This document shows, one piece after another, positions 1 through 64,000 of a DNA stretch of 64,000 bases. The stretch covers positions 1-64,000 of the forward strand of contig SVRV01000010.1 of the NCBI GenBank assembly GCA_015064635.1, given 5' to 3'. The notes beneath the pieces were generated by a model. The model worked only from the letters and a program-made list of their open reading frames with translations. It did not search any database and was not told where the DNA came from. Every line of letters starts with the position of its first letter. The stretch's first letter is position 1. Made by a program: the position numbers and the translations under genes. This DNA is from Oscillospiraceae bacterium. Lineage in GTDB: Bacteria > Bacillota > Clostridia > Oscillospirales > SIG627.

Positions 1-77
1 GAGACAATCTCCACTTTGAATCCCTTGATTATTTAACTCATTTTTTACTTTTCTTTCATTCTTTCTTGTTTCAACAT

Positions 78-115
78 AAAAACGCTCATCTTGCTTTCGC
101 TTGATGAGCGTTTTT
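78..115. terminator. Bidirectional hairpin terminator
   Basis: A 10-bp perfect stem (81-90 with 103-112), flanked by AAA and TTT, encloses a 12-nt loop. Runs of T lie on both outer sides, so it can end transcription from either strand. It would stop any leftward read-through of the aldolase operon as a second stop after the hairpin at 126-156. The first 77 bases hold no gene that I can recognise. Confidence 0.7.
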
Positions 116-125
116 CGACAGTCTG

Positions 126-156
126 AAAACGCATTGACGTTTTGTCAATGCGTTTT
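126..156 (-). terminator. Terminator of the aldolase operon
   Basis: A perfect 13-bp stem (126-138 with 144-156) with a 5-nt loop begins inside the stop codon of the KDPG-aldolase gene, so the stop codon (155-157) is part of the stem. On the minus strand the stem ends in GCGTTTT, a short U-run. Confidence 0.65.
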
Positions 157-802
157 ACTGAATTTTTTCTGCATATTTTTGTGCCAACTTTGTTATTCCT
201 TCAAAATTATCGCTTTGTATCATGTCCTTGTTCACAATGCCGCTTCCTACACCGACACCCGATGCACCCGCATCAAGGTATTCTCGTATGTTACTGTCGC
301 TGATTCCGTTAACGGCAAGCAGCTTTACGTTTGAAAGGGGAGCTTTCAGTGTTTTGATATACTTGCTTCCAAAGAGGTCAACAGGGAAGACCTTAATGAA
401 ATCGGCACCGTATCTGTGTGCCATGGCAACCTCGCTTGGAGTCAGTGCACCCGGAATTGAAACGAGTCCGAGTTCTACGGTCTTCTCTATTATCTCCTTG
501 TTTGTATCGGGAGATATTATAAAGCTTCCGCCTGCTTTTTTGGTAAGCTCTACTTGCTTTTCGGTCATAACAGTACCGGCACCGATTGCCATTTTATCAC
601 CGAATGTGTCAGCAAGTGCTTTTATATCTGAGGCAACCGCTTCGTCACTTTTCTTGCCGCTTGCGTCATATGTGCATTCCACAAGTCTGATGCCGCCGTC
701 ATACATAGCCTTGACAAGAGGAATCAGCTTATCGGAAGCAACACCTCTCACAATTGTTATTATCTTTGCTTCTTCTATCAGTGATATTACCTTTTCTCTC
801 AT
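155..802 (-). CDS. KDPG/KHG aldolase family protein
   Basis: A 215-aa class I aldolase of the Eda/DgoA family, which cleaves 2-keto-3-deoxy-6-phospho sugar acids to pyruvate and an aldehyde phosphate in the cytoplasm. Visible marks are the Schiff-base lysine in FIKVFPVD, the glutamate in RLVECTYD that matches the family's catalytic Glu, and GALTPSE before the lysine. The length is typical. I chose the ATG at 802 because GAGAGGGG lies just upstream; the longer TTG reading at 820 would overlap the previous gene. It starts 2 nt after the stop of the upstream dehydrogenase, so the two are co-transcribed. The usual T-G-G phosphate-binding segment reads LLAVNG here, so the substrate may not be classical KDPG. 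The family call is firm; the substrate is open. Confidence 0.85.
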   Translation of the reverse strand: MREKVISLIEEAKIITIVRGVASDKLIPLVKAMYDGGIRLVECTYDASGKKSDEAVASDIKALADTFGDKMAIGAGTVMTEKQVELTKKAGGSFIISPDTNKEIIEKTVELGLVSIPGALTPSEVAMAHRYGADFIKVFPVDLFGSKYIKTLKAPLSNVKLLAVNGISDSNIREYLDAGASGVGVGSGIVNKDMIQSDNFEGITKLAQKYAEKIQ

Positions 803-804
803 AA

Positions 805-1896
805 TTAACCCCTCTCCCAAAGATATCGAAGTGCATCCTTAAATCGTTTGCACTCTTCCTCGTCTTTTTCATTTACTGCACTGCTGCCACATATCTTTTT
901 GTAGTATTTGTCAAAGCTTTCTTCGGTTAAAGCTACTCCTATTTCAGATACCTTGCTTGGCATATTGTATTTATTCATTAGATTTAAGATAAAGTTATTG
1001 TTTTCCGGTTCGTTGTTGAATTTGTTTTGCAAAAGAAGTCCAATGCCGACTATTTCACCGTGAAGATACGGGCGAGCACTGTCGGGAAATAAAAAGCGTG
1101 TTGTCTCATAAAACTTATGTCCGAGAGCAGTCTGGTTTGAGCCACGTGCGATTCCGCTTATAACACCCGTTTCGGCAATTGCGGAAAATATTACCTTTTC
1201 CACATCATCCGTGACTTCGCCTTTTTCCATATCGGAAAGACATTTTTCAATTCTTTCGGTCAACACTCGATAGCTGTGCTTTGCAAGTACGTATGCACAG
1301 TCAAGACCGATAGGATAATCGGTTGTATTTTCGTTAAATCTTTGCTTTATTTCAACAAATTTTGCTATTGCATCAAATACTCCCGCAATGAATAGTCGCA
1401 TAGGCTGATTTACCATTATTTTGGTGTCAACGATAACACAGTTCACTTCATATTCATAATGCAGTGAGCCTACTGTTTTTCCGTCTTTTGTGTATCTGAC
1501 ACTGAGCGGTGTATATGCCGCACAGGTTGCGCTGGAGGTGGGAATATTTATCACAGGAAGCTTTGCATAGTATCCGCACAGCTTTGCAAAATCGCAAATT
1601 ACACCGCCACCGACTCCGACTATTACATCAAGGCCTTCGGTTGTTGCATTTTCGGCTATTTCCTTTGCGTCCTCTTCATTACATGTACCCGTGTGAGTCA
1701 CAAATTTATATTTATTGCACTTTTTCTTTATGGAATTTTCCAAGCTTTCCCTTGTTAGTTCAAGTGCAGTCTTGCCTCCTACAATAAGTGGTGCTTTTCC
1801 CAGTCTTTGTACCTCATCACCTGCTTTTTCCAGATATCCCGCGCCTTGCAGGTATCTTCCGCACCCAATTCTGAAGGATTCTTCGCGTATCGGCAT
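805..1896 (-). CDS. Iron-containing alcohol dehydrogenase (glycerol-dehydrogenase-like)
   Basis: A 363-aa cytoplasmic NAD(P)-dependent dehydrogenase of the iron-containing ADH/GldA superfamily. The nucleotide-binding GGG lies in VIVGVGGGVICDFAKL, and NIPTSSATCAAYTPLS follows, as in GldA. Probable metal ligands are the Asp of GVFDAIAKF, the His of QTALGHKFYE and the His of YLHGEIVGIG. AAGGAGA precedes the ATG. It is first in a two-gene operon with the KDPG-aldolase-like gene and is divergent from an AraC regulator. The pairing suggests oxidation or reduction of a sugar, polyol or aldonate before or after aldol cleavage. That role is inference; the substrate cannot be read from the sequence. 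Confidence 0.8.
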   Translation of the reverse strand: MPIREESFRIGCGRYLQGAGYLEKAGDEVQRLGKAPLIVGGKTALELTRESLENSIKKKCNKYKFVTHTGTCNEEDAKEIAENATTEGLDVIVGVGGGVICDFAKLCGYYAKLPVINIPTSSATCAAYTPLSVRYTKDGKTVGSLHYEYEVNCVIVDTKIMVNQPMRLFIAGVFDAIAKFVEIKQRFNENTTDYPIGLDCAYVLAKHSYRVLTERIEKCLSDMEKGEVTDDVEKVIFSAIAETGVISGIARGSNQTALGHKFYETTRFLFPDSARPYLHGEIVGIGLLLQNKFNNEPENNNFILNLMNKYNMPSKVSEIGVALTEESFDKYYKKICGSSAVNEKDEEECKRFKDALRYLWERG

Positions 1897-2011
1897 TTTT
1901 TATTCTCCTTATTTTGTATTGACACAGCTATATTGTAGTGCTAAAATAATAAAAAGTCATTACGAATAATTGACTTGTAATTTAGATTTATTGCTGATAT
2001 GGAGTTTATAT

Positions 2012-2815
2012 ATGTTATACAATGCTTACCAAAGGGGAAACGACGGAATTAACGGAATATCGGTTGTCAGCAGCGGTCATATTTTCGCCGAGTATGGCAG
2101 AACAATAAACCGCCCCGAAGGGCGGGAGGATTATTTGCTTTTTTACGTAGAAAGCGGCAGAGAGCTTTTTCATCTTTCATCCGACACTGTTGCCGAAAGG
2201 GGAGGCTTTGTAATATTCAGACCTCACGAAAAACAGCAGCACGTTTATATCAACGGCGAAAAGGGCGAATTCTATTACGTTCATTTCAATGCACCCGCTG
2301 ACTTTGATTTGTTCGGGTTTGAAAGCTCAACTGTTTATTTTTCCCGCCCCGATGCAAGAGTTCGGGATCTGTTTGAGGAAATTTTAAACGAGCTTACCCT
2401 GAAACGTCCCTCTTATGAAAAGCTTTGTGTTTCATATCTTTTTACCGTTATGGCTTTACTCAGGCGTAATACTGATATCAAAACCGCCACCACCGAAAGG
2501 TATTTCGATAAGATTTCTCACGTTATCAGTATAATTAACAATGAGTACTTTGTAAACTGTCCTCTTGAGGAATATGCGGATATTTGTAATATGAGCAAAT
2601 ATCATTTTTTGAGAGTTTTCAAGAGTATTACAGGTTGCTCTCCCATTGAGTACAAGAATCAAATTCGCCTTGAGCACGCAAAGGAGCTTTTGGAAAACAC
2701 TACATATTCGGTAAGCGAAATAGGCAAGAGGACGGGCTTTATGTCGGATGCTTACTTTTGCGATGCTTTTAAAAGAAAGACGGGTATGTCACCCGGACAG
2801 TACAGAAAAAGATAA
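2012..2815 (+). CDS. AraC-family transcriptional regulator (cupin plus HTH)
   Basis: A 267-aa regulator. The N-terminal half is a cupin-like effector domain (HEKQQHVYINGEKG then EFYYVHFNAP). The C-terminal ~100 residues are the two-helix-turn-helix AraC domain, with the second recognition unit in SVSEIGKRTGFMSDAYFCDA. I start at the ATG at 2012 with GGAG 8 nt upstream; an earlier in-frame start at 1970 lacks a ribosome site. It is divergent from the dehydrogenase/aldolase operon across a 115-bp gap and so probably controls it. It ends 5 nt before the end of the convergent PocR-type regulator, with no obvious terminator between. Confidence 0.9.
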   Translation: MLYNAYQRGNDGINGISVVSSGHIFAEYGRTINRPEGREDYLLFYVESGRELFHLSSDTVAERGGFVIFRPHEKQQHVYINGEKGEFYYVHFNAPADFDLFGFESSTVYFSRPDARVRDLFEEILNELTLKRPSYEKLCVSYLFTVMALLRRNTDIKTATTERYFDKISHVISIINNEYFVNCPLEEYADICNMSKYHFLRVFKSITGCSPIEYKNQIRLEHAKELLENTTYSVSEIGKRTGFMSDAYFCDAFKRKTGMSPGQYRKR

Positions 2816-2820
2816 TGCTT

Positions 2821-3660
2821 TTATGACGGTAAATGCTTCCTATATGATAGGGGAGTATATCCCGTTTGTTTTTTGAAAAGTCTTGAAAAATAGTTGTACT
2901 CAACGATTCCAACAGCACCGCATATTTCGGAGATGGGCATGTCCGAGGTGCTGAGCAAAAATTTTGCTCTCTCAATACGCTGTGATGAAATGTATTCTCC
3001 GACGGTCATGTTTCGGCTTTCTTTAAAAAGAGAGTAAAGCTTATTTTTTGAAATACCGAACTCACGGCATATCTCTTCGATGGTTATTTTTTCCGAAATG
3101 TTTTTTCTTACGTATTCGTCTATTTTTTCCATCAAGCCTTCACTGCTTATTTTAATCATATCCGAAAGCCAAAGATAACGTGTTGCCAGCTTTAAAATGT
3201 TAGCCGCCGATTGCACTATGTCAGGCTCGTATTTTGTCAACGCCCCATGGGATTCAAGCAGCTCCTTCTCGCTTATATCAAGCTCTTGACTGAGCTTTTT
3301 GATTCTGCGAAGGAGTTCTTTTTTGTTCTCCTCAGGGCTTGCCTGACCGAACATGATATAGCCGAGTATGTTGTCGTTAAATTTTATTGGGATTGCCGTA
3401 TCAATAAGTCCTGCGTGACATACGTGTGTCTGTGCTTCTCCCGTTATCTTACATGCCATACATATTTTTTTATCACTTTCAAGGCAACGACTGCTACCTG
3501 ATTTTGTCTCTTTTATCATACGGCAAAAAACGGGCATATCCGAAGGCTGGAAGGAAAGCTGGTTTAAATCCTTGTCCCAGACACTTATGGTCAGCTTTGT
3601 AAGCTTGTAAAAATCCGATAACAATATGTTTAATTTATCAGTATTGAAGTTTATTGTCAT
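2821..3660 (-). CDS. PocR-type AraC-family regulator
   Basis: A 279-aa regulator with an N-terminal PocR ligand-binding domain (about residues 5-170) and a C-terminal AraC DNA-binding domain (about 180-278). The PocR domain keeps a cysteine cluster typical of the family: FCRMIKE, SRCLESDKKICMACK and HVCHAGL. The HTH is seen in ITIEEICREFGISKNKLYSL and PISEICGAVGIVEYNYFSRL. The ATG has a strong GAGGTGAT site. It faces away from the isomerase/epimerase pair beginning at 3811, so it most likely activates that pair in response to a small diol- or sugar-like ligand or a metal state. PocR of propanediol utilisation is the family's namesake; the ligand here is unknown. Confidence 0.88.
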   Translation of the reverse strand: MTINFNTDKLNILLSDFYKLTKLTISVWDKDLNQLSFQPSDMPVFCRMIKETKSGSSRCLESDKKICMACKITGEAQTHVCHAGLIDTAIPIKFNDNILGYIMFGQASPEENKKELLRRIKKLSQELDISEKELLESHGALTKYEPDIVQSAANILKLATRYLWLSDMIKISSEGLMEKIDEYVRKNISEKITIEEICREFGISKNKLYSLFKESRNMTVGEYISSQRIERAKFLLSTSDMPISEICGAVGIVEYNYFSRLFKKQTGYTPLSYRKHLPS

Positions 3661-3810
3661 TATATCACCTCAAGCGATTTTAACATAACTATAACGAAAT
3701 TGCAATACAAAAATTTAGTAACTTGGGAAGATATTATCATAAAATCGGTCAACTTATAACTATAATATTCAGTAAAATACAGTTATAATTGAATCAGAGG
3801 TGATAAATTT

Positions 3811-5202
3811 ATGAAAACAACGTTTGCATTATATTTCGGGAACCGAGGCTTTTTCCCCGGAGAGCTCATAGCTTCCGCAAGAGAGGAAATGGTAAAGGCT
3901 TGTGAGATTAACGGCTATGACTACATAATTATGGATGAAGCTCTCACTCGTTACGGAGCCGTGGAAACACTTACCGAAGGAAAGGCTTATGCTAAATTTC
4001 TCGATGAGCACAGAGGAAAATATGATGGTATAATTCTCTGCCTTCCCAACTTTGGTGACGAAAACGGAGCATCGGCTGCATTTGCCGATATAGACGTACC
4101 CGTACTTGTTCAAGCATATCCCGACGAGGACGGAAAGATGGATTTCGACCACAGAAGAGATGCTTTCTGCGGTAAATTTGCCATGTGCAATGTGCTCCGT
4201 CAGTTAAATATTAAATATACTCTCACAAAAGAATTTTGTGTAAGTCCTCTTTCTGATTCTTTTGCAGAGGATTTGAGACTCTTTGCAGGTACTTGCCGTG
4301 TTGTCAAGGGAATGAGACGTGTGAATATTGGTGCAATCGGAGCAAGAACCACAGCATTCAAGACAGTGCGCTGTGATGAAATTGCTTTCCAGAACAGAAG
4401 AATCAATATAGAAACCATTGATATGTCTCTTGTTTTTGACAGAATGGATAGAGTTGACCCTGTTTTGCTGGAAGCGAAGAAAAAGGTATATTCTGACCTT
4501 TCCGATTTTGGGAAATATCCCCCCGAAAAGCTTGAGAACATTTCAAGACTCGGTGTGGTAATTGACGGTCTTATAGAAGAATTTGACCTTCACGCAATTG
4601 CTATCCGCTGTTGGAATGAGCTTCAGACAAAATACGGTATTGCTCCCTGTCTTATTCTCGGGGAGCTCAATGAGCGTGGCATACACGCTGCCTGCGAGCT
4701 TGACATTACAAATGCGGTTATGATGCGTGCTATCGGTCTTGCCGCAAATTACCCCGTAATGCTCCTTGACGTAAACAACAATTACGGCGATGCAGATGAC
4801 AAGATAATACTCTTCCACTGCGGTCCCGCACCTATTTCTCTTATGCGTGACAAGGGCAGGATAATCGAGCACCTTATGTTCAAAAAATCATACGGTGAAG
4901 GAAGTGGAGTCGGTGTAAACAAGGGCAGCTTTATTGTTGACGATGTAACAATCGGCAGCTTTAAGACAGAAAACGGAGAGCTTTGTGCATTTGCCGCAGA
5001 GGGGAAGCTTACAGATGATCCCATCCAGAAGGAATTTTTTGGAAGCGGTGCGGTTTTCTGCAAGGAAAACATCGGAAATCTTCTCAATTTTATGGCATCA
5101 AACGGCTACCGTCATCACGTAGCGGTTACAAGAGGTCATTTTGCAGAGTCTGTTCGTGAAGCATTCGATAAGTATCTCGGTTATAAAATAGATATCATTT
5201 AA
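3811..5202 (+). CDS. L-fucose/L-arabinose isomerase family protein
   Basis: A 463-aa protein of the L-fucose isomerase-like fold, which interconverts aldoses and ketoses with a divalent metal. The C-terminal domain carries the acidic cluster A294-C-E296-L-D298, the HCG at 336-338 and a late histidine pair near 435-443, matching the metal/proton-transfer region of the family. It is shorter than classical FucI (about 590 aa), as in the compact fucose-isomerase-like group. GAGGTGA precedes the ATG. Fourteen bases separate it from the epimerase gene, so they form one operon, divergent from the PocR regulator. It probably handles a pentose or deoxyhexose; the exact sugar is not predictable. Confidence 0.8.
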   Translation: MKTTFALYFGNRGFFPGELIASAREEMVKACEINGYDYIIMDEALTRYGAVETLTEGKAYAKFLDEHRGKYDGIILCLPNFGDENGASAAFADIDVPVLVQAYPDEDGKMDFDHRRDAFCGKFAMCNVLRQLNIKYTLTKEFCVSPLSDSFAEDLRLFAGTCRVVKGMRRVNIGAIGARTTAFKTVRCDEIAFQNRRINIETIDMSLVFDRMDRVDPVLLEAKKKVYSDLSDFGKYPPEKLENISRLGVVIDGLIEEFDLHAIAIRCWNELQTKYGIAPCLILGELNERGIHAACELDITNAVMMRAIGLAANYPVMLLDVNNNYGDADDKIILFHCGPAPISLMRDKGRIIEHLMFKKSYGEGSGVGVNKGSFIVDDVTIGSFKTENGELCAFAAEGKLTDDPIQKEFFGSGAVFCKENIGNLLNFMASNGYRHHVAVTRGHFAESVREAFDKYLGYKIDII

Positions 5203-5216
5203 GTGAGGTAAAGAAA

Positions 5217-6107
5217 ATGAATAAGCTTGGTATTTTTGTAAACTTCTGGGAGCAGTCCTGGACAATAAATTATAAATATTACATTGACAAGGTAAAGAAG
5301 CTTGGTTTTGATATTCTTGAGTTTCAGGCACAGCCACTCCTTGAAATGTCGGATGCGGAGTGTCGTGACATCAAGAAATACGCAGATGAAATGGGGGTAA
5401 AGCTTTCTTACAGCCTCGGTCTCAATCCCAAGTATGATGTGTCAAATCCCGATAAGGCAGTTCGTGATGGCGGTGTTGAATATCTTTCTGACATCGTAAG
5501 AAAGATTGCGGTTATGGAAGGAGAGCTTTTCTCAGGCGTTACCTATGCAGGTTGGGGTGTGCCCTCGTATTTTATTGACGAGAAAGAAAAGGAAGCAATC
5601 ACAGCACGAAGCGTTGACAGTATGCAGAAGGTAATGAAGGTTGCTGAAAGGGAAGGGGTTACGGTTTGTGTTGAGGCTGTTAACCGTTTTGAGTCTCCTG
5701 TCATCAATACCGCCAAGGAAGCAATTGCGTATGCCGATATGGTAAACAGTCCCAACATCGGCATTCATCTTGACACCTATCATATGGGAATAGAAGAGGA
5801 TAATATAGGAGACGCCATCCGTCTTGTGGGAAAGAGACTGCGTCATTTCCACACAGGCGAAAACAACCGAAATGTACCCGGAAGAGGACACCTTGATTGG
5901 GATGATATATTCAAGGCTCTCAGCGACATAGACTATAAGAACGATATTGTATCCGAGCCATTCCTCAGAATGGGTAACGAGGTAGGCTACGATATTCGCA
6001 CATGGCGTAATCTCCAGGAAGGACTTGATGAGGAAAAGCTTGACAGCGAGGCGCTTTTCCTTCTTGAATTCACCAAAACAATGCTTAAAAAATATCGCAT
6101 GGCATAA
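5217..6107 (+). CDS. D-psicose (allulose) 3-epimerase / D-tagatose 3-epimerase family
   Basis: A 296-aa TIM-barrel ketose 3-epimerase, closely resembling the clostridial D-psicose 3-epimerases. All metal ligands of the family are visible in order: E153 (CVEAVNRFE), D186 (HLDTYHM), H212 (HFHTGE) and E247 (SEPFLRMG). The substrate-contact residues E158, H189 and R218 are also kept. The reaction is C3 epimerisation of a ketohexose or ketopentose, and the enzyme is cytoplasmic. GAGG precedes the ATG. It lies 14 nt behind the isomerase, which suggests a linear route aldose to ketose to C3-epimer. A terminator hairpin follows directly. Confidence 0.88.
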   Translation: MNKLGIFVNFWEQSWTINYKYYIDKVKKLGFDILEFQAQPLLEMSDAECRDIKKYADEMGVKLSYSLGLNPKYDVSNPDKAVRDGGVEYLSDIVRKIAVMEGELFSGVTYAGWGVPSYFIDEKEKEAITARSVDSMQKVMKVAEREGVTVCVEAVNRFESPVINTAKEAIAYADMVNSPNIGIHLDTYHMGIEEDNIGDAIRLVGKRLRHFHTGENNRNVPGRGHLDWDDIFKALSDIDYKNDIVSEPFLRMGNEVGYDIRTWRNLQEGLDEEKLDSEALFLLEFTKTMLKKYRMA

Positions 6108-6110
6108 AGT

Positions 6111-6144
6111 AAACCGCAAGACTTCACGAGAGGCCTTGCGGTTA
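6111..6144. terminator. Bidirectional terminator between convergent genes
   Basis: A 9-bp stem (6112-6120 with 6135-6143) separates the epimerase gene from the convergent AraC gene and includes that regulator's stop codon. Confidence 0.65.
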
Positions 6145-6903
6145 TTTGTTGTTGATATGTGTTCCCGAATAAATATTCAAAAACTCGGTGGGCGTCATCT
6201 TGGTGTGATATTTAAAAAACTTCAAAAAGTACTTATACTCGTCAAATCCGCAGGATGCTGATATGTCATTCAGAGGAAGAGATGTATTAAGAAGCATATT
6301 TTTTATATGGTTTGCTTTAGCTTCGTCAATATATTCCTTCAGCGTTTTTTTGTACGCTTTTTTGAAAAGACGGCTTATATAGTCACTGTTGTATCCAAAG
6401 TGGTGGGAGACATCTGACACCTTTATCGGAAGGTCTTGATTTGACATTATCCAGTCTGCAACGGTATTTGCAATACGGCTTTCCGCTGACCCGGTGTTTC
6501 TTAAATATATTTCACCGAGAATCAGCCTTGCAGTATAATCAAGCATTTCCAAAGGTGATTTTTCAAATGAGTAATTCAAAAGCTGAGAGAATAAAACGGA
6601 AAGGCTGTAAGGCTTTGTCAGTTTAAAGCTTTTGACATCAGGCAGCAGTTTTTTGTTAGAGGTCCAATGCATCCAGTAAAAGGAAGTGTCATTACTTTCT
6701 CTGCATCCGAAATGTCTGACGTCCGGCTCTAAAATAAGAATCTCATTTTCCTTTAGGTGGTATTCTTTTCCGTTTTCGTTTATATAAACATTCCCCTTTA
6801 TAACAAAAATAACCTCGTATGAATCTATTATTCTGTCGGGATGTATCCATTGACCGCAGGAGACAAACTTTCCGGAGCTTACGTATTTAACACTTTCAAA
6901 CAT
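6142..6903 (-). CDS. AraC-family transcriptional regulator
   Basis: A 253-aa regulator with an N-terminal cupin arm (YEVIFVIKGNVYINENGKEY, then LILEPDVRHFG) and a C-terminal double HTH (VSDVSHHFGYNSDYISRLF; LNDISASCGFDEYKYFLKFF). It is divergent from the GH127 gene at 7013 across about 109 bp that include a clear sigma-A promoter for GH127, so it most likely controls that enzyme. A GGAG lies about 12 nt before the ATG, which is a slightly long spacing. Confidence 0.9.
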   Translation of the reverse strand: MFESVKYVSSGKFVSCGQWIHPDRIIDSYEVIFVIKGNVYINENGKEYHLKENEILILEPDVRHFGCRESNDTSFYWMHWTSNKKLLPDVKSFKLTKPYSLSVLFSQLLNYSFEKSPLEMLDYTARLILGEIYLRNTGSAESRIANTVADWIMSNQDLPIKVSDVSHHFGYNSDYISRLFKKAYKKTLKEYIDEAKANHIKNMLLNTSLPLNDISASCGFDEYKYFLKFFKYHTKMTPTEFLNIYSGTHINNK

Positions 6904-6939
6904 AGTCGGATTTTAACTCCTATTATACAAGTTTTTGCG

Positions 6940-6968
6940 TTGAAAAATACAAATGCTTTTGCTATACT
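6940..6968 (+). promoter_or_regulatory. Sigma-A promoter of the GH127 gene
   Basis: TTGAAA (6940-6945), a 17-bp spacer and TATACT (6963-6968) stand about 45 bp before the GH127 start codon. Confidence 0.7.
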
Positions 6969-7012
6969 GATAATAGCATAACAGCGATAAAAAGTCAATA
7001 ACGGAGGAAATA

Positions 7013-8824
7013 ATGAAAAATTTATATTTTGCAAATACCGAAATAAAGAGCGGATTTTGGAAGTATTATACCGACCTTGTAAGAAACGTTACCGTTCGAG
7101 CAGTGTATGACAGATTTAAGGAAACTGGCAGATTTGATGCTTTTTCCTGCTCCTGGCGTGAAGGCGACGATGAAAACAAAAAGCCTCATATATTTTGGGA
7201 TTCTGATGTTGCAAAATGGATAGAGGGTGTTGCATATCTCACAGAGACAAGGCGTGAGGAAGAGCTTGAAGCGCTTGTTGACGCAACCGTTGATGAAATT
7301 GAAAAGAACCAAAGAGCCGACGGATATTTCAATTCCTATTTCCTTACAGTTTCTCCTTCTAAAATATACAGCGACAGAAGCTGTCATGAGCTTTATTGCA
7401 CAGGTCACCTTATCGAGGCGGCAATCGCTTATCATAAGGCGACGGGTAAGGACAAGCTTCTCACATGTATGCTGAAGAACGTTGATTTCATTCGCCGTAT
7501 TTTCATGGAGGAGGGCAGAGCAAGCTTTACAACCCCCGGGCATGAGGAAATAGAAATAGCACTGCTCAAGCTCTATGAATATACGGGTGATGAAAGACAT
7601 CTTGAGCTTGCAAGATTTTTTATAAATAAAAGAGGAACATGCGAAAACGACGATATGCACTGGGAAGGCGAAGTATGGGACGAGTATTTTCAATCCGAGA
7701 TGCCTGTCCGTGAGATGAGCGAGGCAAAGGGACATGCAGTGCGTGCGGGGTATCTCTATACGTCAATGGCGATGCTTTCGAAAATTGACGGAGATAAAGA
7801 ACTCAAGGCTGCCGCTGACAGACTCTTTGACAATATAATTAACAAAAAAATGAGCATTACGGGTGGAGTGGGTGTGCAAAAACATGGGGAATCCTATTCC
7901 TACGATTATAATTTGCCTAACCGTGATGTCTATAACGAAACCTGCGCTGCTGTGTCTCTTGCCATGCTTGCAGGTGCCCTTCAGGAGTCTGAGCCAAATT
8001 CTCTTTACGGTGATATAATAGAAAAAATATACTACAACGGTTTCCTGTCGGGTGTGTCATTGAGCGGTGATGAGTTTTTCTATACAAATCCTCTTGAGCT
8101 TGACCTGAAAAAATACAAACACAAGGGTACATATCAGCCAATTTCTCAACGAGTAAAGGTGTTTGGCTGCTCCTGCTGTCCTCCCAATGTTGTGAGAATT
8201 CTCGGCTCACTCCCGAGATATATGTATACGGTGGAGGGCGACACGGTTTGGTGCAATCAGTTCGCTCACGCCGAAACCAAGCTTACAGTAGGCGGAAAGG
8301 ATGCAATTCTCTTGCAAAAGACCGCATATCCCTCCGACGGCAATATAACATTTGAGTACAAGGGAGAGCCTTTAACACTCTTTGTAAGAATTCCCGAGTG
8401 GTGCGTGGAATACGAGGGCGAGACAGAAAACGGATTTGCAAGATTTGAACTCAAGGACGGAGATTCTCTTACACTTAATCTGCCTATGAACATTCATTTT
8501 ATGGAGGCAAATCCCAATGTTCAGGACGATTCGGGCAGATATGCTGTAATGCGAGGTCCTATTGTTTACTGTATGGAGAGCGTGGATAACGGTGACAATC
8601 TCAGGGATATAACCCTTATTGATAACGGAAATTACAGACTTGTAGAGGAAAAAGGAATACCTGCACCTGCTATTATTCTTGATGCCGAGCGCCGTGAAAA
8701 TACTGGTAAGCTTTATTACATTAAGAATTCTGCCAGAGTTTCTTTCTCCGCAAAGCTGATTCCTTATTTTGCATTTGCCAACCGTGGTGCGTGTGATCTG
8801 ATAGTATGGACACAGGTGAGGTAG
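7013..8824 (+). CDS. GH127 beta-L-arabinofuranosidase family
   Basis: A 603-aa glycoside hydrolase of the former DUF1680 family, which removes beta-L-arabinofuranose from arabino-oligosaccharides or glycoproteins. The zinc site and nucleophile are complete: E309 and C311 (NETCAA), C388 and C389 (CSCCPPN). E293 (HGESYSYD) lies at the position of the acid/base Glu. In the characterised Bifidobacterium enzyme the ETC glutamate and the nucleophilic Cys are also 79 residues apart, and the acid/base Glu is also 16 residues before the ETC Glu. There is no signal peptide, so it acts in the cytoplasm on imported oligosaccharides. GGAGG precedes the ATG. It is single-gene, facing an AraC regulator. Confidence 0.9.
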   Translation: MKNLYFANTEIKSGFWKYYTDLVRNVTVRAVYDRFKETGRFDAFSCSWREGDDENKKPHIFWDSDVAKWIEGVAYLTETRREEELEALVDATVDEIEKNQRADGYFNSYFLTVSPSKIYSDRSCHELYCTGHLIEAAIAYHKATGKDKLLTCMLKNVDFIRRIFMEEGRASFTTPGHEEIEIALLKLYEYTGDERHLELARFFINKRGTCENDDMHWEGEVWDEYFQSEMPVREMSEAKGHAVRAGYLYTSMAMLSKIDGDKELKAAADRLFDNIINKKMSITGGVGVQKHGESYSYDYNLPNRDVYNETCAAVSLAMLAGALQESEPNSLYGDIIEKIYYNGFLSGVSLSGDEFFYTNPLELDLKKYKHKGTYQPISQRVKVFGCSCCPPNVVRILGSLPRYMYTVEGDTVWCNQFAHAETKLTVGGKDAILLQKTAYPSDGNITFEYKGEPLTLFVRIPEWCVEYEGETENGFARFELKDGDSLTLNLPMNIHFMEANPNVQDDSGRYAVMRGPIVYCMESVDNGDNLRDITLIDNGNYRLVEEKGIPAPAIILDAERRENTGKLYYIKNSARVSFSAKLIPYFAFANRGACDLIVWTQVR

Positions 8825-8885
8825 TATTCATTTTATGATTTTGACTGAATGTAACTTTTGTGTACAAAAATGTAACATTTGACTC

Positions 8886-8914
8886 TTGAAAAATTTTAAA
8901 AACGGATATATACT
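8886..8914 (+). promoter_or_regulatory. Sigma-A promoter of the SLH-protease gene
   Basis: TTGAAA (8886-8891), a 17-bp spacer and TATACT (8909-8914) lie 36 bp before the start codon. The stretch 8825-8950 otherwise holds no gene. Confidence 0.7.
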
Positions 8915-8950
8915 TTTTACAGTACGAAAAATAAATTTCAGGAGTAAAAA

Positions 8951-10951
8951 ATGAAGCGAGTATTATTGTTTTTTTTAGCGACTGTTATGTGCATCTTTGC
9001 TGTGTCCACTGTGGCGTTGGCGGAAAGAGACACATCGAACGAAGAAGCACTTGCTCAAGAGCTTAAAGAGCTCAAGCTTTTCTACGGTGTTTCACTGACT
9101 GATTTCGACCTTGACAGAGAACCTACAAGAACAGAAGCGGTTGTAATGCTTATAAGACTTCTCGGCAAAGAGGAAGAAGCGTTGGGACGTTCGTGGACCT
9201 GTCACTTTACAGATGTTCCCGGATGGGCACGTAACTATGTCGGTTATGCCTATGCAACAGGACTTGCTAACGGTGTGTCACTTACCGAATTCGGTACGGG
9301 TAAGGCAACCTCCGCAATGTATATAACCTTTGTGTTGAGAGCGCTTGGGTACTCTGACGAAGGTGGCAAGGATTTTGTATGGGACAATCCATATGAGCTT
9401 GCAAGGGCGGTTGGAATTCTTACCGATGATGTTGATGTCAAAAACTTCTGGCGTGCCGATGTTGTAACAATTTCTCACCGTGCCCTTTCCACAAAGCTTA
9501 AAGGTACAGATATGTATCTCAACGAAAAGCTCACTAATCTCAATGTCTTCTCGTTTGAAACCTTTGTGACGGTTTATACCCAGTGGACAGACGCAAAAAA
9601 GGTGCTTGATGCTGAAGAGGTATATGCCCTTTGTTCACCCGGTGTTTTCTACATAGAAGTGTACGATAAAAGTGGTAAAGCATTTGCAACCGGAAGCGGC
9701 TTTTTTATAGATGACAAGGGTACTGCCGTTACCAATTACCATGTTATCGAAGGTGCATATTCTGCAAATGCGCAGCTTCCCGGCAGTGATACAATGCTGA
9801 AAATAGAAGGCGTATACGATTACAATAAAGAAAATGACTGGGCAGTGATAAAGGTCAACAGCACGGGTAATAAATACCTTACCCTTGGTGATGCATCGAC
9901 CATTGTCGGTGGAGGCAAGGTATATGCCATAGGAAGCCCGGAAGGCTTGCAGAATTCTATTTCCGATGGTATTATTTCAAATCCCAACCGTGAAATCGAT
10001 GGTGTGAATTATATTCAGTTCTCAACACCGATATCTCACGGAAGCAGTGGCGGCGCTCTTATAAATAAGTTCGGAGAGGTTATAGGAATTACCAGTGCTA
10101 CTCATAACGAAGGACAGAACCTTAATTTTGCAATCCCTGTAATTACCTTTAACAGCTACAGGACAGACGATTTGACCTCTATTGCATCCGCAAGTCAGGA
10201 GAATATGAATTATGAGCTCAGTAGCACCGGCGTTACTGTGAAGGTAGGTGAATCGGCTCTCGTATCCTTTAAGTGTGACGGAATCGGCGCAACATTTGGA
10301 CTTAAAAGCGAGGATAGCACAATTGCAAAGGTGAAGTGGGAGACAATGGATGACGAGCCCATGCCTTGGAATATTCAAATTGACGGTGTTTCCGAAGGCA
10401 GAACAACTGTTATAGTTTACAACGACAAGAATGCGCAAAGCGTAAAAATAAATGTAAATGTTATAGCCGCAAATCAGTTTGATACAAATGAAATTGACAG
10501 CTATTACGATTATTTGAAATATTTTGTGCAGGTAGCAGGCAAACAGGTTGATGATGATATAGTTTGGGCTGTGGATTTTGAAGGCGGAACATTCACTCTC
10601 GGTTATTCAATAGAATACGATTATCTTTATGCAGAACTTGAGAGCGAGGGGGACGGCGTATATAGCGACACAGTGATTGCACTTGATGACTTTATGTACG
10701 GAGTTCAGTTATCCGACGATAACGAATCACTTCAAATAATCGGATATCTTGACAGCGATTTTGAAAGAGGTGACATTCCCGAATATCTCCAGTATTTAGG
10801 TGACGAGCGTCTTAAAAAAGACTTTATTAAATACTCTGCAAATGAAATTTGTCTGGTTTTGGATTACCTCAACGCATTCTTTAGTGCCCAGAAGGAAGTA
10901 CTTGGCATAGAGATTACAATGCAAGATATAGGCTTTACATTATACAAATAA
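8951..10951 (+). CDS. Secreted SLH-domain trypsin-like (HtrA/S1C) serine protease
   Basis: A 666-aa exported protein. Residues 1-24 are a signal peptide ending VALA. About 30-200 hold two to three SLH-like repeats (for example TCHFTDVPGWARNYVGYAYA), which anchor proteins to secondary wall polymer. About 225-410 form a chymotrypsin-fold protease with the full triad: H264 (TNYHVIEG), D296 (NDWAVIK) and S366 (HGSSGGAL). About 415-510 form an Ig/BIG2-like module. The final ~160 residues are not recognised. No PDZ domain is seen, unlike DegP/HtrA. The role would be surface protein quality control or processing of other SLH proteins; the next gene also carries SLH repeats. A terminator follows. Confidence 0.85.
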   Translation: MKRVLLFFLATVMCIFAVSTVALAERDTSNEEALAQELKELKLFYGVSLTDFDLDREPTRTEAVVMLIRLLGKEEEALGRSWTCHFTDVPGWARNYVGYAYATGLANGVSLTEFGTGKATSAMYITFVLRALGYSDEGGKDFVWDNPYELARAVGILTDDVDVKNFWRADVVTISHRALSTKLKGTDMYLNEKLTNLNVFSFETFVTVYTQWTDAKKVLDAEEVYALCSPGVFYIEVYDKSGKAFATGSGFFIDDKGTAVTNYHVIEGAYSANAQLPGSDTMLKIEGVYDYNKENDWAVIKVNSTGNKYLTLGDASTIVGGGKVYAIGSPEGLQNSISDGIISNPNREIDGVNYIQFSTPISHGSSGGALINKFGEVIGITSATHNEGQNLNFAIPVITFNSYRTDDLTSIASASQENMNYELSSTGVTVKVGESALVSFKCDGIGATFGLKSEDSTIAKVKWETMDDEPMPWNIQIDGVSEGRTTVIVYNDKNAQSVKINVNVIAANQFDTNEIDSYYDYLKYFVQVAGKQVDDDIVWAVDFEGGTFTLGYSIEYDYLYAELESEGDGVYSDTVIALDDFMYGVQLSDDNESLQIIGYLDSDFERGDIPEYLQYLGDERLKKDFIKYSANEICLVLDYLNAFFSAQKEVLGIEITMQDIGFTLYK

Positions 10952-10956
10952 TCATG

Positions 10957-10991
10957 ACGGGGCTGCTTCATTATGACTCAGCTCCGTTTTT
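10957..10991 (+). terminator. Terminator after the SLH-protease gene
   Basis: A 9-bp stem with one G-U pair (10957-10965 with 10979-10987) is followed by a T-run. Confidence 0.65.
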
Positions 10992-11022
10992 ATGTTTTAC
11001 TTGTCAATTTTTAATTTACATC

Positions 11023-11051
11023 TTGCCAAAAAGTGAAGTTTCGTATATAAT
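11023..11051 (+). promoter_or_regulatory. Sigma-A promoter of the 1537-aa SLH protein gene
   Basis: TTGCCA (11023-11028), a 17-bp spacer and a perfect TATAAT (11046-11051) stand 48 bp before the start codon. Confidence 0.7.
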
Positions 11052-11099
11052 AAAAACATTGGATAAAGCAGTAGAAGTTTTTATGCAAAGGAGAAAGAC

Positions 11100-14000
11100 A
11101 TGAAAAGAATTTTAACAATGATTTTCGCTTTATTCCTGGTTTCTTTTCTTCTCACAGCCACGTCGTTTGCAAAAACGAGTGTTCTTGAAGAGGATTATGC
11201 CAAAGAAGGCGATATTGTAGTTGCAACCTTTAACGGAACAAAGCCGTTTTTTGCCAATTCCAAGAATCTCACTCCCGTTGAGGATGCTTGCTATTGGCTT
11301 GGCGACCTTGTTTCAACTGTGGGGCTAAAATATGTGAGCTTCCTTGGAGATATGTCCTCAGGACCTAATTTTATGCACGCAGAATATGTTGCAAAGCAAG
11401 GACATACCGAAAGAGAGCTTGTAGAAGCAAATGTAGCCGATGAAGAATGGATGCAGGACTTCGAAGCCTTGAAAAAGACTGCATCTCTCCTTACCGATAT
11501 GGAGATAGCATACGGTGTTTCCATTGGTCAGGGCGACTATTGCGGAGCAGGCTTTGAAAGAAATAATCACCTGGAGACAGTTTTCGAAGCAAGTGATTAC
11601 ATCGGTGTTTCGGGTTACAAATACGAAACATATGACAGTAATAACAGAGCGGTTTTCGTGAAAAACGGTGACAGTACCTACATCATGTATCAGCTTGAAG
11701 CATACCCCAGAGAGGCAGTGCTCAATTGGTTTAATGCACTTCAGGCAGAACACCCCGATAAGAGAGCAATAGTGTTTACTACCGCCTTTCTTGACCCCAA
11801 GGGTGAGATGTATACCCAGCATGATTGGTCACTTTCACAGTCGGAATGGCTTGCCGTATATTCAAGCTATTCAACAACTGTCAGAACAAGAATTCTCCAC
11901 AATAATAAACCCAGAGACGGCGTAAACCTTTGGAACTACGCTTTTGCGCAGTGGGACAATATTGTGTGTATTGTTTCAGCTACAGGTGCATCGGGTACAA
12001 ATATTGTAGCAAATACATTCAAAAATAATAACGGATATGACGTTGCCGCTGTTATGGCAAATCTTAACGGCGGTTACGCAAGTACAAATAACGCTTATCC
12101 TCTTCTTATCAAGTTTTCTGAGGAGGATGGAACCGTAGACGTGAGATGGGGTGTTCCTTATCACGAAAAGGTAGGCGGCTACGTTGAAGACAGTCACGTT
12201 GTCTTAAAGCTCAATACAGCTACTTTGCCCGATCCCGATCCCGTTACCGTGCTTCCCAAGGTGGAAATGCAGTCTAACGGTAACAACAAGGCTTACATCA
12301 ACGGTTACGCAGGTAATCTGTTCAAACCTAATGACAATATGACAAAGGCAGAGGCTTGTACAATATTTGCAAGACTTCTTCTCGGCGTGCAGACCATTCC
12401 TGATGGTTATACAACAAGATTCACCGATGTAAAGCCGGGCGATTGGTTCTACAATGCTATTGCATATCTTGATGAAACAGGCTATTTCTTTACTAATACA
12501 TCGGATAAATACAATCCCAACGCAAAGATTACAAGAGCGGAATTTGTAGAGCTTGCATATTTTGCATCCAACCTTTCCGCAAGTACGAGCATAACCTTCA
12601 CTGATGTTGATAAAACCAACAAGTATTACGATGCTATAGTTGCTGCTGCGGCTTCCGGACTTGTAAACGGCTACGGAGACGGCTCCTTCAAGCCTGATGC
12701 AACAATCACAAGAGCTGAGGTTGTAACGGTTATTAACCGTCTCATCTCTGTACTTGCCAACAAGGACACCGTCAGCAAGACAAAGCTTTCGACGGTATTT
12801 AATGACATTGGCGGACACTGGGCAGAATATCAAATACTTATGGCATCCAACAACAAGGTTCACGGCGATTACTATTACAACGCCGACCTCACTCAGCTCA
12901 AAAAGACATCAAGCGATGTTTATTTTGAAAACGACTACATAAAGGTAACCATTGCTAAAAAGGGCGGTAAGGTTACATCGGTTATCAATAAGGTAACAGG
13001 AGAGGAAATGAACCTTGCAACAACTTCTCCTTGGTTTACCTGGCTCATAAATGATACCGGCGCAACCGTACAGCCTTCAACCGTGGACGTAGAAGAGGGA
13101 AGGCTCAAGGTTGAGTATAAGGACGGAAACGTTGCTTACTACATCATAGATGTTAAAAAGGATTACTTCACTGTAACTCTCGATACCAACCTTCCCGCAT
13201 CACTCAACGGTGTGGTAATTTGTAACATCAACATTAATGCTCCATGGGAACTTGACAGCGAGAGTGCATTCGGTCTCTCGGGAATCCCTATGACCACTAC
13301 GGTCAATAACCACTATTATCCCGGAGGAAAATCAAAGGCTGCCAAGGGTACTACCTATACATATCTCGGCGTTCCCACCCTCGGCGCAAAGCTTGGTGTA
13401 GCGTTCTCACCCATGACACTTCACCGTGACCACCTGAAGAGAGTTACGGATGAAATCGACCCGGCAAAGGGTATTACATCTACACACGGCGGTGCATACG
13501 CTCTTGATAATACCGATATATTCGGTGACTATGTCATTATAAACAATGGCCTTTATCCCGATAATGCGACAGAAACAGCAAAGCTTGCGAAAAAGTACAG
13601 TATTGAACAGATGGACCTCCATCAGGGCTCTAACTTTATTACCGCAGATTTTAACTTTATAACCGCAAGAACTGAGCAGGAAAAGAAGGACGAGACCTTT
13701 ATTACAGCTTCTGTATTCAAAGAAAGAATCGCAGACAAGGTAAAGGCAGAGGGAATACAGCTTGGTCTTCACACATATTCATCACTCGTCCCCTCAAACG
13801 CAAAGAACATCCTAACAAACCCCAAATGGCAACAGCAGCTTGTTTTTGATGAGGTAACCTATACTCTCAGAGGTAAGCTTTCCAAATTCAAGACAAACAT
13901 TAAAACAAACGAGGACGCATCAAAGGTTGAACTGACAGGTTCAAGTATTCCTTGGAACAACGTTCACACAAGATACTTCCTTATCGACGAAGAAATTATC

Positions 14001-15713
14001 TATGTTTCCTCGGGTTCATCCTCCGGATTTCTTAACGTAAAGCGTGCACAGCTCGGTACAAAACCTGCGGAGCACGCCGACGGAGCGGTTGTACGTCAGC
14101 TTCTCGGCTGGTATGGAATGTTCCAGTCAAAGCCTCTGTCGGAGCTCTTCTACAAGATAGCTGAGGACACAGCAAAGGCGTATAACGAGGGCGGATTTGA
14201 GATGATTTATCTCGATGGTCTCGAGTCCTTTGCACACAACGGTCTTTACGATTCAAGACAGGGCTATTACATCTATGCGGAATTTGTTCGTGCAGTAGTA
14301 TCCAACTGTAAGGTTAAGCCTCTTATTGAGTTCTCTTCATTTGCCACATATCTTTGGGGCGCAAGAGCACGTGCAGGTGCTACCGACTACGCATACCGTT
14401 CATATAAAAACCACAAGGAAGGTCATTTGAACGCAACTCTCAAGAGCTACCCCGACATGTTCTATACTGCAACCCTCGGTTGGTTTAACTACTGTCCCGA
14501 TATGGATTCACAGTATAAGGATACAACCACACGTACAATGTACCGTGATGACCTTGATCATATGGGTTCAATTGGTATTGCATATAACTTCTCAACCGTA
14601 TGCCAGCCATTCTCCATCAGCTCGTTTAACGATAAGACCAGACTTTCTCACAACTTTATGTACTACGGTCTTTACACAAGACTTCGTGAAGCAAATTACT
14701 TCTCACCCGAGGTAAGAGAGCAGATAAAGAACTCACAGTACGAGCACAAGGTTGTAAAGCTTTCCGACGGTACCTTTGCATTCCGTGAAATGCAGTACTT
14801 CAAGCACAAGATTTATGATATATCAGAACCAAACTTTGTAAAGGGAAGCGCAGTGAATCCCTTTGATGCTCAGACTCCTTTCATCAGAATTGAGCAGAGA
14901 TATTCTACAAAGGGTGAGAACGGAACCGTTATACGTGAATTCGATGAGAATAAGTTTGTAACCGAGGTAAAGGGCAAGTACACAGTTTCAAATCTTGCTA
15001 TCCCCGGAAAGACAGCACTCAAGATAAAGGTACTCGGTAACAATTCAACAACCGATGCCATTCTTATCACTCTTAAGGGTGTTCCCACAGCAGAGCAGGG
15101 AAGAAATGATTACTTCATTCCTCTCAACTTCGAAGGCTGGAAGGAAATAATTCTCCTTGAAGCCAACAACGACGATTACGAGGGATACTCATTCAGCGGT
15201 GTTTCCACAGGCGGTATCAACTACGAAACCTATCGTGCACATGCAAACTTTAATGCAATCAACTCTGTTGCCGTTACTCTTTGCGGTAGCTGTACGGGTG
15301 TTAAGATTGATGACCTTGTAGCCTTTGAGCCTGCTGATGCACCTGTTAAGAATCCTTCGCTTACAATCGGAGCTACAACAATCACCTTTGATGCCGAGCT
15401 TCACGGCGGTGATTTCATCGAGTATTACCCCGATGAAAACAAGGCATATCTCAACTACTATACACAGATTTACGATGAAGAAGGCAAGTGGATTGATGAC
15501 GAGGCACACGTTAAGGAAATAACCTTCTCCGGTAAGGCGGAGGTACCCGGCGGAAGCTTCAGCTTCTCCTATAAAGCAGAGCCTTTGACAGACCTTGTTA
15601 CAAGAGCACAGGTTGTCATTGGTGTAGCAGGAAAGACTATTAAGAATCCTTCCTCATGGACAGCCCCCAAGGTTGACATGCCTGAAAATATCGAAAAAGT
15701 AACACTTTACTAA
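11100..15713 (+). CDS. Giant surface protein: phosphoesterase-like region, SLH repeats and hydrolase-like region
   Basis: A 1537-aa exported protein with a signal peptide at 1-24. Residues ~30-375 resemble a calcineurin-type phosphoesterase fold (YVSFLGDM, then AIVFTTAFLDP), but the usual D-x-H and GNH(D/E) metal motifs are not evident, so it is probably degenerate. About 390-585 hold three SLH repeats and part of a fourth (for example RFTDVKPGDWFYNAIAYL). SLH blocks usually sit at a protein end, but here they are internal. About 600-1350 look like a beta-sandwich plus TIM-barrel glycosidase of a family I cannot name, with a plausible acidic pair in MIYLDGLE (D1039, E1042). About 1360-1537 is beta-rich. 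Anchored carbohydrate processing is inferred. It has its own promoter and terminator. Confidence 0.7.
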   Translation: MKRILTMIFALFLVSFLLTATSFAKTSVLEEDYAKEGDIVVATFNGTKPFFANSKNLTPVEDACYWLGDLVSTVGLKYVSFLGDMSSGPNFMHAEYVAKQGHTERELVEANVADEEWMQDFEALKKTASLLTDMEIAYGVSIGQGDYCGAGFERNNHLETVFEASDYIGVSGYKYETYDSNNRAVFVKNGDSTYIMYQLEAYPREAVLNWFNALQAEHPDKRAIVFTTAFLDPKGEMYTQHDWSLSQSEWLAVYSSYSTTVRTRILHNNKPRDGVNLWNYAFAQWDNIVCIVSATGASGTNIVANTFKNNNGYDVAAVMANLNGGYASTNNAYPLLIKFSEEDGTVDVRWGVPYHEKVGGYVEDSHVVLKLNTATLPDPDPVTVLPKVEMQSNGNNKAYINGYAGNLFKPNDNMTKAEACTIFARLLLGVQTIPDGYTTRFTDVKPGDWFYNAIAYLDETGYFFTNTSDKYNPNAKITRAEFVELAYFASNLSASTSITFTDVDKTNKYYDAIVAAAASGLVNGYGDGSFKPDATITRAEVVTVINRLISVLANKDTVSKTKLSTVFNDIGGHWAEYQILMASNNKVHGDYYYNADLTQLKKTSSDVYFENDYIKVTIAKKGGKVTSVINKVTGEEMNLATTSPWFTWLINDTGATVQPSTVDVEEGRLKVEYKDGNVAYYIIDVKKDYFTVTLDTNLPASLNGVVICNININAPWELDSESAFGLSGIPMTTTVNNHYYPGGKSKAAKGTTYTYLGVPTLGAKLGVAFSPMTLHRDHLKRVTDEIDPAKGITSTHGGAYALDNTDIFGDYVIINNGLYPDNATETAKLAKKYSIEQMDLHQGSNFITADFNFITARTEQEKKDETFITASVFKERIADKVKAEGIQLGLHTYSSLVPSNAKNILTNPKWQQQLVFDEVTYTLRGKLSKFKTNIKTNEDASKVELTGSSIPWNNVHTRYFLIDEEIIYVSSGSSSGFLNVKRAQLGTKPAEHADGAVVRQLLGWYGMFQSKPLSELFYKIAEDTAKAYNEGGFEMIYLDGLESFAHNGLYDSRQGYYIYAEFVRAVVSNCKVKPLIEFSSFATYLWGARARAGATDYAYRSYKNHKEGHLNATLKSYPDMFYTATLGWFNYCPDMDSQYKDTTTRTMYRDDLDHMGSIGIAYNFSTVCQPFSISSFNDKTRLSHNFMYYGLYTRLREANYFSPEVREQIKNSQYEHKVVKLSDGTFAFREMQYFKHKIYDISEPNFVKGSAVNPFDAQTPFIRIEQRYSTKGENGTVIREFDENKFVTEVKGKYTVSNLAIPGKTALKIKVLGNNSTTDAILITLKGVPTAEQGRNDYFIPLNFEGWKEIILLEANNDDYEGYSFSGVSTGGINYETYRAHANFNAINSVAVTLCGSCTGVKIDDLVAFEPADAPVKNPSLTIGATTITFDAELHGGDFIEYYPDENKAYLNYYTQIYDEEGKWIDDEAHVKEITFSGKAEVPGGSFSFSYKAEPLTDLVTRAQVVIGVAGKTIKNPSSWTAPKVDMPENIEKVTLY

Positions 15714-15757
15714 AAAAATCACCGCAGACGGAACACTTCTGTCTGCGGTGATTTTTT
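15713..15757. terminator. Strong bidirectional terminator
   Basis: A 16-bp perfect stem (15714-15729 with 15741-15756) flanked by A- and T-runs separates the SLH gene from the convergent sdpI gene. Confidence 0.85.
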
Positions 15758-15758
15758 G

Positions 15759-16400
15759 TTAATGCTTTTTTGAATAAATGTATGAATATATCATCGGTAC
15801 AAATGCTGCTAATGCAATGACACAAAGTTGTACAATAGGAATTACGGCAGTTGGGAGAAGGACTGAGAGCATCAGCAAAATGCCTGATATTACCCACATT
15901 TTCCCACCAAAGCGATGTGTTGCAAACCAGTTTTCCTCACTGTTGAGTGTCCACTTTATTTTTATACCAAGGGTACGGTTTTGTGTGATTTTGGGCAGAT
16001 AGTTTCCAAGTATCACAAAGAAAAATCCGAGCAGGAGGGGGATAGTACGCTGAATTTCAAAGGTTTTGTGTCCCAAAGCGTTCATGTAGATATAAGCATT
16101 TGCGATTATTGATATAACGGGAACTGCCCAGATAACTAATTCTAAAACCTTTTTGTTTTGCTCCGTATTGCGGGAGACAGTATATTCAATCACGGAACAA
16201 ATTATTTGTATTACCATCAATATAAGCGGTAATCCGAAAACAGCAAATCCCTTGGAAGCCCATCCGTCAGGCTCACCGTTGATTCCCCAGTGAACCGGCA
16301 TTCTGTCGGGAAGCTTATCCCACAGAATCAATCCCGCAATTATGGGAAGAAGAGTGATGATTGATGTTAATATAATGCTTCTTAAATTCTTTTTATTCAT
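15759..16400 (-). CDS. sdpI: SdpI-family membrane protein
   Basis: A 213-aa integral membrane protein with six predicted hydrophobic segments, a DUF1648 start and an SdpI C-terminal half. The signature LPDRMPVHWGINGEPDG after the first helix is characteristic. In Bacillus subtilis SdpI gives immunity to the SdpC toxin and, on binding it, holds the repressor SdpR at the membrane. No sdpC-like toxin gene is seen here, so it may be an orphan immunity or signalling module. It overlaps the end of sdpR by 8 nt, which implies translational coupling. Confidence 0.85.
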   Translation of the reverse strand: MNKKNLRSIILTSIITLLPIIAGLILWDKLPDRMPVHWGINGEPDGWASKGFAVFGLPLILMVIQIICSVIEYTVSRNTEQNKKVLELVIWAVPVISIIANAYIYMNALGHKTFEIQRTIPLLLGFFFVILGNYLPKITQNRTLGIKIKWTLNSEENWFATHRFGGKMWVISGILLMLSVLLPTAVIPIVQLCVIALAAFVPMIYSYIYSKKH

Positions 16401-16668
16401 TTTCGTTGTCTCCTTTCAAATCGCTCACCCAGAGCATGATTTCTTCAAGCACAGATGCGTTCAGCTCGTAGAATATAAACTGTCCCTCTCTCATATCTCT
16501 CACCAAACCCGCATCCTTAAGCACAGACAGATGTCTCGAAATTGATGCACCCGTAATTGTGAAATGGTCAACTATTTCGCCGGCTGACAGTCTTCCGCTT
16601 TTCAGCATTCCGAGTATTTCGCGCCTAACAGGGTCGGAAAGCGCCTTCATTGTTTTTTGTAATGACAT
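16393..16668 (-). CDS. sdpR: ArsR-family autorepressor (SdpR-like)
   Basis: A 91-aa winged-helix repressor. The HTH is in RLSAGEIVDHFTITGASISR, followed by the wing LVRDMREGQFIFYELN. No ArsR metal cysteines are present, in line with SdpR rather than metal sensors. I start at ATG 16668, which has GGAGGTGAT directly upstream; the ORF can be read up to 16689 but without a site. It is first in an operon with sdpI. A consensus promoter with a palindrome immediately downstream of the -10 indicates autorepression. Confidence 0.87.
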   Translation of the reverse strand: MSLQKTMKALSDPVRREILGMLKSGRLSAGEIVDHFTITGASISRHLSVLKDAGLVRDMREGQFIFYELNASVLEEIMLWVSDLKGDNENE

Positions 16669-16687
16669 TTTATCACCTCCATTTAAC

Positions 16688-16738
16688 ATTTAGCCTAAAT
16701 GCTAAATATATTATACACGGTACCTGTTTGTTTGTCAA
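16688..16738 (-). promoter_or_regulatory. sdpRI promoter with overlapping palindromic operator
   Basis: On the minus strand, TTGACA (16733-16738), a 17-bp spacer and TATAAT (16710-16715) form a full-consensus sigma-A promoter. Just downstream lies an inverted repeat, ATTTAGC (16688-16694) and GCTAAAT (16701-16707), 6 bp apart. It covers the expected transcription start and is therefore the probable SdpR operator. Confidence 0.7.
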
Positions 16739-16812
16739 GAGGTTTTAAAAAAATTGTCATAGAAGGAGGGGAGAGACACATAAACTATATAAAAAAACAA
16801 GGAGATAAGCAT

Positions 16813-18009
16813 ATGAAGAAGATTATAGTTTTAATTGTTTTAGTATCATTGGTATTGCCGATTTTTGCCCGAGCAGACCTGACAGAGGACGAAGTGCCCG
16901 TATTTTCGGCAGACGATTATTTGATTGACCCACCGTCGAGCGATGTGTTTGCTCTTGAAGAAGAGACGGCAGCGGCGATACTTATAGAAGCAGACAGCGG
17001 AGAAGTGCTTTTTGAAGTAAACCCTGATGAACGCTTACCCATTGCATCCGTTACCAAGGTTATGACTCTTCTTTTGATAATGGAAGCTCTTGATGAAGGA
17101 AGAATATCATTGTCGGATACGGTAGCTGTCAGCGAATATGCCGCATCTATGGGCGGGAGTCAGGCGTTTATGGAACAGGGAGAAAAAATGACGGTCAACG
17201 ATATGCTCAAAGCCATATCGGTTTCAAGCTGTAACGATGCCGCTGTTGCCATGGCAGAGCACCTTGCAGGAAGCGAGAGTGAATTCGTTTCACAAATGAA
17301 CAAACGTGCCTCCGAACTTGGTATGACATCAACAGAGTTTGTAAACTGTACGGGGCTTGACGACAGAGAAATGCACTATTCGTCCGCAAGAGACGTGGCA
17401 TTGATGTCGAGGGCGCTCTTGTCTCATCCTAAAATTTTTGAATACACAACTATATGGATGGATTCCATTCGTGACGGAAAATTCGGACTTGCAAATACAA
17501 ATAAGCTTATTCGCTTTTATGAAGGTGCAAACGGTCTCAAAACAGGCTCAACATCAAAGGCACGCTACTGTCTCACCGCATCTGCCGAGCGTGACGGAAT
17601 GATGCTTTGCGCGGTTGTGCTCGGAGCACCCACAAGTGCTAAGCGTTTTTCTGCGGCAAGGTCACTTCTTGACTACGGCTTTGCAAATTTTTCCGTATAC
17701 CGTCCAAAGCTTGAAAAGGTAAACGAAGTGAAGGTAGTCGGCGGAAAGGCAAAGAGCGTTAAATGTCATACCTCCGACTCGTCTGTTTTGCTTCCCAAAA
17801 GCGAAAAAAACAAGGTGGAAGAGGTAGTAGAGTTACCTAAGCAGCTAAAGGCACCCGTAAAGAAAGGGGATGTTATCGGAAAGGTGAAGTACGTTTCCGG
17901 TGACAAAACTCTTCTTGAAAAAGATATTGTTGCATCGGCAGATGTTAAAAAAGCGGGATTCTTCGACATTTTCAAGGATATTTGGTCTCACGTCCTCTAT
18001 GGAAAATAG
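16813..18009 (+). CDS. D-alanyl-D-alanine carboxypeptidase (DacF/PBP5 type)
   Basis: A 398-aa exported penicillin-binding protein that trims the terminal D-Ala from peptidoglycan stem peptides. A signal peptide at 1-18 is followed by a serine carboxypeptidase domain with all three motifs: S79-V-T-K82, S139-C-N141 and K243-T-G245. A C-terminal beta domain (about 300-370) and an amphipathic tail (FFDIFKDIWSHVLYG) for membrane attachment complete the usual layout. Start: ATG at 16813 with GGAG 8 nt upstream; the longer reading to 16699 would run into the sdpR promoter. It is single-gene. Compare the degenerate paralogue at 45492. Confidence 0.9.
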   Translation: MKKIIVLIVLVSLVLPIFARADLTEDEVPVFSADDYLIDPPSSDVFALEEETAAAILIEADSGEVLFEVNPDERLPIASVTKVMTLLLIMEALDEGRISLSDTVAVSEYAASMGGSQAFMEQGEKMTVNDMLKAISVSSCNDAAVAMAEHLAGSESEFVSQMNKRASELGMTSTEFVNCTGLDDREMHYSSARDVALMSRALLSHPKIFEYTTIWMDSIRDGKFGLANTNKLIRFYEGANGLKTGSTSKARYCLTASAERDGMMLCAVVLGAPTSAKRFSAARSLLDYGFANFSVYRPKLEKVNEVKVVGGKAKSVKCHTSDSSVLLPKSEKNKVEEVVELPKQLKAPVKKGDVIGKVKYVSGDKTLLEKDIVASADVKKAGFFDIFKDIWSHVLYGK

Positions 18010-18012
18010 TAC

Positions 18013-18041
18013 TTGCAAAATAGTTCAATATGTGATATAAT
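18013..18041 (+). promoter_or_regulatory. Sigma-A promoter of the PfkB kinase gene
   Basis: TTGCAA (18013-18018), a 17-bp spacer and TATAAT (18036-18041) lie about 66 bp before the start codon. Confidence 0.65.
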
Positions 18042-18107
18042 AACTCAAAATGTGATTTAATATTTATTACTTAAAATTTAGGTAAATCAAAAGCGAGGAA
18101 CTTTTTT

Positions 18108-19121
18108 ATGAATAAAGGTATTGCGGTAGTGGGTAACATTTTGGTTGACCACATAAAAATGATTGACAGCTACCCCGTTTCCGGCATGCTAACAAATATC
18201 AGATCGGTGTCTCGGTCGGTTGGAGGCTGTGCTTGTAATACAGGTGCGGCTCTTGCGAAAATTGACCCTGAAATGAATGTTGTTGTTATCGGAAAGATTG
18301 GAAACGATGCTGACGGTGATTACATAAAGGGTGTTCTTTCGGGACTCGGAGTTAATATTGACGGCGTTATCACTGTTGACGATAAGCCGACTTCCTTCTC
18401 TGATGTTATGACCGACATATCTTCAAACGAAAGAACCTTATTCCGGGCAAGGGGTGCAAATGCAGATTTTGATATCACTGATATTGATTTTGATAAGCTT
18501 GATGTAGATATTTTCCATATCGGCTATGCCCTCCTTCTTGATAAATTCGATGAACCCGATGACGAATACGGCACTGTTATGGCAAGAACACTTGCTTACG
18601 TATCCGAGCGTGGAATCAAAACATCTATGGATGTTGTAAGCGAAGCAGGAGACCGATTTAACGAGGTTGTGGCTCCCTGCCTTCCTTACTGTGATTATCT
18701 TATTTTCAACGAAGTTGAAGCTTCACGTATTACGGGTATTTCAGTAAGAGACGAAAACGGAAAAATTTCTCACAGTGCTATGAAGCAGGTTATTGTAGCT
18801 CTCTTCGAAAAGGGTGTGCGTGAGGTTGTTAGCATCCATGCACCCGAAGGTGGATGGTATTCAAGAAAGGGCGAAGGCGTTTACTTCCAGCAGTGTCTTA
18901 ATATGACAAAGGACATGATTAAGGGTAAGGTGGGAGTAGGTGACTCATTCTGCGCAGGTATGCTCTATTCTCTCTACCGCGAATTTGACCCCGAATATTC
19001 ACTCAGGGTTGCGGGAGCTGCTGCAGCCTGTAACCTTACGGAAGCCAATTCCATTGACGGTCTCAGAACCTTTGATAAAATGATGGAATTCGAAAGTGAA
19101 ATTGGCTACGAAGCAGAATAA
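18108..19121 (+). CDS. PfkB-family carbohydrate kinase
   Basis: A 337-aa ribokinase-fold sugar kinase. The N-terminal signature GGCACNTGAALAKI and the C-terminal GVGDSFCAGML with catalytic base D279 are both present. The enzyme phosphorylates a sugar or nucleoside with ATP in the cytoplasm. The sugar is not predictable from the sequence. GAGG lies before the ATG. A small hairpin separates it from the downstream pseudouridine synthase gene, which it may partly co-express. Confidence 0.85.
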   Translation: MNKGIAVVGNILVDHIKMIDSYPVSGMLTNIRSVSRSVGGCACNTGAALAKIDPEMNVVVIGKIGNDADGDYIKGVLSGLGVNIDGVITVDDKPTSFSDVMTDISSNERTLFRARGANADFDITDIDFDKLDVDIFHIGYALLLDKFDEPDDEYGTVMARTLAYVSERGIKTSMDVVSEAGDRFNEVVAPCLPYCDYLIFNEVEASRITGISVRDENGKISHSAMKQVIVALFEKGVREVVSIHAPEGGWYSRKGEGVYFQQCLNMTKDMIKGKVGVGDSFCAGMLYSLYREFDPEYSLRVAGAAAACNLTEANSIDGLRTFDKMMEFESEIGYEAE

Positions 19122-19125
19122 ATTT

Positions 19126-19152
19126 AAGGGAGTCCGACGTGACTCCCTTTTG
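19126..19152 (+). terminator. Terminator or attenuator after the kinase gene
   Basis: A 9-bp perfect stem (19126-19134 with 19141-19149), a 6-nt loop and a short TTTT run lie between the kinase and the pseudouridine synthase. Confidence 0.65.
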
Positions 19153-19166
19153 TAATTGAGGTTTAA

Positions 19167-19754
19167 ATGGAAATACTGTTTTCAGACAAAGATATAGCCG
19201 TATGTATCAAGCCGCAAGGCTTAGATTCCGAAAAAGATGTCCCAAACACTCTTTCGGAAATACTCGGAGGAGATTTTTACACCGTCCACCGACTTGACAA
19301 AAACGTAGGTGGGGTTATGGTTTACGCAAGAAATTCTAAAGCAGCTGCAAAGCTATCCCTCGCAATTCAAAACGGCGAGATGATAAAAGAATATGTTGCT
19401 ATGGTTCACGGCACACCTCCCGAAAGCGGTGTAATGGAAGATTTTCTCTTCAAAGACTCTTCAAAAAACAAGGTCTTCGTAGTTAAGCGTGAACGCAAAG
19501 GTGTAAAGAAGGCGAAACTTGAATATGACATTATAAAAGCAGGGGAGACCTCCCTTATTCATATCCGTCTCCATACAGGCAGAAGCCACCAGATAAGGGT
19601 GCAGTTTGCCTCCCGCGGATTCCCCTTACTTGGTGACCGCAAATACGGAGGAAAGGATGAACACGCATCCCCGATGCTCTTTTCTTCAAAAATCACTTTT
19701 CCTCATCACGGTAAAATATTAACCTTTGAAGCAAGTCCCGAATGGGCAAATTAA
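19167..19754 (+). CDS. RluA-family pseudouridine synthase (compact form)
   Basis: A 195-aa RNA pseudouridine synthase that isomerises uridine in rRNA or tRNA. Catalytic D44 sits in H41-R-L-D44 (TVHRLDKNVGG). The later motifs (KAKLEYDII; IRLHTGRSHQIRVQFA) and FPLLGDRKYG fit the family. It is much shorter than RluD/RluC because no S4 domain precedes the catalytic core. GAGG precedes the ATG. It ends just before the convergent AraC regulator, with a 3-nt gap. Confidence 0.85.
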   Translation: MEILFSDKDIAVCIKPQGLDSEKDVPNTLSEILGGDFYTVHRLDKNVGGVMVYARNSKAAAKLSLAIQNGEMIKEYVAMVHGTPPESGVMEDFLFKDSSKNKVFVVKRERKGVKKAKLEYDIIKAGETSLIHIRLHTGRSHQIRVQFASRGFPLLGDRKYGGKDEHASPMLFSSKITFPHHGKILTFEASPEWAN

Positions 19755-19757
19755 AAA

Positions 19758-20486
19758 TTATATTCCGTGCTTAAGGCGATATTCCTTCGGGGATATCCCT
19801 TTTTCTTTCTTAAAGGTTTTCGAAAGGTAAAATGCATTTTCGTATCCGCAAACAGTGGCAATTTGAGAAAGAGTAGCTTTGGTTGAGCATAGCAAGGATT
19901 CTGCTTTTTTTATTCTCATTAAAATGAGATATTTTATAGGTGTAAAGCCGGTAGCCTTCTTAAAATGCTCCGTCAATCCTGTTACAGAAACACCAACATA
20001 TGAAGCCACTTGAGTAATTGAGATTTTTTGTTCCAGATTTTTTTCAAAATACTGTATTGCGCTTTCTACAATGCTGTTTTTGGACATTTTATTTAACATT
20101 ACTTCAAGCTTCATCTGAATAAAAATATCGTTCAAATAGTGATTTGTCAATTCCTTTGATGCATCACTTCGGGATGAAAGCTTTGTCATATATTCCAGAC
20201 TTGAAACAAGTCGGTTGCGATCCTCGATGTGAACATAGCCTCTGGGAAGATTGCAGTTGTCCGAAATTTGAACATTGTAAAAAAGTATCGGAGAAATGAG
20301 TTCTCTTTCAAAATCCATGTCATTGGGAAATGACACGAGATCGCCTGATGATATCAGCTTTTTTTCACCGTCCACAGTAAGAAAAAAGCTTCCTTCGAGA
20401 ATGTAGAAAAGTGAATTTATGGGCTGTCTGCCTTTGGGAAGTGCAAAACGGTCAAGCATCATTATGCGAGAACTTATAAGATTCAT
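19758..20486 (-). CDS. AraC-family transcriptional regulator
   Basis: A 242-aa regulator with an N-terminal cupin-like arm (SLFYILEGSFFLTVDGEKK) and a C-terminal AraC DNA-binding domain (ITQVASYVGVSVTGLTEHFK; LSQIATVCGYENAFYLSKTF). It is divergent from the large secreted multimodular protein at 20602 across about 115 bp, which is its probable target. AGAGG lies before the ATG. Confidence 0.9.
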   Translation of the reverse strand: MNLISSRIMMLDRFALPKGRQPINSLFYILEGSFFLTVDGEKKLISSGDLVSFPNDMDFERELISPILFYNVQISDNCNLPRGYVHIEDRNRLVSSLEYMTKLSSRSDASKELTNHYLNDIFIQMKLEVMLNKMSKNSIVESAIQYFEKNLEQKISITQVASYVGVSVTGLTEHFKKATGFTPIKYLILMRIKKAESLLCSTKATLSQIATVCGYENAFYLSKTFKKEKGISPKEYRLKHGI

Positions 20487-20530
20487 ATATACCTCTGTAA
20501 TATTTTATATGTTTATTGTAACATATGCCA

Positions 20531-20559
20531 TTTTCATTGTCAATATCCTTTGATATAAT
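20531..20559 (+). promoter_or_regulatory. Probable promoter of the 1493-aa secreted protein gene
   Basis: A perfect TATAAT (20554-20559) is preceded at 17 bp by a weak -35, TTTTCA (20531-20536). A weak -35 is typical of an activator-dependent promoter, which fits the divergent AraC gene. Confidence 0.45.
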
Positions 20560-20601
20560 GAAATAAAATACATGATTTCGTTTTGCGTGAAAGGAAATAT
20601 A

Positions 20602-23600
20602 ATGAAGAAAATATTTTTATTTTTGTATACATTGCTTTTGATATCAACCTTTACAGTTTTGAATGCTCAAGCGAATACGGAGGATAATATGTATTATTTC
20701 TTTGACGACAGAATAGTTTCCCATGCAGAGGATGCCACTCTTGTTCTGGGCAATGTGGAAAAAAGGGTTACAAATGCATCTTGGCTTGACCAATACAAGT
20801 GGAGCGTTGATTCAGATATTCCCGAATGGGAAAACCGCCTCACAATTATGTACCCTCATGTAATATATGATGAGAACGGTATAAGTGTTGACGGTAAGAG
20901 TCCCGCAAAATACAAGATTTGGTATCACTCATATTGCACTCAGAATCCTTCTTCCGACTATAAATGGTATGATTATATAATTGATAAAACAAACAGCCGT
21001 AATGTAGATTTGGGAGACTTTGAAAATGTTGCTAACGGGCGTTTTGATTGGGCAGGATATGTTCTTTGCTATATGGAATCCAATGACGGTGTAAACTGGA
21101 CACGTCCGAATTGCGGAGAGTTCTACTATAAAAAGCAAAACGGCGAGATCATTGGCACGAATATTGTTTTGATAGGTCACCACGGTGCAGGTGTTCACGT
21201 GAATACACACCCCGATGCAGGAAACGGCGAGCCGCTTTATATTATGGCGACTACGGGTACTGCTATCAGCTGGTCGGATGACGGTATCCATTGGGAAGCA
21301 CCGATTCTTATAAAGGACGGCAACAAAACTGAAAATTATATGCCCGGAGATACTCACAATCAAATATTGTGGTCTCCCGAGCTTGAAAGGTATGTAGTTA
21401 TTTCAAGAGGATACATTGACGGCGTGCGCACAGTGCTGCAGTTCACGTCAACCGAAGATTTGAAATCCATACGTGATATGGCTAAATTGAGCACCTATGA
21501 GGAAATAACATCTTATTGGACAGAGCCGGAACACGTACTCTTCGGAACTCCCGATGCACAACCGTATTCCGCACCGATAATCTATTCACATAACGGATAT
21601 TATATCGGTGTTGTCAGCATGGCTGATTTTTGCGATAACAATGAAGGCATTTATCAGCAGGTACACGCAGAGCTTATCTGGAGTCCCGATGCTACCAATT
21701 GGTCATACATTGAAAACGGACAGCCATTTATCCCCAATGACGAAACCTTTGCTTTTGAAAAGGGCAATGACTATGGTATGATATTCTGTGCCGCACCTGT
21801 GGTGACAGGGGAGAAATCAAAAATTTTCTATGCCGCAACTCCTGAGCTCCACTATTTCAATTATAAAGAAATCCCCGAAAATATCAAAGAACTGATGAAA
21901 ACCGAAATTCCCCGTGCGGTTGAAGCGGAGTTTATCACGAGAACAACAACTCTTAATTTTGCCGAATTTACAACAGACAGGTATGCGGGATTTAAGAGCG
22001 AAGATGGAACAGTTGTCACAAAGAAATTCAGAATACTCGGTGAAACGCTGAAATTCAATGCAGAGGGAAATGTCAGCGTTGCCATTCTTGATGAAAACGG
22101 AGATGTGATTGACGGATTTTCTCACGGGGAGTTCATAATAACCGAAAACAATGCAAACGAAAATGTTATGCGTTGGAAAGGCGACTTGAAGGCTATTGAA
22201 GGACGGGAAATTTCTTTTGAATTCAAGCTTGACGGTGCAATACTCTATACAGTTAGCGGTGATATTGAAGCCTGTGAAATTGTAAAGCTTTCTGTTGAAG
22301 ATGTAGTAATCAACGAAGGCGATGAATATGACATAACCGTGAAAGTTATCCCATGTAACTCATATTCGTCGGATTCGCTCATTTATGAGTCGATGGACAA
22401 GTCTGTTGTGTTATGTAACGGTGACGGACATATAACAGCTTACTCCGAAGGAGAAGCTATAGTGAGAGTTTCAACTCCTGACGGGAAATTTTTTACTGAT
22501 ATATCCGTTACTGTAACAGCTGAAAATGCCCCCTTGTGGTCTGACGATTTTGAAGATGGATTTTCTGAATGGGGTGTGAGAGACTCAAGCACTTCTGGAT
22601 TTAACGATAATGCGCCCTACACTTATATAGACACAAACGGAATTTCACACAGCGGTAACGGTGCTTTCGGGCTTTTGAAGAAAAATAAGCAGGTGCTTAT
22701 CAGAAAAGCTCTTGATTCAAATATGAATAAGGTTCTAAATGTTTGGTTTTATGATGACACATCTGTTACGGAAAATCGTATCATGGCATGTGCGGAAACA
22801 GGTTCTACCAACAGAGCCGCTTTTGGTGTATATAGTAAGACAAGCACGGAAAATTATACTATATGGATGTTTACGGGAGATTCTTATATAGATACGGGAT
22901 TTCCCAGATCAACGGGTTGGCATCAATTTACCTGGGATTGCAGATCGGGCACTTATACCGATATGTATATTGATGGCGTGAAGGTAGCAACCAACACCAA
23001 TTTCAAGGTATTCAATCAGATAACTCTCGGATGGTGGACAGCTGCTGCTTCTACTACCAACAGCTTTGACGATGTTACAATCAGCGATAAGCTACCATGG
23101 GAAGGTGTAGTTGTAAAAGGTCCTCAGACACTTTCTGCAACAGCCGATGGAAAGAATGTAACACTTTGTTGGACAAATCCCGAAAATCCCTTGTGGTATG
23201 ATTCTTTGGTAATTGTCCGAAACAATGACACTTATCCCGAGTCGGCAGATGATGGTGAAATTATAGCAGAGATAACAGATAAGAGCATTACTTCATATGT
23301 TGATATGACAGATGGCACGGGTGACTGCTTCTATGCAGTATTCGGACAAAGGGGCGGTGTGTACAGTGAGGGCAAGTTTGCATTTGTAAGCTATAAGATA
23401 CATTTGCCTGTGTCGGATAAAACTATTTATCGTCACAATAAGAACAATAAGAGCGATGTTACAGTTAAAATTACAATGAATGGCGCAAAGAAACTCACAA
23501 AAGTTGCGATTTGCGGAGTTGCTCTCTTGGCTGATAAATACTCTTTTGATAATGGAACTTTGATTTTGAAGAAGAGCTATCTTGATACATTGTCAGTAGG

Positions 23601-25083
23601 CGAATATACTGTTACAATGAATTTTGATTTGGGTGAAATTAATGCTGTACTCATCGTTACAGATGAAATATTCTCGGAAGACTTTGAGTATGGCTTTGAT
23701 GAAAGTAATATCACAAGAATTAAAGACGGAAGTAACTGGGTGACAGCCGATGACAGCTATGACAACCTTAAGAATGCTGTCATTGTTGAATCAGACAACG
23801 CCCATAGTGGACGATTTGTATTCCAAAATGCCAATTCAGGGATAGCACTTGTGGAAAAGGTATTCGATTCTTCGCTCCGGAAGGTAGTGCATGTATGGTT
23901 TTACGATGACGGAGTAAGCAAAGAAAATGATACATATGTCAAGGTGTTACAAAACGGAGCACCGCTGGTCGGAATAGGAATAAGAGGAAATTCTGCTCAG
24001 TATTCGTACCTTTATTATAGCGGAGTATATGTGAATACAGGTATATCGAGAAGTGAGGGATGGCATCTTTACAGCTTTGACTTCAGAAACGGATATCCCG
24101 AGCTTTACATAGATTATGTGAAGGTCGCAACACTTTCGGGTGTACCCGAAGGCTCTGCAGGATTCCCGATGCCATCATTCAACAAGGTATGGACAGGTTG
24201 GTTTTCGGGAAGTAACAGCGGTTGTGCCTTTGATGATATAATCGTGACAGATTCTCTATATTTTAATGATGCTGTGGAAATCAAGGGGACAAGTCTTCTC
24301 CTTGACGGAACGATTGGAATTAAAACTTATTTTGATATTGACGAAAAACAAGTTAATATCGACGACGTGAAGCTTGTAACAAAGATTTCGGACAGCATAA
24401 CACAAACGAGCGAGGAATACGAAGGACTTCTCTGTTATGACAACGAGAAGAAGATGTACTTCACGGTAGTTCATATCGCACCGAAGGATGCGGATAACAG
24501 AGCAATAACTCATATGCTTACATGGGGAGAAAGTAAACTTATAACACCTGTTTTTACAGTAAGCGAATATATCACCAAATTGCGAGAGCTTGCTGAGACC
24601 GACGAGAAATATGAATCTGCATTGAAGCTTGTCGATGCCCTTGAAATATATACTGCCAATGCGGATAAGTATTTCAATAAAAAGAGTACCGACGTCGTAA
24701 CAGCTGATATTCCGGAAGTTACTTCTCCCGAGATTTCAGGCTCTGCTGAGGGTGTGTCATTTCATTCAAGCTCACTTCTTCTTAAAGGCGATATAACGAT
24801 TCGCCATTATTTTGAGGTGGCGGAAGGCAAAACTCCGGTGTTTAAGCTTGATGATAAGGTGCTGGAACCGAAAGCGAAGAACGGATTTGTTTATGTTGAT
24901 ATTAAAGGAATCAGTGTAGAAGCACTTGATATACCTTGCAAGCTTACTGTTTCCGATAGTCTTGACATTACATTTAGCGCTCTGAATTACATTAAACTTG
25001 CAGTGACCAAAGAAGATACAAATCTCATAAACCTTATGAATTCGCTTTATAACTACTACGTCGAAGTGAAAGCTTATAAATAA
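20602..25083 (+). CDS. Large secreted multimodular carbohydrate-active protein
   Basis: A 1493-aa exported protein with a signal peptide at 1-25. About 40-470 form a five-bladed-propeller-like region of the GH32/43/sialidase type (AGYVLCYMESNDGVNWTRP; GTAISWSDDGIHWEAP). About 560-643 is an Ig/BIG2-like module. LamG-like modules lie at ~646-831 and ~1023-1219 and are clearly duplicated (VLNVWFYDDTS versus VVHVWFYDDGV; both then have a T-GW-H signature). About 831-932 is Fn3-like, and ~933-1020 is X2-like (ILKKSYLDTLSVGEYTV). About 1223-1366 and 1386-1493 are a second duplicated pair (TSLLLDGTIGIKTYFDI versus SSLLLKGDITIRHYFEV). No SLH or sortase signal is seen. Start at ATG 20602 (AAAGGA upstream). 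Probably binds and trims a complex polysaccharide. Confidence 0.75.
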   Translation: MKKIFLFLYTLLLISTFTVLNAQANTEDNMYYFFDDRIVSHAEDATLVLGNVEKRVTNASWLDQYKWSVDSDIPEWENRLTIMYPHVIYDENGISVDGKSPAKYKIWYHSYCTQNPSSDYKWYDYIIDKTNSRNVDLGDFENVANGRFDWAGYVLCYMESNDGVNWTRPNCGEFYYKKQNGEIIGTNIVLIGHHGAGVHVNTHPDAGNGEPLYIMATTGTAISWSDDGIHWEAPILIKDGNKTENYMPGDTHNQILWSPELERYVVISRGYIDGVRTVLQFTSTEDLKSIRDMAKLSTYEEITSYWTEPEHVLFGTPDAQPYSAPIIYSHNGYYIGVVSMADFCDNNEGIYQQVHAELIWSPDATNWSYIENGQPFIPNDETFAFEKGNDYGMIFCAAPVVTGEKSKIFYAATPELHYFNYKEIPENIKELMKTEIPRAVEAEFITRTTTLNFAEFTTDRYAGFKSEDGTVVTKKFRILGETLKFNAEGNVSVAILDENGDVIDGFSHGEFIITENNANENVMRWKGDLKAIEGREISFEFKLDGAILYTVSGDIEACEIVKLSVEDVVINEGDEYDITVKVIPCNSYSSDSLIYESMDKSVVLCNGDGHITAYSEGEAIVRVSTPDGKFFTDISVTVTAENAPLWSDDFEDGFSEWGVRDSSTSGFNDNAPYTYIDTNGISHSGNGAFGLLKKNKQVLIRKALDSNMNKVLNVWFYDDTSVTENRIMACAETGSTNRAAFGVYSKTSTENYTIWMFTGDSYIDTGFPRSTGWHQFTWDCRSGTYTDMYIDGVKVATNTNFKVFNQITLGWWTAAASTTNSFDDVTISDKLPWEGVVVKGPQTLSATADGKNVTLCWTNPENPLWYDSLVIVRNNDTYPESADDGEIIAEITDKSITSYVDMTDGTGDCFYAVFGQRGGVYSEGKFAFVSYKIHLPVSDKTIYRHNKNNKSDVTVKITMNGAKKLTKVAICGVALLADKYSFDNGTLILKKSYLDTLSVGEYTVTMNFDLGEINAVLIVTDEIFSEDFEYGFDESNITRIKDGSNWVTADDSYDNLKNAVIVESDNAHSGRFVFQNANSGIALVEKVFDSSLRKVVHVWFYDDGVSKENDTYVKVLQNGAPLVGIGIRGNSAQYSYLYYSGVYVNTGISRSEGWHLYSFDFRNGYPELYIDYVKVATLSGVPEGSAGFPMPSFNKVWTGWFSGSNSGCAFDDIIVTDSLYFNDAVEIKGTSLLLDGTIGIKTYFDIDEKQVNIDDVKLVTKISDSITQTSEEYEGLLCYDNEKKMYFTVVHIAPKDADNRAITHMLTWGESKLITPVFTVSEYITKLRELAETDEKYESALKLVDALEIYTANADKYFNKKSTDVVTADIPEVTSPEISGSAEGVSFHSSSLLLKGDITIRHYFEVAEGKTPVFKLDDKVLEPKAKNGFVYVDIKGISVEALDIPCKLTVSDSLDITFSALNYIKLAVTKEDTNLINLMNSLYNYYVEVKAYK

Positions 25084-25116
25084 AAAAGTGATTTATATAT
25101 TACTTAAACCCTCTAA

Positions 25117-25221
25117 CCCCCAATCTTGGGGGACAAGTACACTTTTTTGTTATAAGCAATTGCGATGCAATTTCCTATATAATAACAAAAAGTCTGTAAA
25201 CCTTTGTGGCTTACGGACTTT
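25117..25221. repeat. Cluster of palindromes downstream of the secreted protein gene
   Basis: Several stems are packed here: CCCCCAA with TTGGGGG (25117-25132), an outer repeat ACTTTTTTGTTAT against ATAACAAAAAGT (25141-25192) enclosing AATTGC-gat-GCAATT (about 25159-25173), and an 11-bp hairpin (25189-25199 with 25211-25221) followed by a T-run that can act as the terminator of the upstream gene. The ATTGC-NNN-GCAAT core recurs at 58654-58680, suggesting a dispersed element. Confidence 0.5.
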
Positions 25222-25227
25222 CTTTTT

Positions 25228-25260
25228 AAAAAAACGGTGTCGGCTTTTGACCGACACCGT
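25228..25260 (-). terminator. groESL operon terminator
   Basis: A perfect 10-bp stem (25234-25243 with 25251-25260) is followed, on the minus strand, by a run of seven T residues. Confidence 0.85.
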
Positions 25261-25273
25261 AAGTTTTTATCTA

Positions 25274-26908
<1,635 letters not shown>

Positions 26909-26919
26909 TTACCTCCGAA

Positions 26920-27216
<297 letters not shown>

Positions 27217-27251
27217 CTATATTATGTTAAATATTTTTCTGTTTAAAATGT

Positions 27252-27278
27252 TTAGCACTCATTTGGCTTGAGTGCTAA
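27252..27278. promoter_or_regulatory. CIRCE operator (HrcA-binding site)
   Basis: TTAGCACTC (27252-27260), a 9-bp spacer and GAGTGCTAA (27270-27278) form a perfect CIRCE element, so groESL is repressed by HrcA and induced by heat. hrcA itself is not in the window. Confidence 0.97.
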
Positions 27279-27289
27279 CCACTGTTATT

Positions 27290-27317
27290 ATTTTACACAT
27301 ATTGGAATAAAAATCAA
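27290..27317 (-). promoter_or_regulatory. Sigma-A promoter of groESL
   Basis: On the minus strand, TTGATT (27312-27317), a 16-bp spacer and TAAAAT (27290-27295) stand directly upstream of the CIRCE element. Confidence 0.65.
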
Positions 27318-27350
27318 GTGTTTTTATTAATGTTCACATTTAATTAACAT

Positions 27351-30157
<2,807 letters not shown>

Positions 30158-30221
30158 ATTTTTACCTCTTCAACAATAATATATTTATTCTACTACATTA
30201 CTTTTGTTTTGTCAAACGTTA

Positions 30222-30251
30222 TTGACTTTTTTGAGAACAACGTGGTATAAT
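30222..30251 (+). promoter_or_regulatory. Sigma-A promoter of the Asp-box protein gene
   Basis: TTGACT (30222-30227), an 18-bp spacer and a perfect TATAAT (30246-30251) lie 36 bp before the start codon. Confidence 0.7.
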
Positions 30252-30287
30252 TTTCTAAGAGAATAAGCAATTTTTAGGAGAATGAAT

Positions 30288-31334
30288 ATGCTTGAAATCA
30301 ATAGAAATAATTACACTGTAAATGTTAGTGAGCCGATACTTTACGTTGACAACGAATCCCGAGGAAGAAGCGGTCATATGTCTCATGCAATGGCTGAATT
30401 TGCACCCGGAAAGCTTATTGATTTTAATTCAAACTGCACTGCAAAAAAATATGACGGTCATTCCACATATGGATGGATTGAGTATCGCATTTCCGAAGAC
30501 GGGGGAGAAACTTTTTCGGAAATTTATGAATTGCCATACTCAAAAGAATCACTTTTTGACGGTATTCACGTTATTTCCGTAGAGAAGGCGGTTGCCTGTG
30601 ATGACGGAAGAATCGTTGCAATCTGCCTGAGAAATACTGCAACAACTCTTTGCGCACCTTGGGATACTCCCATGACGGTTACCAGCTTTGACGGCGGTAA
30701 AACCTGGACAAAGGAGAAAGAGCTTTGTCCGTACAAGGGGAGAGTATACGATGCCGTTTACCATGATGGTGTGATTTATGTCCTTGAATTCTGCAATGAC
30801 GGTACAAGCGATTTTGTAGGGGTGAAGAATGAGCATGTATACAGAATTTTTACCAGCCACAACAATGGAGAAACCTTTGAAGAACTTTGTGTAGTGCCGA
30901 TTCCCTCAATGGGCAGGGGATATGGCTCAATGCTCTTTGACAGCGACAACCGACTTCATGTATATGCTTATAACATAAAAGACGAAACACACCTTGACCA
31001 CATTATGAGCGAAGATTTTGGAAAAACATGGTGTGGTCCCGATACTTGTTATCTCAAGGACGGAATTCGCAATCCACAGACAGCAATTATAGATGGCGTG
31101 TATGTTCTTCATGGAAGAAATGCAGCACTCACGGGCTTTGTACTCTATACATCGGAGGACGGAGTGAATTTTGATGACGGATATAACATAGCCTCGGTCA
31201 AAGGACTTTGCTACTATTCAAACAACATTGTCCTTGAAAAAAATGGCAAGAAACGCCTTCTTATCCAATATTCCGAGTGTTATAAAAGCCAATGCGTAAA
31301 TATTTTCCACAGGTGGCTTGAAATAGAAAAATAA
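30288..31334 (+). CDS. Sialidase-like Asp-box (BNR) propeller protein
   Basis: A 348-aa propeller-type protein with four Asp-box motifs: SEDGGETF, SFDGGKTW, SHNNGETF and SEDFGKTW. It has no signal peptide or membrane segment, so it would work in the cytoplasm on imported oligosaccharides, unlike most secreted sialidases. A canonical N-terminal FRIP motif is absent, so true sialidase activity is doubtful; another exo-glycosidase of the same fold is possible. I start at ATG 30288, which has AGGAG at 7 nt; ATG 30282 leaves only 1 nt after the site. It is single-gene with its own promoter. Confidence 0.65.
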   Translation: MLEINRNNYTVNVSEPILYVDNESRGRSGHMSHAMAEFAPGKLIDFNSNCTAKKYDGHSTYGWIEYRISEDGGETFSEIYELPYSKESLFDGIHVISVEKAVACDDGRIVAICLRNTATTLCAPWDTPMTVTSFDGGKTWTKEKELCPYKGRVYDAVYHDGVIYVLEFCNDGTSDFVGVKNEHVYRIFTSHNNGETFEELCVVPIPSMGRGYGSMLFDSDNRLHVYAYNIKDETHLDHIMSEDFGKTWCGPDTCYLKDGIRNPQTAIIDGVYVLHGRNAALTGFVLYTSEDGVNFDDGYNIASVKGLCYYSNNIVLEKNGKKRLLIQYSECYKSQCVNIFHRWLEIEK

Positions 31335-31426
31335 AGCACATAAGATATAATCTTATAAATACTCTCCTTTTTTGCTGACCCCACGAGCATTATTTTTTTC
31401 AAATTATTATATTTTTGAAAAAAGTA

Positions 31427-31488
31427 TTGAATTTTTTGTAAAGCTATGATATACTTGTATACAATCTAATGCATTGTATACAAGTATA
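31427..31488 (+). promoter_or_regulatory. Promoter of the TAXI transporter with a double palindromic GntR-like operator
   Basis: TTGAAT (31427-31432), a 17-bp spacer and TATACT (31450-31455) form the promoter. From the -10 onward lies a perfect 16-bp inverted repeat, arms 31450-31465 and 31473-31488 with a 7-bp spacer. Each arm contains the self-palindrome TTGTATACAA (31455-31464, 31474-31483), centres 19 bp apart. This resembles GntR-type operators; binding would block the -10 and the start site. No GntR gene is in the window. Confidence 0.7.
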
Positions 31489-31530
31489 ATGCTATACAAA
31501 AATATTTTTATTAAAAAAGGAGTTCTTATT

Positions 31531-32490
31531 ATGAGAAAGATTATAGCACTCGTGCTCGCTCTTGTAATGGCATTTGCACTCGTTGCTTGCGGTGACGATG
31601 CGACAGGCGCAACAAAGATGACAATGGGTACAGGCGGTACTCAGGGCACTTACTACGCATACGGCGGTTCACTTGGTAACCACATCAAGAATGAAACCGG
31701 TATTACCGTAAACGTTGTTTCCACAGACGGTTCAAAGGCTAACATTCTTGGTATCGACGTTGGAAACTATCAGCTTGGTACTGTTCAGTCAGACGTTATG
31801 GCTTACGCTTATGCAGGAACACGTTCCTTTGAGAAAGAGGGAGCTCTCGATTCCTTCAGAGTAATCGGCGGTCTTTATGCAGAAGCGGTACAGCTTGTTA
31901 CAATGGACCCTGCTATCAAGTCTGTTGCAGACCTTGCAGGTAAGAAGGTTTCTATCGGTGCAGCAGGTTCGGGCGTTTATTTCAACGCTATTGATATTCT
32001 TGGTGCTGCAGGCCTTACAGAAGATGACATCCAGCCTCAGTATCAGTCCTTCGGTGACTCTGCTGACGCTCTTAAGGACGGCAAGATTGATGCGGCATTC
32101 ATAGTTGCAGGTGCACCCACTCCCGCTATTCAGGAGCTTTGCACAACAACAGATGCATACCTTGTTCCCATTGACGGCGAAATTGCCGATAAGCTTATGG
32201 CAGGTTCACCCTACTACACACTTCACAAGATTCCCGCAGGCACTTACAAGGGTCAGGATGCTGAAGTTACAACAGTAACAGTAAAAGCAACACTTATCGT
32301 ATCTACCTCGGCTTCAGAGGAGGATGTATATAACATCACTAAGGCTATTTTTGAAAAGTCGGATGCTATCGGTCACGCTAAGTGCGCTGAACTCAGCTTA
32401 GAAAATGCTACCGAGGGTATGACTGCACCCTTCCACAAGGGAGCGGCAAAATACTTTGCTGAAAAGGGTATTACCGTAGAAAGCAAGTAA
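31531..32490 (+). CDS. TRAP transporter solute-binding lipoprotein, TAXI family
   Basis: A 319-aa substrate-binding protein. A lipoprotein signal ends in the lipobox LVAC with C20 as the lipid-anchored residue. The TAXI-family start follows (MTMGTGGTQGTYYAYGGSLG), and VGNYQLGTVQSDVMAYAYAG matches the ligand cleft. It captures a small organic acid or amino acid outside the membrane. I start at ATG 31531, which has AAGGAG at 9 nt; upstream in-frame codons fall inside the operator. The gene precedes the fused TRAP permease with an attenuator hairpin between. Confidence 0.9.
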   Translation: MRKIIALVLALVMAFALVACGDDATGATKMTMGTGGTQGTYYAYGGSLGNHIKNETGITVNVVSTDGSKANILGIDVGNYQLGTVQSDVMAYAYAGTRSFEKEGALDSFRVIGGLYAEAVQLVTMDPAIKSVADLAGKKVSIGAAGSGVYFNAIDILGAAGLTEDDIQPQYQSFGDSADALKDGKIDAAFIVAGAPTPAIQELCTTTDAYLVPIDGEIADKLMAGSPYYTLHKIPAGTYKGQDAEVTTVTVKATLIVSTSASEEDVYNITKAIFEKSDAIGHAKCAELSLENATEGMTAPFHKGAAKYFAEKGITVESK

Positions 32491-32506
32491 TTATTCAAGC
32501 TCAAGG

Positions 32507-32537
32507 GATTGGTTGCATTTTTGCAACCAATCTTTTT
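32507..32537 (+). terminator. Intra-operon attenuator between binding protein and permease
   Basis: A perfect 11-bp stem (32507-32517 with 32522-32532), a TTTT loop and a T-run lie between the two transporter genes. Such a partial terminator would give more binding protein than permease. Confidence 0.75.
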
Positions 32538-32560
32538 GTGAGTAATCATCGGAGGTTTAA

Positions 32561-34504
32561 ATGGCTCTTTTTAAGAAAAAAACTGTTGACGAAACGCCGG
32601 AGGTACTCGACGTTGATGCAGTAATGAAAAAGTATGACCGAGAGTCAAACACCCGTGTGTGGGAAGGCACACCAAAAACGGTTGTCAATGTTATACTCGC
32701 TATTTTTTCACTTTTCTGCATATACGTAACACTCTTTGCAACCTGGCTTGACGAGATTCGTCTGACCTCGTTTATGGCGTTTATAATTTTTATAGGTTTC
32801 CTTGTTTTCCCAATCAAGAAGGGAAAGCAGAAGACTAACTGTATTCCGTGGTATGACCTGATATTTATGCTTGCAGGTACAGGCTCTTTTCTCTACTATA
32901 CCTTAAATGCTTCGGAGATAGTTGCACGATTCAGAATCACCACAGTTGAGGTGATTATCGGTATTGTCGGTATACTCTGCCTTGCAGAGCTCTGCCGCAG
33001 AAGTGTAGGTCTCCCCATTCTCTTTGTAGCAGGTGCTTTGCTTATTTATGCACTCGGATGGGGCTCCACCAATCCTGACATGTTTGCTCGTGTTACCGAA
33101 AATGTAAGAGTTCTGTTTTATTCCAAGGAGGGAATTCTCTCCACTCCCATAAATGTATGTTCAAAGTATATCGTAATGTTTATAATATTCGGAGCATTTC
33201 TCGAACGTACCGGAATTGCGGATTTCTTTATCAAAATTGCCAATGCCCTTGTAGGGCGTTTCTGGGGCGGTCCCGCAAAGGTTGCGGTAGTAGCCTCTGC
33301 TCTTGAGGGTATGGTTTCAGGCTCCTCGGTTGCAAACACTGTTGGTTCGGGCGCAGTTACTATTCCGCTTATGAAACGAACAGGCTATAAACCCGAATTT
33401 GCCGCAGCCGCCGAGGCTTCGGCTTCCACGGGAGGACAGATAATGCCTCCCATCATGGGCGCCGCCGCATTTCTTATGGCTGAAACTGTTGGCGTTTCAT
33501 ATTCAAACATAGTTGTAAAAGCAATTCTTCCCGCTATCCTTTATTTTGCGGGAGTATTTATCACAGTACATCTCGAAGCCAAAAAGGAAGGTCTCCGCGG
33601 TCTTACCAAGGAAGAGCTTCCCAGAATCAAGCCGCTTCTCAAACAGACTTATCTTCTCTTGCCGCTCATTCTCCTCATATACCTTGTGGGAACAAGCACA
33701 CGCTCCATTGCATATGCCGCAGCTATTGCAATAGTGGTTGCAATTTTTGTCAGCCTCTTCAATAAAGAGAACAGAATTACACCAAAGCGTATTCTTGAGG
33801 CACTTGCGGCAGGAGGTCAGGGAATGATAACCGTTGCCGCTGCCTGCGGTGTTGCGGGTATAGTTGCAGGTCTTATCAGCGCTACAGGCCTTGCATTCAT
33901 TCTTTTCAACGGAATTGTTGCTCTTGCAGGGGATAAGATAATAATTGCCCTCTTCCTTACAATGCTTTGCTGTATTATTCTCGGTATGGGTGTACCAACA
34001 ACAGCAAACTATTGTATTATGGCAGCAACCTGTGCGCCCATTCTTGTACAGATGGGTGTGCCTATGATAGCCGCACATTTCTTTGTATTCTATTTCGGTA
34101 TCGTTGCCGACCTGACTCCTCCGGTTGCACTTGCCGCTTATGCAGGTGCCGCAATAGCTCAGGCAAACCCGATGAAAACGGCATTTACGGCTACAAAACT
34201 GGCAATAGGCGCTTTTATCGTACCATACGTATTTGCACTCAATCCGGCAATGCTCTTCATTGAGACGGACGGAGTACTTGAGGTTGTGCTTATCTGTATA
34301 ACCTCGCTTATAGGTATTTTCGCTGTATCTGCATCACTTGAAGGCTACTTTATACAACCGATGCCTTGGTATCAGCGTATAGTTTCGTTTGCAGGTGGAC
34401 TTTTGCTTATTTATCCCGGCATCGTAACCGACTCGATAGGCTTAGGTCTTATTGCAGTAGTTGTTGCAATGCAGTTTGTTATGAAACGCAAAAAGACAGC
34501 ATAA
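32561..34504 (+). CDS. TRAP transporter fused permease (DctQM type, TAXI system)
   Basis: A 647-aa membrane protein combining the small (4-TM) and large (12-TM) TRAP subunits. The small-subunit-like part spans about 35-170 and the large subunit about 180-620. The large-subunit signatures GSSVANTVGSGAVTIPLMK and GMGVPTTANYCIMA are clear. It moves the ligand delivered by the TAXI lipoprotein in symport with an ion. GGAGG precedes the ATG. A strong terminator follows. Confidence 0.92.
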   Translation: MALFKKKTVDETPEVLDVDAVMKKYDRESNTRVWEGTPKTVVNVILAIFSLFCIYVTLFATWLDEIRLTSFMAFIIFIGFLVFPIKKGKQKTNCIPWYDLIFMLAGTGSFLYYTLNASEIVARFRITTVEVIIGIVGILCLAELCRRSVGLPILFVAGALLIYALGWGSTNPDMFARVTENVRVLFYSKEGILSTPINVCSKYIVMFIIFGAFLERTGIADFFIKIANALVGRFWGGPAKVAVVASALEGMVSGSSVANTVGSGAVTIPLMKRTGYKPEFAAAAEASASTGGQIMPPIMGAAAFLMAETVGVSYSNIVVKAILPAILYFAGVFITVHLEAKKEGLRGLTKEELPRIKPLLKQTYLLLPLILLIYLVGTSTRSIAYAAAIAIVVAIFVSLFNKENRITPKRILEALAAGGQGMITVAAACGVAGIVAGLISATGLAFILFNGIVALAGDKIIIALFLTMLCCIILGMGVPTTANYCIMAATCAPILVQMGVPMIAAHFFVFYFGIVADLTPPVALAAYAGAAIAQANPMKTAFTATKLAIGAFIVPYVFALNPAMLFIETDGVLEVVLICITSLIGIFAVSASLEGYFIQPMPWYQRIVSFAGGLLLIYPGIVTDSIGLGLIAVVVAMQFVMKRKKTA

Positions 34505-34510
34505 TTTTTT

Positions 34511-34538
34511 AAAAACGGCAGGATTAACTGCCGTTTTT
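34511..34538 (+). terminator. Terminator of the TRAP operon
   Basis: A perfect 11-bp stem (34511-34521 with 34528-34538) ends in a T-run. Confidence 0.8.
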
Positions 34539-34539
34539 A

Positions 34540-34568
34540 TTGCTTTTTTATATCTCGTGTGATATAAT
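34540..34568 (+). promoter_or_regulatory. Sigma-A promoter of the ten-gene run
   Basis: TTGCTT (34540-34545), a 17-bp spacer and TATAAT (34563-34568) lie directly after the TRAP terminator and 58 bp before the MBL gene. Confidence 0.65.
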
Positions 34569-34626
34569 TAATCTTACTAATAAGGACAATTTATTTTTAT
34601 GGTTTATGGAAGGAAGGATAACTGAG

Positions 34627-35379
34627 ATGTTTGAAAGAAAGAAATTTGAAAATCATTACGAAGGCGCAATAGAGCCCTTTAAAATTATTGGAAATACATA
34701 CTTTGTGGGTACATTTCCGGCTTCTGTTCACCTTATTAATACAGGTGATGGTCTCGTTCTTATAGACACGGGCTATTTTGATACGCTTTTTATGGTGATT
34801 GACTCTATCTATAAGCTTGGCTTTTCTCCCTATGACATTAAGTATATAATTCACACTCATTGGCATGGCGACCACACAGAGGCAACCGCCGCACTTGTTC
34901 ATATGACGGGTGCAAAAACCTTTATCGGCAAAGAAGATTATGAAAAAGTACAACGTTACTTCATGCCGGATGTACTGCTTTCCGAAGGTGATACTGTAAC
35001 ACTCGGTAATACAACTGTTGAAATAATGGAGACTCCCGGTCACACCAAAGGCACAATATCTCTGTTTTACGAAACCGAAGATAACGGAAAAAAATATACA
35101 GTAGGTATGTTCGGCGGTGCGGGTGCCAATACTCTTGTGAAGGAGAGATTCGACTATCCCGATTGCAGAAGCGGTTATCTTGATTCCATCAACCGACTAA
35201 GACTTAAGAGGGTTGACGTATTTATCGGAAATCATGTTTGGAACAATGACACCGAAAACAAAGGCAAGTGCTTACTTGAAACCGGTGAAAACAAATTTAT
35301 TGACCCATCCTTGTGGGGAATCTTTTTGAACTACTGCGAAAAACGCCTTAATGATATCATAGAAAAAGAAAATGGATGA
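34627..35379 (+). CDS. Metallo-beta-lactamase-fold hydrolase
   Basis: A 250-aa MBL-fold protein with the full metal motif HTHWHGDH, a later His in ETPGHTKGTI and the final His in VFIGNHVWN. Such enzymes hydrolyse thioesters, lactones, phosphodiesters or similar bonds; the specificity is not readable. No signal peptide. The start at 34627 has AGGA upstream, while the longer reading from 34540 would begin inside the promoter. It is the first gene of a ten-gene same-strand run and overlaps the next ORF's earliest possible start. Confidence 0.83.
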   Translation: MFERKKFENHYEGAIEPFKIIGNTYFVGTFPASVHLINTGDGLVLIDTGYFDTLFMVIDSIYKLGFSPYDIKYIIHTHWHGDHTEATAALVHMTGAKTFIGKEDYEKVQRYFMPDVLLSEGDTVTLGNTTVEIMETPGHTKGTISLFYETEDNGKKYTVGMFGGAGANTLVKERFDYPDCRSGYLDSINRLRLKRVDVFIGNHVWNNDTENKGKCLLETGENKFIDPSLWGIFLNYCEKRLNDIIEKENG

Positions 35380-35395
35380 CCTTGAGGAAAACTCT

Positions 35396-36619
35396 ATGGA
35401 AACAAAAAGCAACAAAACTCAAAACATAATAATAATTCTGTGTTGGATGGTATATACCTTTGCATACTTCGGAAGGTACAGCTACAATTCCAACATCACT
35501 CCGATAATGGCTGACTATTCTATCGGAAAAGCGGATGCAGGTCTCGTTTCCACCTTCTTTTTCTTTGCGTACGGAATAGGGCAGGTGGTTAACGGCTTTA
35601 TGTGCCGCCGTTATAACAAGAAATACCTTTTTCCGTTTGTTCTCACTCTTTCGGCAGTACTCAATTCCTTGGTTTTGGTGCTTCCTTTCGCCTCCTTTAA
35701 GTATCTTTGGGCAATAAACGGATTTTTACAGTCAATGCTGTGGTCATCAATTATCAGCGTTTTGAGTACCACTCTTGACTCAAAGCATTTGAATTTTGCG
35801 ATTATAGTTATGAGCACCACTTCGACAGCGGGTACTATTTTGACCTACGGCTCAAGCGCTTTGTTTGTTTGGCTGGGTAATTACAAATATGCATTTGTAC
35901 TCGGTGCCTCCTTTATGCTCATTCCCGCTATACTCTGGCTTCTTATTTACAAGGGTGGAAACGGTATCGCACCCGAGGAGGAAAAAAATCATACGTCAAC
36001 GTCTGGCGGTGGAATAAAGGTAATGCTTGCAATATTCCTTTGCCTTGCATTTTTCGGAGTTTCCGATAATCTTATAAAAGACGGTCTTAATACCTGGGTA
36101 CCAACTATCCTCACCGAGGAATACAATATGGCAAGCGAGGTTTCGATTCTATCAACAATAGTTCTTCCTATCCTCGGCATGCTTGGTGCCGTGGTAGCCG
36201 TGAGACTCAACAAGCTTATCCCAGATTTTGTTTCTCTTACAGCCGTTTTCTTTGCTTTTTCGGCGCTCTTTATCGGTGTTATAGTATTTGCAGACGGTGT
36301 ATCTCCCGTCCTTATGATAATATGCTTTGGCATCGTTACTCTGTTTATGCACTCCATAAACAACGTTATAACCTCGATTGCACCGCTCAAGCTTCGTGAC
36401 AAGGTGGATTCGGGAAAGCTTGCGGGAATACTCAACGGATTTTGCTATCTTGGAAGTACTCTCAGCTCCTACGGACTTGGTGCAGTAGCCGATGCCAAAG
36501 GCTGGAGCATGGTATTTATACTTATTTTCTCAATTTGTGTAGCAAGTATAGCAATAGGCAGTTTCTATGTTATTTTTTCACGAATAAAAAAGGAGAAAAA
36601 CAATGAGACAAATACATAA
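35396..36619 (+). CDS. MFS transporter (organophosphate/sugar-acid porter-like)
   Basis: A 407-aa protein with twelve hydrophobic segments. The first loop reads FAYFGRYSYNSNITPIMADY and resembles the GlpT/ExuT-type branch of the major facilitator superfamily. It probably imports a sugar acid or phosphorylated compound in symport or antiport. I place the start at ATG 35396 (GAGG 8 nt upstream); ATG 35372 overlaps the MBL gene and has no good site. The last codons contain the ribosome site and start of the FAD oxidoreductase gene. Confidence 0.85.
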   Translation: METKSNKTQNIIIILCWMVYTFAYFGRYSYNSNITPIMADYSIGKADAGLVSTFFFFAYGIGQVVNGFMCRRYNKKYLFPFVLTLSAVLNSLVLVLPFASFKYLWAINGFLQSMLWSSIISVLSTTLDSKHLNFAIIVMSTTSTAGTILTYGSSALFVWLGNYKYAFVLGASFMLIPAILWLLIYKGGNGIAPEEEKNHTSTSGGGIKVMLAIFLCLAFFGVSDNLIKDGLNTWVPTILTEEYNMASEVSILSTIVLPILGMLGAVVAVRLNKLIPDFVSLTAVFFAFSALFIGVIVFADGVSPVLMIICFGIVTLFMHSINNVITSIAPLKLRDKVDSGKLAGILNGFCYLGSTLSSYGLGAVADAKGWSMVFILIFSICVASIAIGSFYVIFSRIKKEKNNETNT

Positions 36620-38765
36620 GGACATAACAGTCATAGGTGGAGGTGTTGCCGGCATTTGTGCCGCAGTTGCCGCTGCACGTAAGGGTGTAAGTGTCGCTCT
36701 CGTACATAACCGTCCCGTACTTGGTGGAAATGCATCAAGTGAGATTGGTGTGTTTATCAACGGAGCGGCTTCCTACAATGCAAGCGTTTACGCCCGAGAG
36801 AGCGGAATTGTAGGTGAGCTTGTAAACAAAGTTCTCAACACTTCTTTTTTGTACGACAGCAAAGCGCTTCTTGATGCGGCATTCTTTGAATTCGTATACG
36901 CCGAAAAGAATATAGAATTGTTTTTGAATACTCATGTAACCGAGGTAGAAGCCTTAGACAATAACATAAAAAGCGTCGATGCCGTTCAGCTTGGCTCGGA
37001 GAATACTTTTAAGTTTATATCTCCCATATTCATTGATTGCAGTGGAGACGGCTCTGTTGCATTCGCCGCAGGTGCCGAGTACATGCAGGGCAGAGAAGGA
37101 AAGGATACCTTTGGTGAGAGTCTCGCTCCCGATGAAGCCGACGATTATACTCAGGGTGGTACACTTTTCTGGTCAAGCCGCAAAATGGATCATCCCGTAA
37201 AATATACCCGTCCTTCCTTTGCTTACGATATTGAAAAAATGCCTTTCCGAGACAATATCGGAAGAAAAGAACAGCACAGAGTTGTGGGAAACAACGGTCT
37301 TTCTACCCTTTGGTGGATGGAATACGGCGGACAGTGTGATACCGTACACGATAACGAAGAAATAACAAACGAGCTTCGCCGCCTTGTTTACGGCTTCTGG
37401 GACTATGTTAAGAACAGCGGTAAATTCAAGGGCACCGAAAATTATATGCTTGAAAGCGTTGCACCTATTGTGGGAAAAAGAGAGTCTCGACGCTTCAAGG
37501 GTGATTATATCCTTACGCAAAGCGATATATATGATAAACCCGATTTTCCCGATGCGGTTACAACCGGCGGATGGGTAGTGGACTGCCACGCACCTTTTGG
37601 AATTTACGATGAAGGAAAAGCATCAAACTGGGTTCCCCACAGAGGTACATATAATATTCCTTACAGATGCCTTTATTCGGTGAATATCAACAACCTTTTC
37701 TTTGGAGGAAGAATTATTTCCACCTCTCACGTTGCCCACGGCTCAACCCGTGTTATTGCCACAGGTGCAGCCGCAGCCGAGGTTTCGGGTACTGCCGCAT
37801 ATTTGTGCGTAAAAAACGGAGTGTCGCCTCGAGATGTAAATTTTGATGAGCTTCATGAACTTCTTGTTCGTGACGACAAGTATATCATGGGTAAAAAGGA
37901 AGGCATAAACCACGAGCTTATTCCCAAAATTTCCGCTTCCTCCGTATCGGAATATGAAAATACACAACTCACCTCGCTTTTTGACCTTGCGGAAAAGCAT
38001 TATCTTGCGCTCCCTTCACTGACTGATAAGCTTGACAGCGTGGACGTGTATGTAAAGAATAATGCCGACACAGAAACAACACTTTTCTACAATGTCTACA
38101 CGGGACGTCTTACCGAAAGCTATCTGCCAACAGTCCTTTTACAGAAAAAGGAGTTAACACTTCCCGCAGGCTTTGAGGGATATATGACCTTCGCTCTTGA
38201 TGCCAAGGGAATCAAGGATAAAAAGGCGTATGTAGAATTTTTGAAAAACGACGATGTAGCGCTGGGAATATCCGATTTTGCGCTCACAGGCTCACCGTCC
38301 TTCGAATATAACGACGATGAGACAATGGGAATATATATCGACGGTGTTGGCATGAAGCTGTCTGATAAAAACGTCTGCTTCAAAAACGTATTGCCGAAAC
38401 AACCTATGTTTGGAACTGATAATCTTACAAACGATTATACTCGCCCTTACGGCACAGCTAATGCGTGGCTTTCGTCCGCTAAGGACAATGAGTGGATCAA
38501 GCTCGATTTCGGTGACGGCAAATACATTGACGAAATACAGCTTGTTTTCAATGATGACCTGACCCGTGACCGACCTGTTCTTCCTCCGTCAACACTTATA
38601 ATTGACTATGACATTATCATTGACGGCAAAAAAACAGAGGTAAGAGACAACATTTACCGCAAAAAATCTCACAAAATAGGCGATGTTGTAAAGAAAATAG
38701 AAATTAAACCCTTGAAAAACGGCGGACATCCGTATTTTGAAATGTTCGGAATAAGACTTTATTGA
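36603..38765 (+). CDS. FAD-dependent oxidoreductase with C-terminal discoidin-like domain
   Basis: A 720-aa flavoprotein of the FAD_oxidored type. The dinucleotide-binding loop GGGVAG is at residues 12-17, followed by NRPVLGGNASSEIG, which is typical of this class. The FAD-binding/substrate region continues to about 440. The C-terminal ~150 residues are beta-rich with NAWLSSAKDNEWIKLDFG, a pattern seen in F5/8-type (discoidin) carbohydrate-binding modules. Members are often found in polysaccharide utilisation regions, with unknown substrates. No signal peptide, so it is cytoplasmic. AAGGAG lies in the end of the MFS gene and the two overlap by 17 nt. Confidence 0.8.
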   Translation: MRQIHKDITVIGGGVAGICAAVAAARKGVSVALVHNRPVLGGNASSEIGVFINGAASYNASVYARESGIVGELVNKVLNTSFLYDSKALLDAAFFEFVYAEKNIELFLNTHVTEVEALDNNIKSVDAVQLGSENTFKFISPIFIDCSGDGSVAFAAGAEYMQGREGKDTFGESLAPDEADDYTQGGTLFWSSRKMDHPVKYTRPSFAYDIEKMPFRDNIGRKEQHRVVGNNGLSTLWWMEYGGQCDTVHDNEEITNELRRLVYGFWDYVKNSGKFKGTENYMLESVAPIVGKRESRRFKGDYILTQSDIYDKPDFPDAVTTGGWVVDCHAPFGIYDEGKASNWVPHRGTYNIPYRCLYSVNINNLFFGGRIISTSHVAHGSTRVIATGAAAAEVSGTAAYLCVKNGVSPRDVNFDELHELLVRDDKYIMGKKEGINHELIPKISASSVSEYENTQLTSLFDLAEKHYLALPSLTDKLDSVDVYVKNNADTETTLFYNVYTGRLTESYLPTVLLQKKELTLPAGFEGYMTFALDAKGIKDKKAYVEFLKNDDVALGISDFALTGSPSFEYNDDETMGIYIDGVGMKLSDKNVCFKNVLPKQPMFGTDNLTNDYTRPYGTANAWLSSAKDNEWIKLDFGDGKYIDEIQLVFNDDLTRDRPVLPPSTLIIDYDIIIDGKKTEVRDNIYRKKSHKIGDVVKKIEIKPLKNGGHPYFEMFGIRLY

Positions 38766-38777
38766 AAAGAGATAAGA

Positions 38778-40130
38778 ATGTCAGATAAAGAAGTTGCAAA
38801 AAAACTTGCTAAAGCTATCAGTGACGTTGGAGGCAGGGCATATTATGTGGGCGGCTGTGTCCGTGACAGCATTATGGGCATCGAAACAAAGGATATTGAT
38901 ATTGAGATTCACGGAGTAGGAGTCGAAAAGCTTGAGGAAATCCTGGATACAGTTGGTGAACGGCTTCAGTTCGGAAAGAGCTTTGGAGTGTACAGTATAA
39001 GAGGCACATCTCTCGATATCGCATTGCCGAGAAGCGAGGAGTGTATAGGCAAGCGCCACACAGATTTTAAAATAGACGTTAATCCTTACCTCGGGGTTGA
39101 AAAAGCGGCATTACGCCGTGACTTTACCGTAAATGCAATCATGCAGGATGTACTGACGGGCGAGATAACAGACACCTACGGGGGAATCGGGGATATTCAG
39201 GGAAGAGTGTTGCGCCATGTAAGCGACAGCACCTTTGCCGAGGATCCTCTTCGTGTACTGCGCTGTGCTCAGTTTGCTTCACGATTTGGCTTTGATGTAG
39301 CTGATGAAACTGTCGCACTGTGTTCGTCAATGGACATTACCGCCCTTTCCTCCGAGAGAATATTTGAGGAAATGAAAAAAGCGCTTCTCAAATCCGAAAA
39401 GCCTTCGGTTTTCTTTAGAACTCTTCACCGCTTCGGTCAGTTGTCTTTTTGGTTTTCCGAGCTTGAAGCCCTTATAGGTGTTCCGCAAAATCCCCGTTTT
39501 CACGCCGAGGGAGATGTTTTTGAGCACACAATGGCAGTGCTCGATGCCGCAGCGGGGATGAGAGATAGGGCAAAACAGCCTTTGCCCTTCATGATATCCG
39601 CCCTTGTTCACGATTTCGGCAAGGCTTTAACCACAGAAGTGATTGACGGTGTAATTCATGCATACCGCCACGAAACCGAGGGAATACCCATCATAGAAAG
39701 ATTCCTCCACAGAATCACAAACGAAAAAAAGCTTATACAATATGCCAAAAATATGACAGAAAACCATATGCGACCCAATATGACGGCGGCACAAAATGCT
39801 TCTGTCAAGGCAACAAATAAAATGTTTGACGTATCCGTTGAGCCTTATGACCTTGTCTTACTTTCCACAGCCGACGGTATGGGAAGCATTGCCGAAATCG
39901 GATATGTGTCATATGAGAGCTTTCTTTTTGAAAGGCTGTCAGTATACGAAGAATTTATGTCACGTCCCTACGTTACTGGAGAGGACCTGATAAACAATGG
40001 ATACACACCGGATAAGAGCTTTTCCAAGCTTCTGGAATATGCCCACAAGCTCAGACTTTCGGGAGTTGAAAAGAAAATAGCATTAAAGCAGATAAAAGCG
40101 TATGCAAGAGAATTAAAGGGAGGTAAGTAA
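38778..40130 (+). CDS. tRNA nucleotidyltransferase / poly(A) polymerase family with HD domain
   Basis: A 450-aa class II nucleotidyltransferase. The catalytic head has YYVGGCVRDSIMG and the metal-binding DIDIEIHG (D-x-D); an RNA-binding segment follows (RRDFTVNAIMQD). The C-terminal part carries an HD phosphohydrolase domain (VFEHTMAVLDAA; LVHDFGKALT). It most likely adds or repairs the CCA end of tRNA and may be the cell's CCA enzyme. It sits in the middle of the catabolic run, 12 nt after the oxidoreductase and 1 nt before the PHP gene. Confidence 0.87.
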   Translation: MSDKEVAKKLAKAISDVGGRAYYVGGCVRDSIMGIETKDIDIEIHGVGVEKLEEILDTVGERLQFGKSFGVYSIRGTSLDIALPRSEECIGKRHTDFKIDVNPYLGVEKAALRRDFTVNAIMQDVLTGEITDTYGGIGDIQGRVLRHVSDSTFAEDPLRVLRCAQFASRFGFDVADETVALCSSMDITALSSERIFEEMKKALLKSEKPSVFFRTLHRFGQLSFWFSELEALIGVPQNPRFHAEGDVFEHTMAVLDAAAGMRDRAKQPLPFMISALVHDFGKALTTEVIDGVIHAYRHETEGIPIIERFLHRITNEKKLIQYAKNMTENHMRPNMTAAQNASVKATNKMFDVSVEPYDLVLLSTADGMGSIAEIGYVSYESFLFERLSVYEEFMSRPYVTGEDLINNGYTPDKSFSKLLEYAHKLRLSGVEKKIALKQIKAYARELKGGK

Positions 40131-40131
40131 C

Positions 40132-41490
40132 ATGGCACAGAATACACAAATATTCAAAGTATCACCATCAGTTGTTGAAGCCGATAAGGAAAGTGAGATA
40201 GTTATAAAAAGCTTTGACGGTCCACTTCGCTTTATGGATGATATCACCTATGAGGTGCAGTTCATACCTATGGATGAAAGTGACGTCGAAAGAGACGAAG
40301 AGCTTTCGCTTCAGGGATATAATAAGGCAAGAAAGACATATACGGTCAAGCCTCAAAACGGTGAGCTTCATCTGAAGTATACCTTCAAGGGGGAACAGGA
40401 ATGGCGTATACATTTCAGAACCAAGGAGTATAAAAAATATCAAAACCCACTTTATGAAAAATATGCCGGTCATTGGGGACATCTTATTTCTTATCCAGAG
40501 AGAGGTATAAGCGTAAGTGTGTATTCGCTCTGCTCCGATTTGTATGAGCGACGTGCTATGATCGGTGATTTGCACGTGCATACAATGTGCTCGGACGGCA
40601 GTGAGTCCCCCGAGCTTGTTGCCGCTTCTTACAGAAAGGCGGGAAGGGATTTCATAGCCATTACCGACCATAATTTATATAACGTTTCGGCGAAAGCAAA
40701 AGACATGCTTTCTTTTGCGAAAAACTTTACACTCCTTCACGGTGAGGAAGTGCATAACGGATACGTGGGACTCTTCCACATGGTCAATATAGGCGGCTCT
40801 TACAGCGTCAATGATATATACATAAACGAGCCTGAAAGAATAAAGCGAGAGGTGTCGGCTCTCGAAAAGGAAGTCGAGGTCCCCGAAGGTCTTGACAAAA
40901 TCGAATATCTCAACCGTGTATGGCTTTATCGAGAAATAAAGAAGAGTGGGGGATATGCCATATATCCTCATCCCTATTGGAATATAGGATACTATCACAC
41001 TTCAACTGCGATGAGCCGTGCCATACTGAAAAACGGACTTTGCGATGCTTTTGAGGTGATGGGAGGGAATCCGCCGAAAAATAACAATCTCCAGCTTGCT
41101 CTTTGGACGGACATGCTCTCCGACGGCGTAAAGCTGCCGATAGTCGGCTCAACCGATTCTCATTCAGCTCTTTTCGGAGGACATCTTACACAGTCCACAG
41201 TTGCTTTTGTAAAGGATAATGATATAATCACGTCAATATCCGACGGTTACAGCGTTGCTGTTGAAAGCGTGAAAAATGAAAACGTAAGAGTTTACGGAAG
41301 TCTCAGACTTGTGATGTACACTCACTTCCTTCTTGACAATTACTATCCCACACATAATGAGCTTTGCTTCACATCCGGAATGCTGATGTGCGATTATGTA
41401 CACGGAAACACTTCTCTTCGTGAGCAGATTGAAATAGCGGAGAGCAGAGTGACAGAATACGAAAAGGAATTTTTTGGTGACAGGCAATGA
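40132..41490 (+). CDS. PHP-domain metal-dependent phosphoesterase with N-terminal beta domain
   Basis: A 452-aa protein. Residues ~1-140 form a beta-rich domain of unknown function. About 143-420 form a PHP metal-dependent hydrolase, with the four canonical motifs: GDLHVHTMCSDGS, FIAITDHN, YPHPYW and GSTDSHSA. The enzyme probably cleaves a phosphate ester or sugar-linked bond; the substrate is unknown. GGAGG lies at the end of the preceding gene. It shares a 4-nt ATGA overlap with the GH39 gene, so the two are made together. Confidence 0.83.
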   Translation: MAQNTQIFKVSPSVVEADKESEIVIKSFDGPLRFMDDITYEVQFIPMDESDVERDEELSLQGYNKARKTYTVKPQNGELHLKYTFKGEQEWRIHFRTKEYKKYQNPLYEKYAGHWGHLISYPERGISVSVYSLCSDLYERRAMIGDLHVHTMCSDGSESPELVAASYRKAGRDFIAITDHNLYNVSAKAKDMLSFAKNFTLLHGEEVHNGYVGLFHMVNIGGSYSVNDIYINEPERIKREVSALEKEVEVPEGLDKIEYLNRVWLYREIKKSGGYAIYPHPYWNIGYYHTSTAMSRAILKNGLCDAFEVMGGNPPKNNNLQLALWTDMLSDGVKLPIVGSTDSHSALFGGHLTQSTVAFVKDNDIITSISDGYSVAVESVKNENVRVYGSLRLVMYTHFLLDNYYPTHNELCFTSGMLMCDYVHGNTSLREQIEIAESRVTEYEKEFFGDRQ

Positions 41491-42815
41491 CAAATATAAC
41501 TCTTGATAAGAGCCGAAGACTTGGTAAAATCAAGCCTATGCACGCCGTTGGTCAGCCGCCGATCATCGGCACTTCTACCGATATGTTTCACTATCTAAAG
41601 GAAGCGAATATTCCTTATTCACGCCTTCACGACGTAGGCGGTTGGTTTGGAGGAAACCTTTTTGTGGATGTTCCGAACATCTTCCGCGATTTTACAGCTG
41701 ACGAGAATGACCCCGACTCCTATACATTTGAATTTACGGATATTATAATAAAGGGACTTGTTGAAAACGGTTGTGAGCCATATTTCCGACTTGGCGTTAC
41801 TATCGAAAATTTTCATTACATAAAAGCTTTCAGAATTTTCCCACCCCGTGATTTTGAAAAATGGGCAAGGATATGTGAGCATATAATCCGTCACTATAAT
41901 GAAGGATGGGCAAACGGATTTCACTATGGTATAAAGTATTGGGAAATATGGAACGAGCCTGACGGACATTGCGACACCTCAAAAAACGAAATGTGGAAGG
42001 GAACTGAAGAAGAGTATTTCGACCTTTACAGAATTACTTCAAAGCACTTGAAAAAATGCTTTGGAGACAGTATAATGGTAGGTGGATATGCTTCTTGCGG
42101 CTTCTATCAGGTGCTCTCTGAGCAGCATGTCACAGGTGCCGCCTTCGGTACAACAAAGGTTATTACCGATTGGGATAAGAGAATAAACGGATTTATGGAG
42201 TTTTTCTATAAGTTTATTGATATCGTTGTCAAGGAAGGGCTCCCTCTCGATTTCTTTTCTTATCACTCTTACGGAAGTGTCGAGGATAATAAGAAATTTC
42301 AAACGTTTGCTGAATCTTACCTTGTATCCCACGGACTTGAGAATGTTGAGATACACCTCAATGAGTGGAACACCACTCCCACAAGAGAGGCAAAGGGTAC
42401 AGCCTCTGCCGCATCAAATGCCCTTGCCAATATGATAGCAATGCAGAATACAAAAATGAGTATGATGTGTTATTACGATGCAAGAGTCGGGGTGAGTGTT
42501 TACGGTGGACTCTTTAATCCCATGACTCTTGAACCGCTTCCGGCATACTATTCATTTAAAGCGTTTGGTAGTCTGTATAGACTTGGGACATCTGTGTATA
42601 CAGAATGCGACAATGAAAACGTTTATGCTCTTGCATCAACCAACGGAGAAAAAACAGCTGTTGTTATCACAAATCTCGGTGATGATACTGATGTAGCAAT
42701 TAATTTCAAGGGTAATGCCTATGTGATTGATGAAGGTCATCCGATGACCGAAACAAATATTAATTTTGAGGCTTTTACATTATCCAAGAACAGCATAATT
42801 TACATAGAGGATTAA
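41487..42815 (+). CDS. GH39-family glycoside hydrolase (xylosidase/iduronidase type)
   Basis: A 442-aa retaining glycosidase with a TIM barrel and a C-terminal beta sandwich. The acid/base E157 is in WEIWNEPDG and the nucleophile E293 in IHLNEWN, both in the expected clan GH-A positions. The substrates of the family are beta-xylosides, alpha-L-iduronides or rhamnosides. No signal peptide, so it cleaves imported oligosaccharides. It starts in an ATGA overlap with the PHP gene. Confidence 0.85.
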   Translation: MTNITLDKSRRLGKIKPMHAVGQPPIIGTSTDMFHYLKEANIPYSRLHDVGGWFGGNLFVDVPNIFRDFTADENDPDSYTFEFTDIIIKGLVENGCEPYFRLGVTIENFHYIKAFRIFPPRDFEKWARICEHIIRHYNEGWANGFHYGIKYWEIWNEPDGHCDTSKNEMWKGTEEEYFDLYRITSKHLKKCFGDSIMVGGYASCGFYQVLSEQHVTGAAFGTTKVITDWDKRINGFMEFFYKFIDIVVKEGLPLDFFSYHSYGSVEDNKKFQTFAESYLVSHGLENVEIHLNEWNTTPTREAKGTASAASNALANMIAMQNTKMSMMCYYDARVGVSVYGGLFNPMTLEPLPAYYSFKAFGSLYRLGTSVYTECDNENVYALASTNGEKTAVVITNLGDDTDVAINFKGNAYVIDEGHPMTETNINFEAFTLSKNSIIYIED

Positions 42816-42818
42816 AAA

Positions 42819-43595
42819 ATGGACTACAATTATCATACACATACGTATCTTTGCCGCCATGCGTTCGGCGAGATTGAGGAATATATAAAACGAGCTGTTG
42901 ATAACGGTATCAAGTATATGGGTTTTTCCGAGCACGCCCCACTTCGCTTTCCCGACGGCTATGAATCGGATGCAAGACTGTATGTAGCGAATATAGAAAA
43001 ATATTTTAATACAATAAGAGAGCTGAGAGAAAAATATTCAGACAAAATTGATATAATTATCGGCTTTGAAATGGAGTATTACACCGACCTTTTTGATGAA
43101 ATGCTCGAAAAGGTAAAAGGCTACGGTGCCGAGTATCTCATTCTGGGACAGCACTATTTTATTCCCGAAAATATAAAAGGTTCACTTCACACAAGTGTTC
43201 CCGATGACGGGGAGGAAAGACTTTCGGGGTATGTTGATTCTTTGATAGAAGCAATGGATAGAGGCGTATATACCTACATAGCACATCCTGACGTTTTTCG
43301 CTTTATGGGAAGTGACGAGATTTATGAGTACCATATGCGACGTCTCTGCAAGGCTTCAGCCGATAAGAAAGTACCTATTGAGATGAATTTCTACGGAATC
43401 AGAGACAACAGAAACTATCCGGACAGCCGCTTTTGGAAAATAGCGGGTGACGAGAAATCTCCCATGACCTTCGGCTTTGATGCACACACAGTCGAAAGTG
43501 CATATGACGGAGAGTCCCTTGAAAAAGCATTGGCACTTGTTGAAAAATTTAACTTGAATTATATCGGAAAACCGAGTATAATAAAACTGACTTAA
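42819..43595 (+). CDS. Histidinol-phosphatase-like PHP protein
   Basis: A 258-aa PHP-family phosphatase of the HisK/HisJ type, with NYHTHTYLCRHAFGE, YMGFSEHAP, YIAHPDVFRF and FGFDAHTVES marking the metal sites. In histidine synthesis it would dephosphorylate L-histidinol phosphate. No other his genes are near, and a second PHP protein lies two genes upstream, so it may instead act on a sugar phosphate in the local pathway. It follows GH39 with a 3-nt gap. Confidence 0.82.
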   Translation: MDYNYHTHTYLCRHAFGEIEEYIKRAVDNGIKYMGFSEHAPLRFPDGYESDARLYVANIEKYFNTIRELREKYSDKIDIIIGFEMEYYTDLFDEMLEKVKGYGAEYLILGQHYFIPENIKGSLHTSVPDDGEERLSGYVDSLIEAMDRGVYTYIAHPDVFRFMGSDEIYEYHMRRLCKASADKKVPIEMNFYGIRDNRNYPDSRFWKIAGDEKSPMTFGFDAHTVESAYDGESLEKALALVEKFNLNYIGKPSIIKLT

Positions 43596-43613
43596 AAATT
43601 TAGGAGAAATTTT

Positions 43614-44564
43614 ATGCGTTACTCAAACAGCTTTGGCAAAAAAAGCTCAAAGATACTTCTCGGTACGGCTTATTTCGGTGATACTATTTCACCCGAGGAG
43701 TCTTTTAAAATAATGGATACCTTTGTTGAAAACGGAGGCTCTCATATAGATACTGCACGTCTTTATGCAGACGGTGAGGCGGAAAAGGTAATCGGTGCAT
43801 GGCTCAAATCACGCCGTCATGAGGGTATTTTCCTTTCAACCAAGGGTGCATTCCCTGATAAGGCAACACCTACCGTTATGCGCCTTCACGAAAATGAAAT
43901 AAGATATGACCTTGAACTGAGCCTCAAGGCACTTGATATTGACTGCATTGAATTCTATTGGCTCCACCGTGACGATGAGACCATCCCCGCAGGCGAAATC
44001 ATTGAGACTATGAACAAGCTTGTAAAAGAGGGCAAGATACGTCATTTCGGTGCATCCAACTGGAAGCATAACCGAGTTGCCGAAGGTATTGCTTACGCAA
44101 AAGAACACGGACTCCAACCCTTTGAAGGCTCGCAGATTCGATTCAGCCCCGCAATTGTGTCCCCGTACGGCAACGCTGACAGAAGTCTTGTGGATATGAC
44201 ATCAGAAGCGTTTAAGTATTATAAGACAGCAGGAATACCCGTTGCGGCTTATGCATCTCAAGCAAAGGGATTTTTCTCAAAGATGGCTGAAACAGGTGTT
44301 GATGCTCTTAATCAAAAGTCTCGTGAGCGCTACCTCTGTAAGGAGAACCTCAGCCGCCTTGAATTCGTAAAGAAATATGCCAAGAAGTATGAAACAAGTG
44401 TAGCATCAATCGTTTGTGCCGCACTTTCCTCAATCCCTTGCGTAGATGTATTTCCTATCATTGGCGGCAGCCGTCCCGAGCAGATAAAGGATTCGATGAG
44501 CGGAGCCGATATTGTACTTCAAAGAGACGAACTTGAAAAGCTCTTTAAATTCTCAATGCTTTAA
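43614..44564 (+). CDS. Aldo/keto reductase
   Basis: A 316-aa NADPH-dependent reductase of the AKR superfamily. The catalytic tetrad can be read from HIDTARLYADG (Asp and Tyr), LSTKGAF (Lys) and YWLHRDD (His); IIGGSRPEQI near the end binds cofactor. It reduces a sugar aldehyde or ketone. AGGAG precedes the ATG. It follows the PHP gene by 18 nt and is 1 nt from ribF. Confidence 0.87.
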   Translation: MRYSNSFGKKSSKILLGTAYFGDTISPEESFKIMDTFVENGGSHIDTARLYADGEAEKVIGAWLKSRRHEGIFLSTKGAFPDKATPTVMRLHENEIRYDLELSLKALDIDCIEFYWLHRDDETIPAGEIIETMNKLVKEGKIRHFGASNWKHNRVAEGIAYAKEHGLQPFEGSQIRFSPAIVSPYGNADRSLVDMTSEAFKYYKTAGIPVAAYASQAKGFFSKMAETGVDALNQKSRERYLCKENLSRLEFVKKYAKKYETSVASIVCAALSSIPCVDVFPIIGGSRPEQIKDSMSGADIVLQRDELEKLFKFSML

Positions 44565-44565
44565 T

Positions 44566-45495
44566 ATGCAAGTGCTTGATAAAATTAAAAGATTTCCGCA
44601 TCCCACAGCTGTGGCTTTGGGAAATTTTGACGGTGTCCATATAGGTCACGCAAGGCTTATTGCAACTCTTAAATCCTTTGGACTTGAAAGTGTGGTTTAC
44701 ACCTTTAAAAAGCACCCTCAAAATGTTATATTCGGAGAGGGAAGTGTTCTCACCGTCAACACTAATTTCGAAAAAGCAAAAATACTTGATTCCCTTGGTA
44801 TTGATACTCTTGTTTTTGATGATTTTACAAGGGTGCGTAATATGTCGCCGGCAGAATTTGTAGATGACGTTATTGTTGGTACGCTGTCGGCAAAAGCTGT
44901 AGTGTGCGGCTACAATTACCGTTTTGGTAAGGGCGGAGAGGGAGATGCAAAGCTGCTGTCCCACCTCCTTGAAGAAAAAGGGATACACCTGACAGTAATT
45001 GACGAAGTGACGCTTGACGGAGTTCCTGTTTCATCCACAGCTGTAAGACAAGCTCTCGCCCGAGGTGACATGGAGAGTGCCGCACGACTTCTTGGCAGAC
45101 CTTATTTTATTGATTCCACAGTAGTACATGGCAAGGCACTGGGCAGACAGCTCGGCTTTCCCACTGTCAACGAAACATTTGAAAGCGGAAGATTTGTTTT
45201 GCCCTACGGTGTATATTTTGCAAGGTGTATAATAGACGGCAAAAAGCAGTTTCGTGCCGTTGTAAACGTAGGTGTACGCCCCACAGTCAATTCAACGGAC
45301 AAGGTACCCACCGTAGAAGCTCATATAATTGATTTCAGCGGCGATCTTTACGGGATGGATGTCAGAGTGGAATTTATGAAAAAATGCCGTGACGAGCAAA
45401 AATTCGACTCTCTCGACGCTCTCAAGGCTCAAATAGAAAAAGATATCAAGAATTGCAGAGAATATTTTGACGGAAAGGAGAAAACGAACAATTGA
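44566..45495 (+). CDS. ribF: Bifunctional riboflavin kinase / FAD synthetase
   Basis: A 309-aa enzyme that phosphorylates riboflavin to FMN and adenylates FMN to FAD. The N-terminal nucleotidyltransferase has ALGNFDGVHIGHARLI and CGYNYRFGKGGEGD. The C-terminal kinase has GRQLGFPTVN and GVYFARC. I start at ATG 44566, 1 nt after the AKR stop; the longer reading to 44512 would lie inside that gene. It supplies the cofactor of the flavoprotein encoded six genes upstream. Its stop overlaps the TTG start of the next gene. Confidence 0.93.
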   Translation: MQVLDKIKRFPHPTAVALGNFDGVHIGHARLIATLKSFGLESVVYTFKKHPQNVIFGEGSVLTVNTNFEKAKILDSLGIDTLVFDDFTRVRNMSPAEFVDDVIVGTLSAKAVVCGYNYRFGKGGEGDAKLLSHLLEEKGIHLTVIDEVTLDGVPVSSTAVRQALARGDMESAARLLGRPYFIDSTVVHGKALGRQLGFPTVNETFESGRFVLPYGVYFARCIIDGKKQFRAVVNVGVRPTVNSTDKVPTVEAHIIDFSGDLYGMDVRVEFMKKCRDEQKFDSLDALKAQIEKDIKNCREYFDGKEKTNN

Positions 45496-46850
45496 AACAT
45501 TTGAAATTACTGTTTGCTTTATCATTGATTTTTACGCTTATTTTTTCTGTCACGGTTTTCTCCGATGAGCCCGAAGCGGATGAAGAAGATCAGATTACTC
45601 TCCCTTCCGACTACGCTTGCGTTTATAATGTTGAATCGGGGGATATGCTTTTTGAAAGGGGAGCAAACACGGTTATTTATCCCGGCTCTCTTGTGAAAAT
45701 TATGACCTGTGCGCTGGCACTTGAGAATTACAATTTACCACGAGATACTGTCATCACCGTCACAGAAACGGCTCTTGAAGACGTAAAAGGCAGTAATATG
45801 AAGCTGAAGCCCGGCGAGCAGCTGACGTTCTATGACCTGGTTGCCTCTGTTGCTGTGGGCGGTGCCAACGATGCCGCATATGTACTTGCCGAGACGGTTG
45901 CGGGCACAAGTGACGAGTTCATAAAAATGATGAACGAAAAGGCAAAGTCCCTCGGTGCTGTCAATACACAGTTTGCAAATCCGTCAGGCTTCCATTCTCC
46001 GAGAATGTATACAACACTTTCCGACCTTGCGCTTATTTGCACATGGGCGAATAAGAACAAGGAGTATATGGAAATTTCGTCGCTCATAAACTATACTGTT
46101 CCAAAAACAGATATGTCTGCCGAACGTACTCTCACAAATGCAAATTTATTCCTCGACCCCAAACACTGGTTGAGACACTACAAAGAGGGCACCTCGGGAA
46201 TGAATGCGGGAATGACAAACGAAGCGGGGTATACACTTGCAACCGTTTACAACAATGACGGACAAACAAATATCGTTATTATTGTCGGCGGTAAGGTTGA
46301 CAGCTGGGACTATCAGTATTTCAAAGAAGCCGCAAAGCTCCTTGACGATACGGCTCAAAGCTTTGAGTACAGAAAAATAGTTTCGAGAAACGAACCTGTG
46401 TTTGACATGAAGGTGCTCTATGGTACAGATGCGGACCATGTGCTTCTTGCTACCGAAAGTGAGGTCAAAGCACTTCTTCCAAAGGATGCTCTTGATTCCG
46501 ATATTACCTGGGACTTTACCGTTGTTTCCGAGGAATGTATGGCACCCGTCAAAAAAGGAACTCAAATGGGCAGCTACAACGTTTATTATAAGGGCGAGCT
46601 TGTTTCCACTGTCCCCCTTGTTGCTCAGGGCAATATAAAGCGTGACGGCTTTTCCTACCTTGCGGGACAAATAAAAAGCTTTTTTGCCCATGAAACTGTA
46701 AAGTCGGCAATCTTTTTGGCGCTATCTGTCATCTTTTTGACTGTTGTGATAACGCTAATCAGATATTATTACAGACGGCTCGCAGAGCTTGAACGTGAGC
46801 GTGAACTACGCCGTCAAAAGCTCTCCCGTGCACGTCGCACATTAAAATAA
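45492..46850 (+). CDS. PBP5-like DacF-family protein with degenerate active-site motifs
   Basis: A 452-aa exported D,D-carboxypeptidase homologue. A signal peptide at 1-25 precedes the peptidase-like domain. S66-L-V-K69 keeps the SxxK serine and lysine, but the SxN motif reads G124-A-N126 and the KTG motif reads N238-A-G240, in exact register with the intact paralogue at 16813. The C-terminus has a single membrane helix (about 395-425, AIFLALSVIFLTVVITLI) and a basic tail, unlike the amphipathic helix of PBP5. It starts at TTG 45492 (AAGGAG 11 nt upstream), overlapping ribF's stop. It may be a non-catalytic regulator of wall synthesis. Confidence 0.8.
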   Translation: MKHLKLLFALSLIFTLIFSVTVFSDEPEADEEDQITLPSDYACVYNVESGDMLFERGANTVIYPGSLVKIMTCALALENYNLPRDTVITVTETALEDVKGSNMKLKPGEQLTFYDLVASVAVGGANDAAYVLAETVAGTSDEFIKMMNEKAKSLGAVNTQFANPSGFHSPRMYTTLSDLALICTWANKNKEYMEISSLINYTVPKTDMSAERTLTNANLFLDPKHWLRHYKEGTSGMNAGMTNEAGYTLATVYNNDGQTNIVIIVGGKVDSWDYQYFKEAAKLLDDTAQSFEYRKIVSRNEPVFDMKVLYGTDADHVLLATESEVKALLPKDALDSDITWDFTVVSEECMAPVKKGTQMGSYNVYYKGELVSTVPLVAQGNIKRDGFSYLAGQIKSFFAHETVKSAIFLALSVIFLTVVITLIRYYYRRLAELERERELRRQKLSRARRTLK

Positions 46851-46876
46851 GTTTTATTATTATATTTATTATTATA

Positions 46877-46925
46877 TTTGAGGAAGGATGCTTTTTCGCA
46901 AAAGCACCCTTCCTCAAATTTTTTT
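46877..46925 (+). terminator. Terminator of the ten-gene run
   Basis: An approximately 18-bp stem with one mismatch (46877-46894 with 46901-46918) is followed by seven T residues. Confidence 0.8.
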
Positions 46926-46944
46926 CGATTATTTAGGATATAAC

Positions 46945-46978
46945 ACGAGAGGATGCTCTTTAATAAGCATCCTCTCGT
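46945..46978. terminator. Hairpin facing the small conserved protein gene
   Basis: A perfect 13-bp stem (46945-46957 with 46966-46978) lies downstream of the minus-strand gene at 47005. It lacks a strong T-run on that strand. Its core GAGGATGCT also occurs in the neighbouring terminator. Confidence 0.5.
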
Positions 46979-47004
46979 ATATAATCAATATTATAAATAA
47001 CAAA

Positions 47005-47217
47005 TTATTTAAAAAGACCGCCGAGCTTTGACGAAATGCCGTCAAGAGAAACCTTTGCCTTAACGCCGTCAACAATTTTATCAATTGCACCGTCAGGAAG
47101 GTCGACACCTGCAATATCCTCAACAAGCTTAACAGGGTTTTCTTTAAACTTCTTTGCGATATCCTTGTCACTTTTAACCTTTGTTACAATTTCGTCGATT
47201 TTTGCTTTAATATCCAT
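47005..47217 (-). CDS. Small conserved protein of unknown function (70 aa)
   Basis: A 70-aa acidic/basic helical protein with a strong GGAGGAAA site. It begins MDIKAKIDEIVTKVKSD and has a conserved-looking FKENPVKLVEDIAGVDLPDG, ending GISSKLGGLFK. It loosely recalls Nif11-type leader domains, but no core peptide or maturation enzyme is nearby, so I do not assign it as a leader. No membrane segment. It lies 12 nt behind ruvX and may be co-transcribed with it. Confidence 0.75.
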   Translation of the reverse strand: MDIKAKIDEIVTKVKSDKDIAKKFKENPVKLVEDIAGVDLPDGAIDKIVDGVKAKVSLDGISSKLGGLFK

Positions 47218-47229
47218 TTTTCTTTCCTC

Positions 47230-47649
47230 CTATTTGTTTTTTCTTTTGTCAATAAATGTCTGTAATATTATTTCAGCGGATATGGTATCCACAATACTAC
47301 GCTTTTTTGTTTTTTTGGTATTAGTCGCCAGCATAAAGTTATACGCCGACACCGTGGTACATCTTTCGTCGCAGGTTTCAATGGGGAGGGGAGTGAGCGT
47401 TTTTAAAATTTCGCAAAATGCAAGAGTGTTTTCTACACGGAAGCCGCGAGTCCCGTCCATATTGAGCGGAAGACCCACAACAATCATTTCAGCGCCTTCT
47501 TCTTCGGCAATTTTAGCCGAAATCTCGGCAGCTCCTCTCATTCCACGCACCTTTTCCGTGCGAAGTCCCGTTGCGATTATTTCATCCTTGTCGCAGGTGG
47601 CAAAGCCGACTCTTGCGTCTCCGTAGTCAATGGCAAGTATTCTGATAAT
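47230..47649 (-). CDS. ruvX: RuvX/YqgF-type Holliday-junction resolvase-like protein with a non-ATG start
   Basis: A 138-139-aa RNase H-fold protein; YqgF acts in rRNA processing and recombination. The frame opens with RILAIDYGDARVGFA, the catalytic DYG motif, and later has MIVVGLPLNMDG and CDERCTTVSA. No ATG, GTG or TTG precedes the DYG motif in frame; a TAA stop closes the frame four codons upstream. The only start options are ATT (47647-47649), overlapping the upstream gene's TAA, or ATC (47644-47646), the position of Met in homologues. AAGGA lies 6 to 9 nt upstream. Starting at the first ATG (47550) would delete the catalytic Asp. This is a rare start codon or a sequence error. Confidence 0.8.
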   Translation of the reverse strand: MIRILAIDYGDARVGFATCDKDEIIATGLRTEKVRGMRGAAEISAKIAEEEGAEMIVVGLPLNMDGTRGFRVENTLAFCEILKTLTPLPIETCDERCTTVSAYNFMLATNTKKTKKRSIVDTISAEIILQTFIDKRKNK

Positions 47650-48842
47650 TACACATCCTTAAAAGTTATTTCAAATTTTCCGTCCTTTACTTCAACCGTA
47701 CCAAGGAGGCTTCCGTCACCGTGAAGCTCAAACAATGTGTCGCTTATCTTAACGATTGAAATTGACGATTGATATCCGATATTCAAAAATGTTTCCTTCA
47801 TGGTGGTCAGGTTAAATACCGAAACCGAGTTTTCAACTCTGTTGCCGCTCTTGTAGGAATATGTGAAGATGATATCCTTTTGCTCGGTATCGTCCATATT
47901 GCCGACAGCTATATCATAAAGTCCCGTGCCGCCGATGTATTTTCCGAGTGCGTACAGTTTTCCGTAAATGGCAAGATAAGTAGCATTTCCTACACGGAAC
48001 ACGTTTGCTCCCGTTTCTTCATAGAAGCCTTCGGGGGAGATTTCGGTTGCGGATTCTATGGCACCCTCGGAGAAATTCAAACCTCTCTTTTGAACGTAAT
48101 CAGCAAAGACTTCTTTAAATTCTTCAAGTGTCATGACACGGGGAACCTTTTCCTCAGTCTTCGGCTTGTCGGGATATACGTAGCTGAATATATCCCTGAA
48201 TACCTTTAAATTCCATTCCTTGCGTTCTTCAACCTCTTTTTCGCTCTTTGTGAGCTTGACAGGGTATCTTATACAAAGAAGAGTGTTTTTCGGAAGAACG
48301 TCAAATCCGGGGAGATAATAAACATCGAGGTCGCCGATATGTACAGTATAATCGTTAACGGCAAACTCAGGCTTATATCCAAGCGCTTCGGAGAGAGGCA
48401 TCAGCACGTCAGCCGCATCAAGCACGCCGTAATAATTTTCATCAATGAGGTATATCATGGAGTCGCCGGCTGTCAGGTGTGCCGCAAAGGTTTCTCCGGT
48501 TGTTTTTTGCAGATCGGATGTAGTATAACCGGTGGCAAAATTACCCTCGGTGTCATTAAAGGAAACATCCTTTGAAGTAACAGCAACCAAATCAACGTAC
48601 TTTTTGCCGTCTCCGTTATAATCCTCTTTCATTACCTCGGATATGGATGCCTGAAATAAGTTTTCCTTATATGAAAGGGGAGCTGAACCGAGATACATGA
48701 AATTTGCATCAGGCTTATCCTTGGAGAGAAGCTGAATCAGCGAAATAATAATAAATATCGCAAAGGCTCCAACGACAATTACCGTAAATTTATTATGATA
48801 CCAGAAATTCTCAATTTTCTGGCGAAACGTCATTTTTTCCAT
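47649..48842 (-). CDS. Membrane-anchored protein of unknown function
   Basis: A 397-aa protein with one N-terminal membrane helix (about 19-39, FTVIVVGAFAIFIIISLIQLL) and an extracellular domain with no family I recognise. A segment DYNGDGKKYVDL resembles a calcium-loop, but it stands alone. The C-terminal ~130 residues are beta-rich. GAGGTG lies upstream of the ATG. Its stop overlaps the apparent start of ruvX (TAATT), so the two are co-translated or coupled. Confidence 0.7.
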   Translation of the reverse strand: MEKMTFRQKIENFWYHNKFTVIVVGAFAIFIIISLIQLLSKDKPDANFMYLGSAPLSYKENLFQASISEVMKEDYNGDGKKYVDLVAVTSKDVSFNDTEGNFATGYTTSDLQKTTGETFAAHLTAGDSMIYLIDENYYGVLDAADVLMPLSEALGYKPEFAVNDYTVHIGDLDVYYLPGFDVLPKNTLLCIRYPVKLTKSEKEVEERKEWNLKVFRDIFSYVYPDKPKTEEKVPRVMTLEEFKEVFADYVQKRGLNFSEGAIESATEISPEGFYEETGANVFRVGNATYLAIYGKLYALGKYIGGTGLYDIAVGNMDDTEQKDIIFTYSYKSGNRVENSVSVFNLTTMKETFLNIGYQSSISIVKISDTLFELHGDGSLLGTVEVKDGKFEITFKDV

Positions 48843-48902
48843 AGCATAACACCTCTTGTGACATTATACAACAACAGATAAGCTTTGTCAATAAACAGTC
48901 TA

Positions 48903-49583
48903 TTAACATATTTTTAAAAGGATTATTTCGGTTTTGTTGTTGATTCTCGGGATTTTTACCATATTGGCAAGACCTCTGCCGACAATCAACTTTCCGTCAT
49001 ACATACCCGAGGTGTATTTCGGAAATATTCCTTGACCGGGTGCATAAATTCCTCTGCCGAATATTCGCCATTGTCCGCCGTGAGCGTGTCCCGATAAAAT
49101 AAGGTCAATGCTTTTATTTTTTAAATATTTTTCATAGTACTCGGGATGATGGCAAAGCAGAATTCTGTAGCTATCTTCTTTGCAGAATTCGTCAAGAAAA
49201 TCGGTACGTGGAAGACCGTCGGTGTAAAAGTCGCCGGGTGTCAAGCCACCGATAACAAAGCCGTCATGGGAGACAAAATTGTTGTCAAGAAGAATAGCAC
49301 CGCTGTCCTTAACCTCTTCGCGTATTACGTCTGTCAGACATTCGTGGTTTCCGAGAGAGACGAAAACAGGAGAGATTTTTGTGGCTTCTCTCAAAAAAAC
49401 AAGTCCGTTTTTTCGGTTCTTGGAATTGTGGGTAAAATCACCGCCAACAAGTATTCCGTGGGGTCTACATTCCGAAATCATGGAAAGCAATTCATCGTAT
49501 TCTGCATTGTGCAAATCGGATACAAAAACAAAGGTTTTGTTTATTCCTGCCTTTATTTCGTATCGGTTAAGTTGTGGTTTCAT
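48903..49583 (-). CDS. Calcineurin-type metallophosphoesterase
   Basis: A 226-aa phosphoesterase with the full metal motif set: FVSDLHNAEYD (D-x-H), GGDFTHN, SLGNHE, CHHPEYY and SGHAHGGQW. It resembles the YkuE/phosphodiesterase-like group. No signal peptide or membrane helix. The substrate may be a nucleotide or lipid phosphate. It overlaps the end of the MATE gene by 17 nt. Confidence 0.85.
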   Translation of the reverse strand: MKPQLNRYEIKAGINKTFVFVSDLHNAEYDELLSMISECRPHGILVGGDFTHNSKNRKNGLVFLREATKISPVFVSLGNHECLTDVIREEVKDSGAILLDNNFVSHDGFVIGGLTPGDFYTDGLPRTDFLDEFCKEDSYRILLCHHPEYYEKYLKNKSIDLILSGHAHGGQWRIFGRGIYAPGQGIFPKYTSGMYDGKLIVGRGLANMVKIPRINNKTEIILLKIC

Positions 49584-50925
49584 TATTCTTTTTCAACCTT
49601 TTCAAATGATAATAGCAGGGAGGTATTACCGTTATAAGTGCCGCAAGCCAAGCCGCCGATTCAACATAATAAATACTTTCGCTTCCCCAAGAGAAGTAAA
49701 GCACCTTGGCAAAGAACACTCGTGCGGCAAATTCGGCAAAGCCAGAAAGCATAGACCAAAAGGATGTGCCTATTGCCTGAAGCGTACTTCTGTACACGTA
49801 TAAAAGATAGAGTATAATCAGGGAGTATAGCATAATAAGCAGATATTTGAAGGCTATATCAAGCGATTCTCCCGCACCTGCTTCAGTCGGGTCAATAAAT
49901 AGCTTAAGTAGCGGCTTCCCGAGTGTGAGCATAACCCCCATTACAATTACAGAAAAAACAACAGCGATCAAAAAAGAGGTTTTAAAGCCTTTTTTTACTC
50001 TATCAATGTTACCCGCACCGAAGTTTTGGGACATATAGGTGGTTATTGCGTGTCCAAGTGCAATAGCTGTACATTCAAACATTCCGTAAAGACGGTTTGT
50101 TGCCGTATAGCCTGCAATAAATATGCTACCCTCAAGGTTTACAGCTGCTTGAAGCACAAGACCTCCAACGGCGAGAGTTGCGTTCATTATACCCAGCGGC
50201 ATACTGAATTTTATAAGCTCCTTTGCAATAACGCCGTCCCATTTGAAGTATTCCTTTTTTATGTTGACGTATTCAATCTTCTTTATACGCGCAACGCAGT
50301 ATAAAAAAGATATAAGCTGTGACACTACCGATGCAAACGCAGCACCGAAAACGCCCCACGGAATAACGATAACGAAAAGTATGTCAAGACCTACGTTCAA
50401 GAGCGCCGCAATTATCATGGCAATAAGGGGAGACTTACCGTCACCGAAGGCACGAAGCACCGATGACGTAAGGTTGTATCCCATAACCGGCATTGTTCCG
50501 CCTATCATTACATATAGGTAAAGTGCGGCATCGTCTATAATTTCAGGTGGGGTATTTAATAGCTCAAGTAAAGGACGAGTAGCAAAAATTCCAACAACAG
50601 TGAAAAAGATTCCGATGAGTGTTGAAAGTACAATCGACATTGCCAGTGAGCGGTTTAAAAGCTCACGGTCACCCATGCCGAAATAACGGGACACAAATGT
50701 TGAAAATCCGTAGGTAAGAGCTAAAATGCTCCAAAGGATAATTCCGTATATCCACGTTGTGCATCCTACAGCCGCCAAAGCGTTCATTCCTACGCCTCTG
50801 CCGACAATTGCGGTGTCCACAACGTTATATAATTGCTGTCCTATATTTGTTATAATGATTGGAAAAGAAAAGGTGAGAATAAGCTTTTTAGGGTCTCCCA
50901 CCGTCATATTTGTAACTCTGCTCAT
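49567..50925 (-). CDS. MATE-family efflux transporter
   Basis: A 452-aa protein with twelve hydrophobic segments in two repeats, opening with DPKKLILTFSFPIIITNIGQ and VVDTAIVGRGVG, as in the clostridial MATE/NorM-like branch. It exports cationic drugs or metabolites with Na+ or H+. GGAG lies 6 nt before the ATG. It is in an operon with the downstream metallophosphoesterase; the AraC gene upstream is on the same strand. Confidence 0.9.
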   Translation of the reverse strand: MSRVTNMTVGDPKKLILTFSFPIIITNIGQQLYNVVDTAIVGRGVGMNALAAVGCTTWIYGIILWSILALTYGFSTFVSRYFGMGDRELLNRSLAMSIVLSTLIGIFFTVVGIFATRPLLELLNTPPEIIDDAALYLYVMIGGTMPVMGYNLTSSVLRAFGDGKSPLIAMIIAALLNVGLDILFVIVIPWGVFGAAFASVVSQLISFLYCVARIKKIEYVNIKKEYFKWDGVIAKELIKFSMPLGIMNATLAVGGLVLQAAVNLEGSIFIAGYTATNRLYGMFECTAIALGHAITTYMSQNFGAGNIDRVKKGFKTSFLIAVVFSVIVMGVMLTLGKPLLKLFIDPTEAGAGESLDIAFKYLLIMLYSLIILYLLYVYRSTLQAIGTSFWSMLSGFAEFAARVFFAKVLYFSWGSESIYYVESAAWLAALITVIPPCYYHLKRLKKNNETTT

Positions 50926-50978
50926 GTGTGCTCCAAAAGATGTATTTCATATTATTTTACTATTATTTTCGCCTTATG

Positions 50979-51857
50979 TCAAGGAGTTTCACCGCTTAAT
51001 TTGTTTTTGTATTCAAGTGGTGACATTCCCATTACTTTATTGAAGTTTCTGTTAAAGGTAGAAAAATCGTTGTATCCGCAAAGACCGAAAATAGCCGTTA
51101 TTTTGTATCCTTTTTTTATGTAATCGGTTGCCGCTTTTATCCTGCAAATATTGAGATAAGACTTAAAGGAATGACCTGTCAATTCCGAAAATATAGCACA
51201 AAAGCTGCTCTTGGACATTGCCGACCTTTTTGATATTTCGTCAAGTGAAATATTGTCAGCAAAGTTGTTATCTATATATTCCACACAGTGAAGAACAAAC
51301 TGTCTGCTGTTTTCGAAATGCTCACTGATACTCTCTGTATTTTTTGAAAAGTATTCGCGGGCAATAAGCGTTACAAGAAGTACTGCATATGCTCCCACTG
51401 TGTCACTGTACGCCACAGGCTTATCGTTAAACTCCTTCAATATGTGAGACATTATGTTCTCAATGTAGAGTATTTCCTCTGAATTCATTGAAATTTTTGG
51501 TTTTATATTTTTGCTTTCTTTAGAAGAAAGAGAGCGAATGAAGCTTCTTACAAGCTTTCCGCTTCCGTTTTGCCCAAGAATAAAATCCTCCATAAATGAA
51601 AAAGAATAGAACACCGTGTTCGGCTTCGGTGAAATGTAATGAACCGCTCCGGGTGGAATAATAAACATATCTCCCTGCTTTAACTGTGCGGATTCGTTTT
51701 CAACGTGGTGTTCAAGCCCACCTTTTGATATAAAGTATATTTGGTAGTACTCATGGGTGTGAGGCTTTTGAGCTTCTTTGGTTTCTTCTACCTTGTGTAT
51801 GTGAAAGCTGTCTGCCGAGTTTTTATAATATGATAGAACAAAATTTTTAATATCCAT
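50979..51857 (-). CDS. AraC-family transcriptional regulator
   Basis: A 292-aa regulator with an N-terminal cupin arm (HTHEYYQIYFISKGGLEHHV; MFIIPPGAVHYISP) and a C-terminal AraC DNA-binding domain (LDEISKRSAMSKSSFCAIFS; ITAIFGLCGYNDFSTFNRNF). GGAGG precedes the ATG. It is divergent from the AtuA operon across 116 bp and most likely controls it. Confidence 0.9.
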   Translation of the reverse strand: MDIKNFVLSYYKNSADSFHIHKVEETKEAQKPHTHEYYQIYFISKGGLEHHVENESAQLKQGDMFIIPPGAVHYISPKPNTVFYSFSFMEDFILGQNGSGKLVRSFIRSLSSKESKNIKPKISMNSEEILYIENIMSHILKEFNDKPVAYSDTVGAYAVLLVTLIAREYFSKNTESISEHFENSRQFVLHCVEYIDNNFADNISLDEISKRSAMSKSSFCAIFSELTGHSFKSYLNICRIKAATDYIKKGYKITAIFGLCGYNDFSTFNRNFNKVMGMSPLEYKNKLSGETP

Positions 51858-51973
51858 ATTCTCGCCTCCAAGGTAATTATATCACTAATTGTAAAAAATG
51901 CAATATTAAAAGTACAAAATGCAATGTATATATGTTTTTATTGTGATAAAATTTATTTGAGGTGAATTATATT

Positions 51974-53293
51974 ATGAAGATTGTTGCATTAAACGGACTT
52001 TTGGGTTACGGATACAGCAAAGAAGCACTGGAGATTGCTTTTTCCGAAAAGGTAGATTATCTCGGTGTGGATGCAGGCTCCACGGACCCCGGTCCTTATT
52101 ATCTCGGAAGCGGCAAATCATTTACTGACAGAGGTGCGGTAAAAAGAGATTTATCCCTTGCACTCCCCAGAGCACTTGAGCACAAAGCACCATTTATAAT
52201 TGGAACTGCAGGCGGTGCGGGAAGCAGTGAACATGTGGCGTGGCTGAAGGACATACTTCTTGAGGTTGCAAGAGAGCAAAACCTTTCTTTCAGGCTTGGC
52301 ACTGTATTGTCCGATGTAACAAAAGAATATGTAATAGGAAAGCTTGATAACGGCGAGCTCATTGACATGAGCTCTGATTTCCCCGCAAACAGAGAAGATA
52401 TAGAAAAGAGCTCAAGAATAGTGAGCCAAATAGGAATTGCTCCGATTGTTGAACTCCTTAAAAAGAAAGTCGATGTTATTGTATGCGGCAGGGCATGCGA
52501 TACAGCAATTTATGCTGCTCCTTGTATACATGAGGGGTATAAGCCGGGACTTGCATTCCATATGGCGAAAATCATGGAGTGCGGCGCTATGTGCTCAGAA
52601 CCGGTTGCGGCGGCTGATGTTATGCAAGCTTATATGTATGACGATTACTTCGAGCTTCGCCCCGCAAATCCCATTCGCCGCTGCACAGTTGACAGAGTTG
52701 CGGCACACACTCTTTATGAGCAGTCAAACCCCTATCTTATTTATGAGCCCGACGGTGTATGCGACCTTACAAATTCGGTGTTTGAGCAGATAGATGACAG
52801 AACTGTAAGAGTTTCAAATTCTGCTTTCCGTGAAGCAGAGAAAAAGACCTTAAAGCTTGAAGGCGTGAAGTGCTCGGGATACAGAACCATATGCCCCGCA
52901 ACAGTTTACGACCCTAAAACTATTGAAAACATTGATACAATTATTAAAACAGTGACCGACTTTGTAAAAGAGAATACAAAGGAAACAATTCCCGAAAACG
53001 CTTTTTCCGTTTCTTTTAAAACAAGCGGCGGCAAGGAAAGCTCAATGGGTATTATAATCGACGTGGTAGGTGAAACTCAGGAGATTGCAGATACAGTATG
53101 TGCACTTGTGAGAAGTCGTATGCTACACTGTGATTATGTCGGCAGAAAATCAACTGCGGGAAATCTTGCATTTCCTTTTTCTCCCTCTGATATTCACGTA
53201 GGACCGGTATATGAATTTTCACTTTTCCATCTTGCCGGGGTATCTTCACTTCTTGAAACATCACAGATTTTTACAGAGGAGGTAGGAAAATGA
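51974..53293 (+). CDS. AtuA-like (DUF1446) acyclic-terpene-utilisation family protein
   Basis: A 439-aa protein of the AtuA/DUF1446 family. The family members lie in catabolic clusters (for example acyclic terpene utilisation), but the biochemical reaction is not settled. Typical segments are YLGVDAGSTDPGPYYLGSGK, VDVIVCGRACDTAIYAAP and MECGAMCSEP. GAGG lies 11 nt before ATG 51974; the earlier GTG at 51962 sits in the ribosome site. It is first in a six-gene operon and shares an ATGA overlap with the DUF4387 gene, its standard partner. Confidence 0.85.
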   Translation: MKIVALNGLLGYGYSKEALEIAFSEKVDYLGVDAGSTDPGPYYLGSGKSFTDRGAVKRDLSLALPRALEHKAPFIIGTAGGAGSSEHVAWLKDILLEVAREQNLSFRLGTVLSDVTKEYVIGKLDNGELIDMSSDFPANREDIEKSSRIVSQIGIAPIVELLKKKVDVIVCGRACDTAIYAAPCIHEGYKPGLAFHMAKIMECGAMCSEPVAAADVMQAYMYDDYFELRPANPIRRCTVDRVAAHTLYEQSNPYLIYEPDGVCDLTNSVFEQIDDRTVRVSNSAFREAEKKTLKLEGVKCSGYRTICPATVYDPKTIENIDTIIKTVTDFVKENTKETIPENAFSVSFKTSGGKESSMGIIIDVVGETQEIADTVCALVRSRMLHCDYVGRKSTAGNLAFPFSPSDIHVGPVYEFSLFHLAGVSSLLETSQIFTEEVGK

Positions 53294-53589
53294 AAAAGCT
53301 CATTGACTATACAAAAATTCTCAGAAGTAAAAATGCAGGTCCTCTCTTTATTACCTTTGATTTGATTTTTAATACAAAGGAAGATATGGAATATGTAGAA
53401 TCAAGGCTGAAAAAGGAAGACGTGGCAAAGGCTTATGAGATTGATGAAGACAAAATAGACATAATTTCTTACGGTGTAGTAAACTCAATCAAAATAACGT
53501 TTCCAAGAAAAAATATAAGCGGCTCCCTTGCCGACGGAGACATATACGGATGTCAACAGCATATGCCGCTTGCAAATATCGAAGTATAA
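53290..53589 (+). CDS. DUF4387-family protein (AtuA partner)
   Basis: A 99-aa protein of the DUF4387 family, with SKNAGPLFITFDLIFNT near the start and DGDIYGCQQHMPLANIEV at the end. In many bacteria it stands next to or is fused with AtuA-type proteins, so the two probably form one enzyme. It overlaps AtuA by 4 nt (ATGA) and precedes the M20 gene by 14 nt. Confidence 0.85.
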   Translation: MKKLIDYTKILRSKNAGPLFITFDLIFNTKEDMEYVESRLKKEDVAKAYEIDEDKIDIISYGVVNSIKITFPRKNISGSLADGDIYGCQQHMPLANIEV

Positions 53590-53603
53590 GGTAGGTGCTT
53601 GAA

Positions 53604-54794
53604 ATGTATGCAGATAAGGATTACATAATTTCATTGAGACGTGAAATCCACGAATACCCCGAAATAGGCTTTGACCTTCCAAAGACAATTGCCATTGTAA
53701 AGCGTGAACTTGATGCACTGGGAATTGAGTACACCGAAAAATACGGTGAATCCAGCGTTGTGGCAATACTCAACCCAAAAGGCAAATTTACCATAGGTAT
53801 ACGTGCCGATATGGATGCACTTCTCATTGATGAAAAAACTGACCTTCCCTTTAAGTCAAAAATAAAGGGACAGATGCATGCCTGCGGTCATGATGCTCAT
53901 ACAGCAATGCTTCTCGGTACTGCAAAGGCTCTCAAATCAATGGAAGACACTCTCACTTGCCGAGTAATGCTTGTATTTCAGCCCAGCGAGGAGGGGATAC
54001 GTAGCGGAGCCGCAGAACTGGTTGAAGGCGGTCTTATGGAAGAGATTGACGTTATAATCGGAATGCATATTGAAAATTGGCTTGACAGCGGAAAGATAGG
54101 TGTTTGTGCAGGCAGCTCAATGGCATCCAGCCGTAATTTCCGATTGGACTTCCACGGAAAAACTGCTCACGCAACACTTCCTCACACAGGTGCGGATGCC
54201 CTTGCAGCAGCTATCCGTACATATAACAACATTCAATATATGCTCTCCCGTGAAATAAATCCCTTTTCAAAGTATGTATGCTCCATAGGCAGACTTGAGG
54301 GAGGAACAACGCAGAACGTTGTAGCAGACCGTGCCTTTATGCTTGGTACGATTCGTACATTTGACATGGAGCTCGATGCTTTCCTTATCCGCCGTATAGA
54401 AGAGATAGCAAAAAACACAGCGGGCGAAACAGGTGTTGAAGCGGTACTTGACACGTCCCTTAAAGCATTTGTTGTATATAACAATCCTTACATTTCAAGT
54501 CTTATTCTGAAAAGTGCCGAAAAGACTTCAAAAGGTATCCAAAAAATGCCTGAAAAGCTCAGCAGTGAGGACTTTTCACAGTATCTTACCAAGAAGCCCG
54601 GAGCTTTTATCCGCCTCGGTACAAGAAACCCCGAAAAGGGCTGTACAACACTTCCTCACAACAATGACTTCATGATTGATGAAGATGCTTTTGCAATAGG
54701 TAGTGATACTTGCATTCAATTTGTCCTTGATAATATGAACGGAATTGATATGAACAAAGTCGAAGAATCCGACGAAAGAAAAAATAAGAGGTGA
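53604..54794 (+). CDS. M20-family amidohydrolase/carboxypeptidase
   Basis: A 396-aa zinc hydrolase of the M20D type, which removes acyl or aminoacyl groups from amides. Metal and catalytic motifs: MHACGHDAHTAMLLG (Cys/His/His), FQPSEEG (Glu pair), GMHIENW (His) and LPHNNDF (final His). The lid/dimerisation domain spans about 185-290. No signal peptide. I start at ATG 53604; a GTG at 53595 is less well placed. It would release a carboxylic acid from an amide conjugate before the lower steps of the operon. Confidence 0.9.
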   Translation: MYADKDYIISLRREIHEYPEIGFDLPKTIAIVKRELDALGIEYTEKYGESSVVAILNPKGKFTIGIRADMDALLIDEKTDLPFKSKIKGQMHACGHDAHTAMLLGTAKALKSMEDTLTCRVMLVFQPSEEGIRSGAAELVEGGLMEEIDVIIGMHIENWLDSGKIGVCAGSSMASSRNFRLDFHGKTAHATLPHTGADALAAAIRTYNNIQYMLSREINPFSKYVCSIGRLEGGTTQNVVADRAFMLGTIRTFDMELDAFLIRRIEEIAKNTAGETGVEAVLDTSLKAFVVYNNPYISSLILKSAEKTSKGIQKMPEKLSSEDFSQYLTKKPGAFIRLGTRNPEKGCTTLPHNNDFMIDEDAFAIGSDTCIQFVLDNMNGIDMNKVEESDERKNKR

Positions 54795-54800
54795 TTGCTG

Positions 54801-56084
54801 ATGAAACAGACAATTTGTTCGGTGGGAGATGCTATTCTTCTTGAAAGATTTCCCGCAAGCTATGATACATCACCAATAGAAAATATAGTAAAAAAGGCTG
54901 ATGCAAGGCTTTTTAACCTTGAAAATGTTCTGTCCGACAGACAGATTTATGCTTCAAGCTACTGCGGTGGTACGTGGCTTCTTGCAAAAGAGGACACACT
55001 TGACGACACTTTGCGTTTTGGCTTCAACGGTTGCTCCTTTGCAAATAATCACACTATGGACTTTTCTTATGATGGTCTCTTTGACACCTTGGATGCGGCA
55101 AAGAAACGTAATCTTCCCATCTGCGGTGCAGGGAAGGATCTTGCAGAGGCATCCGACTATATTGTAATTGATACCGATAACGGAAAGTGTGCCTTGATAT
55201 CCATATGCGCAACCTTCAACGATGCCGCACGTGCAGGAAATCCTTCCGACTACTTACAAGGCAGACCCGGACTTAACCCTCTCAGATTTTCCATAGAATA
55301 TCGCATTAACAGCGAGCATATGAAGGCTCTTCGTGAAATATCAGCCGCAACCCACATAGATGGCAGAAGAAACCGTTCTCGTATGGGGGGATATACTCCC
55401 ATGCCGCCCGAAGGGTGCTTTGGCTTCGGTGAATATAATTTCCGCGAATGTGAAACAGAAGGTAAATTTTCAAGAGTTAACAAGGTTGATATGGAAAGAA
55501 CAGAGATGACAATAAAAAAAGCTCTTGCTGAATGTGAAAATGTCGTTGTCAACATACATTCCCACGAAATAAAGCATGATACCGATGACGAGCCAGATGA
55601 CTTTTTGATTGAGTTTTGCAGAAAATGTATTGATGCTGGTGCATCATGCGTTATAGGAACGGGTACACATCAGCTGAAGGCAATTGAGATTTACAAGGAA
55701 AAGCCTATTTTCTACAGCCTCGGCAATTTCATTTTCCAAAGTGATATGGTTTTCTGTATGCCCGACGATTTCAGAGAAAAATATAAGATGCCATATGGAC
55801 TTACAGCGAGACAGCAAATAGCCGAAAGAGCAAAGCTCGGAAACGGCGGTCTTCATAACGATGTCAACAACTTCCGCTCTCTTATGCCATTTATGACCTT
55901 TGAGGACAGAAAGCTCACAAGCCTTGTTTTGTATCCCTTGCGACTTGATATGCATACAGGCTTTCCCGCTCTCGCAGATGAAGAGGAAACCGAGATAATC
56001 TATAATTATCTATGTGACAGAAACAAACAGTTTGGAACGGAAATTGAAATTACTGACGGAAAAATTGAGGTAAAAATACAGTGA
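54801..56084 (+). CDS. CapA-family (PGA_cap) metallophosphatase-like protein
   Basis: A 427-aa protein of the CapA/PgsA-type family. Motifs are CSVGDAILL, LFNLENVLS, FANNHTMDFSYDG and VNIHSHEIKH plus GTGTHQLKAIE, which match the family's metal ligands. Unlike CapA in capsule synthesis, it has no signal peptide or membrane anchor, and it lies among catabolic genes, so it is probably a soluble hydrolase (amide or phosphate). GAGGTGAT precedes ATG 54801. Its stop overlaps the GTG of the next gene by 4 nt. Confidence 0.82.
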   Translation: MKQTICSVGDAILLERFPASYDTSPIENIVKKADARLFNLENVLSDRQIYASSYCGGTWLLAKEDTLDDTLRFGFNGCSFANNHTMDFSYDGLFDTLDAAKKRNLPICGAGKDLAEASDYIVIDTDNGKCALISICATFNDAARAGNPSDYLQGRPGLNPLRFSIEYRINSEHMKALREISAATHIDGRRNRSRMGGYTPMPPEGCFGFGEYNFRECETEGKFSRVNKVDMERTEMTIKKALAECENVVVNIHSHEIKHDTDDEPDDFLIEFCRKCIDAGASCVIGTGTHQLKAIEIYKEKPIFYSLGNFIFQSDMVFCMPDDFREKYKMPYGLTARQQIAERAKLGNGGLHNDVNNFRSLMPFMTFEDRKLTSLVLYPLRLDMHTGFPALADEEETEIIYNYLCDRNKQFGTEIEITDGKIEVKIQ

Positions 56085-56998
56085 TAAAGACAGAAATTTA
56101 CGAGCAAGTGCTCTTTGAAACGGTTAAAAGGGGAGCAACAGAAATATCCCCAGACGTTAAAACCGCCTTTGAAAAGGCAATAGAAAAAGAAACGAATGAG
56201 GATGCAAAAAAAGGACTTATTGCAACGCTTAACAGTATGGAAATGTCAAAAAAGCGTGAGAACCCCCTTTGTGTTGATACAGGCTGGCCTATATTCTATT
56301 TCAAGGTGGGAAATAACTGTGTGCTTGAAGGCGGCTTTGTAGAGCTTGAAAATGCTGCACGCAGAGCTGTTGCAAAGGCTACGGAGCTTGGTTATCTCCG
56401 AGCTACAATGAAGCATCCTCTTACAGGCTTTGACCCCGGTAACAACATAGGCATGAATATTCCCGACTTTACATATCAATTTGTAGACGGTGACTTTATC
56501 GAAATATCATACGCCGCAAAGGGAGGCGGAAGTGAATGCTTCGGAGGTACAAGACACAGAATTGTTGCCTTTGCCGACGGAGTTAAGGGTATCGAAAAAT
56601 TTGTTATAGACAGCTTTGTTGCATCTGCCCGTGCAGGAGCGGTTTGTCCTCCTTCCGTCCTTGGTATCGGTATCGGAGGAACAGCAAACGTAGCGGCAAA
56701 TCTTGCCAAAGAAGCGGCATGTCTTCGAACAGTCGGCTCAAAGCATCCCGACCCGATGTTTGCCAAAATCGAAGAGGATTTGTATGAAGCTTTAAACAGC
56801 CTGGGAATCGGAATTCTTGGCTCGGGTGGTGACACATCAGTCCTTGCGGTAAATGTAGAGTATGCCTACACTCACATTGCGGGAATTGCCTGCGCAACAA
56901 GTACTAACTGCATGGTTGCACGCCGTGCATCAACAAGAATTGATGCAAACGGAAACACCACAAAAATGATAAGTCCCAACTGGTTTGGCGACAGATAG
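56081..56998 (+). CDS. Fumarate/tartrate dehydratase-type hydro-lyase, alpha subunit
   Basis: A 305-aa subunit of the class I (Fe-S) fumarase/L-tartrate dehydratase family. Three cysteines likely to hold the [4Fe-4S] cluster are visible: NPLCVDTGW, GAVCPPSV and ATSTNCMVARR; GGGSECFGG and GIGIGG are also conserved-type motifs. It would dehydrate or hydrate a hydroxydicarboxylate. It starts with GTG 56081, overlapping CapA by 4 nt, and is followed after 9 nt by the beta subunit. Confidence 0.88.
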   Translation: MIKTEIYEQVLFETVKRGATEISPDVKTAFEKAIEKETNEDAKKGLIATLNSMEMSKKRENPLCVDTGWPIFYFKVGNNCVLEGGFVELENAARRAVAKATELGYLRATMKHPLTGFDPGNNIGMNIPDFTYQFVDGDFIEISYAAKGGGSECFGGTRHRIVAFADGVKGIEKFVIDSFVASARAGAVCPPSVLGIGIGGTANVAANLAKEAACLRTVGSKHPDPMFAKIEEDLYEALNSLGIGILGSGGDTSVLAVNVEYAYTHIAGIACATSTNCMVARRASTRIDANGNTTKMISPNWFGDR

Positions 56999-57007
56999 GA
57001 GGTACAT

Positions 57008-57631
57008 ATGGCAGAATATCATTTGACAGCCCCTCTTAAGAACGAGGACGTTGAAAAGCTGAGACTCGGCGACACCGTGTACATAAGCGGTGAATGCTTT
57101 ACTTGCCGCTCACGACTTCAAAAATATATCTTTGATGAAGGTAATACCTTACCTTTTGATACTACAGACAGAAATATACTCATTCACAACGGACCTATTG
57201 TTGTAAAAGAGAATGGTAAATGGCGTCTTGTCTCCTTTATGCCCACTTCAAGCATTCGCTTTGAAAAGTGGGGCGCTAAAAGTGTTTCCGAATGGAATTT
57301 AAAAATGATCGTCGGCAAAACCACAATGGGGGACGAGACCGCAAAAATGATGAAGGAGAAAAAGTGCGTACACGTTTCTCCCAGAAGCGTAAGCCCTAAT
57401 TTATGGATTGATTCAATTGAGATAGAGGACGTCTACCTTTACGATGAACTTGGACGAATAGAGGCAGCATGGTTCTTTAAGCTTCATGACCTGGGACCCT
57501 TTATCGTTGATATTGACACAGAGGGTAATAACTATTTCGACCGCCTTGATGAAGATATCGCAAAGCGTAAGGAAAAAGCCCTTGAAAAGCTGGGAATAGA
57601 TGACAGCTTTGAATTTACAAAGCTGTATTAA
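57008..57631 (+). CDS. Fumarate/tartrate dehydratase-type hydro-lyase, beta subunit
   Basis: A 207-aa partner of the alpha subunit. The start (LTAPLKNEDVEKLRLGDTVY), the SGECFTCRS loop and MPTSSIRFEKW with VGKTTMGDE match the C-terminal domain of class I fumarases. GGAGG precedes the ATG. It is the last gene of the AtuA operon. The alpha/beta pair as separate proteins is the L-tartrate/fumarase two-subunit form. No strong terminator is seen before the convergent SLOG gene. Confidence 0.88.
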   Translation: MAEYHLTAPLKNEDVEKLRLGDTVYISGECFTCRSRLQKYIFDEGNTLPFDTTDRNILIHNGPIVVKENGKWRLVSFMPTSSIRFEKWGAKSVSEWNLKMIVGKTTMGDETAKMMKEKKCVHVSPRSVSPNLWIDSIEIEDVYLYDELGRIEAAWFFKLHDLGPFIVDIDTEGNNYFDRLDEDIAKRKEKALEKLGIDDSFEFTKLY

Positions 57632-57645
57632 TGCTCTGAAGGTAT

Positions 57646-58116
57646 TTATGGAAAAACAATAGTGTTTCGCTTCTTTTTTATTGCGTAATCCAGTGCTATT
57701 TTTGTACCGCTTTTTCTCTTTTTGGGAATATAGTCTTCGTCATAATAAGCAATACAAAAAAGACTTTTATCTATCATTTCGTAATTACGTTCTATATATA
57801 CCGCTTTACCGGAACCGATGATTTTGCTTGGATAATAAGTGTCTTCATATGACTTGAGCAGATATGCTTTGTAACTGTCATCAATAGTAGGAAATTCCGC
57901 CCGCACATAGATTCGTTTTATGTGTGGGTATTTTTCTTTTAGCTTCGTGACAATTTCAAGGCATAAACTGTCAAATCTGCTTTTGCTCCCAAATAAAAAA
58001 GTATCAACATTTTCTTCAACAATCAATTTTTCGACAGCATCTCTTAATTTGTTTTTTAATTCTTCTGTCTCTTTTATCGTTCTGTGTCCGAAGAAACAAC
58101 ATGTGTTTGTTTTCAT
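57646..58116 (-). CDS. SLOG-fold (DUF1273-like) nucleotide-binding protein
   Basis: A 156-aa protein of the SLOG superfamily, a Rossmann-like fold that binds nucleotide-derived ligands, often in stress or phage-response settings. Motifs: CCFFGHRTIKETEE at the start, DTFLFGSKSRFDSLC, and SGTKIALDYAIKKK near the end. AAGGAG lies before the ATG. It is divergent from the XRE regulator at 58255, across a palindromic region. The ligand and partner are unknown. Confidence 0.78.
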   Translation of the reverse strand: MKTNTCCFFGHRTIKETEELKNKLRDAVEKLIVEENVDTFLFGSKSRFDSLCLEIVTKLKEKYPHIKRIYVRAEFPTIDDSYKAYLLKSYEDTYYPSKIIGSGKAVYIERNYEMIDKSLFCIAYYDEDYIPKKRKSGTKIALDYAIKKKRNTIVFP

Positions 58117-58133
58117 AGTTTACTCCTTAAGTA

Positions 58134-58151
58134 AATGATTATTTAATCATT
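58134..58151. promoter_or_regulatory. Candidate palindromic operator between the SLOG and XRE genes
   Basis: A perfect 8-bp inverted repeat AATGATTA (58134-58141), 2-nt spacer, TAATCATT (58144-58151), lies directly upstream of the SLOG gene. It could be a site for the adjacent XRE protein. Confidence 0.4.
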
Positions 58152-58254
58152 ATACACTATCATTCACTTAAAGTAAATATATCTGCAATACTAATCTATA
58201 ATATTTTGCTCTGAATTCCAGTAAAATATATATACAAAGGAAAAGGGGTATGAT

Positions 58255-58485
58255 ATGAAAACAGAATTTCCTGAAAAGTATATAACTCTTGGTTTAAAGA
58301 TTGCATATTACAGAAGAAAAGCAGGCTATACACAAGAGTATTTTGCAGAACTTATTGATAAGAGTGTTAGCTTTGTGGGGCAGGTTGAAGGTACAGGTAC
58401 AGTTCGAGGAGTATCTCTTGAAACTCTCTTCAAAATGGCTCAGGTGCTAAAGGTATCACCTTCTAAGCTTTTGGAAGATGATTAG
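58255..58485 (+). CDS. XRE-family helix-turn-helix regulator
   Basis: A 76-aa single-domain DNA-binding protein. The HTH is in KAGYTQEYFAELIDKSVSFV, and MAQVLKVSPSKLLED forms the last helices. AAGG lies before the ATG. It probably regulates itself and the divergent SLOG gene. A palindrome (58494-58509) with a T-rich left arm follows as a weak terminator. Confidence 0.85.
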   Translation: MKTEFPEKYITLGLKIAYYRRKAGYTQEYFAELIDKSVSFVGQVEGTGTVRGVSLETLFKMAQVLKVSPSKLLEDD

Positions 58486-58525
58486 AGAAATTACATTTTT
58501 TAAAAAATGAAATAACTTAACTTAA

Positions 58526-58600
58526 ACAAAAAACGGCTGGAGATAACCTACCGCCCTGCAATTATCATGTGTAGGGCAGGGGCTTGCTCCTGCCGTTTTG
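58526..58600. repeat. Imperfect long inverted repeat
   Basis: An outer stem CAAAAAACGGCTGGAG (about 58527-58542) pairs with CTCCTGCCGTTTTG (58587-58600) with one mismatch. An inner stem GCCCTGC (58553-58559) pairs loosely with GGGCAGG. The stretch has no gene; it looks like a small palindromic element or structured RNA leader. Confidence 0.5.
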
Positions 58601-58653
58601 TTATTCAAATGCTGACTATGGCATAGTACACAGACCATTACAGTATAAAAAGT

Positions 58654-58680
58654 AAAAGAGATTGCAGCGCAATCTCTTTT
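58654..58680. repeat. 12-bp perfect hairpin with ATTGC-NNN-GCAAT core
   Basis: AAAAGAGATTGC (58654-58665), loop agc, GCAATCTCTTTT (58669-58680). It resembles the hairpin at about 25159-25173 and can act as a terminator on either strand. Confidence 0.6.
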
Positions 58681-58784
58681 GTTATGGAAATTTAAGTTGA
58701 TTCTTATAAAACCGATTATCAGTCAAGAGTCTTCATTGTGGGGATTTAGGCGGGATAGATCTTATACCCTAGATGTTTACTATG

Positions 58785-58919
58785 TCAGACCAAGAAACAC
58801 ATTCTCTTTATCATTTTCCCGCCAACGCCTCCACCGTCGAGTAACGACTCGTTGGCAGCATTACCGATGGCATCCACCTTCATTTTTGTTATATCATTTC
58901 TTACAATTTCAAGTGGCAT
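58785..58919 (-). pseudogene. N-terminal remnant of a macro-domain (ADP-ribose hydrolase type) gene
   Basis: Forty-four codons read [18 protein letters not shown], then [13 protein letters not shown], the typical start of macro-domain proteins of the O-acetyl-ADP-ribose deacetylase (YmdB) group. The match stops after GGGV; a foreign tail ([12 protein letters not shown]) ends at TGA 58785. A full gene would need about 140 more residues. A good AAGGAG lies 6 nt before the ATG, so translation may still occur. The break falls at a 7-bp inverted repeat (58749-58755 and 58817-58823). The DNA between 58681 and 58784 shows no other gene. Confidence 0.8.
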
Positions 58920-58938
58920 ATCATACTCCTTGTTTCAA

Positions 58939-59502
58939 TTAAATGCAAATCACCAAATAATCTGACCAATATTTTTCTTTCACATATTCTCGTCCCGAGT
59001 TTTCCGGTAACATATCCATAAGAATACGCAAGAGGATATAATGTGCCGTAATAGCGTACACTGCATTTTCCAAATTACCAAGTTCAGCGTTGTTTAATCG
59101 ATTATGCTTTAATTTTTGGTAATCTCTCCACCAAGTTAAGCCAGCGTGCAGCTTTTTGTCATCCAAATCTTTGAACGGGAAACAGATTATTCCCTTGTTA
59201 GCACTTGAAGTAGCACATTGCGGTGAATATGCCATATCTTTGATGTCTTTTTGACTCGATAGAGTTTTTGCGTATATGGACATATTATATTTTCGATCTT
59301 CCAACAATACGTTATTCTCTCTACAAATAACCTTGAGAATTGAATCTATCTCAGAACAAGACAATAAGATAATCTTCATAAACTCATCAGAGTAAGCGTT
59401 CTTATTAAGTTCTGACGGACAAACATATTGAGAGGTAATTTTCATCATTTTCTCAATCGATAAATAATAGCTCCAATACATTTCAAATGTATTCCGTTCC
59501 AA
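58939..59502 (-). CDS. Small alpha-helical protein of an OLD/restriction module (possible HEPN fold)
   Basis: A 187-aa protein, mostly helical, with no family I can name with certainty. The segment WWRDYQKLKHNR holds R-D-x5-H, which fits the R(N/D/H)x4-6H motif of HEPN RNases, but one motif is not proof. It also has YSDEFMKIILLSCSEIDSIL. I start at TTG 59502, 8 nt after AGGAGG; the GTG at 59511 lies inside the Shine-Dalgarno sequence. It is the last gene of a three-gene minus-strand module, 21 nt after the OLD nuclease gene. The codons are AT-rich compared with the core genes. Confidence 0.65.
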   Translation of the reverse strand: MERNTFEMYWSYYLSIEKMMKITSQYVCPSELNKNAYSDEFMKIILLSCSEIDSILKVICRENNVLLEDRKYNMSIYAKTLSSQKDIKDMAYSPQCATSSANKGIICFPFKDLDDKKLHAGLTWWRDYQKLKHNRLNNAELGNLENAVYAITAHYILLRILMDMLPENSGREYVKEKYWSDYLVICI

Positions 59503-59523
59503 AATTTTCACCTCCTGCTTTGA

Positions 59524-61377
59524 TTATGCATTAAACATACGGTCAAATAATAAAGCAAAGTTGTTTTTGCATTCATCGCCCAACTCATAAGAACCTTGAG
59601 TTACCGCTTCAGCTATAATTTTTGCAATTAATGGCTTGCTTAATTCTGGAGAAGTATTTGTCGCTGAACAGAATCTGTCAATTTCTTCTTTGGTAACAAG
59701 GTCTTCTATTACACATTTTTTGTCCGGAGAATTGTATGTCTTGGCATCGATATCATCTTGTGCAACATTCGCAAGGTATAAATATTGTTCTCCTAATTGG
59801 TAAAACAAATTTTTGTGCATATGTTCTCCACCAGTTTCCACGCCTGCTTTGTCATAATCAAACACTGCGATATATTTGCATCCCCAGCCATGAAGTATGG
59901 AACAAATATTGACACAATTAGAGGCACCAACAGAAGGTATAATAGAATAGTTATCCATTTTCACATTCAATACTTTGATCATTAGTGAAATATAAATGTA
60001 ATCACTCATTCCTTCAATCACAATATTGGTTTTATTGTTTGCAGGGCCAAATGTGTCATTAAGATTCATACCCAAAGCGTTAATTAGCGGTGCAAGTGTA
60101 TCTTTTTGGCTATCCTGCGCAATACGCGCATCATAGGCAGTTTTATAAATTCGTGTATATCCGTTTGAATCTTTCACAACTGCTCTAATTCGTGAAATTC
60201 CTCCATCTTCCGTTTTAAGCATATATGGCGAATGGGTTGTATAAACGACCTGATTGCCTTGATCAGAAAGATGATGGAACAATGTTATCAATTCTTTCTG
60301 AGCATTTACGTGCAAAGAAGCTCCTGGTTCATCAAAAAGATAAATAACATTCCTTCCTGGAACGTTATGAGCTTTGGCATCAATGAATGTTTCTAAGTAC
60401 CACCTTAGACCATTGCTACGTTCGCCCAACATTAGTGCTGCTCCATCTTCGGATTGAACAGTAAACGATACAAGATTGGTATTAAAATCAAGGTCAAGAG
60501 ATATCTTTTCGGTCTGATAAAAATCGTGAAAAGGTTTATTGATTTTCTCTTCAACTAAGCGGGATATCTTCTTTCGATTGGATACCTGTTGCGGTGTGGC
60601 TCCAGATCTTACGGCACTAAGGAATTCGTCATTAGATACACTGATAAGAGAAACAAAGCTTAAAAGCAAGCTGTTTGGGTTTACAGATGCTCCCTTTAAT
60701 TCTTTTTCAGCATCTTCAAGTTTATAAGTTGTCTGTAAATGCTTGTCCGCATTACGATAGAAGAAATGAGGTAAGTTTAAAAGATAATCATGCATCTTTG
60801 CTTCAACATTTTCCAATGCTTCGACAAATGAAGCCTTTATTTCTGCAGAGACAGAATTTTGTTTATTGTGGAAATATGTCAGTGCATTTAGAAAACGTGG
60901 GACATTCAAACTATCGCTATCTTTTAACGCGGTTACATGGGCCTTATAATTTGTTAACTCCTGATCACGAAGTTTAAATGGATTTCCACCAAATGACTCA
61001 ATAATCTCGTTTAAAGTGTCAACATAGCCTTTAACCCAATTATGATAATGATCCAAAAAGCCACCAGTCAACTCATAATTGTTTTTTGATAATATGATAG
61101 TCGTATCGCTCAAGACAATATCTTCTGGAGAAGGCTTTATTGTAATAATATATTTTATTTGGCTTCCCTCGGCGGCAGTACGATTAAGCCTTTCGGGAGC
61201 ATATGCAGTTGCTTTATTTCCCATGAAGTCAATTTGAGACAATCCGTCTAACACATTGCTCTTTCCACTTTCGTTTTTACCAATAATTGCGGTTACGGTC
61301 GGTTCAATAATCACTTCTGCTTCATCATAATCCCCGATAGACTTGTAATTAACTAATTTTACCGAATGTATATACAA
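59524..61377 (-). CDS. OLD-family ATP-dependent nuclease (ATPase plus TOPRIM)
   Basis: A 617-aa protein. The N-terminal ABC-type ATPase has Walker A G33-K-N-E-S-G-K-S40 and Walker B YLFDEPGASLH (D349, E350), followed by VVYTTHSPYML. The C-terminal TOPRIM nuclease has E455 (VIEGMSD) and D507-Y-D509 (VFDYDKAG). A central helical region spans about 110-260. OLD-family enzymes, including GajA of Gabija, cut DNA in phage defence. No UvrD-like partner gene is adjacent, so it is not a standard Gabija pair. It starts at TTG 61377 with AAGGAG 8 nt upstream, 16 nt after the MmeI-type gene. Confidence 0.85.
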   Translation of the reverse strand: MYIHSVKLVNYKSIGDYDEAEVIIEPTVTAIIGKNESGKSNVLDGLSQIDFMGNKATAYAPERLNRTAAEGSQIKYIITIKPSPEDIVLSDTTIILSKNNYELTGGFLDHYHNWVKGYVDTLNEIIESFGGNPFKLRDQELTNYKAHVTALKDSDSLNVPRFLNALTYFHNKQNSVSAEIKASFVEALENVEAKMHDYLLNLPHFFYRNADKHLQTTYKLEDAEKELKGASVNPNSLLLSFVSLISVSNDEFLSAVRSGATPQQVSNRKKISRLVEEKINKPFHDFYQTEKISLDLDFNTNLVSFTVQSEDGAALMLGERSNGLRWYLETFIDAKAHNVPGRNVIYLFDEPGASLHVNAQKELITLFHHLSDQGNQVVYTTHSPYMLKTEDGGISRIRAVVKDSNGYTRIYKTAYDARIAQDSQKDTLAPLINALGMNLNDTFGPANNKTNIVIEGMSDYIYISLMIKVLNVKMDNYSIIPSVGASNCVNICSILHGWGCKYIAVFDYDKAGVETGGEHMHKNLFYQLGEQYLYLANVAQDDIDAKTYNSPDKKCVIEDLVTKEEIDRFCSATNTSPELSKPLIAKIIAEAVTQGSYELGDECKNNFALLFDRMFNA

Positions 61378-61393
61378 AATCTCATCTCCTTAC

Positions 61394-64000
61394 TTATCTA
61401 TTAGTCATTTCTTGATACATCTTCATCAGCTCCGCAACACAAGTGCTTTCCGTCATAGTCTTTACATCAAAACCGTACACCTGCATTACTGCGCGGTCGT
61501 TAGCCTGGTGAGCCTTACGGAGCTCCGGAGGCATAGCAACTTCATCGTAAAGATCAGCCAAAGAGCAATCGGGATAGAGTGCGCGAGCGTCAAGAATAGC
61601 CTGTGCTGTTTCCTCAATCTTCTTTTTTTGCTCAGCGGTAGGATTGCACCACGGAAAGTTATTGTAAACAATATCCTTGGAATAACGGTAATCACTCTTT
61701 AAGCGACCACATACCGCACGTACCCAAGCCATATGAACATTAGAAGTCAAAACTCCGAAATGATAAATTTCAGCATCAGGAATTACTTTTACCAAGTTGC
61801 TGCTTAACACATACGGATCCAAGAATCCCATAGGAATATATTTTCTTCTTTCCGAAGAAACTTCGGGAACAACAATATAGTTTCCTTTGGGCATATTTTC
61901 AACGTGGAATCGGGTTGGTGTGTCAGCAAGTTTTACTGTGCCTGCGCTGGGACTTGAAAGGCGGTAATCTCTTACAGATTGCACTCTTTTAAGACATTCG
62001 GGCATCTTCCGCAATTCGTTGGGAGGACATTCTCCAAGCCACAAGCAGTATCTAAAGTATCTATTGATAAATTCGTGAGAACCAATCCAAGGTCTAAACC
62101 ACTTTTCAGCTTGAGGTTCTTTTTTTATAAATTCGTCCTTTTCTTCTTCAGTAAAGAGGTAGAATCCGCCATCTATAGGCTTGTTTCCTATGCCGATTTT
62201 CGGAATATCGCAAAGAGGATTTGTGCGACTCTCAACAAAAATATTATCCGCATCTACCAAATAAGCATTGATGTTATCTACTATCAGAGGTCTTTCCGCC
62301 GAATAAATAACTTTTGCTTTATAAAAAGGTGCAATGCTAAAACCAATAATAACACAATGTACGTGCGCCTTGATACTTGCTTCACTATCCCAACGGAAAG
62401 TGCGGTGTGCGAAATCAATATGAACACCCTCTTCAAAGAGAGGTTTCCAAAGGATTGCAACACTTTCGCCTTGTGAAACAGAATTCGTCGAAACCAAGGC
62501 AGTACGGATATGAGTACCTTTCATCAAATCGGCTGCTTTTTTGTACCAACAGGAAACATAGTCAAGATTACCTGCATTCTTCCATTTCGCCCCAAACACA
62601 TCAAACAGATCATCTTTTTGCTCTTTACCCATCAGGCGCGCACCAACGAAAGGCGGATTGCCCATAATGTAATCAAGCTTGTCTTTCGGCACGACGGTTT
62701 CCCAATCGGTACGGAGGGCATTACCCTCTACAATATTGGCGTAGGATTTCAGCGGGAGAAAATCGAGGTTGGTATTCATAATCTCCTCGGTTTCCTTCAT
62801 CATCTGCGATTCCGCAATCCAAAGAGCCGTCTTTGCAACGGTTACTGCAAAGTCGTTGATCTCAATTCCGTAGAACTGACCAATGGATACTTTGATAACG
62901 TCACCGAAGTCAAGGAGCATCTGTCCGCCTGTTACGAGCTCAAGCACCTCATTCTCTAAACGGCGCAAGGAAATATAAGTTTCGGTCAAGAAGTTACCCG
63001 AACCACAAGCGGGATCGAAGAACGTAAGCTTAGACAGCTTTTCACGAAATGCTTCTGCTTTATCGTTGCGAATCTTGGGTACTTTCAGTGCCTTGATCTC
63101 TGCAAGCTCCTCACGGAGTTCATCCAAGAACAGCGGATCAATAACCTTATGGATGTTCTCAATAGAGGTATAGTGCATACCACCACTGCGACGTGTTTCG
63201 GGATTCAAGGTAGACTCAAATACGGCACCGAAGATAGTGGGGCTGATCTGCGACCAGTCGAAATCCTCGCTTGCATTGTGCAGGAGCAGATCAACAATAT
63301 CCTGCGTCATGTTGGGAATTTCAATATTTTCGTCAGCAAACAAGCCACCATTGACGTAAGGAAATGCTGCCAAAGCGTCATCTATATAAGGATCACGCTC
63401 TTCGGTTTTGGTATCGAGCACACGGAAAAGGTCAATGAGTGCACGGCGCACATCCTTGACTTGAAAACTCTTTATGTAGTTGTGGAATTTCAAATGACCG
63501 CCGAAAATCCCCGCATCCTCTGCATAAAGACAGAATACAAGGCGGACACAAAGCATATTCAAGCTGCGCAGCGTTTCTTCGCTGTTGGGATGAATGTACT
63601 GCCTCTGAATAGCATCGTACAGCTTGCCGACAAGCTCGCCGGCTTTGATGGAGATCTGTTCTTCGCGATGCAGAAGCTCGCTCTTTTCCTCAACAAGGAA
63701 TTGCAGACGATAATACTCATTGCCGAGATCCTTTAGCAAAATGCTTTCCGGCTCGCCTGTCGGCTTCTCCATATCGTAAATGAGGAACTCCTCAAAATTG
63801 CAGGTGATGATCCAACGGGGACGCTGTGAGTATGGCAGTGCCGCTGAATATCTCTGTGCCTGCTGAAAAGGGTTGAGCAATGTTCCATCGGACTGACGAA
63901 TAGGACTGCGCAGATCGAGCCCCTTCTTTTTCTGCTCAATCAAAACGTGAGTAGAAGGAATATGACCGTCAATAAAGCTTGTGTGGTCCAGCTTTACGCG
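61394..64000 (-). CDS. MmeI-type (type IIG/IIL) restriction-modification enzyme, 5' part outside the window
   Basis: 868 codons are visible and the frame is still open at the window edge. This is a single-chain restriction and N6-adenine methyltransferase of the MmeI class. Near the edge lies the nuclease motif FIDGHIPSTHVLIEQKKKG (D, then E-x-K). The methyltransferase follows with FDPACGSGNFLTETY (SAM) and MGNPPFVGARLMG (catalytic NPPF). The target-recognition domain and a C-terminal helical domain follow (KYIPMGFLDPYVLSS; SDYRYSKDIVYNNFPW). Such enzymes methylate one strand and cut unmethylated DNA at a fixed distance. It is first in the module with the OLD nuclease and the small helical protein. 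Confidence 0.88.
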   Translation of the reverse strand, partial: RVKLDHTSFIDGHIPSTHVLIEQKKKGLDLRSPIRQSDGTLLNPFQQAQRYSAALPYSQRPRWIITCNFEEFLIYDMEKPTGEPESILLKDLGNEYYRLQFLVEEKSELLHREEQISIKAGELVGKLYDAIQRQYIHPNSEETLRSLNMLCVRLVFCLYAEDAGIFGGHLKFHNYIKSFQVKDVRRALIDLFRVLDTKTEERDPYIDDALAAFPYVNGGLFADENIEIPNMTQDIVDLLLHNASEDFDWSQISPTIFGAVFESTLNPETRRSGGMHYTSIENIHKVIDPLFLDELREELAEIKALKVPKIRNDKAEAFREKLSKLTFFDPACGSGNFLTETYISLRRLENEVLELVTGGQMLLDFGDVIKVSIGQFYGIEINDFAVTVAKTALWIAESQMMKETEEIMNTNLDFLPLKSYANIVEGNALRTDWETVVPKDKLDYIMGNPPFVGARLMGKEQKDDLFDVFGAKWKNAGNLDYVSCWYKKAADLMKGTHIRTALVSTNSVSQGESVAILWKPLFEEGVHIDFAHRTFRWDSEASIKAHVHCVIIGFSIAPFYKAKVIYSAERPLIVDNINAYLVDADNIFVESRTNPLCDIPKIGIGNKPIDGGFYLFTEEEKDEFIKKEPQAEKWFRPWIGSHEFINRYFRYCLWLGECPPNELRKMPECLKRVQSVRDYRLSSPSAGTVKLADTPTRFHVENMPKGNYIVVPEVSSERRKYIPMGFLDPYVLSSNLVKVIPDAEIYHFGVLTSNVHMAWVRAVCGRLKSDYRYSKDIVYNNFPWCNPTAEQKKKIEETAQAILDARALYPDCSLADLYDEVAMPPELRKAHQANDRAVMQVYGFDVKTMTESTCVAELMKMYQEMTNR

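Follow-up and report, generated by a model that had tools for sequence, protein, structure and literature searches.

A conserved, probable near-cognate initiation codon on ruvX in four species of one bacterial genus

Where does translation of ruvX begin when its reading frame offers no canonical start codon before the catalytic residue? RuvX is an enzyme of wide conservation that is essential in many cases. To our knowledge, few bacterial genes, infC among them, use the weak near-cognate starts AUU, AUC and AUA, and gene-finding software is normally blind to them. The locus lies in contig C52 of a 2.47-Mb host genome of 57 contigs (G000); this contig is the window, that is, the whole 64,000-nucleotide stretch of DNA that was analysed. 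G000 and the relatives that share its ruvX start form a small set of uncultured bacteria from the gut.

The ruvX locus and its start region

The features of the locus, from upstream to downstream on the minus strand, are as follows.

47649..48842 (-), upstream gene, 397 aa, family unknown, membrane segment at the N terminus; stop codon TAA at 47649-47651
47661-47659 (-), in-frame stop codon TAA closing the ruvX frame on the 5' side; G002 has the same stop
47652..47661 (-), Shine-Dalgarno sequence TAAGGATGTG, complementary at all but one base to the standard 3' end of 16S rRNA (UAAGGAGGUGAUC)
47649-47647 (-), ATT, alternative initiation codon; one base in common with the upstream TAA, Shine-Dalgarno spacing 4 nt
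47646-47644 (-), ATC, likeliest initiation codon; aligned with the family ATG, Shine-Dalgarno spacing 7 nt, identical in G004, G001 and G002
47233..47646 (-), ruvX coding sequence, 138 codons counted from ATC; PF03652 and TIGR00250, purifying selection from codon 2
47230-47232 (-), ruvX stop codon
47005..47217 (-), downstream small gene, 70 aa

Sequence comparisons assign the ruvX product to RuvX/YqgF, a pre-16S rRNA nuclease and putative Holliday junction resolvase. Its profile matches exceed the curated cutoffs (PF03652, 118.5 bits with a cutoff of 29.2; TIGR00250, 89.2 with a cutoff of 43.25), and its alignment with B. subtilis YrrK (1vhx) begins at the ATC-encoded residue. The catalytic residues sought were the Asp of D-[YFL]-G, the Glu of DER and a C-terminal Asp; all are present, in segments (DYG, CDERCTT and IVDTISAE) that align with 1vhx and 7ess. 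The 70-aa gene downstream is probably in the same operon as ruvX. Its protein resembles NHLP-type leader peptides (TIGR03793) weakly, with a score below the cutoff.

The minus-strand sequence at the ruvX start is AACTTTTAAGGATGTGTAATTATCAGAATACTTGCCATTGACTACGGA, read in the ruvX frame as TAA GGA TGT GTA ATT ATC AGA ATA CTT GCC ATT GAC TAC GGA. The codon of the catalytic Asp is GAC at 47628-47626. The first-pass annotation had claimed that a TAA closes the frame just upstream and that no ATG, GTG or TTG precedes DYG, and inspection of the ruvX frame between that TAA and DYG confirmed both points. The first canonical codon in the frame is GTG at 47550, 32 codons after ATC, and a start there would remove the catalytic Asp. 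Only a start at ATT or ATC keeps the catalytic DYG in the protein. In all four species carrying ATT ATC, the frame lacks the option of a canonical start before the essential residues. Gene callers limited to ATG, GTG and TTG truncate or miss such genes, with the loss here of the catalytic residue of RuvX.

Conservation and direction of change of the start codon

The start region was compared with that of three further species of the same genus, represented by independent metagenome assemblies. The results show that ATT ATC is identical in G004, G001 and G002, at protein identities of 96%, 86% and 87%, respectively. The ruvX start of G005, of the same genus (66% protein identity), reads ATT ATG. 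ATG also stands exactly at the position of the ruvX ATC codon in every other family member that was examined. No ruvX was found in G003, a genus member with a less complete genome (68%). The near-cognate ATT or ATC start proposed in the first-pass annotation is supported, and its recurrence in three other species whose ruvX third positions are near saturation goes beyond chance. A sequencing error or a private mutation, against which comparison with relatives had been advised, is rejected because ATT ATC recurs in independent assemblies of these species; the more distant relatives do carry ATG there.

In the tree, the four ATC species are grouped with a support of 0.99, and G005 is their sister with a support of 0.98. 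Since the four species share this branch, the change occurred once, from ATG to ATC in their common ancestor. Among the genomes searched, the ATC start of ruvX is confined to these four species of one genus. The third positions of ruvX are near saturation among them, and only 28 of the 106 codons for conserved residues are identical in all four, yet no lineage returned to ATG, which suggests that the weak start is maintained. The argument is suggestive and falls short of proof, since the lineages number only four and 3 of the 11 Ile codons conserved in ruvX are unchanged in these species anyway. The unchanged ATC in four species is weakly informative by itself.

ATC, ATT and the upstream gene

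The Shine-Dalgarno sequence, (T)AAGGATGTG at 47661-47652, contains the motif AAGGA(A/T)GTG conserved in G000, G004, G001 and G002, in which the GUG extension is interrupted by one mismatch. The leader, AAGGA(A/T)GTGTAATTATCAGAAT, has one variable base only, and the end of the upstream gene diverges. The Shine-Dalgarno energy is -9.95 in G000 and G002 and -8.6 in G004 and G001, with a genome median of -9.96. Spacing was measured between the start codon and the final G of the aligned AAGGAGG, using as a reference 304 ATG genes with a Shine-Dalgarno sequence in the same genome. ATC lies at 7 nt, the commonest spacing (57 of the 304 genes), and ATT lies at 4 nt, at the edge of the range (29 of the 304). 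Both codons are within the Shine-Dalgarno window, supporting the earlier claim that AAGGA is well placed, and the ATG of G005 itself has a 4-nt spacing.

ATC is the likelier start because it is aligned with the ATG of the relatives and has the modal spacing, and it appears clearly favoured over ATT. A start at ATC gives the usual RuvX N terminus, MRILAIDYG. The expected N-terminal peptide is MRILAIDYGDAR for an ATC start and MIRILAIDYGDAR for an ATT start. No conserved mRNA structure was found at the ruvX start, where folding z-scores range from -0.9 to +0.8 and the structures differ, and the site is free of any stable fold. A changed initiator tRNA was also considered and rejected; the CAU initiator on contig C26 looks canonical, with three G-C pairs and a 1-72 mismatch.

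The upstream gene ends with GTG TAA (TAA 47651-47649, minus strand). ATT shares one base with this stop codon, and ATC begins 2 nt behind it. The resulting TAATT overlap is present in three species and absent in G002, in which the upstream gene stops short of ATT by 9 nt and of ATC by 12 nt. Given G002, the stop-start overlap looked for in translationally coupled genes is not conserved in this pair. The first-pass annotation was right that ATT overlaps TAA, but the likelier start ATC does not, and the overlap is weakened as a regulatory tie to the upstream gene. The conserved element is the Shine-Dalgarno sequence with ATT ATC and not the overlap, which makes coupling secondary. Coupling with the upstream gene may help ruvX translation, as short overlaps favour translational coupling and short distances favour reinitiation (PMC10666635).

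A larger role for the upstream gene would follow if the start were the ATT in TAATT and ruvX were translated mainly by termination-reinitiation. ATT is one mismatch from AUG and identical in all five genus sequences, its overlap with the stop recurs in three of the four species, and overlaps as short as this one favour coupling (PMC10666635). However, the stop of G002 lies 9 nt earlier, ATT is at the edge of the spacing range, and ATC, not ATT, is the codon aligned with the ATG of the relatives. ATT also directly precedes the real ATG of G005, so it is an inherited neighbour. Translation mainly by reinitiation at ATT is unlikely, though it keeps some weight. It is highly improbable that RuvX has no start of its own and is made fused to the upstream protein through frameshifting or readthrough of a stop. 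In G001 and G004, the ruvX frame does remain open on the upstream side, giving open frames of 166 and 146 codons, respectively. However, no slippery sequence was seen by eye, and in G000 an in-frame TAA lies 9 nt before ATT and the Shine-Dalgarno sequence directly precedes ATT ATC. Such a fusion is rejected because the frame relation to the upstream gene differs between species, being -1 in G000, G004 and G001, whereas in G002 the two genes share a frame and are separated by a TAA.

An apparent fusion of another kind was observed in L028 and G024:C34 (same genus as G048). There, the ruvX frame runs into a long upstream domain, with open frames of 382 and 441 codons, respectively, and the domain has the look of a histidine phosphatase by eye.

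Among the four species, ruvX codons 2-33 have a dN of 0-0.05 and a dS of 0.4-2.4, whereas the remainder of ruvX has a dN of 0.06-0.18, indicating weaker amino-acid constraint than in codons 2-33. The low dN of these codons shows that they are translated, which places initiation 5' of the first canonical start, and amino-acid selection reaches back to codon 2. Decay of ruvX, or its translation from GTG 47550 alone to give a truncated product, is scarcely credible and is rejected on the dN/dS of codons 2-33: a gene caller limited to ATG, GTG and TTG would pick this GTG or the ATG three codons later, but the truncated RuvX lacks the catalytic DYG, the stronger constraint falls on the very part that would be missing, and G002 has GTA at the position of this GTG.

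Proposed mechanism and other near-cognate starts in the genus

The preferred reading, an intact ruvX in which AUC replaced the AUG start in the ancestor shared by the four species, leaving weak initiation exposed to IF3 and low RuvX, is probable. We infer that the initiator fMet-tRNA would pair with the first two bases of AUC or, less likely, of AUU one codon earlier, and that the Shine-Dalgarno sequence AAGGAnGUG would position the ribosome at AUC. Initiation there would be weak and exposed to IF3 proofreading; the RuvX level would be low and would rise when IF3 discrimination relaxes. Low RuvX expression is expected by analogy with reporter work on other genes, in which conserved AUU and AUA starts of S. 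aureus (cvfC1 and ccpN) gave ~10% of the AUG output in poor medium and ccpN gave up to 30% in rich medium (PMC13009471). Non-canonical starts are inhibited by excess IF3 (PMC2268962).

RuvX output might also rise when 30S maturation falters, giving a homeostatic feedback parallel to that of infC. In E. coli, YqgF has a part in processing the 5' end of pre-16S rRNA (Kurata 2015 and 2018, as cited in PMC9601230), and mutations of the 16S leader or trailer raise AUC initiation 2-4-fold or more, while loss of 30S assembly factors or of the nucleases RNase G/YbeY leads to misinitiation and other errors (PMC10250234). Since YqgF takes part in 16S maturation and 30S defects raise AUC initiation, an AUC start would yield more RuvX under such defects. 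On these E. coli data, each published and here combined, operation of the feedback is a tentative proposal that leans towards doubtful. A conserved AUC on a 16S-maturation nuclease would make a testable case of initiation stringency as a sensor of ribosome quality.

The closest known system is infC, which encodes IF3 and combines an AUU, AUC or AUA start with autoregulation. The two genes are alike in a near-cognate Ile codon as the start, a good Shine-Dalgarno sequence and conservation, and both occur in this genus. The comparison with infC made in the first reading of the locus holds, as infC of this genome likewise starts with ATT, and so does infC in all six genus members, which is expected of the IF3 gene. 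However, infC is a direct sensor, since IF3 itself discriminates the start codon, whereas RuvX could act only indirectly, via 30S maturation. The near-cognate start of infC is also widespread, unlike the one on ruvX. The starts of S. aureus ccpN (AUA), cvfC1 (AUU) and infC (AUA), found by retapamulin ribosome profiling, are likewise conserved near-cognate starts of Firmicutes that lower output (PMC13009471). They differ in lying on other genes and in having long extended Shine-Dalgarno sequences, whereas ruvX has UAAGGA and GUG with one mismatch between them. E. coli pcnB, with an AUU start (Binns and Masters 2002, as cited in PMC13009471), is by that citation also an RNA-processing gene limited by a near-cognate start, and its protein is unrelated to RuvX. 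Judged from its sequence, ruvX carries a conserved near-cognate start of an already known kind, on another gene. No earlier report of such a start on ruvX was found in the literature searched.

A scan for near-cognate starts preceded by a Shine-Dalgarno sequence covered 2.45 Mb of the G000 genome, with the candidates compared with relatives, and yielded no large number of such genes in this one genome. In a codon-null version of the scan, the list was filled by one ORF without a canonical start, C50:3249-6116. A FAD-dependent oxidoreductase (PF21688; L081:14216-15787 (+), contig C18) has an ATA start; the six genus members all carry ATA or ATT at this codon, and G007 carries ATG. An RluA-family pseudouridine synthase (TIGR00005; L151:15711-16658 (+), contig C22:55711-56661) also starts with ATA, as in all five genus members in which it was found; elsewhere the codon is mostly ATG. 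The near-cognate-start genes of the genus thus include some for proteins unrelated to ribosomes, which counts against the feedback idea. Joint tuning of a gene set (infC, ruvX, the RluA-family synthase, the FAD oxidoreductase and perhaps spoIIGA) by IF3 and 30S maturation is a speculative and rather improbable extension. If true, a drop in ribosome quality would raise the output of ribosome-maturation enzymes. The genus would be useful for asking why AUG repeatedly gives way to AUA, AUU or AUC.

Further candidates were observed in the same genome. The spoIIGA gene (L185:949-1716 (-), contig C11) has a likely ATT start, with ATT or ATC also in G001, G003 and G005; two codons before it, where the gene usually starts, this genome has TTA and G001 has ATG, leaving the near-cognate start ambiguous and its assignment tentative. 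A 188-aa protein of unknown family (EKNVIVVDEQG...; L104:15614-16180 (-), contig C42) tentatively starts with ATC, as it does in G008, which belongs to another genus (93% identity), and it is perhaps mobile. The ORF on contig C50 (L112:3249-6116 (+)) is an open frame of ~950 codons with a YD-repeat look and no canonical start for >180 codons. C50:8272 carries a second segment like it, and the frame is possibly a rearranged cassette.
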